Source: an uncultured Lachnospiraceae bacterium
GTDB lineage: Bacteria; Bacillota; Clostridia; Lachnospirales; Lachnospiraceae
DNA: 46,543 nucleotides
Assembly: GCA_946403625.1 (NCBI GenBank)
Contig: CAMJAP010000014.1
Coordinates: forward strand, 1-46,543
Reading direction: 5' to 3'
Position numbers and translations under genes: made by a program. This document shows, piece after piece, positions 1-46,543 of this stretch (position 1 is its first letter; the number at the start of each line of letters is the position of its first letter). The notes under the pieces are model-generated. The model did no database searches. It saw only the letters and a list, made by a program, of their open reading frames with translations, and had not been told where the DNA came from.

Positions 1-91
1 ATTATAAATGATATCGGAAAAAAAGAAAAGAGATGTGTTCAAAAAAAACATAAAATATGGTAGCATTAGGAGCACGGGCGGGGGTAATGCG

Positions 92-688
92 ATGAACGAA
101 AAATTCTATTCTCTCAAAAAGGAAAAACAGGATAAGATGCTCAACGGAGCCATGCAGGTGTTTGCGCAGTACGGGTATCGTCACGCCAGCACGGACGAGA
201 TGGTACGGGTTTCCGGTGTCAGCAAAGGCCTGTGGTTTCATTATTTTGAAAGCAAAGCCGGTCTGTATTCCTTTGTGGCCAGCTACGGTCTGAAATATGC
301 GATGATCGAACTGTCCATGCGGAGCGTCAAACCGGGAGCGGATTATTTTGCACTGCGTTATGAAGTGGAAGAGGGCAAGATGCGTATGCTGGATAAATAT
401 CCGTATCTGCCGTTGTTTTTGGACAGTATTTTAAAAGAAGATGACGAGGAAGCGGTGGAAATGATCCGGGAGCCCAGGGCGCGGTACGCGGAGCAGTTGC
501 AGCAGCTTTTGTTGCAGGCGGATTATGCACCGCTCAAAGCCCATGATGATTATCTTCTGCTCATCGACATGCTGAATTATACATTAGAAGCTTTGCTGGC
601 AAACGGGTACCGTTCGGTGGTATTTTCGAAAGAACGGTATCTGACCGAGGTACAGAAACACATCCAGGCGCTGAAAAAATTGATCTAA
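92..688 (+). CDS. TetR/AcrR family transcriptional regulator
   Basis: A 198-residue DNA-binding repressor-type protein. The N-terminal third (about residues 10-56) holds the TetR helix-turn-helix: an AMQVFAQYGYRHAS helix, then TDEMVRVSGVSKGLWFHYF, where SKGLWFHYF is the usual recognition helix and end of the domain. The rest is helical and variable, as expected for the ligand-binding and dimer half. The start at 92 is chosen because GGGCGGGGG lies just upstream and the TetR homology begins here; an in-frame ATG at 8 would add 28 basic residues unlike the family. The likely target is an efflux or membrane gene, but none lies beside it: the next gene is homoserine dehydrogenase. The ligand is unknown. 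Confidence 0.88.
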   Translation: MNEKFYSLKKEKQDKMLNGAMQVFAQYGYRHASTDEMVRVSGVSKGLWFHYFESKAGLYSFVASYGLKYAMIELSMRSVKPGADYFALRYEVEEGKMRMLDKYPYLPLFLDSILKEDDEEAVEMIREPRARYAEQLQQLLLQADYAPLKAHDDYLLLIDMLNYTLEALLANGYRSVVFSKERYLTEVQKHIQALKKLI

Positions 689-705
689 ATTTCGAAAAAA
701 ACGGA

Positions 706-734
706 TTGCCTGATGAAAATTTATGTGATACAAT
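706..734 (+). promoter_or_regulatory. sigma-A promoter for hom-lysC
   Basis: TTGCCT at 706-711 and TACAAT at 729-734, spaced 17 bases, lie in an A/T-rich gap 75 bases before the homoserine dehydrogenase start. This leaves a leader of about 67 nt, in which I see no riboswitch core. Confidence 0.55.
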
Positions 735-808
735 CTCTAATTGTGTTTTTATGTGTTGAAACTTTGTAGAGATTTTTGAGCAATTAGCACAGAAAGTAGG
801 AACCATTT

Positions 809-2020
809 ATGACGAATATTGCCATTTTGGGATACGGTACGGTCGGCAGCGGTGTTGCGGAAGTGATCGGTACCAACGCAAAATTAGTCGAGAAACGGGC
901 AGGCGGTCTGTATGTCAAATACATTCTGGATCTGCGTGAGTTCCCGGGAGATCCGTATGAAGATCGTGTGGTACATGATTTCGATGTGATCCTTGCGGAT
1001 CCGGAGATCAAGGTGATCTGCGAGACCATGGGCGGAGCAGGCGCTGCATACAAGTTTTCGAAAGCAGCTTTGGAGAAGGGCATCAGCGTATGTACTTCCA
1101 ATAAAGAGCTGGTAGAACTGCACGGAGCAGAACTCAGCCGTATCGCAAAAGAGCATAACTGCAGCTATCTGTTTGAGGCGAGCGTGGGTGGCGGTATTCC
1201 GCTGATCCGTACGATCGTGGAAGGCCTGGCTGCGGAAAAGGTAGAGCGGATCTGCGGTATCTTAAACGGAACGACCAACTTTATCCTGACCAAGATGGCA
1301 GGTGAGGGCGCCGAGTTTGCAACCGTACTTGCGGAAGCGCAGGAGCACGGCTATGCAGAGAAAGATCCGACGGCAGATATCGAAGGCCACGATGCGGGAC
1401 GAAAGATCGCGATCCTGGCATCTCTGGTGACCGGAAAGAAGATTTCCTTTAATGATGTATATACCGAAGGCATTACCAAGCTGACACCGGTGGATTTTGC
1501 TTATGCAAAGGCAATCGGTATGCAGATCAAGCTGATCGCACTTTACGATGAGCAGGGCGACAAGCATTACGCAATGGTCAGCCCGAGACTGATCGGTGCG
1601 GAATCCCCGATCTCCTGTGTACAGGGTGTGTTCAACGGCGTAATGATCCATTCCAATATGCTGGATGATTCCATGTATTACGGACGCGGCGCCGGAAGAA
1701 AGGCTACGGCATCGGCAGTGGTAGGTGATGCAATGGCATGTGCTGCCAGCATCGGCGAGACGATCGAGAACGGGCTGTCCGAAGAAACGGGCGACCTGGC
1801 AAATATCGGAACTTATGCACAGCGTTACTTCCTTCGCCTGAAGGGCAGCAAGAGCGTTCGCAAGGCAGAAGTAGAGAATGTGCTGGGCAAAGGCCACATC
1901 GTCTTTGATATCGAAAAGGATGAATTCGGTTTCTTGATGGACAATGCGATGGAAGAAACGCAGTTTATGGCAAAACTGGAGAAATTGCAGGGCGTGATCG
2001 GTTATATCCGCGTACTGTAA
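809..2020 (+). CDS. hom: homoserine dehydrogenase
   Basis: Catalyses NAD(P)H-dependent reduction of aspartate semialdehyde to homoserine, the branch to threonine and methionine. The N-terminal Rossmann fold carries GYGTVGSG at residues 8-15. The catalytic half shows GILNGTTNFIL near residue 150, EKDPTADIEGHDAGRK ending at Lys199, and the family's glycine-rich GRGAGRKATASAVVGD. At 403 residues it is near the usual length, and the last 65 residues form a short ACT-like regulatory tail, so threonine feedback is plausible but not provable here. The ribosome site AAGTAGGAACC precedes the ATG. Aspartate kinase follows after 52 bases, so the two early enzymes of the pathway are probably co-transcribed. 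Confidence 0.95.
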   Translation: MTNIAILGYGTVGSGVAEVIGTNAKLVEKRAGGLYVKYILDLREFPGDPYEDRVVHDFDVILADPEIKVICETMGGAGAAYKFSKAALEKGISVCTSNKELVELHGAELSRIAKEHNCSYLFEASVGGGIPLIRTIVEGLAAEKVERICGILNGTTNFILTKMAGEGAEFATVLAEAQEHGYAEKDPTADIEGHDAGRKIAILASLVTGKKISFNDVYTEGITKLTPVDFAYAKAIGMQIKLIALYDEQGDKHYAMVSPRLIGAESPISCVQGVFNGVMIHSNMLDDSMYYGRGAGRKATASAVVGDAMACAASIGETIENGLSEETGDLANIGTYAQRYFLRLKGSKSVRKAEVENVLGKGHIVFDIEKDEFGFLMDNAMEETQFMAKLEKLQGVIGYIRVL

Positions 2021-2072
2021 GAGATAAAAAACTCGGATTCAGAAGAGTTTTCAGGCAAGAAGGAGGAAAGAA

Positions 2073-3284
2073 ATGTTAATCGTGAAGAAGTTTGGCGGCA
2101 CTTCGGTCGCTAACAAGGAGAGGATCCTGAATGTTTGCCGTCGTTGCGCGGAAGAGTATCAAAAGGGTAACGATGTGGTTGTGGTACTTTCCGCAATGGG
2201 AAAGATGACGGATGAACTGATCGAGATGGCAAAGAACATCAATCCCAATCCGTCCAAGCGTGAGATGGATATGCTGCTGACCACCGGCGAGCAGACCAGC
2301 GTGGCACTGGCAGCAATGGCATTTGCGACTCTGGGTATCCCGGCAGTATCCTTAAATGCATTCCAGGTATCCATGCATACCACCTCGGCATATTCCAATG
2401 CCCGTTTGAAGAGAATCGATACCGAGCGTATCCGTCACGAGCTGGATCAGAGAAAGATCGTGCTGGTGACCGGTTTCCAGGGCATCAATAAATACGGCGA
2501 TTATACGACACTGGGACGCGGCGGCTCCGATACTACGGCAGTAGCATTGGCAGCAGCTCTGAAGGCAGATGCGTGCGAGATCTATACCGATGTGGACGGC
2601 GTTTACACTGCAGATCCGCGTGTGGTAAAGAAAGCCCGCAAGATGGAAGAGATCACTTATGATGAAATGCTGGATCTGGCGACTTTGGGTGCAGGCGTTC
2701 TGCACAATCGTTCCGTGGAACTGGCAAAGAAATACGGCGTACAGTTGGTAGTACGTTCCAGCTTAACAAATGAAGAAGGAACAGTAGTCAAGGAGGTAGT
2801 AAAAGTGGAAAGAATGTTAGTAAGTGGTGTTGCATGCGATAAGAACTGCGCAAAGATCTCTGTGATCGGACTGAGCGACAAGCCGGGTTCGGCATTCCGT
2901 CTGTTCGATGCATTGGCACAGGCAAACATCAACGTAGATATGATCCTGCAGTCCGTAGGACGTGACAATACACAGGATATCGCATTTACCGTAACCGGTG
3001 ACAATGCAGACGATGCGATCCATGTGATCGAAGAGAGCAAGAAGAGACTGGGCTATCAGAAGCTGGAGCTGGAGAAGGGCGTTGCAAAGGTATCCGTTGT
3101 AGGTGCCGGCATGATGAGCAACCCGGGCGTTGCTGCAAAGATGTTTGAGTGCCTGTATAACTCCAACATCAACATCAAGATGATCTCTACTTCCGAGATC
3201 CGTGTAACCGTTCTGATCGACGAGAAGGAAGTGGAGCGCGCTATGAACGCAGCACACGAGATCTTCGGTCTGGATGAGGCTTAA
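2073..3284 (+). CDS. lysC: aspartate kinase
   Basis: Phosphorylates aspartate, the first step to lysine, threonine, methionine and diaminopimelate. The N-terminal amino-acid kinase domain starts with KKFGGTSVANKERI and carries LTTGEQTSVALAAMA and TTLGRGGSDTTAVALA. The C-terminal part, from about residue 262, is a pair of ACT domains (KISVIGLSDKPGSAFRLF and KVSVVGAGMMSNPGVAAKMF), the usual lysine/threonine sensor. At 403 residues it matches B. subtilis aspartokinase II. The ribosome site is AAGGAGGAAAG. A second strong ribosome site inside the gene would give the ACT-domain subunit on its own (see the entry at 2790). It forms an operon with hom and ends at a clear terminator. Confidence 0.96.
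   Translation: MLIVKKFGGTSVANKERILNVCRRCAEEYQKGNDVVVVLSAMGKMTDELIEMAKNINPNPSKREMDMLLTTGEQTSVALAAMAFATLGIPAVSLNAFQVSMHTTSAYSNARLKRIDTERIRHELDQRKIVLVTGFQGINKYGDYTTLGRGGSDTTAVALAAALKADACEIYTDVDGVYTADPRVVKKARKMEEITYDEMLDLATLGAGVLHNRSVELAKKYGVQLVVRSSLTNEEGTVVKEVVKVERMLVSGVACDKNCAKISVIGLSDKPGSAFRLFDALAQANINVDMILQSVGRDNTQDIAFTVTGDNADDAIHVIEESKKRLGYQKLELEKGVAKVSVVGAGMMSNPGVAAKMFECLYNSNINIKMISTSEIRVTVLIDEKEVERAMNAAHEIFGLDEA
2790..3284 (+). CDS. internal start: aspartate kinase beta (ACT-only) subunit
   Basis: Inside lysC and in the same frame, AAGGAGGT at 2790-2797 is followed 7 bases later by GTG at 2805 (codon 245) and by ATG at 2814 (codon 248). Translation from the GTG would make a 159-residue protein (VERMLVSG...) holding only the two ACT domains. 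B. subtilis aspartokinase II is known to be an alpha2-beta2 enzyme whose roughly 160-residue beta subunit comes from exactly this kind of in-phase internal start. The coordinates run from the ribosome site to the shared stop. The site is seen; use of it is inferred. Confidence 0.72.
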   Translation, partial: KEVVKVERMLVSGVACDKNCAKISVIGLSDKPGSAFRLFDALAQANINVDMILQSVGRDNTQDIAFTVTGDNADDAIHVIEESKKRLGYQKLELEKGVAKVSVVGAGMMSNPGVAAKMFECLYNSNINIKMISTSEIRVTVLIDEKEVERAMNAAHEIFGLDEA

Positions 3285-3334
3285 TCCGCCCATAATCGAC
3301 GATTAAAGCGTTATATAATCCATAAGATATGAGT

Positions 3335-3364
3335 AAAGGCATCTGCTGGTCAGGTGCCTTTTTT
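3335..3364 (+). terminator. lysC terminator
   Basis: AAAGGCATC (3335-3343) pairs with GGTGCCTTT around a 9-base loop and runs into six T, 50 bases after the lysC stop. It closes the hom-lysC operon and separates it from the RNA locus that follows. Confidence 0.85.
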
Positions 3365-3444
3365 ATGTCATGATAAAGGGTTAGACATTTCGAAGAAAAA
3401 GAGATAAAGAGAAGATAAAACAAGAAAAATATTTGCAAAATGTA

Positions 3445-3472
3445 TTGACAAATACAGTATATATGATAATAT
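3445..3472 (+). promoter_or_regulatory. promoter of the standalone structured RNA
   Basis: A perfect TTGACA at 3445-3450, 16 bases, then TAATAT at 3467-3472 (GATAAT overlaps it). Transcription would begin near 3479, just before the first hairpin arm at 3483, which fits an RNA gene with its 5' end folded. Confidence 0.75.
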
Positions 3473-3478
3473 ATATAC

Positions 3479-3945
3479 ATAACAACAACACAGAGTTGTT
3501 GATCACATAAAAGATCCGGTAAACAAGGATAATGTGATGGGAACCTTACAACGAAAGAGAGGTACAGTCCACCGGAAAGGTAAGTAATGTATCCTAAGGG
3601 GAACGCCATAGAGCAGAGGCCGGAGAACGGGGTGGGAGCCCACAAGGACCGAAGCAGGACGGAAGGAACCGGGAGGGTACAAAGGATCGGAGGAGAAGCT
3701 TATTTAAGTTTCATCGACTCGAGCAGCGAAGCACATAACAGACCGCTGCAGCAGAAGTGCAAAGATGGAGGATGATAGGCGACAAATCTGAGAGGCAGGT
3801 CAACTGAATATCGGATGTCCGCACAAAATCTTGTGAGAAACGGACGAAAAAGACTTTCACCAGGAGGTATGGTCCATTGGATTGTGAAGCAGTATGAAAG
3901 CCCTTGCAGATCGATAAATCAGATGTGCAGGGGCTTTCATCATGC
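3479..3945 (+). ncRNA. unidentified large structured non-coding RNA
   Basis: About 465 bases between a consensus promoter and an intrinsic terminator, with no convincing coding frame; the in-frame ATG at 3587 lacks a ribosome site and yields a low-complexity peptide. The stretch is a chain of helices: 3483-3489/3495-3501; 3502-3508/3532-3538 with inner 3514-3517/3527-3530; 3545-3549/3580-3584; CCGG 3620-3623/3669-3672 enclosing GTGG 3632-3635/3640-3643 with a GAGC tetraloop; 3723-3727/3745-3749; 3817-3821/3841-3845 with inner 3822-3826/3831-3835; 3855-3860/3884-3889; then the terminator. Purine-rich unpaired segments (GGGGAACGCC, GGACGGAAGGAACCGG) lie between them. No gene directly follows, so a cis riboswitch is unlikely. 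It lacks the conserved cores of RNase P RNA, tmRNA, SRP RNA and T-box leaders. Large Clostridial RNAs such as OLE, ROOL or raiA remain possible. Confidence 0.72.
3894..3945 (+). terminator. terminator of the structured RNA
   Basis: A 15-base-pair stem with one G-T pair, 3894-3908 with 3926-3940 (ATGAAAGCCCTTGCA opposite TGCAGGGGCTTTCAT), 17-base loop, followed by a T-rich stretch. It defines the 3' end of the RNA upstream of the next promoter. Confidence 0.8.
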
Positions 3946-3954
3946 TTTTCTTTC

Positions 3955-3983
3955 TTGCATTTCCCCGGTACGCGTGGTATTAT
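3955..3983 (+). promoter_or_regulatory. promoter of the GH3-like gene
   Basis: TTGCAT (3955-3960), 17 bases, TATTAT (3978-3983). It lies directly after the RNA terminator and leaves a leader of about 50 nt before the ATG at 4042, showing that the GH3-like gene is transcribed separately from the RNA. Confidence 0.55.
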
Positions 3984-4041
3984 GGAAAACATAATTGTGG
4001 CGTTTACATAACTTTTATATATAGCTGGGGAGAGATCCGGA

Positions 4042-5394
4042 ATGGGAAAGAATAAGCAGGAAGACCGCAGAGAATACAGGCGAAAACGCAGGATACGAAA
4101 TCAGATACTGGCATATCTGGTATTGCTCGTACTGCTGGCATTATTGATCTTTGGCGGATTTGAGTTGATCCGTATGATCACGGGCAAATGGAAAGGACAG
4201 CCGGGCGGCGAAACCGTGGCAGCAGCGCCGGAGACGCCGACGGAAGAGCCGGAGCCCACACCGGAGGAGCCGGCAACGATCTCCACACCGGATCCGGTAG
4301 AAGAGTTTACGGAGCCGGTCACGGAAGCACCGGAAGAGCCGACGATGGATCCGGCGATCCAGGCACTTTTGGACGGAATGACCATTGAGCAGAAGGTCGA
4401 CGGCCTGTTTCTGGTCAGCCCGGAGGCTCTGACCAACGTAGAGCGTGCAACCAAGGCGGGAGACGGTACCAGAGCGGCACTGGAGCAGTATGCCGTGGGT
4501 GGCATTCTGTACAGTTCCAATAATGTGAATCACGCGGAGCAGTTCAAGGAAATGATCAGCACGACCAAGGATATGTATCGTGAACTGTATTCACGTAATG
4601 TCCTGACCATGGTACGGGAAGAAGGCGCGGTCAATACCATTGCCGGTAATGCAACCAAGGTAGAAGCGGTATCTTCCGCACCCGAGCTGGGAGAGTCCGG
4701 CAATCGTGAGAATGCAACCGAGGCGTTTCAGGCGATCGGAGAATATCTGACCGAATATGGTATCGATGCCGATCTGGTATCGATCGCTGCGGTAAAGACC
4801 GAAGAAAACAGCTATCTGAAGGATCGATGCTTCAGTGATGATGCGGATATTGCGGCATCTATGACCGGTGCGGCAGTAGAGGGTATGCTGCAGACCAATG
4901 CGCTGCCCTGTCTGGCGGCGTTCCCGGGAGAGGGCGGTTTGAAGACGGACCCGGATAAGGGCGCCGGCAGCTCGGATAAGAGCCTGGAAGATCTGCAGGC
5001 CTGTGAGTTCCTGCCGTTTCGTTCCGGTATCGAAGCGGGCGTTCCGATGGTAATGGTGAGTGCGATGCAGACACCGACCGCATCCGGGGAAGAGATCCCC
5101 TGTATGCTTTCGGATCATATGATGACGGAGCAGCTGCGTTCGGAACTTGGGTTTGAAGGCGTGATCATCACTGCGCCGGTAGAACAGATCCCGTCCTCCG
5201 CAGGGATTGATGCGGGAGATGCGGCGAAGCTGGCGATCCTGGCCGGAGCCGATATGATCACGGTTTATAAGCACGATCACTTTGATGAAGCCAGACAGGC
5301 GATCCTGGATGCAGTGAATGACGGAACGATCAGCGAGGAGCGTATCAATGAATCGTTGATCCGGATCTATACGATGGAACTGGATCGTATGTAA
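4042..5394 (+). CDS. membrane-anchored GH3 (NagZ-like) pseudo-glycosidase
   Basis: A 450-residue type II membrane protein. A basic N-terminus is followed by one hydrophobic helix (about residues 22-47), a 60-residue Pro/Glu/Thr linker, then a glycoside hydrolase family 3 fold from about residue 105 (LLDGMTIEQKVDGLFLVSPE, VGGILYSSNNV, LGFEGVIIT). In active NagZ-type enzymes the general-base loop reads KHFPGHG and the nucleophile is Asp in a VxTD motif. Here the loop is AAFPGEG (Ala292-Gly298) and the nucleophile position is Ala378 in VIITAPVE, so both catalytic elements are gone. I infer a non-enzymatic extracellular role, perhaps binding glycan or peptidoglycan. The ribosome site is GGGGAGAGATCC. 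The frame is intact with normal codon use, so this is not a decaying gene. Confidence 0.85.
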   Translation: MGKNKQEDRREYRRKRRIRNQILAYLVLLVLLALLIFGGFELIRMITGKWKGQPGGETVAAAPETPTEEPEPTPEEPATISTPDPVEEFTEPVTEAPEEPTMDPAIQALLDGMTIEQKVDGLFLVSPEALTNVERATKAGDGTRAALEQYAVGGILYSSNNVNHAEQFKEMISTTKDMYRELYSRNVLTMVREEGAVNTIAGNATKVEAVSSAPELGESGNRENATEAFQAIGEYLTEYGIDADLVSIAAVKTEENSYLKDRCFSDDADIAASMTGAAVEGMLQTNALPCLAAFPGEGGLKTDPDKGAGSSDKSLEDLQACEFLPFRSGIEAGVPMVMVSAMQTPTASGEEIPCMLSDHMMTEQLRSELGFEGVIITAPVEQIPSSAGIDAGDAAKLAILAGADMITVYKHDHFDEARQAILDAVNDGTISEERINESLIRIYTMELDRM

Positions 5395-5454
5395 GCCCGG
5401 AAAGCCGCATAAAATAAGGCAAAAAAAGAAATTGAAAAAAAATCAAAAAAAGTG

Positions 5455-5483
5455 TTGACAAGAATTGGTTTCCGATGTAGAAT
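5455..5483 (+). promoter_or_regulatory. promoter of tRNA-Gly
   Basis: TTGACA (5455-5460), 17 bases, TAGAAT (5478-5483), about 47 bases before the tRNA. A strong stable-RNA type promoter. Confidence 0.7.
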
Positions 5484-5530
5484 AATCCTTGTCGTTCGGA
5501 CAGAGAGCTGAACAACGGAAATCAAAAAAT

Positions 5531-5603
5531 GCGATAGTGGTGCAGTTGGTAGCACACGACCTTGCCAAGGTTGAGCTCGCGGGTTCGAGTCCCGTCTATC
5601 GCT
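5531..5603 (+). tRNA. tRNA-Gly (anticodon GCC)
   Basis: Full cloverleaf of 73 bases: acceptor GCGATAG/CTATCGC with discriminator T, D arm with AGTTGGTAGC, anticodon stem CGACC/GGTTG with loop TTGCCAA (GCC reads GGC/GGT glycine codons), T arm GCGGG-TTCGAGT-CCCGT. The 3' CCA is not encoded. It is a single-tRNA transcription unit with its own promoter and terminator. Confidence 0.96.
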
Positions 5604-5605
5604 CG

Positions 5606-5635
5606 AAAAGGTGCTGAGTGAATCAGCACTTTTTT
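5606..5635 (+). terminator. tRNA-Gly terminator
   Basis: GTGCTGA (5611-5617) pairs with TCAGCAC (5623-5629) across a 5-base loop, flanked by AAAAG and a run of six T. Confidence 0.85.
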
Positions 5636-5756
5636 ACTAAAAAAGATTTATAAAGAGTACTATAAAAAACTTTGGATTCTCTTAAAGGTATTTACTTCAC
5701 GCTTTTGTTGGGGATGTTTGGGGGCAGAAAAAAACAGCGGCAAAGGGAGTGGAGAG

Positions 5757-5999
5757 ATGATCAGAAGAACCATCAGAGTAGAAAAGGAATTTGGCACCGA
5801 TATCATTCCGTATCTGGTGCAGTCTGCATGCCATTACGATTGCGCGTTGCGGATTGAATCTGAAGAGAAGAACATCAATATGAAGAGCATCATGGGCATG
5901 ACGATCCTGAACTTCGGCAAGGGATGCAGTTTTGACCTGATCGCAGACGGAATGGATGAGCAGAGAGCCGTTCATGAACTGGCAGGATGCTTTGAGTAA
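5757..5999 (+). CDS. HPr-fold protein without the active histidine (Crh-like)
   Basis: An 80-residue protein of the HPr fold. The C-terminal half is clearly HPr: NINMKSIMGMTILNFGKG, then ADGMDEQRAVHELAGCF. The regulatory serine of the KSIMG motif (Ser44 here, Ser46 in HPr) is kept. The N-terminal active loop, normally GIHARPA with the phosphorylated His15, reads GTDIIPYLVQSA and is two residues shorter, so it cannot carry phosphate in the PTS. Retaining the serine but losing the histidine is the pattern of B. subtilis Crh, which acts with CcpA in carbon catabolite control. The start at 5757 follows GGGAGTGGAGAG; an upstream in-frame start at 5718 lacks a ribosome site. No PTS genes lie nearby. 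Confidence 0.82.
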   Translation: MIRRTIRVEKEFGTDIIPYLVQSACHYDCALRIESEEKNINMKSIMGMTILNFGKGCSFDLIADGMDEQRAVHELAGCFE

Positions 6000-6028
6000 G
6001 TAGGTAGCGATAGAGAGGACAGACCGAG

Positions 6029-6059
6029 GCAGTAGCATGAGAATGCTGCTGCTTTTTTT
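6029..6059 (+). terminator. terminator of the Crh-like gene
   Basis: A 10-base-pair stem, GCAGTAGCAT (6029-6038) with ATGCTGCTGC (6043-6052), closed by a GAGA tetraloop and followed by seven T. Confidence 0.9.
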
Positions 6060-6263
6060 GTGCAAGTAAGCAGTGGCGGGGCTTGCAGGGGAAGAGTGGT
6101 GTTTGGGGACAGTAAAATAGCATATCCTGCGTTTTTACAATTTTGAAATGTAGCAAAATAGGTCTGCGAAAGACAAAAATGACTCCAAATGCCGATGGTT
6201 GCTAGGTTTACGTAATATAAATGCCCACCCAGACTACAAAATATGGCATATTTCGGATAGAAA
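6060..6263 (+). other. intergenic stretch without a recognised gene
   Basis: A/T-rich sequence between the Crh-like gene terminator and the 3D-protein promoter. An open frame begins at 6199 in frame with the 3D gene, but it starts upstream of that gene's promoter and has no ribosome site, so it is not used as the start. I see no further gene or conserved RNA here. Confidence 0.5.
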
Positions 6264-6348
6264 AACCCCCGACATCTTGCGGTTGACAGATGGGAAGATA
6301 GGGGTTATTATACATAAATATTACGAAAATGTTACGAATTGTTACGAA
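6264..6348 (+). promoter_or_regulatory. promoter and WalR-like repeats of the 3D-domain gene
   Basis: TTGACA (6283-6288), 17 bases, TATTAT (6306-6311), so transcription starts near 6318. Three TTACGAA repeats follow at 6321, 6332 and 6342, about one helical turn apart. Two of them read TATTAC-N5-TGTTAC (6319-6335), one base from the WalR consensus TGTWAH-N5-TGTWAH; a further TGTTAC lies at 6340. The promoter also sits inside nested inverted repeats (AACCCC 6264-6269 with GGGGTT 6301-6306; CATCT 6273-6277 with AGATG 6288-6292). WalR is known to control 3D/cell-wall hydrolase genes in B. subtilis. Binding here is inferred. Confidence 0.6.
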
Positions 6349-7752
6349 ATGATTATGAGGAAAAAGACGATTATAACTGCTTCCCTTGCATTACTCCTTA
6401 TGGCAGTTACCTTCGGGGCAAGAAGCAATCAGGGAGAGGCGGCAGATGAATACATCTATGAGGTCCTGACCCGCGCGAATATGCGTAAGGAACCCTCCGT
6501 CGAAGGACAGTGGGTAATGACGGTGCCGGATGGTGCATTGGTCTCCAAGATCGGGAAAGAGACGAACGGATACAGTCTGGTTGAATACCTCGGAACCAAA
6601 GGGTATGTTTACTCCAACTGTTTGAAGCTGAGCGGCGAGCGTACGGAAGTAGAAATCAACGTAGTAGGTGCTCCCGCATCCAATACAGCTACCAGAGAAA
6701 ACGCTACCAGAAACTCTGCAACAGCCAATGCAAATATGGCAGGTGCGATCTTCTCGAAAGTAACCTATACCCCGGCAGTAAGCATGTCGGTCACCAACAC
6801 CTCAGCGAAACCGGCAGAGATCCGCTTACCGATCACTGCAAATGCGAACTTCCGTAATGGGGCATCCTCACAGAGCAAACGCCTGTCCACGATCACCAAG
6901 GGAAGCGAAGTGATCTACCTGGATGACGGAGAGAACGGTTTTTATCACGTAAAGTATGACGGACAGGACGGATACATCTACAATCGTTGTATCGACCTCA
7001 GCACCTTAGACAGCCAGAAGGCATCCACACAGAGCGCGACCACTTCCGAGAGCGGTTCTTCCCGCAGATCCGGAGCAAGCAGCAGACAGATGGCAATGGG
7101 AGCCTCCCTGCTGGCAGTCGGTCAGGTACACGGTGAGGTGCGTACGGTTACCACCACGGCAACCGAGGCCATCGCACAGGAAGCGGAAAAGCCCCAGCCG
7201 GTACAGATCAACCACCCGGCAGCGGTTACTCCGGAGATCACCTATCAGATCGTTGCAATGACTTCGATGCGCAGTACACCGGATGAAGCAGACAATCTGA
7301 TGGCAACACTTCCGATGGGAGCTAATGTTACCGTGTTGGGATCTCAGAACGGCTATACAATGGTTCAGTACGATGGTATGGTTGGTTATGTTCTGGGTGA
7401 GCATGTAGCGGATTCCGTAGATTACGCAAAACTGAACGGTCAGGCAGTATTGTTTACCTGTACCGCATATTGCACCTGCCAGAAATGCTGCGGACAGTTC
7501 AGTCCGGAAGTGACCGGCAGAGAGGCACACACAGCAACCGGTACGATCCCGACACAGGGACGCACCATTGCGGTAGATCCGTCGGTGATCCCGTACGGCA
7601 GCCACGTTTCCATCGAAGGAATGGGAACCTACGTTGCAGAGGACTGCGGCGGCGGTGTTAAGAGAGATCACATCGATATCTACTTTGATACACACGAAGC
7701 AGCCGTTGCGTTCGGAACCAAGCGTCTGTACGTAACGATCGAACCGAAATAA
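6349..7752 (+). CDS. secreted SH3b-3D domain cell-wall protein
   Basis: A 467-residue exported protein. The signal peptide is a basic MIMRKK start plus a hydrophobic run ending near AAD. Three SH3b-like domains follow at roughly residues 36-85 (TRANMRKEPS), 160-215 (ANANFRNGAS) and 295-350 (AMTSMRSTPD), separated by Ser/Thr/Ala-rich linkers. The C-terminal 95 residues are a 3D domain: FTCTAYCTCQKCCG, then TIAVDPSVIPYGS and AEDCGGGVKRDHIDIYF, with the conserved aspartates. 3D domains resemble the catalytic fold of MltA/RpfB lytic transglycosylases. It probably binds and cuts peptidoglycan during growth or germination. ATG at 6349 is chosen because the promoter lies at 6283-6311; no good ribosome site is visible, and ATG 6355 is an alternative. 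Confidence 0.9.
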   Translation: MIMRKKTIITASLALLLMAVTFGARSNQGEAADEYIYEVLTRANMRKEPSVEGQWVMTVPDGALVSKIGKETNGYSLVEYLGTKGYVYSNCLKLSGERTEVEINVVGAPASNTATRENATRNSATANANMAGAIFSKVTYTPAVSMSVTNTSAKPAEIRLPITANANFRNGASSQSKRLSTITKGSEVIYLDDGENGFYHVKYDGQDGYIYNRCIDLSTLDSQKASTQSATTSESGSSRRSGASSRQMAMGASLLAVGQVHGEVRTVTTTATEAIAQEAEKPQPVQINHPAAVTPEITYQIVAMTSMRSTPDEADNLMATLPMGANVTVLGSQNGYTMVQYDGMVGYVLGEHVADSVDYAKLNGQAVLFTCTAYCTCQKCCGQFSPEVTGREAHTATGTIPTQGRTIAVDPSVIPYGSHVSIEGMGTYVAEDCGGGVKRDHIDIYFDTHEAAVAFGTKRLYVTIEPK

Positions 7753-7765
7753 CAGATCGGAATAT

Positions 7766-7802
7766 GCAAAAACAGCCGGTGAAACAGACCGGCTGTTTTT
7801 TT
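7766..7802 (+). terminator. terminator of the 3D-domain gene
   Basis: AACAGCCGGT (7771-7780) pairs with ACCGGCTGTT (7788-7797) over a 7-base loop, flanked by an A run and a T run. It can work on both strands. Confidence 0.9.
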
Positions 7803-7867
7803 GTTTGCCGGCGCCGAAGGGCAGAGCAGCAGTGTATTTTATTGTGGCAGGATTGCGGCAGAAGGTG

Positions 7868-7873
7868 TATAAT
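7868..7873 (+). promoter_or_regulatory. TATAAT -10 element abutting the lipid kinase start
   Basis: A perfect TATAAT lies only six bases before the ATG at 7880, so transcription from it would begin at or next to the start codon. No convincing -35 is seen 16-18 bases upstream (TGGCAG is the best). Either the message is leaderless or this element is incidental; AAGG at 7874-7877 could serve as a weak ribosome site from an upstream promoter. Confidence 0.4.
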
Positions 7874-7879
7874 AAGGCT

Positions 7880-8773
7880 ATGAGTACATATAAGAAATTG
7901 CTGTTTATCATTAACCCGCGCGCGGGGATACGAAAAAAAGACAGCGCATTAACCGATATCATTCTGACCTTTTCGGATCACGGTTACGAGACCATTGTTT
8001 GCTTTACCAGAGAAGCCGGTGATGCGAGCAGGCTGGTGCAGGAACATGTGAATGAGGAGATCGACCGTATCGTCTGTATGGGCGGAGACGGGACGTTGAA
8101 CGAAGTGATCGCCGGCTGCCGTGAGATCAGCTGGGATAAGCCGCTGGGATATATTCCGGCCGGTTCCACCAATGATTTCGCCGCCAGTCTGGGGCTGCCG
8201 TCGGATCCGGTGGAAGCAGCGGAACGCGCGATGAGCGGACGGGAGCATCATCTGGATATCGGACGCTTCAACGGCAGGCACTTTGTATATACGGCTTCCT
8301 GCGGCATCTTTACCAAGGTTTCCTACGAGACCCCGCAGAAGTACAAGAACCTGGTGGGGCACTTTGCCTACCTGCTGGAGGGGATCAAGGACCTGACCAA
8401 TGTGCATTCCTTCCATATGCGCATCTCCATGGAAGGGCATGTGTACGAAGACAACTATCTGTTTGTAGCATTCTGCAACACCTTTTCTCTGGGCGGGGTG
8501 ATGACGCTCGACAGCAAGACGGTTGATCTGGAAGACGGCTTTTTCGAAGTACTGCTGATCTCCAGACCGCACGATCTGATGCAGCTGCGTTCCATCATAC
8601 AGGCGCTGCTGGAACAGAATTACAATACACCGCACATCACCTATTGCAAGACGGATCAGGCAACGATCGTCTGCAGCAAGGCGCCGGACTGGTCGTTAGA
8701 CGGGGAGCATGGGATCGGCTGTGATGTGAACAAGTTTGAAGTGATACCCGGCGGCATACGGATGGTATATTGA
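7880..8773 (+). CDS. diacylglycerol kinase family lipid kinase
   Basis: A 297-residue cytosolic enzyme of the DagK/YegS fold that phosphorylates diacylglycerol or a related lipid, returning it to phospholipid synthesis. The N-terminal domain opens with KKLLFIINPRAG, carries MGGDGTLNEVIAG (the GGDGT nucleotide loop at residues 68-72) and PAGSTNDFAASLG. The C-terminal beta-sandwich includes DSKTVDLEDGFFEVLLI and ends with DGEHGIGCDVNKFEVIPG. Start 7880 is where the family homology begins; an open frame back to 7805 overlaps the terminator of the previous gene. A true lipid kinase (DgkB) and a relaxed YegS/YerQ paralogue cannot be told apart from sequence alone. Confidence 0.9.
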   Translation: MSTYKKLLFIINPRAGIRKKDSALTDIILTFSDHGYETIVCFTREAGDASRLVQEHVNEEIDRIVCMGGDGTLNEVIAGCREISWDKPLGYIPAGSTNDFAASLGLPSDPVEAAERAMSGREHHLDIGRFNGRHFVYTASCGIFTKVSYETPQKYKNLVGHFAYLLEGIKDLTNVHSFHMRISMEGHVYEDNYLFVAFCNTFSLGGVMTLDSKTVDLEDGFFEVLLISRPHDLMQLRSIIQALLEQNYNTPHITYCKTDQATIVCSKAPDWSLDGEHGIGCDVNKFEVIPGGIRMVY

Positions 8774-8888
8774 GCCGATGCCTAAGGAAACGGAAGAAAT
8801 ACTCCGAAATATAAGATAGGGGATAATGTAGGGGACGGATGCATTACGCATTCGAAATAATACAACGGGGACACCGGGAGGGTTACAT

Positions 8889-10484
8889 ATGAAGCTTACA
8901 TTTATCGGAGCGGATCACGAGGTTACCGGAAGCTGTCATTATATCGAGGCTTGCGGAAAGCACATCCTGCTGGACTATGGTATGGAGCAGGGGACAAATG
9001 TATATGAGAATGCCGAACTGCCGGTAGAGGAAGGACTGATCGACTATGTGCTGCTGTCGCACGCGCACATCGACCATTCCGGTCTTCTGCCGCTTTTATA
9101 TGCCAGAGGTTTTCGCGGGCAGATCATGGCGACGGATGCCACCGTGGATCTGTGCTCCATTATGTTACGTGACTGCGCGCACATTCAGATGCAGGAAGCA
9201 GAATGGAAGAACCGTAAGGCACAGCGTAGTTCCGCCAATCAGGTGGAACCGCTCTATACGATGGAGGATGCCGTCGGCACCATCCGCCGTCTGATCCCGT
9301 TCCATTATGACGAGGTCTATGAACTGTGCGAAGGCATACAGTTCCGTTTCACCGATGTGGGCCATCTGCTCGGTTCCGCCAGCATCGAGCTGTGGATCAC
9401 CGAGGGCAATGTGACCAAGAAGCTGGTGTATTCCGGTGATATCGGAAATAAGAAGAGTACGTTGATCCGCGATCCGCAGTATGTGAAGGATGCCGACTAT
9501 GTGATCATGGAATCCACCTACGGTACCCGCTATCATACCGCAGAGCGTCCGGACTATGTGAAGGAACTGGCGGAGATCATCTCCAACACCTTAAAGAAGG
9601 GCGGCAATCTGGTCATTCCTTCTTTTGCAGTCGGCCGTACCCAGGAGATGCTGTATTACATCCGTGAGATCAAGGAACGGGGGCTGGTAAAAGATTTCCC
9701 GGACTTCCCGGTCTATGTGGACTCGCCGCTGGCGGTAGAAGCAACGGAAGTTTTTAAGAAGAATGTCGAGAACTGTTTCTCGGAAGAGGCATTGGCGCTG
9801 GTGCATAAGGGCATCAACCCGATCACCTTCCCGGGACTGAACTTAAGCATTACCAGTGACGAATCCAAGATGATCAACTTTGATTCGGAACCGAAGGTGA
9901 TCATATCTGCATCCGGTATGTGCGATGCCGGTCGTATCCGCCATCATCTGAAGCACAATCTGTGGAGATCCGATTCCACGATCCTCTTTGTAGGCTATCA
10001 GGCAATGGGAACCCTGGGCCGTATCATCATTGACGGTGAGAAAGAAGTCAAGCTCTTTGGTGAGACGATCGAGATCCGTGCCGAGATCATGCAGCTGGCG
10101 GGCCTCAGCGGTCACGCGGATAAGAACGGCCTGCTGGAGTGGATCCAGGCCATCGGCGAAAAGCCGCAGAAAGTATTCGTGGTACACGGCGATGATGATA
10201 ACGCCAACCTGTTTACGGATTGCTTAAGGAATGAGTACGGCTACGATGCGTACGCGCCCTACAGCGGCACCTGCTTTGATCTGGCCACCAACAGCTTCAT
10301 CACCGAAGCAGCGGGCATCCCGGCCAAGAAGAAAGCAAAGCGCATCTCCGATGTCTTCCAGCGACTGGTGGCAGCCGGTCAGAGATTGCTGGCAGTCATC
10401 TACAAGAACGAGGGCGGCACCAACAAGGATCTGGGCAAATTTGCCGATCAGATCAACTCCCTCGCCGACAAGTGGGACAAATAA
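8889..10484 (+). CDS. beta-CASP metallo-beta-lactamase RNase
   Basis: A 531-residue zinc nuclease of the CPSF-73/RNase J superfamily. The metallo-beta-lactamase core has the zinc motif SHAHIDHSG (His58, His60, Asp62, His63), a third His in DVGHLLGSA, Asp in YSGDIGN, and ESTYGTRYH. The inserted beta-CASP domain follows (IPSFAVGRTQEMLYYI, then ISASGMCDAGRIRHHL), and the RMMBL segment QLAGLSGHADKNGLLEWI carries the last zinc histidine. It resembles TTHA0252-type RNases rather than RNase J. Its role is likely RNA turnover or processing. The ribosome site GGGAGGGTTACAT supports the start. A long palindrome lies just past the stop, where transcription meets the convergent gene. Confidence 0.92.
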   Translation: MKLTFIGADHEVTGSCHYIEACGKHILLDYGMEQGTNVYENAELPVEEGLIDYVLLSHAHIDHSGLLPLLYARGFRGQIMATDATVDLCSIMLRDCAHIQMQEAEWKNRKAQRSSANQVEPLYTMEDAVGTIRRLIPFHYDEVYELCEGIQFRFTDVGHLLGSASIELWITEGNVTKKLVYSGDIGNKKSTLIRDPQYVKDADYVIMESTYGTRYHTAERPDYVKELAEIISNTLKKGGNLVIPSFAVGRTQEMLYYIREIKERGLVKDFPDFPVYVDSPLAVEATEVFKKNVENCFSEEALALVHKGINPITFPGLNLSITSDESKMINFDSEPKVIISASGMCDAGRIRHHLKHNLWRSDSTILFVGYQAMGTLGRIIIDGEKEVKLFGETIEIRAEIMQLAGLSGHADKNGLLEWIQAIGEKPQKVFVVHGDDDNANLFTDCLRNEYGYDAYAPYSGTCFDLATNSFITEAAGIPAKKKAKRISDVFQRLVAAGQRLLAVIYKNEGGTNKDLGKFADQINSLADKWDK

Positions 10485-10490
10485 AAAAAC

Positions 10491-10556
10491 AACAGACGCG
10501 GGGACGGTTCTTTTGTCTGATCACAAGCTGACAAAAGAACCGTCCCCGTGTCTGTT
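10491..10556. repeat. long palindromic repeat, copy 1
   Basis: Two 27-base arms, 10491-10517 and 10530-10556, with one mismatch (a G-T pair in RNA) and a 12-base loop. The arms read inward through GGGGACGGTTCTTTTGTC. Copy 2 lies at 31443-31511. It sits between two convergent genes and would fold into a very stable hairpin flanked by an A run, so it could end transcription from both sides. Confidence 0.92.
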
Positions 10557-10566
10557 TGTTAAATAT

Positions 10567-11325
10567 TTACTTCTTCATCTGCAGTGGCGGATCCGCCGGG
10601 TACCCGCCCTTTAGTTTCTGCATACCGCGCTGTACGGCGTCCTTGGAAGTCTTCCAGTCCGCCTGGGCGTTGCGGTAGTCAAATTTCTCGATCAGCCAGT
10701 TCACATCCTCCTGCATACGGTCCAGATTCTTCTGCATCAGCGGAAACAGCATATCGTAGAATTCCTGCAGCTGGGCACCGGAGAGCCGCTCATCGGCAGC
10801 CGTGCACAGGTCGCCGAAGTGGGTCAGGCAGAAACCCTTGCTGTTTTTGATCTTCTGGCGGAAGGCCTCGTCTTTTTCGTACATAATGAAGAAGGTGTCG
10901 ATGTAGCGCTCGTAGATCTCCTGGCTGTGGCGGCAGACATAGCAACTGCGTTCCTTGGCATTGACCCAGTTGACCATGGAGTTCTCGGCGGTCTTCTTTT
11001 TGAGCTTGTCGGCCAGGCTCAGTTTGCCGGGGCGGAATTTCTTGACTTCGTTTTCAAATTCCCTGCGGATGTTCATATAGTGGGTCTTTAAGATCCAGCC
11101 GTTGCCCAGGGTGTTTCCGTAATCAAACATCTTCTTGAAATGTTCCCGGCAGAACCCCTGCACGTCCGTGATGGCACGCACATCGCTCTCCATATACGAA
11201 GCGCAGGAGCCCAACACGAAATCCAGGCTGTCCTGCTCCAGGGAGCGCTCCACAAAGCAGAAGGCGCACTCGTCGTCGGCATTGACGGCATCATTTAACG
11301 GGATGGTATAAAGTTGTTCTTTCAT
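10567..11325 (-). CDS. DUF6062-like cysteine-motif protein
   Basis: A 252-residue soluble protein with an internal duplication: CAFC followed 35 residues later by GFCREHF, then CYVC followed by GFCLTHF. Each half thus supplies two Cys plus a Cys and a His, a plausible metal-binding set. The rest is predicted helical and charged. I associate this layout with the DUF6062 family common in Lachnospiraceae, but from memory only. No enzyme motif, signal peptide or membrane segment is seen. The start follows AAAGGGGG, which is itself able to pair with CCCCCTTT 26 bases upstream. It is the only gene on the minus strand in this part of the window. Function unknown. Confidence 0.82.
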   Translation of the reverse strand: MKEQLYTIPLNDAVNADDECAFCFVERSLEQDSLDFVLGSCASYMESDVRAITDVQGFCREHFKKMFDYGNTLGNGWILKTHYMNIRREFENEVKKFRPGKLSLADKLKKKTAENSMVNWVNAKERSCYVCRHSQEIYERYIDTFFIMYEKDEAFRQKIKNSKGFCLTHFGDLCTAADERLSGAQLQEFYDMLFPLMQKNLDRMQEDVNWLIEKFDYRNAQADWKTSKDAVQRGMQKLKGGYPADPPLQMKK

Positions 11326-11333
11326 TGGTGTTT

Positions 11334-11375
11334 CCCCCTTTGGGATTCATTTTCTTCATGTTATCCGAAAGGGGG
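11334..11375 (-). promoter_or_regulatory. hairpin masking the ribosome site of the DUF6062-like gene
   Basis: On the minus strand CCCCCTTT (complement of 11368-11375) is perfectly complementary to AAAGGGGG (complement of 11334-11341), which is the ribosome-binding site of the gene starting at 11325. The loop is 26 bases. Such pairing would hide the site until opened by heat, a protein, or the ribosome itself. Confidence 0.5.
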
Positions 11376-11476
11376 ATGCCCGTCAATCAAATTAACACAT
11401 TTGATGCTTGTTTTTGGCGGGGCAAAATGATATAGTAGATAAGTATATTTTTCAGAATGTTCAGGAGGCACTTGTC

Positions 11477-11977
11477 ATGGAATCCTATATGGAGTATATG
11501 GTGAAGAAAGAAACGACCGGCAAGGATAAGGCGATACGAGCGGTATGTATTATCGTGATCGTGGCAGTCGTGATCGCAGGCCTGCTTTTACTGCAGCCGA
11601 TCCTGTTTGTCGGAGCGTTGATCCTGGGAATGCTCTACCGTTATCTGATCTATCCGATGACGGATCTCGAATATGAGTATATGTACTGCGACAAGCAGAT
11701 CACGGTTTCCAAGATCATGGCAAAAGAGAAGCGTAAGGATGTGGCTACCTATGACCTGGAAAAGATGGAGCTGCTGGCACCGGCCAATTCCTATCGTCTG
11801 GCGGAATACAAGAACCGTGATATGACGGTGGTGGACTACTGGAGTCTGGATCCTTCGGAAGAACATGTACCGTATGCTTTGATCTATGAGGGAAAGAGTA
11901 AAATATTGCTTGACTTACCCGCAGATTTTGTTAAGATAGTACAAAACAATGCACCGAGAAAAGTATTTTTTGACTAA
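11477..11977 (+). CDS. small membrane protein (DUF6106-like)
   Basis: A 166-residue protein. After a short cytoplasmic N-terminus with VKKETTGKDKAI there are two adjacent hydrophobic helices (about residues 23-60), then a soluble C-terminal domain of about 100 residues with beta-rich segments (YEYMYCDKQITVSKIMAKEK, YEGKSKILLDLPADFVKIV). That layout, two helices plus a PH-like domain, resembles Lachnospiraceae DUF6106 proteins; the family name is from memory. AGGAGG at 11463-11468 with 8 bases of spacing fixes the start at 11477. It lies 37 bases ahead of IMP dehydrogenase. Function unknown. Confidence 0.8.
   Translation: MESYMEYMVKKETTGKDKAIRAVCIIVIVAVVIAGLLLLQPILFVGALILGMLYRYLIYPMTDLEYEYMYCDKQITVSKIMAKEKRKDVATYDLEKMELLAPANSYRLAEYKNRDMTVVDYWSLDPSEEHVPYALIYEGKSKILLDLPADFVKIVQNNAPRKVFFD
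11910..11937 (+). promoter_or_regulatory. possible guaB promoter inside the preceding gene
   Basis: TTGACT (11910-11915), 16 bases, TAAGAT (11932-11937), within the 3' end of the small membrane protein gene. It would give guaB its own transcript with a leader of about 70 nt. Confidence 0.42.
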
Positions 11978-11993
11978 AAAAATCAAAGGTTAG

Positions 11994-13472
<1,479 letters not shown>

Positions 13473-13497
13473 TCGTAAGTAAGATAAATGACAGAAG

Positions 13498-13523
13498 GAG
13501 CGGATGCAATATCCGCTCTTTTT
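13498..13523 (+). terminator. guaB terminator
   Basis: GAGCGGAT (13498-13505) pairs with ATCCGCTC (13511-13518) over a 5-base loop and runs into five T. It also shows that the next gene starts at 13536, not at an upstream in-frame ATG that lies before this hairpin. Confidence 0.85.
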
Positions 13524-13535
13524 GCTGAGGGGATT

Positions 13536-14222
13536 ATGTCAGGCATATTTAAACGTGTTGAAAAGAAATACTTACTGACGGAAGCGCAGTGCGCGGAGCT
13601 GCTTGCGCGGATCGAAGAGCGCATCCGGCCGGACGAATACAGCGATTATACGATCAGCAATGTCTATTTTGACACGGATTGCAATGACCTGATCCGCACC
13701 TCCATCGAGAAGCCGCCGTATAAGGAAAAGCTGCGTATCCGGGCCTACGGTACACCGGGGCCGGAAGATACGGTATTTCTCGAGATGAAGAAGAAATGGG
13801 ACGGCGTGGTCTACAAGCGCCGGGTGGAACTGCCGTATCGCGTGGCGCAGGCTTATCTGGACGAGGGGATCTATCCGGAGGAATATGACGGTCAGATCCT
13901 GCGGGAGATCGACCATATGATAAAGCATTACGATCTGAAGCCGAGGCTGTTCCTGGCCTATGACCGGCTGGCCTATGTCCTGAAGGAAGATACGGGGATT
14001 CGTTTTACCATTGACCGGCGGATCCGCAGCCGCAGAGAGCGGATCACATTGGGAGCCGGGGATGACGGCGAGCTGTTGTACGCAGACGGCAAATGCCTGC
14101 TGGAGATCAAGGCGCCGCAGACACTGCCGCTTTGGTTTGCGCAGACGCTGGCGGAACTGAAGATCTTTCCGCGGTCGTTTTCCAAATACGGCAGGATCTA
14201 CGAGTCCGGACTGGTCGGATAA
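13536..14222 (+). CDS. VTC-domain polyphosphate polymerase
   Basis: A 228-residue tunnel-fold enzyme of the VTC family, which makes inorganic polyphosphate from ATP on the cytoplasmic face. Residues matching the yeast Vtc4 catalytic set are all visible: the paired arginines in KLRIRAYG, Glu and Lys in FLEMKKKWDG, Arg in RLFLAYDRLAY and FTIDRRIRSRR, Glu in LLEIKAP, and the late Lys in FPRSFSKYG. It is the bare catalytic domain with no SPX or membrane part. The start at 13536 follows GAGGGGATT. The membrane partner DUF4956 gene follows after 82 bases, a pairing seen in many bacteria, so the two probably make and export or store polyphosphate together. Confidence 0.88.
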   Translation: MSGIFKRVEKKYLLTEAQCAELLARIEERIRPDEYSDYTISNVYFDTDCNDLIRTSIEKPPYKEKLRIRAYGTPGPEDTVFLEMKKKWDGVVYKRRVELPYRVAQAYLDEGIYPEEYDGQILREIDHMIKHYDLKPRLFLAYDRLAYVLKEDTGIRFTIDRRIRSRRERITLGAGDDGELLYADGKCLLEIKAPQTLPLWFAQTLAELKIFPRSFSKYGRIYESGLVG

Positions 14223-14304
14223 GAACGATAGTCTCTTTGTGAAACAGAGACATTAAGGATAAAATGTGTTGCGTTCCAAAGAACGGCAACAGCGGGAGAA
14301 GAAG

Positions 14305-14982
14305 ATGTTTACGAGTTATTTGGTAAATGCAGCAGGGGAATTAACCACCGGCGGGGCTTTGATCAGTCTGCTGGCGTCGATGCTCTGCGGACTGGTGATC
14401 GCGGCATTGTATATGGTGCGATCCGATCATAACAAGAATTTTGTGATCGCCCTGGTGGTGCTGCCGGCTTTAGTGCAGGTGGTGATCACGGTGGTAAACG
14501 GCAATCTGGGGGCATCGGTAGCGGTAATGGGCGCCTTTTCACTGGTTCGTTTCCGTTCGGCACCGGGGAGCGCCAAGGATATCACATCCATCTTCTTTGC
14601 GATGGCCGTCGGCCTGGCGAACGGCATGGGCTATGTTCTCTACAGTGCGACGGTGGTCGGCATTGTCGGCCTGGTATATCTGGTACTGACCCTCAGCAAG
14701 TTCGGAGAGAACGGCGTGCGGGAAAAACACCTGAAGGTACTGATCCCGGAGAGCCTGGATTATACGACGGTATTTGACGAAGTCTTTGAGAAATATTTGA
14801 AACGTTATGAACTTACCAAGGTGAAGACGGCGGATCTGGGCAGCATCTTTGAACTGAACTACCAGATCACGCTTAAGGACGCCAAGCAGGAGAAGGAGTT
14901 TCTGGATGCGCTGCGTACACGAAACGGCAATCTGACCATCATCTGCAGCCGCCCGGTCAACCGCACCGTCGAAGAGATCTAA
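14305..14982 (+). CDS. DUF4956 membrane protein, partner of the VTC polymerase
   Basis: A 225-residue membrane protein with about four hydrophobic segments in its first 135 residues (LLASMLCGLVIAALYM, FVIALVVLPALVQVVITVV, a middle glycine/alanine-rich helix, and YVLYSATVVGIVGLVYLVLT), then a soluble C-terminal domain of about 90 residues. The conserved loop between helices, GAFSLVRFRSAPGSAKDI, is rich in basic and small residues and is typical of DUF4956. Start at 14305 follows GGGAGAAGAAG; an in-frame ATG at 14266 lacks a good site. Role by context: membrane anchor or channel for polyphosphate made by the VTC enzyme. The function of DUF4956 itself is inferred. Confidence 0.85.
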   Translation: MFTSYLVNAAGELTTGGALISLLASMLCGLVIAALYMVRSDHNKNFVIALVVLPALVQVVITVVNGNLGASVAVMGAFSLVRFRSAPGSAKDITSIFFAMAVGLANGMGYVLYSATVVGIVGLVYLVLTLSKFGENGVREKHLKVLIPESLDYTTVFDEVFEKYLKRYELTKVKTADLGSIFELNYQITLKDAKQEKEFLDALRTRNGNLTIICSRPVNRTVEEI

Positions 14983-14984
14983 AA

Positions 14985-15137
14985 GCCTTTCCCGCTATGG
15001 GGTGAGAAAAGGCATCTTGCCTTCCCGGTGTTTGTGGGGAAGAGTGCGTGAACTATCGCGATTGCTTGGAATGACACCTTGCCTTCCCCCTGCTTGCGGG
15101 GGGAAGGTGGCCGAAGGCCGGATGAGGGGGAACTTAG
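14985..15137. repeat. REP-like cluster of GC-rich hairpins
   Basis: Three hairpins in tandem: GCCTTT 14985-14990/AAAGGC 15008-15013; CTTCCC 15021-15026/GGGAAG 15037-15042; CCTTCCCCC 15082-15090/GGGGGAAGG 15099-15107, followed by GGCC-GAA-GGCC (15109-15119) and GGATGAGGGGG. The CCTTCCC...GGGGAAGG core recurs at 22385-22404. This style of unit is frequent between genes in gut Clostridia. It may also end transcription of the polyphosphate pair. Confidence 0.65.
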
Positions 15138-15167
15138 ATGACACAACCCCCTATCATATGTTATAAT
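15138..15167 (+). promoter_or_regulatory. promoter of the serine acetyltransferase leader
   Basis: ATGACA (15138-15143), 18 bases, perfect TATAAT (15162-15167). Transcription would start at about 15174, exactly at the 5' arm of the closing stem of the leader structure. Confidence 0.65.
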
Positions 15168-15173
15168 ACACAT

Positions 15174-15293
15174 AGTCCCCAATTCTTCGCAGGAGCCGGG
15201 CAACCGGTCGGCTGTGTCCGGTCTCAAACATTAATCGCGCTGGGAACACGAGCCGGTTGGGGATCTTTTAAGATAGAAACAGAGGATAATATC
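15174..15293 (+). promoter_or_regulatory. structured 5' leader, candidate riboswitch or attenuator
   Basis: A 120-base leader before serine O-acetyltransferase. GTCCCCAA (15175-15182) pairs with TTGGGGAT (15257-15264) as a closing stem. Inside are CCGG-GCAA-CCGG (15196-15207, a GNRA tetraloop) or the competing AGCCG/CGGCT (15194-15198/15209-15213), and GTGTCC (15214-15219) with GGGAACAC (15242-15249). CCGG at 15218-15221 can alternatively pair with CCGG at 15253-15256. The closing stem runs into ATCTTTT, so it can also act as a terminator. It does not match S-box, T-box or other cores I know. Regulation by a cysteine-pathway metabolite is a guess from context. Confidence 0.5.
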
Positions 15294-16253
15294 ATGGCAC
15301 ATAAACTGGAAGAGCAGATCAATGCGCTGGTAGACGCCTACCTGGATGATTATGCGCAGGGAAAAGATATCGATAAGGTCGACAGTTTTGACCATCCGGA
15401 CAAGGAAACGATCGTTGATATATTGAATAAACTGCAGCGTATCGTGTTTCCGGGCTTTTTCAAGAACCGTACCTTCAAGGTCTATACGGTACGAAACGAT
15501 ATTTCGATGCAGCTGGAGGACATTCTGTTTCATCTGATCCGTCAGCTGGTGGTGGTTCTGCCTTACGGAGAGGCCTATACGGGCTTGTCCGAGACGGAGC
15601 TGAACGATAAGGCGGAGGAACTGGCCTTTGCATTTCTGAACCGCATTCCCAAAGTACGTGAATATATCGAAACCGATGTGCAGGCGGCATTTGACGGTGA
15701 CCCGGCGGCCTTCTACAAGGACGAGATCATCTATACCTATCCGGGCCTGTATGCGATCTTTGTGAACCGCATCGCCCACGAGCTGTATCTGCTGGGTGTG
15801 CCCCTGATCCCGCGTATTATGACGGAGCATGCGCATTCCCTGACGGGTATCGATATCAACCCGGGTGCTACGATCGGCAAGTATTTCTTTATCGATCACG
15901 GTACCGGTATCGTTGTGGGTGAGACCACGGAGATCGGGGATAATGTAAAGATCTATCAGGGCGTGACGCTCGGTGCCCTTTCTACCAGAGGCGGGCGCAG
16001 TCTGAATAATAAGAAGCGTCATCCGACCATTTGTAATAATGTGACGATCTACTCCGGGGCATCCATCCTCGGCGGTGAGACCGTGATCGGGGAAAATGCG
16101 GTGATCGGCGGCAACTGCTTCATCACCAAATCGATCCCGGCGGGGGCAAAGGTGTACATCCGCAGCCAGGAACTGGTGTATAAGTATGCGGACGGCAGCG
16201 CCTCCCACAGTGAAGATCTGGATTCGGACGAAAGCTGGTTTTATATCATCTGA
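15294..16253 (+). CDS. serine O-acetyltransferase (EpsC/CysE type)
   Basis: Transfers acetyl from acetyl-CoA to serine, giving O-acetylserine for cysteine synthesis. The N-terminal half (about residues 1-170) is the helical region typical of the long Firmicute form, ending in PGLYAIFVNRIAHEL. The C-terminal left-handed beta-helix has the family signature: EHAHSLTGIDINPGATIG, FFIDHGTGIVVGETTEIGD (catalytic His/Asp), YQGVTLGALS, GGRSLNNKKRHPTI and hexapeptide turns to the end. 319 residues is the normal length. Start 15294 follows AGAGGAT. The stop overlaps the start of the next gene by one base, so translation of the two is coupled. A hexapeptide sugar acetyltransferase is less likely given the serine-specific signature. 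Confidence 0.9.
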   Translation: MAHKLEEQINALVDAYLDDYAQGKDIDKVDSFDHPDKETIVDILNKLQRIVFPGFFKNRTFKVYTVRNDISMQLEDILFHLIRQLVVVLPYGEAYTGLSETELNDKAEELAFAFLNRIPKVREYIETDVQAAFDGDPAAFYKDEIIYTYPGLYAIFVNRIAHELYLLGVPLIPRIMTEHAHSLTGIDINPGATIGKYFFIDHGTGIVVGETTEIGDNVKIYQGVTLGALSTRGGRSLNNKKRHPTICNNVTIYSGASILGGETVIGENAVIGGNCFITKSIPAGAKVYIRSQELVYKYADGSASHSEDLDSDESWFYII

Positions 16254-18220
16254 TGGCGACTCAAAAACGAAAAATACAACATTGGCAGTTTGTGGCAGTT
16301 TTGCTGGCGGTTTATGATGCCGTTGTGCTCAATCTGTCTTACTTTCTTGCGCTCTGGCTGCGTTTTGACTGCCGGATCTCCATGATCGAGCAGGACTATA
16401 TCGATGCCTATGCGCACTATACCCTGATCTATATGGTGCTGGCACTGATCATCTTTTGGAAGTGCGGGCTGTATAGGGCGATGTGGCGTTATGCCAGCTT
16501 TATGGAACTGGAACGGATCGTGCTGGCGACAGGCATATCCTTTGTCGTGCAGTGCATTGGTGTGAGTTTTGTAGTGCTGCAATGTTCGGACGAGTACTGG
16601 CGTATGCCCTGGTCCTATTATCCGGTCGGCATTATGTTCCAGTTTTTGATGGTGCTGGCGGCGCGTTTTTCCTATCGTTTTGTGTTGTTGGCCAAGGGTC
16701 ACCAGCTGCGCAATTCCGCAGAGTACCATCCGGTTATGCTGATCGGTGCCGGCAGTGCGGGACGGGCGATCCTGCACGATATGAACCGTTTTGCATCCGG
16801 CAATGACCGTGTGGCTTGTATCATCGATGATGATGCCAATACCTGGAACCGTTCCATCGACGGCGTTCCCATCGTGGGCGGACGGGATGACATCCTGAAC
16901 AATTGCAAAAAGTACAATATCGAAAAGATCTATATTGCCATTCCTTCCGCATCGGCGGAGGCGATCCGCGATATCTTAAATATCTGTAAGGAAACCGACT
17001 GCAGCTTAAAACTCCTGCGCGGCATGTACCAGATCGTAGAGGAAGAGAACATTACCGTCCGCGACCTGAAGGATGTGTCTATCGAAGACTTGCTGGGGCG
17101 TGATCCGATCCGCGTGGAGATGTCCGAGATCTACGAGTTCATCAGTGGCAAGCGCATTATGGTGACCGGCGGCGGCGGATCCATCGGTTCGGAATTGTGC
17201 CGTCAGGTGGCAAAGCATGATCCGAAGGAACTGATCATCTTTGATGTCTATGAGAATAACGCCTATGACATTCAGCAGGAACTGCTGCGCGATCATCCGG
17301 ATCTGAACCTGAGCGTTCTGATCGGTTCCGTACGCGATTCCAGAAGACTGAATGAAGTATTTGAAAAATACCGCCCGGAGATCGTCTATCATGCGGCAGC
17401 ACACAAGCATGTGCCCCTGATGGAGATGAGCCCGGCAGAAGCAGTCAAGAACAATGCCATCGGTACCTACAAGACGGCCTATGCGGCTATGGCATACGGC
17501 GTAAAGCGTTTCGTTCTGATCAGTACCGACAAGGCGGTCAACCCGACCAATGTGATGGGAGCGACCAAGCGTCTGTGCGAGATGGTGGTGCAGACATTTG
17601 ATGCCAAGATCAAGGCGGGCAAGGCCAATGACTTAAAGGCGCTGTATTCCCATATGCATTCGGGCGAAGAACCGAGTCTGAAGGAAACGCCCTGCACCGA
17701 ATTTGTAGCCGTTCGTTTCGGAAATGTACTGGGATCCAACGGCAGCGTGGTACCTTTGTTTAAAGAGCAGATCGCACACGGCGGTCCGGTGACGGTCACC
17801 CACCCGGACATCATCCGGTATTTCATGACCATTCCGGAAGCCGTCAGTCTGGTATTGCAGGCGGGTACCTATGCGAAGGGCGGCGAGATCTTTGTTCTGG
17901 ATATGGGCAGCCCGGTAAAGATCGATACCTTAGCGCGCAATCTGATCAAACTGTCCGGTCTGCGTCCGGATGAAGATATCAAGATCGTTTATACCGGCCT
18001 GCGTCCGGGCGAGAAGATGTATGAGGAAAAACTGATGGAAGAGGAAGGTATGAAGACCACACCGAACCATCTGATCCACATCGGCAATCCGATCGCTTTT
18101 GACGAAGACCGCTTCTTAAGCCAGCTCGAAGAACTGATGAAATCCGCGTATGAAGGCAACGGCGACATCCGGCAGCAGGTAGCGGATATCGTAGGCACCT
18201 ATAAAGTAGCGGAGGTATGA
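16253..18220 (+). CDS. membrane UDP-sugar 4,6-dehydratase (PglF/CapD family)
   Basis: A 655-residue polysaccharide biosynthesis protein. Four N-terminal membrane helices (about residues 10-140) are followed by a CoA-binding-like Rossmann domain (MLIGAGSAGRAILHDM) and a large SDR domain with VTGGGGSIGSE at 304-313. The catalytic motif is STDKAVNPTNVMGATK, where Met435 replaces the usual SDR tyrosine before Lys439. That replacement is normal for the long PglF/WbpM/CapD dehydratases, which convert UDP-GlcNAc to the 4-keto-6-deoxy sugar. The ATG shares a base with the serine acetyltransferase stop. The matching aminotransferase, phosphoglycosyl transferase and glycosyltransferases are at 25-30 kb. 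No dedicated sugar N-acetyltransferase is seen in the window. Confidence 0.92.
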   Translation: MATQKRKIQHWQFVAVLLAVYDAVVLNLSYFLALWLRFDCRISMIEQDYIDAYAHYTLIYMVLALIIFWKCGLYRAMWRYASFMELERIVLATGISFVVQCIGVSFVVLQCSDEYWRMPWSYYPVGIMFQFLMVLAARFSYRFVLLAKGHQLRNSAEYHPVMLIGAGSAGRAILHDMNRFASGNDRVACIIDDDANTWNRSIDGVPIVGGRDDILNNCKKYNIEKIYIAIPSASAEAIRDILNICKETDCSLKLLRGMYQIVEEENITVRDLKDVSIEDLLGRDPIRVEMSEIYEFISGKRIMVTGGGGSIGSELCRQVAKHDPKELIIFDVYENNAYDIQQELLRDHPDLNLSVLIGSVRDSRRLNEVFEKYRPEIVYHAAAHKHVPLMEMSPAEAVKNNAIGTYKTAYAAMAYGVKRFVLISTDKAVNPTNVMGATKRLCEMVVQTFDAKIKAGKANDLKALYSHMHSGEEPSLKETPCTEFVAVRFGNVLGSNGSVVPLFKEQIAHGGPVTVTHPDIIRYFMTIPEAVSLVLQAGTYAKGGEIFVLDMGSPVKIDTLARNLIKLSGLRPDEDIKIVYTGLRPGEKMYEEKLMEEEGMKTTPNHLIHIGNPIAFDEDRFLSQLEELMKSAYEGNGDIRQQVADIVGTYKVAEV

Positions 18221-18262
18221 TCACGCGCAACTAATCGTTGCGAAAATGCCAACCGGAGTTTC

Positions 18263-18291
18263 TTGTATCTTTCCGGATTATGGGGTATCGT
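18263..18291 (+). promoter_or_regulatory. promoter of the polyamine/DUF350 operon
   Basis: TTGTAT (18263-18268), 17 bases, TATCGT (18286-18291), 39 bases before the first gene. No other promoter is evident between 18330 and 22289. Confidence 0.45.
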
Positions 18292-18329
18292 ATATCTTGA
18301 AGTCGTAGGTTTTTGGGGGTACGGTTCAT

Positions 18330-18740
18330 ATGGATTCCAACAGAATTGAAGGATTATGGGATTGTTCCTTTTGCGGGCAAAAAGCCATTCGGGCACGGTT
18401 TGACCGTTGTCCGGGGTGTGCCAGCGCCAGAGCGGCCGAGACGGTGTTTTATATGCCGACCAATGTGCAGGCGGCGACACTGACGGCGGAAGAGGCGGCG
18501 AAGACATCGAACGGAGTGGATTGGGTGTGCGCGTATTGCGGCAACCTGAACCGCTGCGATGAAGAACGCTGTCGCGGATGCGGTGCGGATCGTGCGGAAG
18601 CAAACCAGAATTATGGTTCGATCCACGCGGGAACAGCCGGACCGTCGTATGAGCAGACCCTGGCAGACAATGCCCGTAACACAAGCGGCAGCACCGGAAA
18701 GCCCGGGGGATTGCTGTCTGCACTTTTTCGCAGAAAATAA
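18330..18740 (+). CDS. tandem zinc-finger protein (RanBP2 type)
   Basis: A 136-residue protein with two zinc fingers. The second fits the RanBP2 pattern W-x-C-x2-C-x3-N-x6-C-x2-C exactly (DWVCAYCGNLNRCDE then ERCRGCGADR). The first, LWDCSFCGQKAIRARFDRCP followed by GC, lacks the Asn but keeps all four cysteines. The C-terminal 40 residues are Ser/Gly/Asn-rich and end in LFRRK. RanBP2 fingers bind RNA or ubiquitin in eukaryotes; in bacteria they occur as small adaptor proteins of unknown target. It is the first gene of a five-gene operon with SAM decarboxylase, DUF4178, DUF350 and aminopropyltransferase (gaps of 38-65 bases), so it may regulate or scaffold that membrane system. Confidence 0.82.
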   Translation: MDSNRIEGLWDCSFCGQKAIRARFDRCPGCASARAAETVFYMPTNVQAATLTAEEAAKTSNGVDWVCAYCGNLNRCDEERCRGCGADRAEANQNYGSIHAGTAGPSYEQTLADNARNTSGSTGKPGGLLSALFRRK

Positions 18741-18779
18741 GTGTAGGGATTGGTTTTTAGAGGTAAGCGGAGAGAAGAA

Positions 18780-19124
18780 ATGGCAAAGCAACTGGTGGTA
18801 GACCTGTATGGCTGCGGTGAGGTGATCGATGATCCGGAAGGGATCAAAGAGATCGCGCACAAGGCAATCAAATATGTCGGGGCAGAGATCGTAGAGGAAT
18901 GCATTCACGAATTTGAGCCGATCGGTGTGACCTATTTTGCGGTCATCACCACATCCCACTTTTCCGTGCATACATGGCCGGAATACGGATATGCGGCGGT
19001 GGATATCTTTTCCTGTACGGATACGGTACTGGAAGGCATCTCCGAGATGCTGCAGGAGCTTTTTGAGGCAAAAGAAGTAAAGACGCAGCTGGTGGAGAGA
19101 GATATCGCAAAGAAGGATGTGTGA
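18780..19124 (+). CDS. S-adenosylmethionine decarboxylase proenzyme, short form
   Basis: Makes decarboxylated SAM, the aminopropyl donor for spermidine. At 114 residues it matches the small bacterial SpeD/SpeH class. SHFSVHTWPEYGYAAVDIF then SC is the family core: Ser59 would become the pyruvoyl group, His64 and Cys79 match the processing and catalytic residues of the T. maritima enzyme with a constant offset of four. The residue before the cleavage serine is Thr58, where the family has Glu (ESH), a notable change at the self-cleavage site. Start 18780 follows GGAGAGAAGAA, and homology begins with KQLVVDLYGC. The product would feed the aminopropyltransferase three genes downstream. Confidence 0.9.
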   Translation: MAKQLVVDLYGCGEVIDDPEGIKEIAHKAIKYVGAEIVEECIHEFEPIGVTYFAVITTSHFSVHTWPEYGYAAVDIFSCTDTVLEGISEMLQELFEAKEVKTQLVERDIAKKDV

Positions 19125-19188
19125 GGTGCCGGACGCTCGCAATAGCATTGCGGCGGGAACGGCTCAGGAATAAATAAGGAGTGAAGAG

Positions 19189-20268
19189 ATGGATTACAGG
19201 GTAGGTACAAAATTACGGATCCGTGATCTGGAGTGCAAGGTAGTCGGCTTCATTGAGTATGCCAACATCAATGACGGATACAAGCGCTGGAAGGAATATC
19301 GCCTTTCGACCAACAAGGGCGAGTTCTGGCTGTCCGTGGACGATGTGTACAGAGAGTACTCGATGTCGTTCCCGGCCAATAATATTCGCGGAAACATCGG
19401 ACCGGAATGGCACAAGGTGGATGAAGGTACGCAGGTCGTTGTATCCCATGCCGGCAATGTGGATGTGGACAACGGTGAACGGGCCGGTTTCGTCGAGTTT
19501 GAGGACGCGACCGAAGAAAAGACGCTTTCGGCAGAGATGTGGGAAGACGGAACCGAGTATTCCTATGGCTATTATATCGAGCCGACTGAGATCGTTGTGA
19601 CCGGATTTGATGAGGCAGCTGCCAGAAGATCTTCCGGCGGCGGTAATGGCGCTAAGGCGTTTGTGATGATGTTTATCATCTTTTGGGTAATAGGCGCCTG
19701 CATGGGGTCGCTCGGAAATCTTCTCAACACCCATTCCATCAAGAAATTTTTGGAAAAGAACAGTTCCTATTCCTATGTGACATCCATCACGGGACAGGAA
19801 AAACAAAAGGCGGATGTTTACGAGTATGCATCGAATGATACGACCGATAATGTAGCGATGAACATCATCAACGGTATCGACGGTTATACGGAATCCGTTA
19901 CCCAAAAGGACGATGTCTCCAACGATACGATCGCGATCCTGACCAAGAAGGAATACTGTCTGATCTATCATCCGGAGGGCGCGGAAGATAAGGTCTATGT
20001 ACAGATCTCCAGCCGTAAGTATGCATATACTTCGGACAATGATCCGTATCGCAGTTCCTCGAATAATACCCGCTGGTATCGCAGCCATTATTATTCTACC
20101 GGTTTTGCGGCAGACTCGTCCAGTTTCAAGAGTTCACCGTCGGCCTACTCCACATATTCGGGTGATACCATTCATAATGTAGGAAACGGATATTTTGATT
20201 CCTATTCCAACTCCGTACGACAGAGCAGCATCAACAGCAGAAGCTCGTCCAGCGGTGGCGGTAAATAA
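19189..20268 (+). CDS. DUF4178 membrane protein
   Basis: A 359-residue protein. The N-terminal 140 residues fit DUF4178: VGTKLRIRDLECKVVGFIEY, WKEYRLSTNKGEFWLSVDD. One hydrophobic helix follows (about residues 160-182), then a domain of about 110 residues and a low-complexity Ser/Tyr/Asn-rich tail ending SSSGGGK. DUF4178 genes are repeatedly found beside DUF350 and aminopropyltransferase genes, often with PspA-like proteins, in bacterial membrane-stress loci. The ribosome site is AAGGAGTGAAGAG. The biochemical function is unknown. The tail resembles the Ser/Gly-rich ends of other DUF4178 proteins and may be disordered. Confidence 0.85.
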   Translation: MDYRVGTKLRIRDLECKVVGFIEYANINDGYKRWKEYRLSTNKGEFWLSVDDVYREYSMSFPANNIRGNIGPEWHKVDEGTQVVVSHAGNVDVDNGERAGFVEFEDATEEKTLSAEMWEDGTEYSYGYYIEPTEIVVTGFDEAAARRSSGGGNGAKAFVMMFIIFWVIGACMGSLGNLLNTHSIKKFLEKNSSYSYVTSITGQEKQKADVYEYASNDTTDNVAMNIINGIDGYTESVTQKDDVSNDTIAILTKKEYCLIYHPEGAEDKVYVQISSRKYAYTSDNDPYRSSSNNTRWYRSHYYSTGFAADSSSFKSSPSAYSTYSGDTIHNVGNGYFDSYSNSVRQSSINSRSSSSGGGK

Positions 20269-20326
20269 CAACAGTACTTAAAAAACAAAAACATACACTC
20301 ATTACATTTTTAAGGAGGATTCAGAA

Positions 20327-20746
20327 ATGGCAGCAGCATTGGAAATCTTTGTGTACCTTGTGGTAGGACTGGTAGCGATGATGGTCGGATATCTGATCAT
20401 TGACATCATTCACCCGGCAGATTTCCCGAAGGAGATCAAAGAGGGAAATACCGCAGTCGGCTGGTTGTCCGCAGGTATTTATGCAGGCCTCGGTTTCATC
20501 GTTCGTTCCGCACTGGTTTCTTACACACAGTCGGAGCCGCAGGAGCTGTTGGCAGGTGTGGCAAGCACCGGTATCTATGCAGCCATCGGCATCGTTGCTT
20601 TTGTGATCGGCTACTTCGTTGTAGATATCCTGAACAAGAAATACAGACTCAACGATGAGATCATGAACAGAAACGAAGCTGCCGGCATCATGGTATTCGG
20701 TATCTTTATGGGACTTGCATTCATCGTAAGCGGTGTGATCCAGTAA
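20327..20746 (+). CDS. DUF350 membrane protein
   Basis: A 139-residue integral membrane protein with four helices in two pairs: FVYLVVGLVAMMVGYLII, AVGWLSAGIYAGLGFIV, STGIYAAIGIVAFVIGYFVV, and AAGIMVFGIFMGLAFIVSGV. The two halves look like a duplication; each has an acidic/basic loop with Asn (KEGNTAVG, MNRNEAAG) leading into its second helix, the hallmark of DUF350. A strong AAGGAGGATTCAG ribosome site precedes the start, suggesting high expression relative to its neighbours. It lies between DUF4178 and the membrane aminopropyltransferase. Its role is unknown; a small-ion or polyamine-related membrane function is inference. Confidence 0.9.
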   Translation: MAAALEIFVYLVVGLVAMMVGYLIIDIIHPADFPKEIKEGNTAVGWLSAGIYAGLGFIVRSALVSYTQSEPQELLAGVASTGIYAAIGIVAFVIGYFVVDILNKKYRLNDEIMNRNEAAGIMVFGIFMGLAFIVSGVIQ

Positions 20747-20783
20747 GCGATCCGGCAATCCTTAAAAAGGTAAGGCAATTCAA

Positions 20784-22289
20784 ATGAGTAAACAATACAG
20801 GCTTTTAATGCTGACGACGCTGATCATCTCCGGGTGCTCTATGTGCTACGAACTGATCATCAGCGCCGTCAGTTCGTACCTGTTGGGAAACAGTACGCTG
20901 CAGTATTCCGTGACGATCGGTCTGTATATGGCATCGCTCGGTCTGGGCGCGTATATCTCCAAGTTTTTCAACAAAAATCTGTTTAATGTGTTTGTGACGA
21001 TAGAGCTTGGCATCGGTGTGATCGGCGGTATCAGTTCGCTGATCCTTTTTCTTGCCAATATCTATGTGCTGAATTATTCGGTGGTGATGTACCTCGTGAT
21101 CATCATCATCGGAACCTTTGCCGGCGCGGAGATCCCGGTGATGACACGTATCATTGAGCAGGACGAGAACAATCTGAAAGTAACGCTTTCCTCGATCTTC
21201 AGCTTTGACTATATCGGCGGCCTGGTCGGAGCAATCGCGTTTCCGATGATCCTGCTTCCGAAGCTCGGCTATTTTTCCACATCCTTTTTGTGTGGCTTGT
21301 TAAATATCATCGCAGCACTCCTGATCATGTGGAAGTTTGGGGAGCGCATCAAACATATCAACATTTATCGCATCCTCGGCATCGGATTGGCGGGCATGAT
21401 GGTGCTGGGAATGGTCTTTGCGGACAATATCTCCAATGAGATTGAGGGCGGCTTGTATCAGGACCGGGTGATCCTGGTGGAGCAGACGCAGTACCAAAAG
21501 ATCGTAATGACCAGACATAAGGATGATGTAAGACTGTTTATTGACGGCAATACCCAGTTTTCCACGGCAGACGAATACCGCTATCACGAAGCGCTGGTGC
21601 ATGTGCCGATGAATGAGCTGGAGCACAGAGAAAATGTGCTGATCCTGGGCGGCGGTGACGGTCTGGCGGTGCGTGAGGTGCTGAAGTATGACGAAGTGCA
21701 GAGCATCGATCTGGTGGATCTGGACGCAGAGATGATCCGGATCTGCAGTACCAACGAGAACATCACGGCGATCAATCAGAACAGCCTGCTTTCCGAAAAA
21801 CTCCATGTGCATATCATGGACGCGTATGAGTATCTGGAAAACTGCACGGAGAAATACGATCTGATCATTGTCGATCTGCCGGATCCCAATTCCGAAGTGT
21901 TAAATAAGCTTTATTCCAATATCTTCTATCGTATGTGCGGTGGCGTATTAAATGAGGAGGGCGTACTGGTCGTACAGTCCACCAGTCCGTACTACGCAAC
22001 GGATGCCTTCTGGTGCATCCACAAGACCATTGCCAGCGAGGGCTTTCAGGTCAAGGCCTATCATCTGGAAGTACCGGCATTCGGCGACTGGGGCTTCAAT
22101 ATGGCCAGCCGTCGGGAACTGTCCGAGAACATCACCTTTGATGTGGAGACCAGATACCTGTCCGAGGACAATGTTGCGGCGCTGTTTGCATTCGGCAAGG
22201 ACGAGATCTCCGAAAATGTAGAGATCAACCACCTGACCAAGCCGGTTTTGATGGACTACTACAACAAAGCGGAAGCCGCCTGGAGATAG
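20784..22289 (+). CDS. membrane polyamine aminopropyltransferase (spermidine synthase-like)
   Basis: A 501-residue fusion. The first 220 residues hold about seven hydrophobic helices; the rest is a spermidine-synthase Rossmann domain. Visible motifs: QFSTADEYRYHEALVHVPM (substrate side), LILGGGDGLAVREVLKYD (SAM-type GGGDG loop), VDLDAEMI, and DLIIVDLPDPN for the catalytic Asp strand. This is the membrane form of SpeE, which occurs next to DUF350 and DUF4178. It would transfer aminopropyl from decarboxylated SAM, made by the small decarboxylase of the same operon, to an amine acceptor at the membrane. The acceptor (putrescine, spermidine or something else) is unknown. The ribosome site is weak (AAGGTAAGG). 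The operon ends at the terminator at 22385. Confidence 0.9.
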   Translation: MSKQYRLLMLTTLIISGCSMCYELIISAVSSYLLGNSTLQYSVTIGLYMASLGLGAYISKFFNKNLFNVFVTIELGIGVIGGISSLILFLANIYVLNYSVVMYLVIIIIGTFAGAEIPVMTRIIEQDENNLKVTLSSIFSFDYIGGLVGAIAFPMILLPKLGYFSTSFLCGLLNIIAALLIMWKFGERIKHINIYRILGIGLAGMMVLGMVFADNISNEIEGGLYQDRVILVEQTQYQKIVMTRHKDDVRLFIDGNTQFSTADEYRYHEALVHVPMNELEHRENVLILGGGDGLAVREVLKYDEVQSIDLVDLDAEMIRICSTNENITAINQNSLLSEKLHVHIMDAYEYLENCTEKYDLIIVDLPDPNSEVLNKLYSNIFYRMCGGVLNEEGVLVVQSTSPYYATDAFWCIHKTIASEGFQVKAYHLEVPAFGDWGFNMASRRELSENITFDVETRYLSEDNVAALFAFGKDEISENVEINHLTKPVLMDYYNKAEAAWR

Positions 22290-22384
22290 AACCTCCCGGC
22301 CTTCCCAAATATATATTTTATCCCCATAAATTTCTTTATCACCCACCGTATCTTATATAGCAATGAGGAAAACACCAATCTATG

Positions 22385-22412
22385 CCTTCCCTTTGCGGGG
22401 GAGGTATTTTTT
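22385..22412 (+). terminator. operon terminator built from a REP-like unit
   Basis: CCTTCCC (22385-22391) pairs with GGGGAGG (22398-22404, one G-T pair), followed by TATTTTTTC. The same core as the repeat at 15082-15107, here placed as the terminator of the polyamine operon. Confidence 0.65.
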
Positions 22413-22442
22413 CGGTGAAAAAACAACAGGAGGATGACAGCA

Positions 22443-23885
22443 ATGAAGAAGAAAGCAGTAGCAGCGATGCTTGCATTAACTTGTACACTGGGGGCGTGCG
22501 GAACGACAGAACCCGCGGTGCAGGAGAAGGTGACGGAAACGGTAGAACAGCCGCAGAGCGCGGAGGAAACAACGGCGCCGGAGGAAACGCCGGCACAGGA
22601 GACTCCGGCAGAAACACCGGCCGCGGAAGAAGGCACAGCGCAGACCGCACAGGGGGAGGAAACCCTGCCGGTTACCGGCAGCGGGCAAAATGAAAACCTG
22701 ACGGAAGGGATCGAAAAGATCGAAGCCCCTGCAGCAGGGATCACGGAGGAACAGATCGGAGCGCTGTCAAAAGTATCGATGGATCTGCTGGCAGAGTCCG
22801 TAGCTTTTGAGGGGAACCATCCGAATGTGCTGCTTTCGCCGACTTCCATCGCGATCGCCTTCGGTATGGCGGAAAACGGCGCGACCGGAGACACCCTCGC
22901 GGATATGGAGCGCGTGATCGGCGGCGGGATCCCGATCGATGAGATGAATCCGCTCTTATATAATATGACCGAACATCTGCGAAATGCCAACGGCGTCGAT
23001 TGGAATGTGGCGAACTCCGTCTGGTTTCGGGATGACGGTATGTGGCGTGTAAAGGAAGAATTTGCGGCAAAGGCGCTGTCATGGTACGGTGCGGATGTCT
23101 GGAAGGCGCCGTTTGACGATACCACTACGGTTGCGATCAACAATTGGGTCTCCGAACAGACGAAAGGGATGATCCCGGAAGTGATCAAACAGATTCCGCG
23201 GGACGCAGGAATGTATCTGATCAATGCGTTGGCCTTCGAAGGCGAATGGATGGAGGAGTACGAAGACGACGACATTTTGGAGAATCGTCAGTTTACCAAT
23301 GCGGACGGAAGCAAGACCGATGTTACTATGCTTGCCAGTACGGAAAATGCCTATTTTGAGCTGGGGGACGGGATCGGCTTTTTGAAAGAATATAAGGGTG
23401 GGGAGTATTCCTTTATGGGAATCCTTCCGGAGAAAGGCACCGATCTGGATGATTACATCGCGTCTCTGGCTGCCGGGGATGCGGATCTGGCTGAGGCGAT
23501 CCGCAACTGCACGTATGGGACTGTTATCGTGCAGATCCCGGAATTCCAGAAGGATTACAGCATCGAGATGGTGGATGTGCTTGAGAATATGGGAATGACG
23601 CTGCCGTTCCTGCAGGGGATCGCGGAGTTTACGGAGATGATGGAAACAGTAGACGGCTCTCCTTACGATGTCTGGATCGGAAATGTTTTGCATAAGACAC
23701 ATATCGAAGTGGATCGTGCGGGTACCAGAGCTGCAGCGGTAACGGTGATCGAGATGGATCGCTGCGGGGCGATTATGCCGGTGGAAGATCCGGTGAGAGT
23801 GATCCTGGATCGTCCGTTTATCTACGGCATTATCGATAATGAAACCGGCCTGCCGGTATTTCTGGGGTGCGTAAACAGCCTGTAA
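22443..23885 (+). CDS. serpin-family protease inhibitor, lipoprotein
   Basis: A 480-residue exported serpin. The signal peptide ends in a lipobox, TLGAC, giving lipid-modified Cys19. A 90-residue Glu/Pro/Thr/Ala linker follows, then the serpin fold from about residue 105 (LLSPTSIAIAFGMAENGATG, NVANSVWFR, YLINALAFEGEW, FMGILPEKG). The reactive-loop hinge reads AGTRAAAVT (Gly427-Thr434), small residues as in inhibitory serpins, and the loop continues VIEMDRCGAIM before DRPFIYGI. Counting from the hinge puts P1 near Arg440-Gly442. It would trap host or microbial serine or cysteine proteases at the cell surface. AGGAGG at 22428-22433 sets the start at 22443. It appears to be transcribed alone. 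Confidence 0.92.
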   Translation: MKKKAVAAMLALTCTLGACGTTEPAVQEKVTETVEQPQSAEETTAPEETPAQETPAETPAAEEGTAQTAQGEETLPVTGSGQNENLTEGIEKIEAPAAGITEEQIGALSKVSMDLLAESVAFEGNHPNVLLSPTSIAIAFGMAENGATGDTLADMERVIGGGIPIDEMNPLLYNMTEHLRNANGVDWNVANSVWFRDDGMWRVKEEFAAKALSWYGADVWKAPFDDTTTVAINNWVSEQTKGMIPEVIKQIPRDAGMYLINALAFEGEWMEEYEDDDILENRQFTNADGSKTDVTMLASTENAYFELGDGIGFLKEYKGGEYSFMGILPEKGTDLDDYIASLAAGDADLAEAIRNCTYGTVIVQIPEFQKDYSIEMVDVLENMGMTLPFLQGIAEFTEMMETVDGSPYDVWIGNVLHKTHIEVDRAGTRAAAVTVIEMDRCGAIMPVEDPVRVILDRPFIYGIIDNETGLPVFLGCVNSL

Positions 23886-23901
23886 GAACGGTGAGATTCC
23901 C

Positions 23902-23933
23902 CTTTTGCCCCTGCCTTTACAGCGGGGGCTTTT
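23902..23933 (+). terminator. serpin gene terminator
   Basis: GCCCC at 23907-23911 pairs with GGGGC at 23925-23929, with a CTG/CAG extension across an asymmetric bulge, then CTTTTG. Moderate rather than strong. Confidence 0.5.
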
Positions 23934-23934
23934 G

Positions 23935-23967
23935 CTTTATAGGAAATGCTTTGCAATTCCTATAAAG
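23935..23967. repeat. perfect inverted repeat ahead of a promoter
   Basis: CTTTATAGGAA (23935-23945) and TTCCTATAAAG (23957-23967) are perfect 11-base arms; the inner TGC/GCA extends the stem to a three-base loop. It has no T tail on the plus strand and lies 18 bases before the -35 element at 23986, so it could be an operator or a minus-strand terminator. Confidence 0.6.
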
Positions 23968-23985
23968 TGGGGGATGTTTACCAAC

Positions 23986-24014
23986 TTGCGGGAAATCTGC
24001 GGAAACGCTATAAT
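23986..24014 (+). promoter_or_regulatory. promoter of the DUF5688-like gene
   Basis: TTGCGG (23986-23991), 17 bases, perfect TATAAT (24009-24014), about 60 bases before the ATG at 24075. Confidence 0.65.
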
Positions 24015-24074
24015 GTTGCATTGGGCGATGTGTTGTGAGAAGGCACATAAACGACGGTAAAGGAGGTTTATCTT

Positions 24075-25085
24075 ATGCCGAAGAAACTGACCTATGAACA
24101 GTTTATTGATATGATTCGGAAGCGGCTGATCGAAGAGTATGCCGTTACGGAGGAACAGATAAAGTATTATGCCAAGGGAACGACATCCGACGATGCGAAG
24201 ATGCAGGAGTGGATCCGCGACTGCAACCAACTCTACAACGGGGAAGCATCGGAGGCGCTGCTCAATGATTTTTTGATCGTGGAGACACCGGAAGATGAGA
24301 ATATCACCGGCGTCAGCCGCATTGCGATCGAGAAGCTGTATCAGGATTACCTGGAAAAGGGAATGGACTATGCTTACGAGATCGTTCGGGGCGGACAGGC
24401 CGATCTGGAAAAGTCCCGGGGGAATCACGAGGCATTGCGGACCCGTGCGCAGGGCGATTATGAAGCGATGAAAGAGCAATTGATCATCCGGCCTCTGAAC
24501 TACGGGCTGCATATGCGGGAACTGAAGGGCTGCGTATATCAGAAGTTCAGCGACTTTGCATTTGTGCTGTACCAGCTGGTGAGCGACGAGGGAGATTCGC
24601 TGATCAGCAGCAAGATCAAGCGCGAGGAATTGGAGCAGTGGGGATGCGCGGACCGGGAAGAAGAGGTTATGAAGGAAGCGATGGCCAATACCATGCGCCG
24701 TTTTCCGCCGGTTGTTTATGATTACCGCATCCGACAGGAAGTGAATTTCTTAGAGGCGGATGTGACACGCAAGGATATCATGATGCAGGCAGGGCTGGCA
24801 GGAAACCATATCCTGCTGTCCACTTCCAAATGTACGAACGGTGCGGTGGCGTTGTTTTATCCCGGTGTCGTGGAAAAGATGATGCAGGTGATGGGCGGAC
24901 CGTTCAATGCGGTGCTTATGAATACGAACGATATTCTGATCTTTGATCTGAGAGAACGGAATGTAACGAGCTTTGCGAAGCAGGCCGGACAGTCCGGAAA
25001 GATGGGAGAGATGCTTTCTTCCAAGGTGTATCATTGTGACGAAAACGGCATCAATCCGGCCACGCAGTTTGTGACCAGGCTTTAA
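24075..25085 (+). CDS. DUF5688-like protein
   Basis: A 336-residue soluble protein without signal or membrane segments. It opens with LTYEQFIDMIRKRLIEEY, has a central HMRELKGCVYQKFSDFAFVL segment, and a C-terminal part with KDIMMQAGLAGNHILLSTSK and NGAVALFYPGVVEKM. This resembles the DUF5688 proteins that are expanded in Lachnospiraceae genomes; the family assignment is from memory of that layout. No catalytic motif is recognisable. AAAGGAGGTTTATCTT is a strong ribosome site. The gene has its own promoter and lies between unrelated genes. It may be a conserved lineage-specific cytoplasmic protein; the function is unknown. Confidence 0.8.
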   Translation: MPKKLTYEQFIDMIRKRLIEEYAVTEEQIKYYAKGTTSDDAKMQEWIRDCNQLYNGEASEALLNDFLIVETPEDENITGVSRIAIEKLYQDYLEKGMDYAYEIVRGGQADLEKSRGNHEALRTRAQGDYEAMKEQLIIRPLNYGLHMRELKGCVYQKFSDFAFVLYQLVSDEGDSLISSKIKREELEQWGCADREEEVMKEAMANTMRRFPPVVYDYRIRQEVNFLEADVTRKDIMMQAGLAGNHILLSTSKCTNGAVALFYPGVVEKMMQVMGGPFNAVLMNTNDILIFDLRERNVTSFAKQAGQSGKMGEMLSSKVYHCDENGINPATQFVTRL

Positions 25086-25116
25086 TAGAAACCATCGCAT
25101 ACGGGTGAAAAGAAAT

Positions 25117-25145
25117 TTGAAGAATTGCCCGTAAAATGCTATAAT
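25117..25145 (+). promoter_or_regulatory. promoter of the sugar aminotransferase operon
   Basis: TTGAAG (25117-25122), 17 bases, TATAAT (25140-25145), about 41 bases before the ATG at 25187. Confidence 0.65.
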
Positions 25146-25186
25146 ACATCTTTAGTGTTGGCGCTTACAGGCGCATCGGAGGTTTT

Positions 25187-26425
25187 ATGGAACAGAAGAA
25201 GATTATTTTCAGTCCGCCCGATATTTCGGAGGCGGAGATTGAGGAAGTATGTGCAACCCTGCGTTCCGGCTGGCTGACTACAGGCCCCAGAACCAAGGAA
25301 CTGGAGAAAAAGATTGCGGCTTATGTGGGCACATCCAAAGCAGTCGCGCTCAATTCGGCTACGGCAGCAGAGGAACTGAACCTGCGTATCCTGGGGATCG
25401 GCGCCGGCGATGAAGTGCTGGTTCCGGCATATACTTATACGGCATCGGCAGCAGCAGCGATTCATGTCGGTGCAACCGTAAGATTTATTGATTGCCAGGA
25501 AAACAGCCTGGAGATGGACTACGATCAGATGGAAGCGGCTATCAACGAAAAGACCAAGGCGGTGATCCCGGTGGATCTGGCAGGAATTCCCTGTGACTAT
25601 GACAGGATCTATGCCATCGTAGAGCGTAAGAAAGCGCTGTTCACACCGGGCGGAAATACCGATCTGGGACAGCGTATCCAAAAGGCGCTCGGCAGGATCG
25701 CAGTGGTATCGGACAGCGCGCACTCTTTCGGGGCAAGTCGTAAGGGCGTAATGGCCGGATCATTGGCTGACTTTTCATCCTTTTCCTTCCATGCGGTAAA
25801 GAACTTTACGACCGCGGAAGGCGGAGCAGCGGTCTGGAAGGATATTCCGGGCATTGATAATGAAGAAATGTATCGCTGGTATCAGCTCTACAGCCTGCAC
25901 GGACAGTCCAAGGACGCATTGGCAAAAGACCAGCTGGGTTCCTGGGAGTATGATATCATCGCACCGTTGTACAAATGCAATATGACCGATGTGGCAGCAG
26001 CCATCGGTTTGAAGCAGATGGATCGTTATCCGTCGCTGTTGGAACGCAGAAAGCAGATCATCGCAATGTACGATGCTTGCTGCGATGAACTGGGTGTGGA
26101 ACATCTGACACACGATACGGCAGAATATGCATCCAGCCGGCATCTGTATCTGAGCCGCATTCCGTGGGCAGACGATGCGCTGCGCCGTGAGGTGATCGTC
26201 AAGATGGCAGAGCGCGGTGTTCCGACGAATGTACATTACAAGCCGCTGCCGATGATGACGGCATACAAAGCACTGGGCTTTGACATCAAGGATTTCCCCA
26301 ATGCCTATGCGCACTATGCAAATGAGGTGACATTGCCGTTGCATACACGTCTTTCGGATGAGGATGTGGAGTTCATTACCAAAAACTATAGTGAAGTGAT
26401 CCGGTCGGTGAAACCGGGAGCATAA
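25187..26425 (+). CDS. DegT/DnrJ/EryC1/StrS sugar aminotransferase
   Basis: A 412-residue PLP enzyme that aminates nucleotide 4-keto sugars. Typical features: an N-terminal PPDISEAEIEEVCATLRSGW, LNSATAAEELNLRILGIGAG, the PLP-aspartate region IPVDLAGIPCDYD, and the lysine motif SFHAVKNFTTAEGGA with the Schiff-base Lys205. The C-terminus has GVPTNVHYKPLPMM. This family supplies the 4-amino group of bacillosamine-type sugars (PglE, EpsN). Here the substrate would come from the membrane dehydratase at 16253-18220, and the sugar transferase at 27188 would load the product onto undecaprenyl phosphate. The ribosome site is GGAGGTTTT. Confidence 0.92.
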   Translation: MEQKKIIFSPPDISEAEIEEVCATLRSGWLTTGPRTKELEKKIAAYVGTSKAVALNSATAAEELNLRILGIGAGDEVLVPAYTYTASAAAAIHVGATVRFIDCQENSLEMDYDQMEAAINEKTKAVIPVDLAGIPCDYDRIYAIVERKKALFTPGGNTDLGQRIQKALGRIAVVSDSAHSFGASRKGVMAGSLADFSSFSFHAVKNFTTAEGGAAVWKDIPGIDNEEMYRWYQLYSLHGQSKDALAKDQLGSWEYDIIAPLYKCNMTDVAAAIGLKQMDRYPSLLERRKQIIAMYDACCDELGVEHLTHDTAEYASSRHLYLSRIPWADDALRREVIVKMAERGVPTNVHYKPLPMMTAYKALGFDIKDFPNAYAHYANEVTLPLHTRLSDEDVEFITKNYSEVIRSVKPGA

Positions 26426-26446
26426 AAGAAAAAAGGGGGAATGGTC

Positions 26447-27094
26447 ATGGCAAACACAAGCGGAATGGCAGCACAGTCGGTGTGGTTTCAGAAGTACGAG
26501 CAGGAAGTAAACGGGGCGAAGAAGGCAGCTGCCGGAAAGAAAAAGGTGTTGATCATCATCCCGATCATGCTGTTTGCGATCATGTTCGTGATGATCAAAA
26601 ACGGAGCGCTGGAGAATGATCAGACCAAGGGCGGCGTTTTCTTTATGGGCGCACTTGGTGCGGTAATGTTGCTGATGATCATCATCCTGACCAGCAAGGC
26701 AAAGAACGGAGATGCGGCAGCCGTAACCAGAAAGGATCTGGACACACTGTTGCAGTCGGCACAGGATGTAGCGGAGTTTGATGCACAGATGCAGGGCAAT
26801 CCGCTGTTTCAGCTGGAAAACGGACCGGACGAGTTTATCTTTGCTACGAAGGATTTTATCGGTACCAGGTTTAAGTTTATGGGTGATACGACGTGGCGTT
26901 TCATTCGGATCCGTGACATTGCGGTTCTGCATACGGTGCACGGCAATTCGAATAATACGGACCATTGCGATGTGGAATTCCGTGACCGGAACAATCAGGT
27001 ATTGCTGACCTGGGTTGCCAAAAATGAGAAAAAGGTGGAAGAACTGAAAGTGCTGTTGCAGGGATTGAACCTCAATCTGAATGCGTTTCGGTAA
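26447..27094 (+). CDS. membrane protein of unknown function
   Basis: A 215-residue protein. A cytoplasmic N-terminus with GAKKAAAGKKK precedes two hydrophobic helices (about residues 32-50 and 65-85), then a soluble domain of about 130 residues with a beta-rich second half (FIFATKDFIGTRFKFMGDTT, RFIRIRDIAVLHTVH, CDVEFRDRNNQVLLTWV). The layout of two helices plus a PH-like or GRAM-like domain is similar to the small protein at 11477, but the sequences are not obviously related. AAGGGGGAATGG precedes ATG 26447, preferred over the ATG six bases earlier. It lies 21 bases after the aminotransferase gene and is followed by a terminator. I do not recognise the family. Confidence 0.75.
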   Translation: MANTSGMAAQSVWFQKYEQEVNGAKKAAAGKKKVLIIIPIMLFAIMFVMIKNGALENDQTKGGVFFMGALGAVMLLMIIILTSKAKNGDAAAVTRKDLDTLLQSAQDVAEFDAQMQGNPLFQLENGPDEFIFATKDFIGTRFKFMGDTTWRFIRIRDIAVLHTVHGNSNNTDHCDVEFRDRNNQVLLTWVAKNEKKVEELKVLLQGLNLNLNAFR

Positions 27095-27131
27095 GTTTGT
27101 CAGACAGCCGGTTTTGAAAATGATTCAGAAG

Positions 27132-27168
27132 AAATGTGCAGATCGGATACTCGTATCTGCACATTTTA
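27132..27168 (+). terminator. terminator before the sugar transferase operon
   Basis: A perfect 12-base-pair stem, AAATGTGCAGAT (27132-27143) with ATCTGCACATTT (27155-27166), 11-base loop, four T at the end. Confidence 0.8.
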
Positions 27169-27187
27169 ATAAGAGCGGAGAAACAAG

Positions 27188-27874
27188 ATGGGATTGTGCA
27201 GATATGAGGATCTGCCGCGGGGATTGCGGCATCCGGAAGTAAAGGAATACTATGATCTGCTGGCGAAGAAAAAAGGACAGCTGGCGGTAAAGCGGGCGTT
27301 CGATGTGGTGATGTCCGTGGTGATGCTTTGTATGCTGGCGGTTCCGATGACGGTGATCGCAGTGCTGATCGCAACGGATTCGCCGGGCGGTGTATTTTTC
27401 CGGCAGAAGCGCGTGACGACGAATGGAAAGATCTTTCGCATTCACAAGTTCCGCACGATGTGTAAAGATGCGGATAAAAAAGGCAGCGCGGTGACGGTAT
27501 CGGGGGATGCCCGAGTGACCCGGATCGGTGCGTTCCTGCGGAAGTATCGTCTGGATGAACTGCCGCAGCTGATCGATGTGCTGGCCGGAGATATGTCCTT
27601 TGTGGGAACCCGCCCGGAAGTACCGGAATATGTGAAGAAGTATACCAAAGAGATGCGTGCGACATTGTTACTGCCTGCCGGGATCACATCGGAAGCCAGC
27701 ATCGCCTATAAGGATGAGGCAGAACTGCTGGACGGGGCCGAGGATACGGATGCGGTATATATTCAGGAGATCCTGCCGGCCAAGATGGCATACAATCTGC
27801 AGTCGCTGCGGGAATTCAGTCTGTGGAATGACGCAAAGACCATGGTACGCACGGTTTTGGAAGTGATCAAATAA
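27188..27874 (+). CDS. PglC-type phosphoglycosyl transferase
   Basis: A 228-residue monotopic membrane enzyme that moves a sugar 1-phosphate from its UDP donor to undecaprenyl phosphate, starting glycan assembly. One re-entrant hydrophobic helix follows KRAFDVVMSVVMLCMLAVPM, then FFRQKRVTTNGKIFRIHKFR, the catalytic Asp-Glu pair in RLDELPQL (Asp123, Glu124), and DMSFVGTRPEVPEY. It lacks the extra N-terminal helices of WbaP, so it is the small PglC/EpsL form, which often uses diamino-sugar donors. The ribosome site is GCGGAGAAACAAG. Two glycosyltransferases follow at 20 and 13 bases. Confidence 0.93.
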   Translation: MGLCRYEDLPRGLRHPEVKEYYDLLAKKKGQLAVKRAFDVVMSVVMLCMLAVPMTVIAVLIATDSPGGVFFRQKRVTTNGKIFRIHKFRTMCKDADKKGSAVTVSGDARVTRIGAFLRKYRLDELPQLIDVLAGDMSFVGTRPEVPEYVKKYTKEMRATLLLPAGITSEASIAYKDEAELLDGAEDTDAVYIQEILPAKMAYNLQSLREFSLWNDAKTMVRTVLEVIK

Positions 27875-27894
27875 GTAACAAAGAGGTGAACGGA

Positions 27895-29052
27895 ATGGAA
27901 AAGCCATTGGTGGCATTACTGACCAATAATGATGATGATATCTATTGTTTTCGGAAGGAATTGATCGAAGCACTGATCGCGGAAGGCTATCGTGTGTTGG
28001 TATCATGCCCGTACGGAGAAAAGTTTGAATTGATGACGGAGATCCCGTTTCTTTATGATGATCCGGTGATCGACCGCAGAGGAACCAATCCGGTGGCGGA
28101 CGCAAAACTGCTGGCGCATTACCGGAAACTGTTTGCGGAGTACAAGCCGTTTGCGGTTCTGACCTACACGGCAAAACCCAATGTTTACGGCAGTCTGGCG
28201 GCGCGGTCGCTGGGCATTCCCGTGATCAACAACCTGACCGGTTTCGGTTCCGCACTGGATGGCGGCAAGTTGAAAAAGGGTTTGATCGTGCGTCTGTTTC
28301 AGGCAGCGTATCGTGGCAGTGCCTGCATCATGTTTCAGAATGCGGTAAATATGAAACTGGCAAAACGACTGCACATGGTCAAGGGAAAAGGCAGACTGAT
28401 CCCGGGATCCGGTGTGGATACGAACCGATTCCCGGTGCTCCCGTATCCGGAGGGCGGAGACGGCAAAACCGGAGAGACCGTGGTCTTTAACTATGTCGGT
28501 CGTGTGCTGCACGATAAAGGCGTAGACGATTATATCGAGGCGGCAAAGCGGATCCGCGCAAAGTATCCGAAGACCGAGTTCAATATGCTTGGATTTATTG
28601 AGCCGACCGAGATCCATTACGAAAAGGATCTGGAGGAACTGGGCAAAGCGGACATCGTGCATTACCGCGGCAGCCAGAAGGATGTGCATCCGTTTATTGA
28701 ACGCGCGCATGCGATCATTCATCCGTCTACCTATGGCGAGGGTATGAGCAATGTGCTGTTGGAGAATGCCTCTTCCGGACGTCCGGTGATCACCACTGAC
28801 AATCCGGGATGCCGTGAAACATGCAAAAACAATGTGAGCGGATTTATCTATCCGGGCGGCAATGTGGATGCATTGGTGGAAACCATCGAACGATTCCTGG
28901 CACTGCCCAACGAAGCGCGCAAGCTGATGGGCCTGCAGGGACGCGAGCGCATGGAAAAGCATTTCTCCAGAGACATCGTAGTAAAAGCCTATCTGGAAGA
29001 ACTGGAGATCCTGAAAAAAGCGCAGGAAGAAAAAGAAATCGCGGAATTCTGA
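27895..29052 (+). CDS. GT4 glycosyltransferase (PglA/CapM-like)
   Basis: A 385-residue GT-B enzyme that likely adds the second sugar to the lipid-linked acceptor. N-terminal: PLVALLTNNDDDIYCFRKEL, then TYTAKPNVYGSLAARSLGIP and NNLTGFGSALDG. C-terminal donor site: YVGRVLHDKGVDDYIEAAKR, HPSTYGEGMSNVLLENASSG (the E-x7-E region) and TDNPGCRETC. This arrangement is close to PglA-type N-acetylhexosaminyltransferases acting just after PglC. The start at 27895 is set by AAGAGGTG seven bases upstream; a GTG at 27886 lies inside that site. It is translationally close to its neighbours on both sides. Confidence 0.9.
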   Translation: MEKPLVALLTNNDDDIYCFRKELIEALIAEGYRVLVSCPYGEKFELMTEIPFLYDDPVIDRRGTNPVADAKLLAHYRKLFAEYKPFAVLTYTAKPNVYGSLAARSLGIPVINNLTGFGSALDGGKLKKGLIVRLFQAAYRGSACIMFQNAVNMKLAKRLHMVKGKGRLIPGSGVDTNRFPVLPYPEGGDGKTGETVVFNYVGRVLHDKGVDDYIEAAKRIRAKYPKTEFNMLGFIEPTEIHYEKDLEELGKADIVHYRGSQKDVHPFIERAHAIIHPSTYGEGMSNVLLENASSGRPVITTDNPGCRETCKNNVSGFIYPGGNVDALVETIERFLALPNEARKLMGLQGRERMEKHFSRDIVVKAYLEELEILKKAQEEKEIAEF

Positions 29053-29065
29053 TAGGATGCGTATT

Positions 29066-30250
29066 ATGAAAAAAACAAAACATATCGCAGTCCTGGTCCA
29101 AAACCTGCGTAACGGCGGGGCGGAGCGTATGGCCGCCAACCTGTCGCTGGCACTGGAGCAGGAATACAAAGTGACGATGATCGTATTTGATGCGGCAGGG
29201 GCCATCTATCCCTGCTGTACCAATCTGATCGATTTAAAAGTTCCGCCGCTGGTGGAAGGCAGCTCCGTGCAGCGCGTCTTCAATACTCTGCAGCGAGTGC
29301 GCAAACTGCGGTATCTCAAACGGAAACTGTCGATCGATACCACCATCAGTCATATGGATGGAGCGAATCTCGTCAATCTTTTATCCGGAATGAAGGACAA
29401 AAAGATCACGGTCTATCACAGTATGCCGTCGAAAGAAAGCGGCACCGGATTGGTACACAAGTGTTTTCACCGCCTGATCGGAGCAGGATCCTATCGCTAT
29501 CTGACGGTATCCAAACCGGCGGAAGCGGATATGCGGGATACCTTCGGTGTAGCAGGAGAGAAAGTGCAGTGCCTCTACAATTTTGTGGATCTTTCAAATG
29601 CGCGTGAGCGAATGGGCGAAGCGTTGGATCCGCAGGCGCAGGCATTTTACGATCAGCACAAAAAGATCATGGTACATGCCGGACGCCTGATCTCGTTAAA
29701 GGCGCAGAGCCGGCTGATCCGTGTGCTTGCACGGATGCGTAAAGAAGGCAAGGATGTGGGACTGGTGATCCTGGGCGAAGGCGAGGAGCGGCAGAAACTC
29801 ACGGAATGCGCCAAAGAGTACGGCGTGACCGAGCATGTCTATATGCCGGGGGAGATCAAAAATCCCTTTGCGTATTTCAAACGCTCTCACGTATTTGTGC
29901 TGTGTTCAGAATACGAAGGTTTGCCGATGGTGCTGATCGAAGCACTGGCTTGCGGCTGCCCGGTGGTATCGGTGGATATGGTCTCCGGTGCAAGAGAGAT
30001 CCTGGCCCCCGATACGGAAGTGGGCAAAAAGGCATCCGCCATCGAATATGCAAAGTACGGGATACTGACACCGCAGTATGCAGCAGACGGTGCGGATGAT
30101 AAAAACGAACAGCTCTTAACGCAAGCGGTAACAGAGATGATTTACGAAGAGCGGATCCGGAGCCGGTATCTGCAGAGTTGCGCGGAAGGGGCGGAACGTT
30201 TTTCAAAAGATCAGATCCTGGAGCAGTGGCGGGAACTGATCGAAGAATAA
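29066..30250 (+). CDS. GT4 glycosyltransferase
   Basis: A 394-residue GT-B enzyme. The N-terminus HIAVLVQNLRNGGAERMAAN is the standard acceptor-side start of this class. The donor domain shows VHAGRLISLKAQSRLIRVLA, LVILGEGEERQKLTE, YMPGEIKNPFAYFKRSHVF, and SEYEGLPMVLIEALACGCPV with the E-x7-E pair. It probably adds the third or later sugar in the glycan started by the PglC-type enzyme. AGG at 29054-29056 fits a start at ATG 29066; ATG 29057, three codons earlier, is possible but too close to that site. It is the last gene of the operon, before a strong hairpin. Confidence 0.9.
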   Translation: MKKTKHIAVLVQNLRNGGAERMAANLSLALEQEYKVTMIVFDAAGAIYPCCTNLIDLKVPPLVEGSSVQRVFNTLQRVRKLRYLKRKLSIDTTISHMDGANLVNLLSGMKDKKITVYHSMPSKESGTGLVHKCFHRLIGAGSYRYLTVSKPAEADMRDTFGVAGEKVQCLYNFVDLSNARERMGEALDPQAQAFYDQHKKIMVHAGRLISLKAQSRLIRVLARMRKEGKDVGLVILGEGEERQKLTECAKEYGVTEHVYMPGEIKNPFAYFKRSHVFVLCSEYEGLPMVLIEALACGCPVVSVDMVSGAREILAPDTEVGKKASAIEYAKYGILTPQYAADGADDKNEQLLTQAVTEMIYEERIRSRYLQSCAEGAERFSKDQILEQWRELIEE

Positions 30251-30265
30251 GTATTTGTAAATAAG

Positions 30266-30300
30266 AAGGAGCAGTCATCCGTGAGGAGACTGCTCCTTTC
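30266..30300. terminator. hairpin between convergent operons
   Basis: AAGGAGCAGTC (30266-30276) pairs with GACTGCTCCTT (30288-30298), an 11-base-pair perfect stem. The T tail is short on the plus strand (TTTC). It lies between the plus-strand glycan operon and the minus-strand bioY operon and may serve both. Confidence 0.65.
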
Positions 30301-30368
30301 TGCAAAAAGCTACCGCAAGTCAGTAATACTCGTAGCCGATGGTGGCGGATGCATATACGGAATGCCGG

Positions 30369-30746
30369 CTACGGTTCAGCGGAGCATAGTAAGTTCCACT
30401 GACAATCTGCGCAGATCTGTCTGCGCTTGCCGGATAGCAAGATTTCTTCTTGTACCAATTCGGAAAAATCATTATAGGGCAGCACCGTGCGGAAACTTAA
30501 GCCACAGGCATCCAGTACCGCGGAATCATAGGCGAGTACTTTTTCCTGGGAAGTGCAGATGCCGTCCCGGTTATTGGGGCATTTCGCACACAGATCATCC
30601 ATACCTTCCGTGATCTGAACCAAAGGATTTTCGGTTTCCAAAAGGTGCTTGTATTCGGACATATTGCGGACGAACTCACCGCTGTAACCTTTCCCCTGAA
30701 AATAATACAGACACATACCGTGATGCGGTCGCAGATGAATGATCAT
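30369..30746 (-). CDS. DUF1284 cysteine-rich protein
   Basis: A 125-residue protein. The start MIIHLRPHHGMCLYYFQGKG, then YSGEFVRNM, is the DUF1284 signature (His/Cys and the GxGYS motif). Further cysteines fall in LCAKCPNNRDGIC and ICADCQWNLLC, giving a ferredoxin-like or zinc-like cluster pattern, so an iron-sulfur or metal site is plausible. Its start overlaps the BioY stop by four bases (ATGA), so the two are co-translated. No link between DUF1284 and biotin is established to my knowledge; the overlap suggests a role with the transporter or simply shared regulation. Confidence 0.85.
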   Translation of the reverse strand: MIIHLRPHHGMCLYYFQGKGYSGEFVRNMSEYKHLLETENPLVQITEGMDDLCAKCPNNRDGICTSQEKVLAYDSAVLDACGLSFRTVLPYNDFSELVQEEILLSGKRRQICADCQWNLLCSAEP

Positions 30747-31348
30747 GCGGATGCACCGTTTCGTACGACTTTGCGCAGAGCTTTATTGCTGCCGATGAGC
30801 AGAGCCAGCGCGATCTTTGCCAGATCCGGCAGGAGATAGGGAAAGATGCACCAGGAAAGCGCGGTGACCAGACCGGCGCGGCTGCCGTCTTCCCCGACAT
30901 ACACATGCATAAACCAGGCGGTTCCGAAGGCATAGCAGACGATCAGAGCCAGCACCATAGATACGGCGTACATCCAAAGTTTCTTACCGAGAAAGCGTTC
31001 CAATGCCCACATCACCAGGGCAGAAAATACGAAGCCGATCAGATAACCGCCGGTCGGCCCCAGCAGGCAGCCGATACCGCCGCTCATTTCCGCAAACACG
31101 GGAGCGCCGACTGCACCCAGCAAAAGATAAACAACGACCGACAGGGTTCCGCGTCGCCCCCCCAGCAGACACACGATCAGAAACACGGCAAAGGTCTGCA
31201 TCGTAAACGAGATCGTCGCAGGGATGCAGATCCAGGAACACACGGCCAGCATCGCCACCGCCAGCGCCATATACGCCAGGTCGATGGTGCGAAACGCTGC
31301 CCCCTTTTTCTTTGCTGATTCTGTTTGCATCTTAGTAGTCGCCGCCAA
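30743..31348 (-). CDS. bioY: biotin transporter BioY
   Basis: A 201-residue membrane S component that brings biotin into the cell, alone or with the ECF energizing module (not in this window). Six hydrophobic segments; family signatures ISFTMQTFAVFLIVCLLGGR, YLLLGAVGAPVFAEMSGG and LLGPTGGYLIGFVFSALVM are clear. Translation probably starts at TTG (31346-31348), because AAAAGGAG lies eight bases before it; the first ATG is six codons later and has no site. A BirA-type operator covers the promoter, so expression should be shut off when biotin is plentiful. Confidence 0.93.
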   Translation of the reverse strand: MAATTKMQTESAKKKGAAFRTIDLAYMALAVAMLAVCSWICIPATISFTMQTFAVFLIVCLLGGRRGTLSVVVYLLLGAVGAPVFAEMSGGIGCLLGPTGGYLIGFVFSALVMWALERFLGKKLWMYAVSMVLALIVCYAFGTAWFMHVYVGEDGSRAGLVTALSWCIFPYLLPDLAKIALALLIGSNKALRKVVRNGASA

Positions 31349-31381
31349 TGTAGTTTCTCCTTTTTTCTATGTGACGGCTAG

Positions 31382-31434
31382 ATGATAGCACGGGCAAAAC
31401 GAATTGTCAACCTCCAATAGACAATAGTTAACAA
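31382..31434 (-). promoter_or_regulatory. bioY promoter with BirA operator
   Basis: On the minus strand TTGACA (complement of 31405-31410), 17 bases, TATCAT (complement of 31382-31387). Overlapping the -35 is an imperfect palindrome: TTGTTAACT (complement of 31426-31434), 13 bases, GGTTGACAA (complement of 31404-31412), which fits the Firmicute BirA box TTGTTAAC-N15-GTTAACAA with one mismatch. BirA bound here would block RNA polymerase. Confidence 0.8.
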
Positions 31435-31442
31435 ATGGCGAA

Positions 31443-31511
31443 TCAGACACGGGGACGGTTCTTTTGTCTGACCGGCCGACCCTCAGACAAAAGAACCGTC
31501 CCCGTGTCTGA
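31443..31511. repeat. long palindromic repeat, copy 2
   Basis: A perfect inverted repeat of 29-base arms, 31443-31471 and 31483-31511, with an 11-base loop. The arms share GGGGACGGTTCTTTTGTC with copy 1 at 10491-10556, but the loops differ. Here it lies between divergent genes, so it cannot be explained only as a terminator. Confidence 0.95.
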
Positions 31512-31718
31512 CACTCTTATGCTCCCCAGCACTTCCGCCGATATATTATTCAGCAACGGTTGCGATATTTGACAATTGAATACAATACGAGATGATCATG
31601 GGCACAGAAATGATGGGGCGGACCGGATAGGGAGATCCTGTCGGTGGCATCATTTTTTCATGACGGGAGAAGGAACGAACGGAGAGAAAAGTGTGGTCAT
31701 GAAGATAAGGGGGTCAAT
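31512..31718 (+). other. leader region of the calcium-loop gene
   Basis: About 200 bases without a gene. TTGCGA (31560-31565) with TACAAT (31581-31586), spaced 15, or TTGACA (31569-31574) with ATGATC (31592-31597), spaced 17, could be the promoter; neither is convincing. CATGAC and GTCATG near 31660-31700 form a weak inverted repeat. An in-frame ATG at 31644 has no ribosome site. Confidence 0.4.
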
Positions 31719-32783
31719 ATGATCATCAGATCCGGAAGTGTAGCGATGGGATCGGCGAGGCAGTACAGCACGCAAAGTGTGCAGGGCAGTACGGCAGTGT
31801 TCGGCTGGGTGCAGAAGAATGCGCAGGAGCCGTCGTTTCGGGAGATGTTAAACAGCAAGGCGAAACGAAGAGGGCTGGATGCCGGCGTTTCGACAGGAAA
31901 CAGCGGGATCAAGAGTCGCTCGGGAACCGTTATGGGGACTGCCCGTAAGGAACTGTCCTCCGAGGCAGCTTCCTTAGAACAGATTCGGCAGCAGACATTG
32001 TATTATATCCTGCAGAGACTGCACGCGATCTTTTACGGTACACAGGAAAAAGGAAACTATCACGCAGGCAGTATGGCCGTGGCAGGATATGATTCCGGCG
32101 GGCAGGCGCAGTATTCCTATTCGGAATATTACGCTTATGAGGAAAGCGAAGATACGCAGTTTCAGACCACGGGCAAAGTGGTCACGGCAGACGGGCGAGA
32201 GATCGATTTCAGTGTGTCTTTGGAAATGAGCCGACGGTTTTCGGCATATTATGAGCAGACGCATACGATCACGGCAGCACCGGTATGGTCCTTGTGCGAT
32301 CCGCTTGTGATCAATCTGAATGCAAATGTTGCGGAAGTCTCGGATCAGAAATTCCGCTTTGATCTGGATGCGGATGGCGAAGAGGACAGTATCGCAAAGC
32401 TTTCTTCCGACAGCGGTTTTCTTGCACTGGATAAAAACAATGACGGTGCGATCAATGACGGAAGTGAACTGTTCGGCACCAAAAGCGGAGATGGTTTTGC
32501 GGATCTTGCGAAGTATGACGCGGACGGAAACGGATGGATCGACGAGGCAGATCCGGTTTTTGAAAAACTGAAGATCTGGGTGACGGATGCAGACGGCAAT
32601 CAAAAACTCTATCGCTTAAAAGAAAAGGGCGTCGGAGCCATCTGCCTGGCGAATGCGGATACGAACTTTGATCTGCGTTCGTTGGAAGACAATTCCTTAA
32701 ACGGGCGCATTCGCAAGACCGGTGTATTTCTTTACGAAAACGGAGGTGTCGGAACGATGCAGCATGTCGATCTGGCGAAATAA
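31719..32783 (+). CDS. EF-hand-like calcium-loop protein without signal peptide
   Basis: A 354-residue protein. The N-terminal 110 residues are basic and Ser/Gly-rich with a helix around LEQIRQQTLYYILQRLHAIF. The C-terminal 150 residues contain a block also found in large RTX and hemolysin-type proteins: DPLVINLN, FDLDADGEEDSIAKL, FLALDKNNDGAINDGSELFG (Asp238-Gly243) and YDADGNGWIDEADPVF (Asp267-Asp275), the last being a canonical EF-hand loop. It ends with VGAICLANADTNFDL and a short tail. No signal peptide or membrane segment is seen, so export would need another route. AGGGGGTCAAT supports the start. Related stand-alone proteins exist in Clostridia; the function is unknown. Confidence 0.82.
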   Translation: MIIRSGSVAMGSARQYSTQSVQGSTAVFGWVQKNAQEPSFREMLNSKAKRRGLDAGVSTGNSGIKSRSGTVMGTARKELSSEAASLEQIRQQTLYYILQRLHAIFYGTQEKGNYHAGSMAVAGYDSGGQAQYSYSEYYAYEESEDTQFQTTGKVVTADGREIDFSVSLEMSRRFSAYYEQTHTITAAPVWSLCDPLVINLNANVAEVSDQKFRFDLDADGEEDSIAKLSSDSGFLALDKNNDGAINDGSELFGTKSGDGFADLAKYDADGNGWIDEADPVFEKLKIWVTDADGNQKLYRLKEKGVGAICLANADTNFDLRSLEDNSLNGRIRKTGVFLYENGGVGTMQHVDLAK

Positions 32784-32794
32784 TCAAATGTTGG

Positions 32795-32822
32795 GGCGGC
32801 TCCAAACGGGGCCGCCTTTTTT
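32795..32822 (+). terminator. terminator of the calcium-loop gene
   Basis: GGCGGCTCC (32795-32803) pairs with GGGGCCGCC (32808-32816) across an AAAC loop, followed by six T. Confidence 0.9.
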
Positions 32823-32842
32823 CTATTCCATCAGCGTTGTTT

Positions 32843-32871
32843 TTGACTTTTGCGGAAAAGTTCGGTAGAAT
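32843..32871 (+). promoter_or_regulatory. promoter of the MATE gene
   Basis: TTGACT (32843-32848), 17 bases, TAGAAT (32866-32871), about 44 bases before the ATG. Confidence 0.65.
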
Positions 32872-32914
32872 ATGCTCTATGCCTCAAAAAAAGGATGATA
32901 TTGGTAAGTAATTT

Positions 32915-34309
32915 ATGAGTATAAAAAACAGGACAAGTAAATACATCGGAGACCGCGCGTTTTATAAAATGATCCTGTCGATCGCAGTGCCGATCATGAT
33001 ACAGAACGGTATCTCGAATCTGGTCAGCCTGCTGGATAATGTCATGATCGGGCAGGTTGGTACCAATGCGATCTCGGGCGTTGCGATTGCAAACCAGCTG
33101 CTGTTTGTATTCTTTTTGCTGATCTTCGGAGCAACGGCGGGTGTTGGTATTTTTACGGCGCAGTATCATGGAATGGGAGATGTCAAAGGCGTTCGCGAGA
33201 CCTTCCGTTTCAAGTTTGTTGCGAACATTGTACTTTCGGTGTTCGGCATTTTGGCGTACTGGTATTTTGCGGAAGGATTGATCGGGCAGTTTTTGCAGGG
33301 CGAAGGTACACCGGAAGATGCGGCGGAGACACTGCAGATCGGGCTGGAATATCTGCATATCATTTTGATCAGTCTGATTCCGATCGGCATTTGCCAGGCC
33401 TATTCCGGAACCCTGCGTGATATCGGACAGACCAAGGTGCCTATGTTGGCCTCGCTGGCAGCCATCCTGGTGAATCTGGCGGGAAATTACCTGCTGATCT
33501 ATGGTAAGTTGGGATTGCCGGCATTGGGGGCTGCCGGAGCGGCGATCGCTACGGTGATCTCCCGTTTTGTGGAACTGGGAGTACTGGTGGTCTATACGGC
33601 AACGCATTCCAAGGAGCATCCCTTCATTGTCGGTGCCTTTCGGAATTTTTCCGTACCCCGGCGTATGGCGCACAAATATATCTCCAAGTCCCTGCCGCTG
33701 ATGGCGAATGAGACGCTGTGGGCCCTGGGAAATACCGTGATGAACCAATGCTATTCCTACCGCAGTCTGGATGCGGTGGCAGCATTGAATATCCAGTCGA
33801 CCATCTGGAACCTGATGGGCGTGGCCTTTCTGGCGATGGGAGAATCCGTCGGGATCGTGGTCGGGCAGTTGCTGGGTGGCGGCGAGATTGACAAGGCAAA
33901 AGATCATGCGCGGAAGATGATCGCATTTACCATCTTTTGCGGCCTGGTGTTTGGCATCGGTATGGTGGTGGTGGCACCGTATTTTCCTCTGTTCTACAAG
34001 ACCAAGTATGTGGTTCGGGAGATGGCAAGCTGCTTTATCTTCATCACCGGGATCTTTATGCCGTTCGGAGCGTGTATGCACGCATGCTATTTTACGATCC
34101 GTTCCGGCGGTAATGCGGCGATCACGCTGATCTTTGACAGTTGCTTTATGTGGGTGATCTCGGTGCCGGCGGCTTTTGTGATGAGCCGCTATACCGATCT
34201 GCTGGTGTTCTATATGTTGTCGATCATACAACTGCTGGATCTGCTCAAGTGTCTGATCGGGCTCATCATGGTACGCAGCGGCATCTGGGCAAAGAACATC
34301 GTGAAGTGA
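32915..34309 (+). CDS. MATE family efflux transporter
   Basis: A 464-residue membrane protein with about twelve helices that exchanges protons or sodium for organic cations or drugs. The start KMILSIAVPIMIQNGISNLV then SLLDNVMIGQVGTNAISGVA is typical of MATE helix 1, and the second half repeats the pattern (LPLMANETLWALGNTVMNQC, GVAFLAMGESVGIVVGQLLG). Length is normal. The ribosome site is poor: AAAGGAT lies about 20 bases upstream, so the true start could differ slightly. It is probably a single-gene unit with its own promoter; a strong hairpin follows 36 bases after the stop. Substrate unknown. Confidence 0.9.
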   Translation: MSIKNRTSKYIGDRAFYKMILSIAVPIMIQNGISNLVSLLDNVMIGQVGTNAISGVAIANQLLFVFFLLIFGATAGVGIFTAQYHGMGDVKGVRETFRFKFVANIVLSVFGILAYWYFAEGLIGQFLQGEGTPEDAAETLQIGLEYLHIILISLIPIGICQAYSGTLRDIGQTKVPMLASLAAILVNLAGNYLLIYGKLGLPALGAAGAAIATVISRFVELGVLVVYTATHSKEHPFIVGAFRNFSVPRRMAHKYISKSLPLMANETLWALGNTVMNQCYSYRSLDAVAALNIQSTIWNLMGVAFLAMGESVGIVVGQLLGGGEIDKAKDHARKMIAFTIFCGLVFGIGMVVVAPYFPLFYKTKYVVREMASCFIFITGIFMPFGACMHACYFTIRSGGNAAITLIFDSCFMWVISVPAAFVMSRYTDLLVFYMLSIIQLLDLLKCLIGLIMVRSGIWAKNIVK

Positions 34310-34316
34310 TGCTTTT

Positions 34317-34344
34317 TTGACAATCTACATCGAATTGGTATAAT
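34317..34344 (+). promoter_or_regulatory. promoter of the glycosyltransferase-glucosidase operon
   Basis: TTGACA (34317-34322), 16 bases, perfect TATAAT (34339-34344). Transcription would start at about 34351, inside the hairpin that follows. Confidence 0.7.
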
Positions 34345-34345
34345 A

Positions 34346-34382
34346 AAAGGCAGGTGGTTTTGGAAAACTACCGTGCCTTTTT
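34346..34382 (+). terminator. terminator/attenuator overlapping the transcription start
   Basis: AAAGGCA-GGTGGTTT (34346-34360) pairs with AAACTACC (34365-34372) and TGCCTTT (34374-34380), loop TGGA, with one bulged G and a TTTTT end. It would end MATE transcripts, but it lies just after a consensus promoter, so new transcripts start within its left arm. Confidence 0.75.
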
Positions 34383-34413
34383 GTACATAAGCAGGATATA
34401 CGGGGGTACCATT

Positions 34414-36003
34414 ATGAATATCTGTCTGTTAAACGATTCTTTCCCGCCGGTATTGGACGGTGTGGCAAATGTTGTGATGAACTACGGTCGCATTATGCAA
34501 CAAGACCTGGGAGCTAATGTGGTCGTAGGAACACCGAAATATCCGAAAGCGGATTATACCGGATATCCCTACAAAGTGGTGGCATATCCGAGCATGAATA
34601 CCACCAAGCTGGTAAACGGATATCGTACCGGCAATCCGCTGGCAATGCGCGAAGTGGAAGAGATGGCGAAAATGGAGCCGGATATCATTCATACACACTG
34701 CCCGGCGGCATCGACCTATATGGCGCGTGTTCTGCAGAATGAAGTGAAGACAAAGTATGCGCCGATCGTCTTTACTTACCATACCAAATTTGATGTGGAT
34801 ATTACCAAGGCGTTGGGCGAAGGCGTTCTGAATAATGAAACGATCAAGGCCATGGTGAATAATATCGCGGCCTGCGATGAAGTGTGGGTGGTTTCGGAAG
34901 GCGCCGGAGAGAACTTAAACGGACTGGCGCAAAAAGCCGGTTTGCCATTTGAATTTGACTGTCGTGTGATGGCAAACGGTGTGGATTTTCCGAAGGGAAC
35001 CGTGGCTCCGGAAAAAGTAAAGGAAGTGACCGGGCAGTTTGATCTGCCGGAGGGCGTGCCGGTATTTCTGTTTGTCGGTCGTATGATGAAATACAAAGGA
35101 CTGCCGCTGATCATCGATGCATTGCAGGGACTGTCCGCCTACGGCGTGGATTTCCGCATGGTGTTTATCGGAGACGGCGTGGATGCCAAAGAGATGCGCC
35201 GGAAGGTGGCGGATTGCGGCATCCCCATGGATATCGTAAGACCCGATCAGGAGATCCGGCATTATGAAGGTACCGACGGAAGGTGCGGCAAGGTGATCTT
35301 TACCGGACCGATCCATGACCGCGAAAACCTGCGTGCATGGAATACCCGCGCGGATCTGTTTTTGTTCCCGTCGGTGTATGATACCAACGGCATCGTGGTG
35401 CGTGAGGCGGCAGCCTGTGGTCTGGCCAGCGTATTGATCAAAGGATCGTGTGCGGCAGAAGGGATCACGCATGACCGAAACGGATTTGTTATCGATGAAA
35501 ATCCTTCTGCGATGGCATTGCTGCTGGCGGATCTGGCGCGCAATCCGGATCACATGAAAGATGTGGGGCAGCATGCGATGGACGAGATCTATATCTCATG
35601 GGATGAGAGCACCAGGGCAGCGTATCGCCGGTACGAAGAGATCCTTGCGATGGTGGCGGACGGAACCATGGAACAGCGTAAGAAACAGAGTTCCGATTAT
35701 CTGCTGGAAGCGGCATCCAAGATCGTAAAAGGCACAGAGCATGTCTTTGATATCCCGCGCAATATCTATGGCGGTATGAAGGAAAACTACGAGGAATGGA
35801 AGGAAGAAGTGAAAGAACTGCTTCCGGACAAGGTCGTGGAGATCGGTGATAACATCAGCGCCTTCGGAGATCGTGTGAAGGAGACCGGAAAGAAGATCGG
35901 CGAGAATACGATCGATGGCATCAAGGAAACCGTGGAAAGTGTCGGAGACGGTATGCGACAGGCGTTTGGCAAGAAGAATGACGACGACGATGAGGACTTT
36001 TAG
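34414..36003 (+). CDS. GT4 glycosyltransferase with amphipathic C-terminal tail
   Basis: A 529-residue enzyme. Residues 1-420 are a GT-B fold: ICLLNDSFPPVLDGVANVVM, HTHCPAASTYMARVL, TYHTKFDVDITKAL, FVGRMMKYKGLPLIIDALQG, and the donor-site FPSVYDTNGIVVREAAACGL. This resembles diacylglycerol or phosphoinositol glycosyltransferases of the UgtP/PimB type. About 100 extra residues follow, with repeated amphipathic segments (VVEIGDNISAFGDRVKETGK, then KIGENTIDGIKETVESVG) and an acidic DDDDEDF end, suggesting reversible membrane or lipid binding. GGGGGTACC precedes the start. The GH13 gene begins two bases after the stop, so the two are tightly coupled. The substrate is inferred only. Confidence 0.88.
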   Translation: MNICLLNDSFPPVLDGVANVVMNYGRIMQQDLGANVVVGTPKYPKADYTGYPYKVVAYPSMNTTKLVNGYRTGNPLAMREVEEMAKMEPDIIHTHCPAASTYMARVLQNEVKTKYAPIVFTYHTKFDVDITKALGEGVLNNETIKAMVNNIAACDEVWVVSEGAGENLNGLAQKAGLPFEFDCRVMANGVDFPKGTVAPEKVKEVTGQFDLPEGVPVFLFVGRMMKYKGLPLIIDALQGLSAYGVDFRMVFIGDGVDAKEMRRKVADCGIPMDIVRPDQEIRHYEGTDGRCGKVIFTGPIHDRENLRAWNTRADLFLFPSVYDTNGIVVREAAACGLASVLIKGSCAAEGITHDRNGFVIDENPSAMALLLADLARNPDHMKDVGQHAMDEIYISWDESTRAAYRRYEEILAMVADGTMEQRKKQSSDYLLEAASKIVKGTEHVFDIPRNIYGGMKENYEEWKEEVKELLPDKVVEIGDNISAFGDRVKETGKKIGENTIDGIKETVESVGDGMRQAFGKKNDDDDEDF

Positions 36004-36005
36004 GC

Positions 36006-37715
36006 ATGGAGCGGAATAACGACTGGTACAAACGAATGAGCTTTTACCAGATCTGGGTGCGCAGCTTTGCGGACGGCAACGGAGACGGTATCGGCGATCT
36101 GTACGGCGTATATGAGAAACTGGAATACATCAAATCGCTGGGCGTGGACGGCATCTGGTTTTCGCCCTTGTATCCGTCACCGAATGCGGATTACGGTTAT
36201 GATATTTCGGATTATCGCAATATCCATCCGGAATACGGCACACTGGAGCAGTTCCAAAAAGTCCTGCACAAAGCGCATAAACTGGGACTGAAAGTGATCA
36301 TGGATCTGGTGGTGAACCATACCTCCGATGAGCATCCCTGGTTTCTGGAAAGCCGTAAGGGCAAGGACAATCCCTACAGCGATTATTATATCTGGCGGGA
36401 TCAGCCCAACAACTGGGACAGCCTGTTTGAAGGAAAAGCCTGGGAATACGATCCGGTGCGCGGACAGTATTATCTGCATATCTTTGCGAAGAAACAGCCC
36501 GATCTGAATATGGACAATCCGAAGGTGCGTGAAGAAGTAAAGGGCATCATGCGCTTTTGGCTGGATATGGGCGTGGACGGTTTCCGCGAGGATGTGATCA
36601 ATTTTATTTCCAAAAAGGAAGGGCTTCCGAACGGTCTGCCGTTTTTGCCGGCCGTCAACGGCATGCCTTATTACAAAGACGGGCCGCACATTCATGAATA
36701 TATGGCGGAGTTCCGCGAGGTCTGCAAAGAGTATGACTGTTTCCAGATCGGTGAAGGTCCGATGACCACGGTACAGTCGGCCATGAAATACCTGACCGGC
36801 CCGACCAAGTCACTGGATATGATGTTTTCCTTTGACCATATGATGGCGGACTGTGTCTATACGGAATATGTGCACCGGCCGTTTTCGCTGGTGAAATTGA
36901 AAAAAGCGTTTTCCAAGTGGCAGTATGCCCTGGCGGGGAAAGGCTGGAATTCCCTGTATCTGGAGAATCACGATCATCCCCGTATCATCAGCCGCTACGG
37001 CAGTACGCATTATTGGCGGGAGAGCGGTACGATGCTGGCAGCCAGCTTTATCTTCCAGCAGGGGACACCGTTCATCTATCAGGGGCAGGAGATCGGGATG
37101 ACCAATATCCGCTTGCGTTCCATCGATGATTATGTGGATGTGTCGACGAAGAACAATTTCCACAGTTACCATTTGAAAGACACCATCGAGCGACGGCTGA
37201 AACGTATTCATCTCTCCAGCAGGGATTCTTCGAGGACACCGGTGCAGTGGGATAGTACGCAGTATGCCGGCTTCTCCAAAGTAAAGCCGTGGTTTTTTGT
37301 GAATCCGAATTACCGTCGTGTGAATGTGGCAGCAGAGGAGAAGGATCCGGACAGTATATTGAATTTTTACCGGAAATGTCTGGCACTGCGCAAGAGCTCC
37401 AAGACGCTGATCTATGGGGAATACAAAGAATATTTCCCGAAGGATCCGAACATCTATATGTATGAGCGTTCTTATGGGGAGGTGCGCTATCTGATCATCT
37501 GCTCTTTTGCAAGACTGCCGATCAAAGTGCGCCTGCCGGAAAACTATGTGGGAAGAAAAGGACAGCTGATGCTGTGCAATTACCCGGATGGGCCGCAGGT
37601 TATGGCGGATACTTTGCGCAAGCGTGCGCATCAGGAAGTGAATATGCTGGCAGCAGAGCATGGAATGTTCCGGCCGTATGAAACTAGAATTTATCGTTTT
37701 CGGGAAAGAAAGTAA
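36006..37715 (+). CDS. GH13 alpha-glucosidase (oligo-1,6-glucosidase type)
   Basis: A 569-residue cytosolic alpha-glucosidase of GH13 subfamily 31-like type. The barrel shows FYQIWVRSFADGNGDGIGDL, DLVVNHTSDEHPWFLESRKG, the nucleophile Asp196 in VDGFREDVINF, the acid/base Glu250 in QIGEGPM, and Asp323 in ENHDHPRIISRYG. All three catalytic residues are present. There is no signal peptide. It would release glucose from small alpha-glucosides such as isomaltose, trehalose or sucrose derivatives, or, given its coupling to the preceding glycosyltransferase, from an alpha-glucosylated product. A GGDEF gene follows after 3 bases. Confidence 0.93.
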   Translation: MERNNDWYKRMSFYQIWVRSFADGNGDGIGDLYGVYEKLEYIKSLGVDGIWFSPLYPSPNADYGYDISDYRNIHPEYGTLEQFQKVLHKAHKLGLKVIMDLVVNHTSDEHPWFLESRKGKDNPYSDYYIWRDQPNNWDSLFEGKAWEYDPVRGQYYLHIFAKKQPDLNMDNPKVREEVKGIMRFWLDMGVDGFREDVINFISKKEGLPNGLPFLPAVNGMPYYKDGPHIHEYMAEFREVCKEYDCFQIGEGPMTTVQSAMKYLTGPTKSLDMMFSFDHMMADCVYTEYVHRPFSLVKLKKAFSKWQYALAGKGWNSLYLENHDHPRIISRYGSTHYWRESGTMLAASFIFQQGTPFIYQGQEIGMTNIRLRSIDDYVDVSTKNNFHSYHLKDTIERRLKRIHLSSRDSSRTPVQWDSTQYAGFSKVKPWFFVNPNYRRVNVAAEEKDPDSILNFYRKCLALRKSSKTLIYGEYKEYFPKDPNIYMYERSYGEVRYLIICSFARLPIKVRLPENYVGRKGQLMLCNYPDGPQVMADTLRKRAHQEVNMLAAEHGMFRPYETRIYRFRERK

Positions 37716-37718
37716 GAT

Positions 37719-38873
37719 ATGACAACCTATTTGGGCTTATACGAACTGATCAATGTCTTTTGCATCATTTTATTGTTGACGCTGGTACTGCATTCCAGAG
37801 TGGGACTGGGTATGACGGCGACCAGACGCCGCTATGCACGTGCGGCACGAATGCTGATGATCTTTTATGCGTCGGATGCATTGTGGTATGCCATGGATTG
37901 CGCGGCGATACCGCAGGTACGCTGGATCAGTATGTTCTTAAAAACGATTTACTTTTTGTCGGCCAGTGCCGCCGGTTATTGCTGGTTCATCTATATGGAG
38001 ACACTGAGTGACGGAGCGGTAGTGCGCAGCCGCAAAAGCATTTTCTGGGCGGGATCCCTGATCTGGGCGCATACGGTACTGGCGGTGATCAACCTGTTTA
38101 CCGGCATTCTGTTTTGGATCGATCCGGAGATGAAGTATTCCCGGGGACCGTTTTTCGGGTTGCAGTATCTCGTGATCTATGCCTACCTGGCGACCGGCGG
38201 TTTTCATGCGCTGTATAAGGCCAATCACAATTATGTCGATCGGGCACGCTATATCATCATCGCCACCTTCCCGATCATACCGGCGATCAGCGCGATCTTT
38301 CAGTTGTTTTACTGGCGCATCCCGCTCAACTGTATGGCATTTACGCTCAGCGTACTGATCATGTATATGAACGAACTGGGAGAGCAGGTCAGCCGGGAAC
38401 CTCTGACGGGACTGGCCAACCGCAAGCACTTTATGCATACGCTGGAAGAAGGGATGGAAGCGCACGAGAACGACGGGCAGTTGTATCTCTTTATGCTGGA
38501 TATGAACCGTTTCAAGCAGATCAACGATACCTTCGGACATGTGGAGGGCGACAAAGCGATCCTGATGACGGCCGAAGCGTTGAAGCAGGCATGCGGGGAT
38601 ATGCATCGCAAGATCGTGCTTTCCAGATACGGCGGGGATGAATTTGCTATCGTGGCGATCTTAGAAAACGCAGATGAAGTCGGAATGTTAAAGGATAATA
38701 TCTATGCGGCGATCGAAGATCAGAATGCAAAGATCCTGCTCAGCTACCGCTTAAGCATCAGCATCGGTGTGGCACAGTACACACCGGAAACCAAGGGAAT
38801 CCGCGGATTCATTGCGGATGCGGACGCACAGCTCTACATCGAAAAAGAAAAAGCCCACGCAGCGGAAGAATAA
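37719..38873 (+). CDS. membrane GGDEF diguanylate cyclase
   Basis: A 384-residue protein. The first 215 residues hold about seven hydrophobic helices (FCIILLLTLVLHS, TVLAVINLFTGILFWI, AFTLSVLIMYM), a membrane sensor of unknown ligand. The GGDEF domain from residue 222 (REPLTGLANRKHFMHTLEEG) has MLDMNRFKQINDTFGHVEGD and an intact RYGGDEF (Gly305-Phe309), so it should make cyclic di-GMP. The RxxD inhibitory site is absent (HRKI at that place), so product inhibition is unlikely by that route. It starts three bases after the GH13 stop and is the last gene before a strong bidirectional terminator. Confidence 0.92.
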   Translation: MTTYLGLYELINVFCIILLLTLVLHSRVGLGMTATRRRYARAARMLMIFYASDALWYAMDCAAIPQVRWISMFLKTIYFLSASAAGYCWFIYMETLSDGAVVRSRKSIFWAGSLIWAHTVLAVINLFTGILFWIDPEMKYSRGPFFGLQYLVIYAYLATGGFHALYKANHNYVDRARYIIIATFPIIPAISAIFQLFYWRIPLNCMAFTLSVLIMYMNELGEQVSREPLTGLANRKHFMHTLEEGMEAHENDGQLYLFMLDMNRFKQINDTFGHVEGDKAILMTAEALKQACGDMHRKIVLSRYGGDEFAIVAILENADEVGMLKDNIYAAIEDQNAKILLSYRLSISIGVAQYTPETKGIRGFIADADAQLYIEKEKAHAAEE

Positions 38874-38892
38874 AACAGAGGGTCACGAAAAC

Positions 38893-38928
38893 AAAAAGAC
38901 ATCGGGAGCGAATCCGATGTCTTTTTTT
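38893..38928. terminator. bidirectional terminator between convergent genes
   Basis: AAAAAGACATCGG (38893-38905) pairs perfectly with CCGATGTCTTTTT (38914-38926) around an 8-base loop. The A and T runs make it work on both strands, for the GGDEF gene and for the ECF gene. Confidence 0.92.
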
Positions 38929-38959
38929 GGAGAATATAATCGAACAATGATTGGATTGC

Positions 38960-39532
38960 TTATTGTGCGTAGCGGCGGAATGCGCGGGACACAGCCGAAG
39001 CCGGTGCGCACAGCGACAGGGAAACCACTACGCCGAAGGCTGCCTGCAGGATCTCAAACGGAAGCTTTGCAATGGATGCTTCCGGAGTGCTGTATACATA
39101 AGCGCGGCCCAAAGTGTAGCCGATTACCATAATGACAGCGCCCAACAGTACACCGATCAGACGGGCTGCAAACAGGGCGGAAGAGGGATGGTTCTCGTGG
39201 AAGGATCCCTTCTTAAACAGGCGGCTGGCGCAGAGCGCGATCACAGCGGCCTGAATGCCGTGGGTGAACAGAGATACAAACATCGGTGCCGGGTAAAAGA
39301 TCCAGTCGCCCAGGAAAGAACCAAAGCCACCCATAATAAAGGCCAGGATCGGATCACCCAAAAGGATCGCGCCGGTGCAGATCACGGCATCCACAAAGTA
39401 CAGATGTCCGCCGGTAACCGGGATGCTGAAGATGCTCATCGACAGGATCACGGTCATTGCCATAAATACGGCGGTGATGGTCATCTGCTTCGGGGTGAAT
39501 CGGTTGGAAATGCTTTTCGTTTCGTTTTTCAT
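38960..39532 (-). CDS. ECF transporter S component, vitamin uptake
   Basis: A 190-residue membrane protein with about six helices. FTPKQMTITAVFMAMTVILS, GGHLYFVDAVICTGAILLGD, MGGFGSFLGDWIFYPAPMFV and SLFTHGIQAAVIAL match the riboflavin-transporter-like family of ECF S components. It captures a vitamin and uses a shared EcfAAT module encoded elsewhere. The substrate is not fixed by sequence; the divergent MocR regulator, a family that senses PLP, points to a vitamin B6 compound as a guess. AAAAAGGAG lies upstream with wide spacing. A shared control region of 137 bases separates it from the MocR gene. Confidence 0.87.
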   Translation of the reverse strand: MKNETKSISNRFTPKQMTITAVFMAMTVILSMSIFSIPVTGGHLYFVDAVICTGAILLGDPILAFIMGGFGSFLGDWIFYPAPMFVSLFTHGIQAAVIALCASRLFKKGSFHENHPSSALFAARLIGVLLGAVIMVIGYTLGRAYVYSTPEASIAKLPFEILQAAFGVVVSLSLCAPASAVSRAFRRYAQ

Positions 39533-39601
39533 AGTTTATCAGTTCTCCTTTTTCTTTTTTTGTTTGACCTTTTCATCAATTTACTGTACTATACTCCTAT
39601 G

Positions 39602-39647
39602 CTGGTCTTGTTAAAATATCCAAAACGAAACAAAAATATAAGACCAG
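39602..39647. promoter_or_regulatory. inverted repeat in the ECF-MocR divergent region
   Basis: CTGGTCTT (39602-39609) and AAGACCAG (39640-39647) are perfect 8-base half-sites with centres 38 bases apart. Between them the sequence is A/T-rich and should contain the MocR promoter; TATAGT on the minus strand near 39580 may be the -10 of the ECF gene. Candidate operator for the MocR protein. Confidence 0.45.
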
Positions 39648-39669
39648 ATGAAAAACAGGGGAGAAACCA

Positions 39670-40773
39670 ATGAATTATCAGATTCAGGAACAGGAGAATA
39701 CACCGGCCTATCAGCAGCTGTATGCGCAAATCCGAAAGGACATCGCTACCGGTGTGTATCAATACGGAGACCGCCTGCCGTCCAAGCGGGTGGTGGCAGC
39801 AGAAGCGGGCGTGAGCCTGATCACGGTAGAGCATGCGTATGAGTTATTATTGGAGGAAGGATACGCGGAGGCAAGGGAGCGCAGCGGGTATTTTGCGTCC
39901 TATCGTGAGGACGATCTGTATGCCGGGGAGGAAGTGTGGGAACGAAAAGAGCGGGAAGGTGTCAGCATCCCGCAGCCGGCCTATGTCAATACCGGCAGGG
40001 ATTTCCCGTTCCTGTTGTATGCCAAGACGGTACGACGGGTGCTGAGTGATTATGGCGACCGGTTGTTTTTGAAGGAAGAAAACGCCGGCAGTCCGCAGCT
40101 GCGGCATGCGCTGGTTTCCTATCTGGCGCGCAGCCGAGGTATACGGGTGCGTCCGGAGCAGATCGTGGTAGGAGCCGGCAGCGAGTATCTCTACAGCCTG
40201 GTGGCGCAGCTGTTTTTTGCGGAGGGCAGCATTGCGATCGAAGATCCCTCCTATGAAAAGATCAGCAAGGTATATACGGCGGAGGGGCTTACAGTGGAAA
40301 AACTGCCGATGGGTGCCGATGGGATAAGGACGGAAGCATTGCAGGAGAGTACGGCAAAACTGTTGCATGTGACGCCGTACGACAGTTATCCCAGCGGTAT
40401 CACGGCTACGGCCGGCAAGCGTGCCGAGTATGTGCACTGGGCATTGGAGCGGAAAGGCTTTATCATCGAGGACGATTTTGATTCCGAGTTTTCCTTTAGC
40501 GCCAGGGCGAAGGATACGGTCTTTGCGATGGCACCGGAAGGCTGTGTGATCTATCTCAATACCTTCAGCCATACGATCGCGCCGACGGTACGAGTGGGCT
40601 ATATGATCCTGCCGGAAGAACTGCTGGAGATCTTTTCGGCGAAACTGGGATTTTACTCCTGTGCGGTGCCGCTTTTGGAGCAGTATGTACTGACGGAACT
40701 GTTAAACGGCGGGGACTTTGAGCGGCACATCAACCGGGTGCGCAGGCGTCTCCGAAAAGGGATGACTTCGTAG
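39670..40773 (+). CDS. MocR/GntR regulator with degenerate, truncated aminotransferase domain
   Basis: A 367-residue protein. Residues 1-75 are a GntR winged helix (TPAYQQLYAQIRKDIATGVY, LPSKRVVAAEAGVSLITVEH). The rest is the aminotransferase-like domain of MocR regulators (VGAGSEYLYSLVAQLFF, IAIEDPSYEKISKVYTAEGL, FIIEDDFDSEFSFSAR). Two changes stand out. The PLP lysine of the TFSKT motif is His301 (NTFSHTIAPTVRVGYMILPE). The protein also stops right after FERHINRVRRRL, about 90-100 residues short, so the small C-terminal subdomain is missing; the sequence beyond is a promoter, not a shifted frame. It cannot form the usual PLP Schiff base. It may still bind DNA near its divergent ECF neighbour. 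Confidence 0.88.
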   Translation: MNYQIQEQENTPAYQQLYAQIRKDIATGVYQYGDRLPSKRVVAAEAGVSLITVEHAYELLLEEGYAEARERSGYFASYREDDLYAGEEVWERKEREGVSIPQPAYVNTGRDFPFLLYAKTVRRVLSDYGDRLFLKEENAGSPQLRHALVSYLARSRGIRVRPEQIVVGAGSEYLYSLVAQLFFAEGSIAIEDPSYEKISKVYTAEGLTVEKLPMGADGIRTEALQESTAKLLHVTPYDSYPSGITATAGKRAEYVHWALERKGFIIEDDFDSEFSFSARAKDTVFAMAPEGCVIYLNTFSHTIAPTVRVGYMILPEELLEIFSAKLGFYSCAVPLLEQYVLTELLNGGDFERHINRVRRRLRKGMTS

Positions 40774-40803
40774 CGCAAAATAGCGCCAAATCGCAACCCT
40801 GCG

Positions 40804-40832
40804 TGGACTTTTCCGACAATTTGTGTTATAAT
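40804..40832 (+). promoter_or_regulatory. promoter of the GGDEF-EAL gene
   Basis: TGGACT (40804-40809), 17 bases, TATAAT (40827-40832), about 80 bases before the ATG. The next promoter at 42304 uses the same two hexamers. Confidence 0.65.
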
Positions 40833-40912
40833 GTTCCATATAATTCGGATGGAATGACATACCCCCTTTTTCCGGGGCCGCATACAGGTATCGGCAGCGT
40901 GAGGGTAGATTT

Positions 40913-42286
40913 ATGAACGAACGGCAGAAGGTACTTTATTCTTCTTTTCAAAATACCGAAGAAGTTAAAAAAGAACTGTATGAATATACCAAAAAGAAGA
41001 TCACGGAAACATCAGGTCCGAGTAATTTCAACTCGCTGACCAATCTCCCTGCACTGCGTTATTTCTTTTATCTGACCGGCGAGATCATCAGGGAACGACC
41101 GGAGCAGAACTATGCGGTGATCGTGATGGACATCACCCAGTTCAAAGCGGTCAATGAGTTTTTGGGACGCAGCGAAGGGGATCGTCTGCTTTGCTTTATC
41201 GGGGATATACTCTTGGAGTATGCACAGAACCGTGCGGATACGGTGGCAGGCCATGTCCGCGCGGATAATTTTTGCCTTTTTACATCCTGGACGGATCGTC
41301 AGGAACTGATCGATATTGCTTTGGATCTGAAGAACAAAGTGGCGGAACTGCCCTTTGCCTATCGCGTGATCCTGTCCATCGGCATCTGCGCATCGGAAGA
41401 GCGGGAGCCGGCAGTCAATTATCTGAAGGACTGCGCGACCATCGCCATGAGCGAGATCAAGGGTAAATATTACGCGGATTACAATTTCTTCACTGAGAAT
41501 ATGCGTACCGATATCCTGCGGGACAAGCGTGTGGAGAACGACATCGTGGATGCGTTGGAACACGACAATATCATTCCTTTCATCCAGCCCAAGGTGGATA
41601 TGGTGACGGGAAAGATCGTGGGAGGCGAAGCGCTGGCCAGATGGCGCTTTGATCAGGAGATCATCAGCCCTGCGCAGTTCATTCCGGTGATCGAGCGCAA
41701 CGGCCTGGTGATCGATGTGGATTTCCGCATCTGCGAACAGGTAGTGCAGTACCAGAAGCGAGTGTTGGAAGAAGGACGCACACCGGTTCCAATCTCGGTG
41801 AATGTCTCCCGTATGCATAAATATGAGAAAAAACCGTTGAATGATGTGGCGAAAGAACTATGGGATAAATACCATGTGCCGCCGCAATATATTCCGGTGG
41901 AACTGACGGAAAGCGCATTTGCGCCGGGAGAGAATGAAGTATATGACAAGTTGCAGAAATTGAAAGAAAAAGGATTTACCATATCGATGGACGATTTCGG
42001 CAGCGGCTATTCCTCACTGAATATGCTGACGGTGCGCAATCTGGACGAGATCAAACTGGACAAGGCGTTCATCGATGAGGTGCATACCGAAAAAGGAAAG
42101 ATCGTCTTAAAACACTTATTGGCGATGCTTACGGAATTGGGCGTCAAGATCATTGCCGAAGGCGTGGAGACCAAGGAGCAGCGGGACTTTTTGGTAGAGA
42201 ACGGCTGTCGTGTGGCGCAGGGATTTTACTACCATCGTCCGATGCCGGTGGATGAATTTGACGAGTTACTCAAAAAGCAAGTTTGA
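40913..42286 (+). CDS. GGDEF-EAL protein, likely cyclic-di-GMP phosphodiesterase
   Basis: A 457-residue cytosolic protein. The N-terminal GGDEF domain (about residues 35-190) keeps VMDITQFKAVNEFLGRSEGD, but the signature is HVRADNF (114-120) instead of RYGGDEF, so it is not a cyclase; it may bind GTP or act as a regulator. The EAL domain (about 205-455) has GGEALARW (Glu239), the metal Asn in VNVSRMH, Glu in ELTESAF, MDDFGSGYSSL, the Lys of IKLDKAFI and Glu of IAEGVET, all residues needed to hydrolyse cyclic di-GMP. No membrane segment. It is probably transcribed alone and balances the two likely cyclases of the window. Confidence 0.93.
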   Translation: MNERQKVLYSSFQNTEEVKKELYEYTKKKITETSGPSNFNSLTNLPALRYFFYLTGEIIRERPEQNYAVIVMDITQFKAVNEFLGRSEGDRLLCFIGDILLEYAQNRADTVAGHVRADNFCLFTSWTDRQELIDIALDLKNKVAELPFAYRVILSIGICASEEREPAVNYLKDCATIAMSEIKGKYYADYNFFTENMRTDILRDKRVENDIVDALEHDNIIPFIQPKVDMVTGKIVGGEALARWRFDQEIISPAQFIPVIERNGLVIDVDFRICEQVVQYQKRVLEEGRTPVPISVNVSRMHKYEKKPLNDVAKELWDKYHVPPQYIPVELTESAFAPGENEVYDKLQKLKEKGFTISMDDFGSGYSSLNMLTVRNLDEIKLDKAFIDEVHTEKGKIVLKHLLAMLTELGVKIIAEGVETKEQRDFLVENGCRVAQGFYYHRPMPVDEFDELLKKQV

Positions 42287-42303
42287 TATATCTAACAAGC
42301 GCA

Positions 42304-42332
42304 TGGACTTTTTCCCTGCGCTTTGCTATAAT
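42304..42332 (+). promoter_or_regulatory. promoter of the ATP-grasp operon
   Basis: TGGACT (42304-42309), 17 bases, TATAAT (42327-42332), 42 bases before the GTG start of the ATP-grasp gene. Confidence 0.65.
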
Positions 42333-42373
42333 GGGAAGTTGTGTATATTGACTAAGGGAGGAAATCAGTACCT

Positions 42374-43417
42374 GTGAAAGATCTTACAGTTTTGGTAACG
42401 GCAGCGGGCAACCAGTATATGCTGGGATTTGTAGACTGCCTGAAGAATAACGGAGAGAGAAACATCCGCCTGGTCGGAGCGGATATGAATAATGACCCGA
42501 CCATCCTGGAGATGATGGATGCGATGTATCAGGTGCCTTCGGCAACGGCACCGGATTATATCGACCGGATCTTTGAGATCTGTCAGAAAGAAAATGTCGA
42601 TATCATCATGCCCATTATGTCGGCGGAACTGCCGGCACTGGTGCAGAACAAAGAGCGTTTTGCGCAGATCGGAACCCTGGTTTCCGTATCCGATCTGGAA
42701 TCGATCCATATCGCAAATAACAAATATCGTCTGTATCAGTTTATGAAAGACAACGGTATGCGTATGCCGCGTTTTATGCGGATCGACAAGGCGGATCAGC
42801 TTAAAGAGGCGTTTCGTTATGTAGGCTATCCGGAGTCGCCGGTGTGTGTGAAAGCAACCGAGCTGAGCGGCAGCCGCGGCATCCGTATCGTGGATCCGTC
42901 CAAGTCGCGTTTTGATATCCTGTTTGGTGAGAAACCGAATTCGTTTTATATCACCTATGAAGAACTGAATACGATCCTGCATGAAAAGCCGGAGATCCCG
43001 GAACTGCTGGTCATGGAGGCATTGCCGGGAGCAGAGTTTTCCATTGACCTGGTGGCAGATCACGGAAAGATCCTGTATATGCAGGCAAGACAGAGCAATT
43101 CCATTACGGCCAGCATCCCGATGGAAGCAACGCTCTTCCACGATGAGGAAGCGTATGCCATCGCCACGGAAGTGGTAGCCAAACTGGGCCTGGACGGCAA
43201 TGCGGATCTGGACTTTAAATATGACAAAGACGGCAGACCGGTACTGATGGAGATGAATCCGCGCGTGGCAGCAACTATGCGGATCTTTAAAGAAGGCGGC
43301 ATGAATCTGCCGTACCTGCGCATCAAGCAGCTGCTGGGCGAGGAACTGCCGAAGTGCGAAGTAAAGCTGGGCGTCAAGATGAAACGCCGTTATGCCGAGA
43401 TGTTCTGCGGCAAATAA
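42374..43417 (+). CDS. ATP-grasp ligase, carbamoyl-phosphate-synthase-like
   Basis: A 347-residue protein. The pre-ATP-grasp domain starts KDLTVLVTAAGNQYMLGFVD and includes IIMPIMSAELPALVQNK. The ATP-grasp core shows PVCVKATELSGSRGIRIVD, LLVMEALPGAEFSIDLVAD, a DLDFKYDKDGRPVLMEMNPR metal-binding strand, and AATMRIFKEGG. It should join a carboxylate to an amine or similar with ATP. The start is a GTG; GGGAGG lies 12 bases upstream, a wide spacing. With a PIG-L deacetylase and GT2 downstream, a role in building or decorating a surface sugar is likely. The substrate is unknown. Confidence 0.88.
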   Translation: MKDLTVLVTAAGNQYMLGFVDCLKNNGERNIRLVGADMNNDPTILEMMDAMYQVPSATAPDYIDRIFEICQKENVDIIMPIMSAELPALVQNKERFAQIGTLVSVSDLESIHIANNKYRLYQFMKDNGMRMPRFMRIDKADQLKEAFRYVGYPESPVCVKATELSGSRGIRIVDPSKSRFDILFGEKPNSFYITYEELNTILHEKPEIPELLVMEALPGAEFSIDLVADHGKILYMQARQSNSITASIPMEATLFHDEEAYAIATEVVAKLGLDGNADLDFKYDKDGRPVLMEMNPRVAATMRIFKEGGMNLPYLRIKQLLGEELPKCEVKLGVKMKRRYAEMFCGK

Positions 43418-43466
43418 GTAAGAAAATATTTCCCGGAAATACATTATAGAAGGAGTTTAGGAAACT

Positions 43467-44132
43467 ATGAAAATTTTGGCAGTGGGTGCACATCTGGATG
43501 ACATTGAGATCGCATGCGGAGGCACTCTGGCAAAGGCAATCGAAAACGGTCATCAGGTGAAAGTGCTGATCATGAGCAAGTCCGGTTATACCAACAAGGA
43601 CGGCAGTGTACAGCGATCTGATGAAGTGGCGGTCAAGGAAGGAACCGCAGCATTGCACGAACTGGGAATCTATGATATCGATATCCGCGATTTCCCGACC
43701 AAGGATATTCCCTGGTGTTCGGATGTGGTGAATGTGATTGATGTATGTATCTCGGATTACAACCCGGACATCATCTTTACACATCATCCGTTTGATACCC
43801 ATCAGGCACATAACGGTGTGAGCAACGCTACCATTTCGGCAGCGCGCAGACGCAATACCGTATTTTTCTACGAGCCGATCACACCCTCCGGCAGAAGCTA
43901 TGTAGCATTCCGTCCGCAGATGTATGTGGATATCGAGCAGACGATCGAGAAAAAAGTAAGAGCCCTTCGGGAGCACAAAACCGAGTATCACAAGTTCGGC
44001 GGAGAAGACTGGGTGACCGGTGTACACGCGCGATGCGGATTCCGCGGATACGAGATCGGAAAGAAATATGCAGAAGCGTTTGAAGTACTGCGACTGGAAC
44101 TGGCATTTGACGCAGATACTTTATTATTGTAA
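43467..44132 (+). CDS. PIG-L (LmbE) family deacetylase
   Basis: A 221-residue zinc hydrolase of the family that removes N-acetyl groups from GlcNAc-containing substrates. The N-terminal metal motif AHLDDIEIACGGTL (His9, Asp11-Asp12; usually AHPDD) and the second site TSHHP-like FTHHPFDTHQAHNGV carry the zinc histidines. The end segment EAFEVLRLELAFDADTLLL is typical of this subgroup. AAGGAG precedes the start. It lies 49 bases after the ATP-grasp gene and 14 bases before the GT2 gene, so an aminosugar exposed here could be the acceptor for the ATP-grasp ligase. Confidence 0.92.
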   Translation: MKILAVGAHLDDIEIACGGTLAKAIENGHQVKVLIMSKSGYTNKDGSVQRSDEVAVKEGTAALHELGIYDIDIRDFPTKDIPWCSDVVNVIDVCISDYNPDIIFTHHPFDTHQAHNGVSNATISAARRRNTVFFYEPITPSGRSYVAFRPQMYVDIEQTIEKKVRALREHKTEYHKFGGEDWVTGVHARCGFRGYEIGKKYAEAFEVLRLELAFDADTLLL

Positions 44133-44146
44133 TACGGTGGGATGAG

Positions 44147-45139
44147 ATGAGCGAAACAAAGCCTTTGGTATCGGTGATCATCCCGGCCTATAATATGCAG
44201 GACTATGTGATCCGTTGTATCGATTCCGTGACGGCGCAGACCTATCCGAACCTGGAAATCCTGGTGGTGGATGACGGATCGAAAGACAATACTGCGGCGC
44301 TGATGGATGCGGCAGCAGAAAAAGATGCGCGGATCAAATGCATTCACAAAAAGAACGGCGGACTGTCTTCGGCAAGAAATGCCGGATTGGATGTGATGCA
44401 GGGCGAATACTATGTCTTCGTGGATGCGGATGACTGGCTGAAAGAGGACGGTATCGAACGCCTGACCAAAGTGCAGATGGCAGAGCCGGAAGCGCTGGTA
44501 ACGGCCGAGAGCATTCATGCGACGGAAAATGAAAAAGGCGAGCTGAGCTACAGCAAGCGCACGGATGGCGGGGAAGCATCGGAAACATTGATGACGGCAA
44601 CCGAAGCGAGACTGGATCTCACCGTCGGTAAATACGATCTGCAGAGTGTTTGTCACAAGATCTTTGTGGCGGCCAAGACCGGAAGTTTTCGCTTTGATGA
44701 AAAAGTGCGTCAGGGCGAGGACCGGCCGTATATGTACCAGTGTCTGTTACAGTACGAAAAGGTGCATTACCTGCCGGAAGCGGTATCCTATTATTACATC
44801 CGCTCCGAAAGTCTGTCTCACGCACCGCTTACCATGCGATGGATGCAGCCCATCGAAGGACTGGATAAAATGATCGCCATGGAACCGGAAGCCGCAGTGG
44901 CACAGGCCTATCGGAAATATCGTTACGAACAGATCCTTCTGTATATCGGAGCTTACATCAGCAGAAACAGCAATGATGAAGCATTTTATCATGCGCTGCG
45001 GAAACTGGCAAAGGAAGGTCTGGCAGAATATAAGAAGAGCAACATTACCAAGAAAGATGCAATGGCAGCAGATATATATGCCAATTGGCCGTCCTGGTTG
45101 ATCCGGGCATATCTGAATGCGCGTGGAAAGAAACTCTGA
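44147..45139 (+). CDS. GT2 glycosyltransferase
   Basis: A 330-residue GT-A glycosyltransferase. LVSVIIPAYNMQDYVIRCID, EILVVDDGSKDN, KNGGLSSARNAGLD and YYVFVDADDWLKEDG are the classic nucleotide-sugar motifs, the last giving the metal-binding DxD. The C-terminal half has QGEDRPYMYQCLLQYEKVHY with the catalytic-base-like ED. No membrane helices, so it acts in the cytosol on a lipid-linked or protein acceptor. GGTGGGATGAG supplies the ribosome site. It is the third gene of the ATP-grasp operon. Confidence 0.92.
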   Translation: MSETKPLVSVIIPAYNMQDYVIRCIDSVTAQTYPNLEILVVDDGSKDNTAALMDAAAEKDARIKCIHKKNGGLSSARNAGLDVMQGEYYVFVDADDWLKEDGIERLTKVQMAEPEALVTAESIHATENEKGELSYSKRTDGGEASETLMTATEARLDLTVGKYDLQSVCHKIFVAAKTGSFRFDEKVRQGEDRPYMYQCLLQYEKVHYLPEAVSYYYIRSESLSHAPLTMRWMQPIEGLDKMIAMEPEAAVAQAYRKYRYEQILLYIGAYISRNSNDEAFYHALRKLAKEGLAEYKKSNITKKDAMAADIYANWPSWLIRAYLNARGKKL

Positions 45140-45160
45140 ATTTCCCGATAAGGAGAGGTT

Positions 45161-46540
45161 ATGGATTTTAAAAGTCTGGTGGACAGTTTCTCACAGGTGG
45201 CAGCAGTACTTTCCGTGGAACTCAAGGGGGAAGGGGATTATGGGGATATCCGTCTGGTAGAGGCGAATGATCTCTATATCGAATCCGTACGTGCCAGAGG
45301 CTGCGAGTTTCAAAGCGGGGCTCTGTACACGAGCGTGATCGATCGTGACCTGACTTTTGAAAATCTGTGCTATGAAGCAATCGCAAAGAACCAGCCGAGA
45401 CATTTGTATCTGGAAGTTGAGATGCAGATGTTTCATGCCTGGCTTTCCAATTTTGTATTACCACTGCATACCGATCAGGTGGGGATCGCATATTGCCTGT
45501 TTACCTATGAGATGATGCCGCAGGTAGATGCGGCGATGCTGGCGAATACTTCGGCAACGATGGCAGCGCATGTGTTGCAGACTTGTATCCGTTTGCGGGA
45601 AACAAACGATTTTGAAGAGGCGATGAAAGGCGTGATGGCAGACATCCGCGAGTTGTGCGATGCCAGTCATTGTTGCATTCTCTATGTTGATGATGAGAAG
45701 CAATCCTGCTCGGTATTGTGTGAGTCTATAAGAGAAGGCAGCGGCATCATTCCGATGCGGCATTTCCTGACACCGGATTTTTATGAGGTGGCCAAAACCT
45801 GGCCGCAGGCGATCCAGGGAGACAACTGCTGTGTGGTTGCGGATGAACATGATATGAATGTACTGGCGGAACTGACACCGGAATGGGCAGGGTCGCTGCG
45901 GGCTGCCGGGATCAGCACGGTAGTATTGTATGAATTAAAGGCAAATAAAAAACGACTGGGTTATATCTGGGCTTTGAACTTTGATCCGAGTCGTTCTCGT
46001 ATGATCAAGGATATTCTGGGGACGACCACATTTATTCTTTCGGCGGAGATCGCCAACCGGCAGATGTACGAAGAGATGGAGCAGATGAGCCGGACGGATC
46101 TGCTGACCGGTGTGCTCAATCGTAATGCGATGAACAATCGCATCGATAACTGTGACAAAGATGAATTTCTGCAGGGCGGATCGTTTGGTATCGTATTTGC
46201 GGATGTCAACGGACTCAAGATCATGAACGATTCGAGAGGACACGAGGCCGGCGACGAACTGCTGCAAAAAGCAGCGAAGGTTTTGCAGAATACCTTCCTG
46301 GGACAGGAAATCTACCGGGCCGGCGGTGACGAGTTTGTGGTGGTGACACAGCGGATCACGGAAGCGGAGTTTAACGAGTGCATTGAAAAACTGAAAGCGC
46401 AGTCGGAACTCTTTTCCGCCGGTGGTGTGTATTCCGCAAAGGGCGGGGATATACGCCGGATGATGCAGATGGCAGACCAGCGTATGTATGAGGCGAAGGA
46501 AGCGTATTATAAGGCGCATCCGGAAATCCCGAGACGATAA
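45161..46540 (+). CDS. GAF-like sensor GGDEF diguanylate cyclase
   Basis: A 459-residue cytosolic protein. Residues 1-130 look like a PAS-type sensor (DIRLVEANDLYIESVRARGC), 140-300 like a GAF domain (VMADIRELCDASHCCILYVD, YELKANKKRLGYIWAL), and the GGDEF domain starts at TDLLTGVLNRNAMNNRIDN. The signature YRAGGDEF (Gly388-Phe392) is intact, and FADVNGLKIMNDSRGHEAGD supplies the metal Asp, so it should make cyclic di-GMP. AAGGAGAGGTT precedes the start, 22 bases after the GT2 stop, so it is probably co-transcribed with the ATP-grasp, deacetylase and GT2 genes, coupling the signal to surface sugar synthesis. Confidence 0.92.
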   Translation: MDFKSLVDSFSQVAAVLSVELKGEGDYGDIRLVEANDLYIESVRARGCEFQSGALYTSVIDRDLTFENLCYEAIAKNQPRHLYLEVEMQMFHAWLSNFVLPLHTDQVGIAYCLFTYEMMPQVDAAMLANTSATMAAHVLQTCIRLRETNDFEEAMKGVMADIRELCDASHCCILYVDDEKQSCSVLCESIREGSGIIPMRHFLTPDFYEVAKTWPQAIQGDNCCVVADEHDMNVLAELTPEWAGSLRAAGISTVVLYELKANKKRLGYIWALNFDPSRSRMIKDILGTTTFILSAEIANRQMYEEMEQMSRTDLLTGVLNRNAMNNRIDNCDKDEFLQGGSFGIVFADVNGLKIMNDSRGHEAGDELLQKAAKVLQNTFLGQEIYRAGGDEFVVVTQRITEAEFNECIEKLKAQSELFSAGGVYSAKGGDIRRMMQMADQRMYEAKEAYYKAHPEIPRR

Positions 46541-46543
46541 AAG

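What the first reader, a model, noticed from the sequence alone, without database searches (positions are those of the whole stretch)
3445..3945. Standalone, highly structured RNA of about 465 nt with no recognised family
The sequence shows a consensus promoter (TTGACA-16-TAATAT), at least seven helices in series, GA-rich unpaired segments and a 15-base-pair terminator, with no coding frame and no gene in cis. Known large RNAs of Clostridia (OLE, ROOL, GOLLD, raiA) share this general character, but I cannot match any core. RNase P RNA, tmRNA and SRP RNA signatures are absent. It is the best candidate here for an undescribed element.
Basis: partly seen in the sequence, partly recalled or inferred. 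Interest (0 to 1): 0.78.

Follow-up and report, generated by a model that had tools for sequence, protein, structure and literature searches.

The report
Undescribed large RNA of rumen bacteria
Between two ordinary genes of a rumen bacterium lies a gene for a roughly 470-letter folded RNA that matches no catalogued RNA family, is kept with the same fold in many related species, and looks strongly expressed; what it does is not yet known.

Summary
Window 3479-3945 (+) is a standalone RNA gene with its own promoter and terminator. No Rfam 15 family reaches its cut-off, and only unrelated weak hits appear at E<=10. Homologues occur in 23 of 35 genomes of its genus, its own included: rumen Lachnospiraceae such as XPB1003, NK4A179 and AB2028. 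No credible one was found in samples of the family and order. Covariation is strong: 18 of 32 core pairs change on both sides and 91.7% of cells pair, versus 30-54% when partners are slid. The promoter (A-tracts, TTGACA, 16 nt, TGn-TAnnAT) is kept in 23 of 23. Four sister genomes have the two neighbour genes side by side without it. Two copies of GAGGUANRG(U/A)CC, 248-322 nt apart, are the most constant part; the second is a Shine-Dalgarno sequence 9 nt before a six-codon TTG frame that ends in the terminator's foot in 23 of 23. I propose an abundant trans-acting RNA that contacts ribosomes, or another partner, through these motifs. Mechanism is inferred, not shown.

The parts
3420..3444 (+). 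A/T-rich stretch directly upstream of the -35 box (UP-element-like)
   Evidence: 25 nt upstream of -35 are on average 86% A+T in 23 homologues, with A-tracts
3445..3472 (+). promoter: TTGACA, 16-nt spacer, TAATAT with extended -10 TG
   Evidence: 16-nt spacer and TGn before the -10 in 23 of 23 homologues; TTGACA, used as the anchor, was present in all 23
3479..3945 (+). the RNA, start to terminator (start inferred from the -10 box)
   Evidence: homologues in 23 of 35 genus genomes, own included; no Rfam family over cut-off
3483..3501 (+). P1, 5' hairpin CAACAAC / GUUGUUG
   Evidence: top pair C-G in 14, G-C in 8, unpaired in 1 of 23 (counted from the loops printed)
3559..3571 (+). motif M1, GAGGUACAGUCCA
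   Evidence: GAGGUANRG(U/A)CC in 23 of 23, with A in 5; GAGGTANRGTCCA occurs twice in the genome, both here
3589..3594 (+). P3, 5' strand GUAUCC
   Evidence: pairs with 3675-3680; pair 4 is UG 11, CG 8, UA 2, GC 2 of 23
3595..3674 (+). variable domain closed by P3; at least three dissimilar sequence types in the genus, by eye
   Evidence: alignment
3675..3680 (+). P3, 3' strand GGGUAC
3687..3691 (+). P4, 5' strand (3' strand 3787-3791)
   Evidence: all 5 pairs change on both sides, 81.8% of cells paired
3698..3704 (+). P5, 5' strand (3' strand 3774-3780)
   Evidence: 5 of 7 pairs change on both sides, 97.4% of cells paired
3710..3715 (+). P6, 5' strand (3' strand 3764-3769)
   Evidence: 100% of cells paired, no two-sided change in 22 sequences; other bases possible in L023
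3723..3749 (+). P7 hairpin (3723-3728 with 3744-3749)
   Evidence: 3 of 6 pairs change on both sides, 82.6% of cells paired
3751..3760 (+). P8 hairpin (3751-3753 with 3758-3760)
   Evidence: 2 of 3 pairs change on both sides, 83.1% of cells paired
3787..3791 (+). P4, 3' strand
3798..3811 (+). conserved segment outside the named helices, GGUCAACUGAAUAU
   Evidence: CAA and AAUA invariant in 22 aligned sequences
3817..3845 (+). P10 hairpin GUCCG / CGGAC
   Evidence: 3 of 5 pairs change on both sides, 100% of cells paired
3864..3876 (+). motif M2, GAGGUAUGGUCCA, with Shine-Dalgarno AGGAGG at 3862-3867
   Evidence: GAGGUANRGUCC in 23 of 23; preceded to give AGGAGG in 19, TGGAGG in 3, AAGAGG in 1
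3877..3897 (+). micro-ORF TTG + 5 codons + stop (TTG GAT TGT GAA GCA GTA TGA)
   Evidence: TTG, five sense codons and a stop in 23 of 23 homologues; translation not shown
3895..3939 (+). terminator hairpin (3895-3908 with 3926-3939)
   Evidence: sequence; not listed by the scan
4042..5394 (+). neighbour: GH3-domain gene, not part of the RNA
   Evidence: PF00933; same-strand neighbour in 22 of 23 homologous loci, the contig of the other (L005) ending before it

Best explanation
Shown: an independent RNA gene of about 467 nt with its own promoter and terminator, with a conserved architecture (P1; P3 closing a variable domain; P4-P5-P6 nested around P7 and P8; P10; terminator), found at one place in 23 of 35 genomes of one genus of rumen Lachnospiraceae. 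Inferred: it is abundant and acts in trans rather than on its neighbour. The helices form a scaffold that presents two near-identical sequences, GAGGUANRG(U/A)CC, to a partner. The likeliest partner is the ribosome. GAGGU and the downstream UCC are complementary to the 3' end of 16S rRNA (5'-GGAUCACCUCCU, recalled). The second copy is also the Shine-Dalgarno sequence of a six-codon reading frame whose stop lies in the foot of the terminator. In this view 30S subunits bind the RNA, and translation of the micro-ORF or ribosome binding itself sets the stability or output of the RNA, or holds back part of the ribosome pool. A protein that reads GAGGUANRG(U/A)CC is the alternative partner that I cannot exclude.
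For: No Rfam family over cut-off, no recurring weak one. Covariation: 18 of 32 pairs change on both sides (8.9 in shuffles, 0 of 500 as high), slid controls 30-54% paired. P3 pair 4 has four pair types and pairs in 23 of 23. The divergent L023, not in the model, can form P4, P5 and P6 with other bases. Promoter: 16-nt spacer and TGn in 23 of 23, A/T-rich upstream. GH3 has a promoter-like sequence of its own in many loci, by eye, and four sister genomes have aspartokinase and GH3 side by side without the RNA. M1 and M2 are the only two copies of GAGGTANRGTCCA in the 3.5-Mb genome. Computed duplex of M2 with a 16S tail: -16.2 kcal/mol. Micro-ORF in 23 of 23.
Against: No expression data; abundance is read from the promoter alone. 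M1's computed duplex with the 16S tail (-10.8 kcal/mol) is hardly better than a plain GAGGU-containing control string (-10.4). Five of 23 M1 copies read GACC, which breaks a pair with 16S, and L023's M2 is AAGAGG. I saw no start codon kept after M1. Folding predictions leave the halves of M1 and M2 on average 31-51% unpaired, the whole RNA 45%, so they are not clearly exposed. The variation of the stop codon can also be explained by pairing inside the terminator. Twelve of 35 genus genomes gave no match, some of them incomplete, so it is probably dispensable. One of the five measures, the number of further pair types, does not exceed shuffles (104 of 500 as high).
Confidence: 0.4

Rival explanations
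1. Trans-acting scaffold RNA whose GAGGUANRG(U/A)CC copies are read by an RNA-binding protein (or two subunits of one), as proposed for OLE or raiA-type RNPs; the reading frame is incidental.
For: Motif repeated twice in 23 of 23 on a covarying scaffold; I saw no start codon kept after M1, which fits binding better than translation. Protein partners are discussed for OLE (passages) and a possible association with proteins for raiA/ModT (abstract).
Against: No candidate protein; GAGGU is exactly the ribosome-binding sequence, which needs no special protein.
Confidence: 0.35
2. Cis-acting leader: a long 5' element with a terminator that controls the GH3-domain gene downstream through the micro-ORF.
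For: GH3 follows on the same strand in 22 of 23 loci, the contig of the other ending before it, also in the five loci where aspartokinase was not found upstream in the fetched stretch (L011, L012, L014, L020, L022).
Against: A promoter-like sequence for GH3 lies after the terminator in many loci, by eye; the distance to the first long frame varies from about 30 to 320 nt; GH3 sits next to aspartokinase without the RNA in G007, G011, G018 and G022; I saw no conserved antiterminator in the alignment.
Confidence: 0.1
3. CsrA sponge like CsrB: many GGA triplets titrate CsrA.
For: 19 of 23 carriers have a csrA match, in G001 only a short fragment; 8-22 GGA per RNA.
Against: GGA enrichment over shuffles is weak (z -0.8 to 2.8). 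Four of 23 carriers, 92-100% complete, have no csrA match (G012, G019, G025, G031) yet keep the motifs. M1 is GAGAGG, without GGA, in 12 of 23. Ten of 12 genus genomes without the RNA have csrA.
Confidence: 0.04
4. Remnant or member of a mobile element or intron (group II, circularly permuted group II, IS-linked guide RNA).
For: It is present or absent as a unit between the same two genes in the genomes compared.
Against: One place per genome, same neighbours; own promoter and terminator; no Rfam intron or guide RNA over cut-off - the plastid petD intron hit at 14.3 bits on the other strand is far below its cut-off of 65.5; no match in phages or plasmids.
Confidence: 0.03

Closest known systems
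raiA motif RNA / ModT (Rfam RF03072)
   Same: Structured RNA of Bacillota; the abstract of PMC11706538 reports abundance rivalling rRNA and an effect on growth transition. The promoter of the present RNA suggests strong expression too.
   Different: About 205 nt (passage of PMC12286853) against about 467 nt; no RF03072 match here. No raiA hit in the genus, but no control genome rang either, so its absence is not shown.
OLE RNA
   Same: Large, ornate bacterial RNA; proposed to sequester the ribosomal protein RpsU (passage of PMC12286853).
   Different: No OLE match in the Rfam searches; found in one genus only.
ROOL and GOLLD RNAs
   Same: Large multi-helix RNAs of unknown function; ROOL is named for the rumen (abstract in listing).
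   Different: Those are encoded in phages and prophages, often near tRNA islands (passages of PMC12286853). This one lies between conserved chromosomal genes, with no match in phages or plasmids and none to those Rfam families. A tRNA-Gly gene does lie about 1.6 kb downstream.
RNAIII-type dual-function RNAs (recalled, no call)
   Same: About 500 nt, structured, with a short reading frame.
   Different: Frame of six codons only; RNA purine-rich where RNAIII has C-rich loops (recalled).
CsrB/RsmY-type sponges
   Same: GGA-containing; a sub-threshold RsmY match of 11.8 bits against a cut-off of 57.
   Different: The Csr link fails; the core is sequence-conserved and covarying.

Membership tests
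any Rfam 15 family | score at or above the family's gathering cut-off | tested here: not met
   one match in the whole window, a tRNA; 7 hits at E<=10 over 3250-4080, all far below cut-off
any Rfam 15 family | same family recurring weakly in homologues | tested here: not met
   17 of the 22 homologous loci other than L001 searched; 8 hits at E<=10, 8 different families
RNase P RNA | RF00010 or RF00011 match at this place | tested here: not met
   RF00010 over cut-off at G000:C179, not here; RF00011 no match in the genome
tmRNA | RF00023 match at this place | tested here: not met
   over cut-off at G000:C4, not here
raiA / ModT | RF03072 match | tested here: not met
   none in the window at cut-off or at E<=10 over 3250-4080
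CsrB-type CsrA sponge | CsrA present in carriers | tested here: not met
   4 of 23 carriers without a csrA match
ROOL/GOLLD | phage or prophage context | tested here: not met
   flanks are aspartokinase and GH3; no match in phages or plasmids
OLE/ROOL/GOLLD-like ornate RNAs (kind, not family) | homo-oligomeric three-dimensional structure | not testable with these tools
   needs cryo-EM or mass photometry
cis-regulatory leader of GH3 | dependence of the gene on the element | tested here: inconclusive
   GH3 kept without the RNA next to aspartokinase in G007, G011, G018, G022, which speaks against it; expression not testable here
translated micro-ORF | SD, start, constant length and stop in the homologues | tested here: met
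   TTG, five codons, stop in 23 of 23; GGAGG in 22 of 23
translated micro-ORF | ribosome footprint or product | not testable with these tools
   no ribosome profiling data here

The most novel reading that the evidence does not exclude
An abundant RNA built to bind the ribosome: two Shine-Dalgarno-like GAGGUANRG(U/A)CC sites on a folded scaffold capture 30S subunits, one of them feeding a six-codon reading frame that runs into the RNA's own terminator, so that free ribosomes control the RNA or the RNA controls free ribosomes.
Probability: 0.2. Interest if true: 0.85.

Novelty: new variant of a known kind. Interest (0 to 1): 0.64.

Why it matters
Large structured RNAs with strong covariation and no known family are uncommon, and the mechanisms of the known ones (OLE, ROOL, GOLLD, raiA) are still open. 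This one is compact, found at one place per genome, present in named strains (XPB1003, NK4A179, AB2028) and absent from close sisters. Carriers and non-carriers can therefore be compared directly, and the two short constant motifs give a defined handle for finding the partner. I rate it a new family within the loose kind of large standalone bacterial RNAs, not a member of any family tested.

Tried and rejected
RNase P resemblance: GAGGUANRGUCC and ACAGGAACCGG recall RNase P motifs (recalled), but the genome has an RNase P RNA elsewhere (its 5' end is cut by the contig end), no homologue searched gives even a weak RNase P hit, and the CCGG part lies in the variable helix P4.

M1 pairing with M2: folding put them together in a few homologues, but duplex energies are little better than shuffles (mean z -1.1) and the variable positions do not covary by eye.

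CsrA sponge: see rivals.

Alternative P3 pairing with M1 or M2: possible in most sequences by eye, but L020 and L022 changed P3 on both strands without matching changes in M1 or M2.

Wider distribution: weak model hits in G217, G357 and G532 (E 0.0018, 0.0081, 6e-5) lie in long open frames of 339, 482 and 413 codons and lack GAGGTANRGTCC; I treat them as chance. The Ruminococcus YE71 pattern match L043 and the 8 viral pattern matches gave no model hit at E<=10. The order and family searches are samples (392 and 397 genomes) run with stricter filters that lose weak matches, and the model missed G005 (L023) at E<=0.01 although blastn found it. Sequences as divergent as L023 could therefore have been missed elsewhere.

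raiA replacement: no raiA hit in 35 genomes, but no control rang either, so absence is not shown.

Rows dropped: L023 was left out of the model alignment A2 (22 of 23 used). L005 has no GH3 on its contig and was left out of the GH3 tree (22 carriers, 9 non-carriers); of the other three genus genomes without the RNA, G010 and G024 gave no GH3 match and the split match of G023 was not used. Empty sites were read in 4 of 12 genus genomes without the RNA; in the rest aspartokinase and GH3 were not found close together, or (G015) another frame lies between. L037, a 24th homologue close to L004, was seen but not counted.

Full report
What is there. Window 3445-3945 holds a complete small transcription unit on the + strand. 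A promoter (TTGACA, 16 nt, TAATAT, TG before the -10) is preceded by A-tracts. The RNA should start near 3479 and ends in a terminator hairpin with arms 3895-3908 and 3926-3939. Upstream lies an aspartokinase gene (2073-3284) followed by a terminator-like site at 3335-3361. Downstream a GH3-domain gene starts at 4042.

Not a known RNA. A scan of the window against 4227 Rfam families gives one match, a tRNA at 5531-5603. At E<=10 over 3250-4080 there are 7 hits, all unrelated and far below cut-off. In 17 of the 22 homologous loci other than L001, 8 hits at E<=10 belong to 8 different families. RNase P RNA and tmRNA of the same genome lie on other contigs. SRP RNA was not searched for.

Distribution. 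Blastn against 60 genomes finds 23, own included, all among the 35 of the same genus. A covariance model of the core finds 22 of those 35 (it misses G005). In samples of 392 genomes of the order and 397 of the family it finds only same-genus genomes plus three weak hits (G217, G357, G532), each inside a long open frame. An exact-pattern scan of a collection of 84,980 species genomes gave 23 stretches; 22 are homologous loci and one, from Ruminococcus YE71, is not. The titles name Lachnospiraceae in most cases, many from rumen or omasum; XPB1003, NK4A179 and AB2028 are not marked as metagenome assemblies. There was no match in phages or plasmids. The genus name was not looked up.

Place. GH3 follows on the same strand in 22 of 23 homologous loci; the contig of the other ends first. 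Aspartokinase lies upstream within the fetched stretch in 18 of 23. In 4 of the 12 genus genomes without the RNA (G007, G011, G018, G022) the matches to the two proteins are only 304-312 nt apart, against 757 nt between the frames in the window. In G015 another long frame lies after aspartokinase. So in those compared the cassette is present or absent as a unit. On a tree of the GH3 protein the carriers need three changes. This fits an old presence with losses, but a single origin is neither shown nor ruled out.

Structure. On a MAFFT alignment of 22 homologues made from sequence alone (A2), with helices named by inspection, 91.7% of 703 cells pair. 18 of 32 pairs have changes on both sides, against 8.9 in shuffles. 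Four of the five measures exceed all 500 shuffles; the number of further pair types does not (104 of 500 as high). Versions with the partners slid pair in 30-54% of cells. The structure was derived from these sequences, which favours it over the slid versions; the two-sided changes are the stronger evidence. In P4 all five pairs are compensated, for example CG 8, UA 7, UG 5, AU 1 at its outer pair. In P5 the A-U at columns 31-114 becomes G-C in four sequences. P3 joins 3589-3594 to 3675-3680, and its fourth pair is UG, CG, UA or GC in 23 of 23; its fifth and sixth pairs hold in 20 and 19 of 23. The outlier L023, not used in the model, can form P4, P5 and P6 with other bases, and P3, P7 and P10 with bases also seen elsewhere. 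Its predicted pair probabilities are 0.86-1.0 for P3 and P10 but only 0.04-0.31 for P4-P7. Folding energy without promoter and terminator is moderately low (z -1.19 to -4.62 in 23).

Expression. In 23 of 23 homologues TTGACA is followed after 16 nt by a TAnnAT box preceded by TGn, with 86% A+T in the 25 nt upstream. Strongly expressed stable RNAs use such promoters (general knowledge), so I infer high expression. No expression data were available.

Motifs. GAGGUANRG(U/A)CC occurs twice in each of 23 homologues, 248-322 nt apart. GAGGTANRGTCCA occurs nowhere else in the 3.5-Mb genome. The second copy is preceded so as to read AGGAGG in 19, TGGAGG in 3 and AAGAGG in 1 of 23; the first reads GAGAGG in 12 and NGGAGG in 11. 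The second copy is followed, 9 nt after AGGAGG, by TTG, five sense codons and a stop in 23 of 23. The stop is TGA, TAA or TAG, the second codon GAC, GAT or GAG, and the fourth GAA or GAG in 22 and GAT in L023. Because the stop overlaps the terminator stem, its constancy is only suggestive. The computed duplex with a 16S tail (recalled sequence) is -16.2 kcal/mol for M2 and -10.8 for M1; the full complement gives -23.1 and a plain GAGGU-containing string -10.4.

Mechanism. I rank highest a trans-acting RNA that meets ribosomes through these sites, then a scaffold for an unknown protein, then a leader of GH3. The CsrA sponge fails because four carriers of 92-100% completeness lack a csrA match and GGA is hardly enriched.

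Literature. Nine searches of the held library listed no paper that, by title and abstract, describes this RNA. Seen: the abstract and outline of PMC11706538, passages of PMC12286853, listings only for the rest.

Check. Mended: the split of the second copy's Shine-Dalgarno letters, the motif spacing, the pair probabilities and bases of L023, the failed fifth measure, the weak M1 duplex, and several statements made by eye.

Noticed in passing
L096 (genome G010), within the 900 nt printed from the end of the aspartokinase gene: Two arrays of short repeats follow the aspartokinase: units with GATAAGCTTGCAAGATT, then units in which GCACCGCCT and AGGCGGTGC face each other. Seen only by eye.
   Followed up: no
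L095 (genome G015), 2726-4201, directly after the aspartokinase gene: In this genome without the RNA, a frame of at least 492 codons (cut by the end of the locus) with a hydrophobic-looking start follows the aspartokinase.
   Followed up: partly
window 22434-23885: A serpin-domain gene (PF00079), followed by a DUF5688 gene at 24075-25085.
   Followed up: no
window 3955-3983: TTGCAT-17-TATTAT with TG before the -10, a possible promoter of the GH3 gene; similar sequences follow the RNA in many homologues by eye. Not listed by the scan.
   Followed up: partly
window 3895-3939: The terminator stem (CCCUUGCAGA) is strikingly conserved across the homologues; whether the same stem recurs at other genes was not checked.
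   Followed up: no
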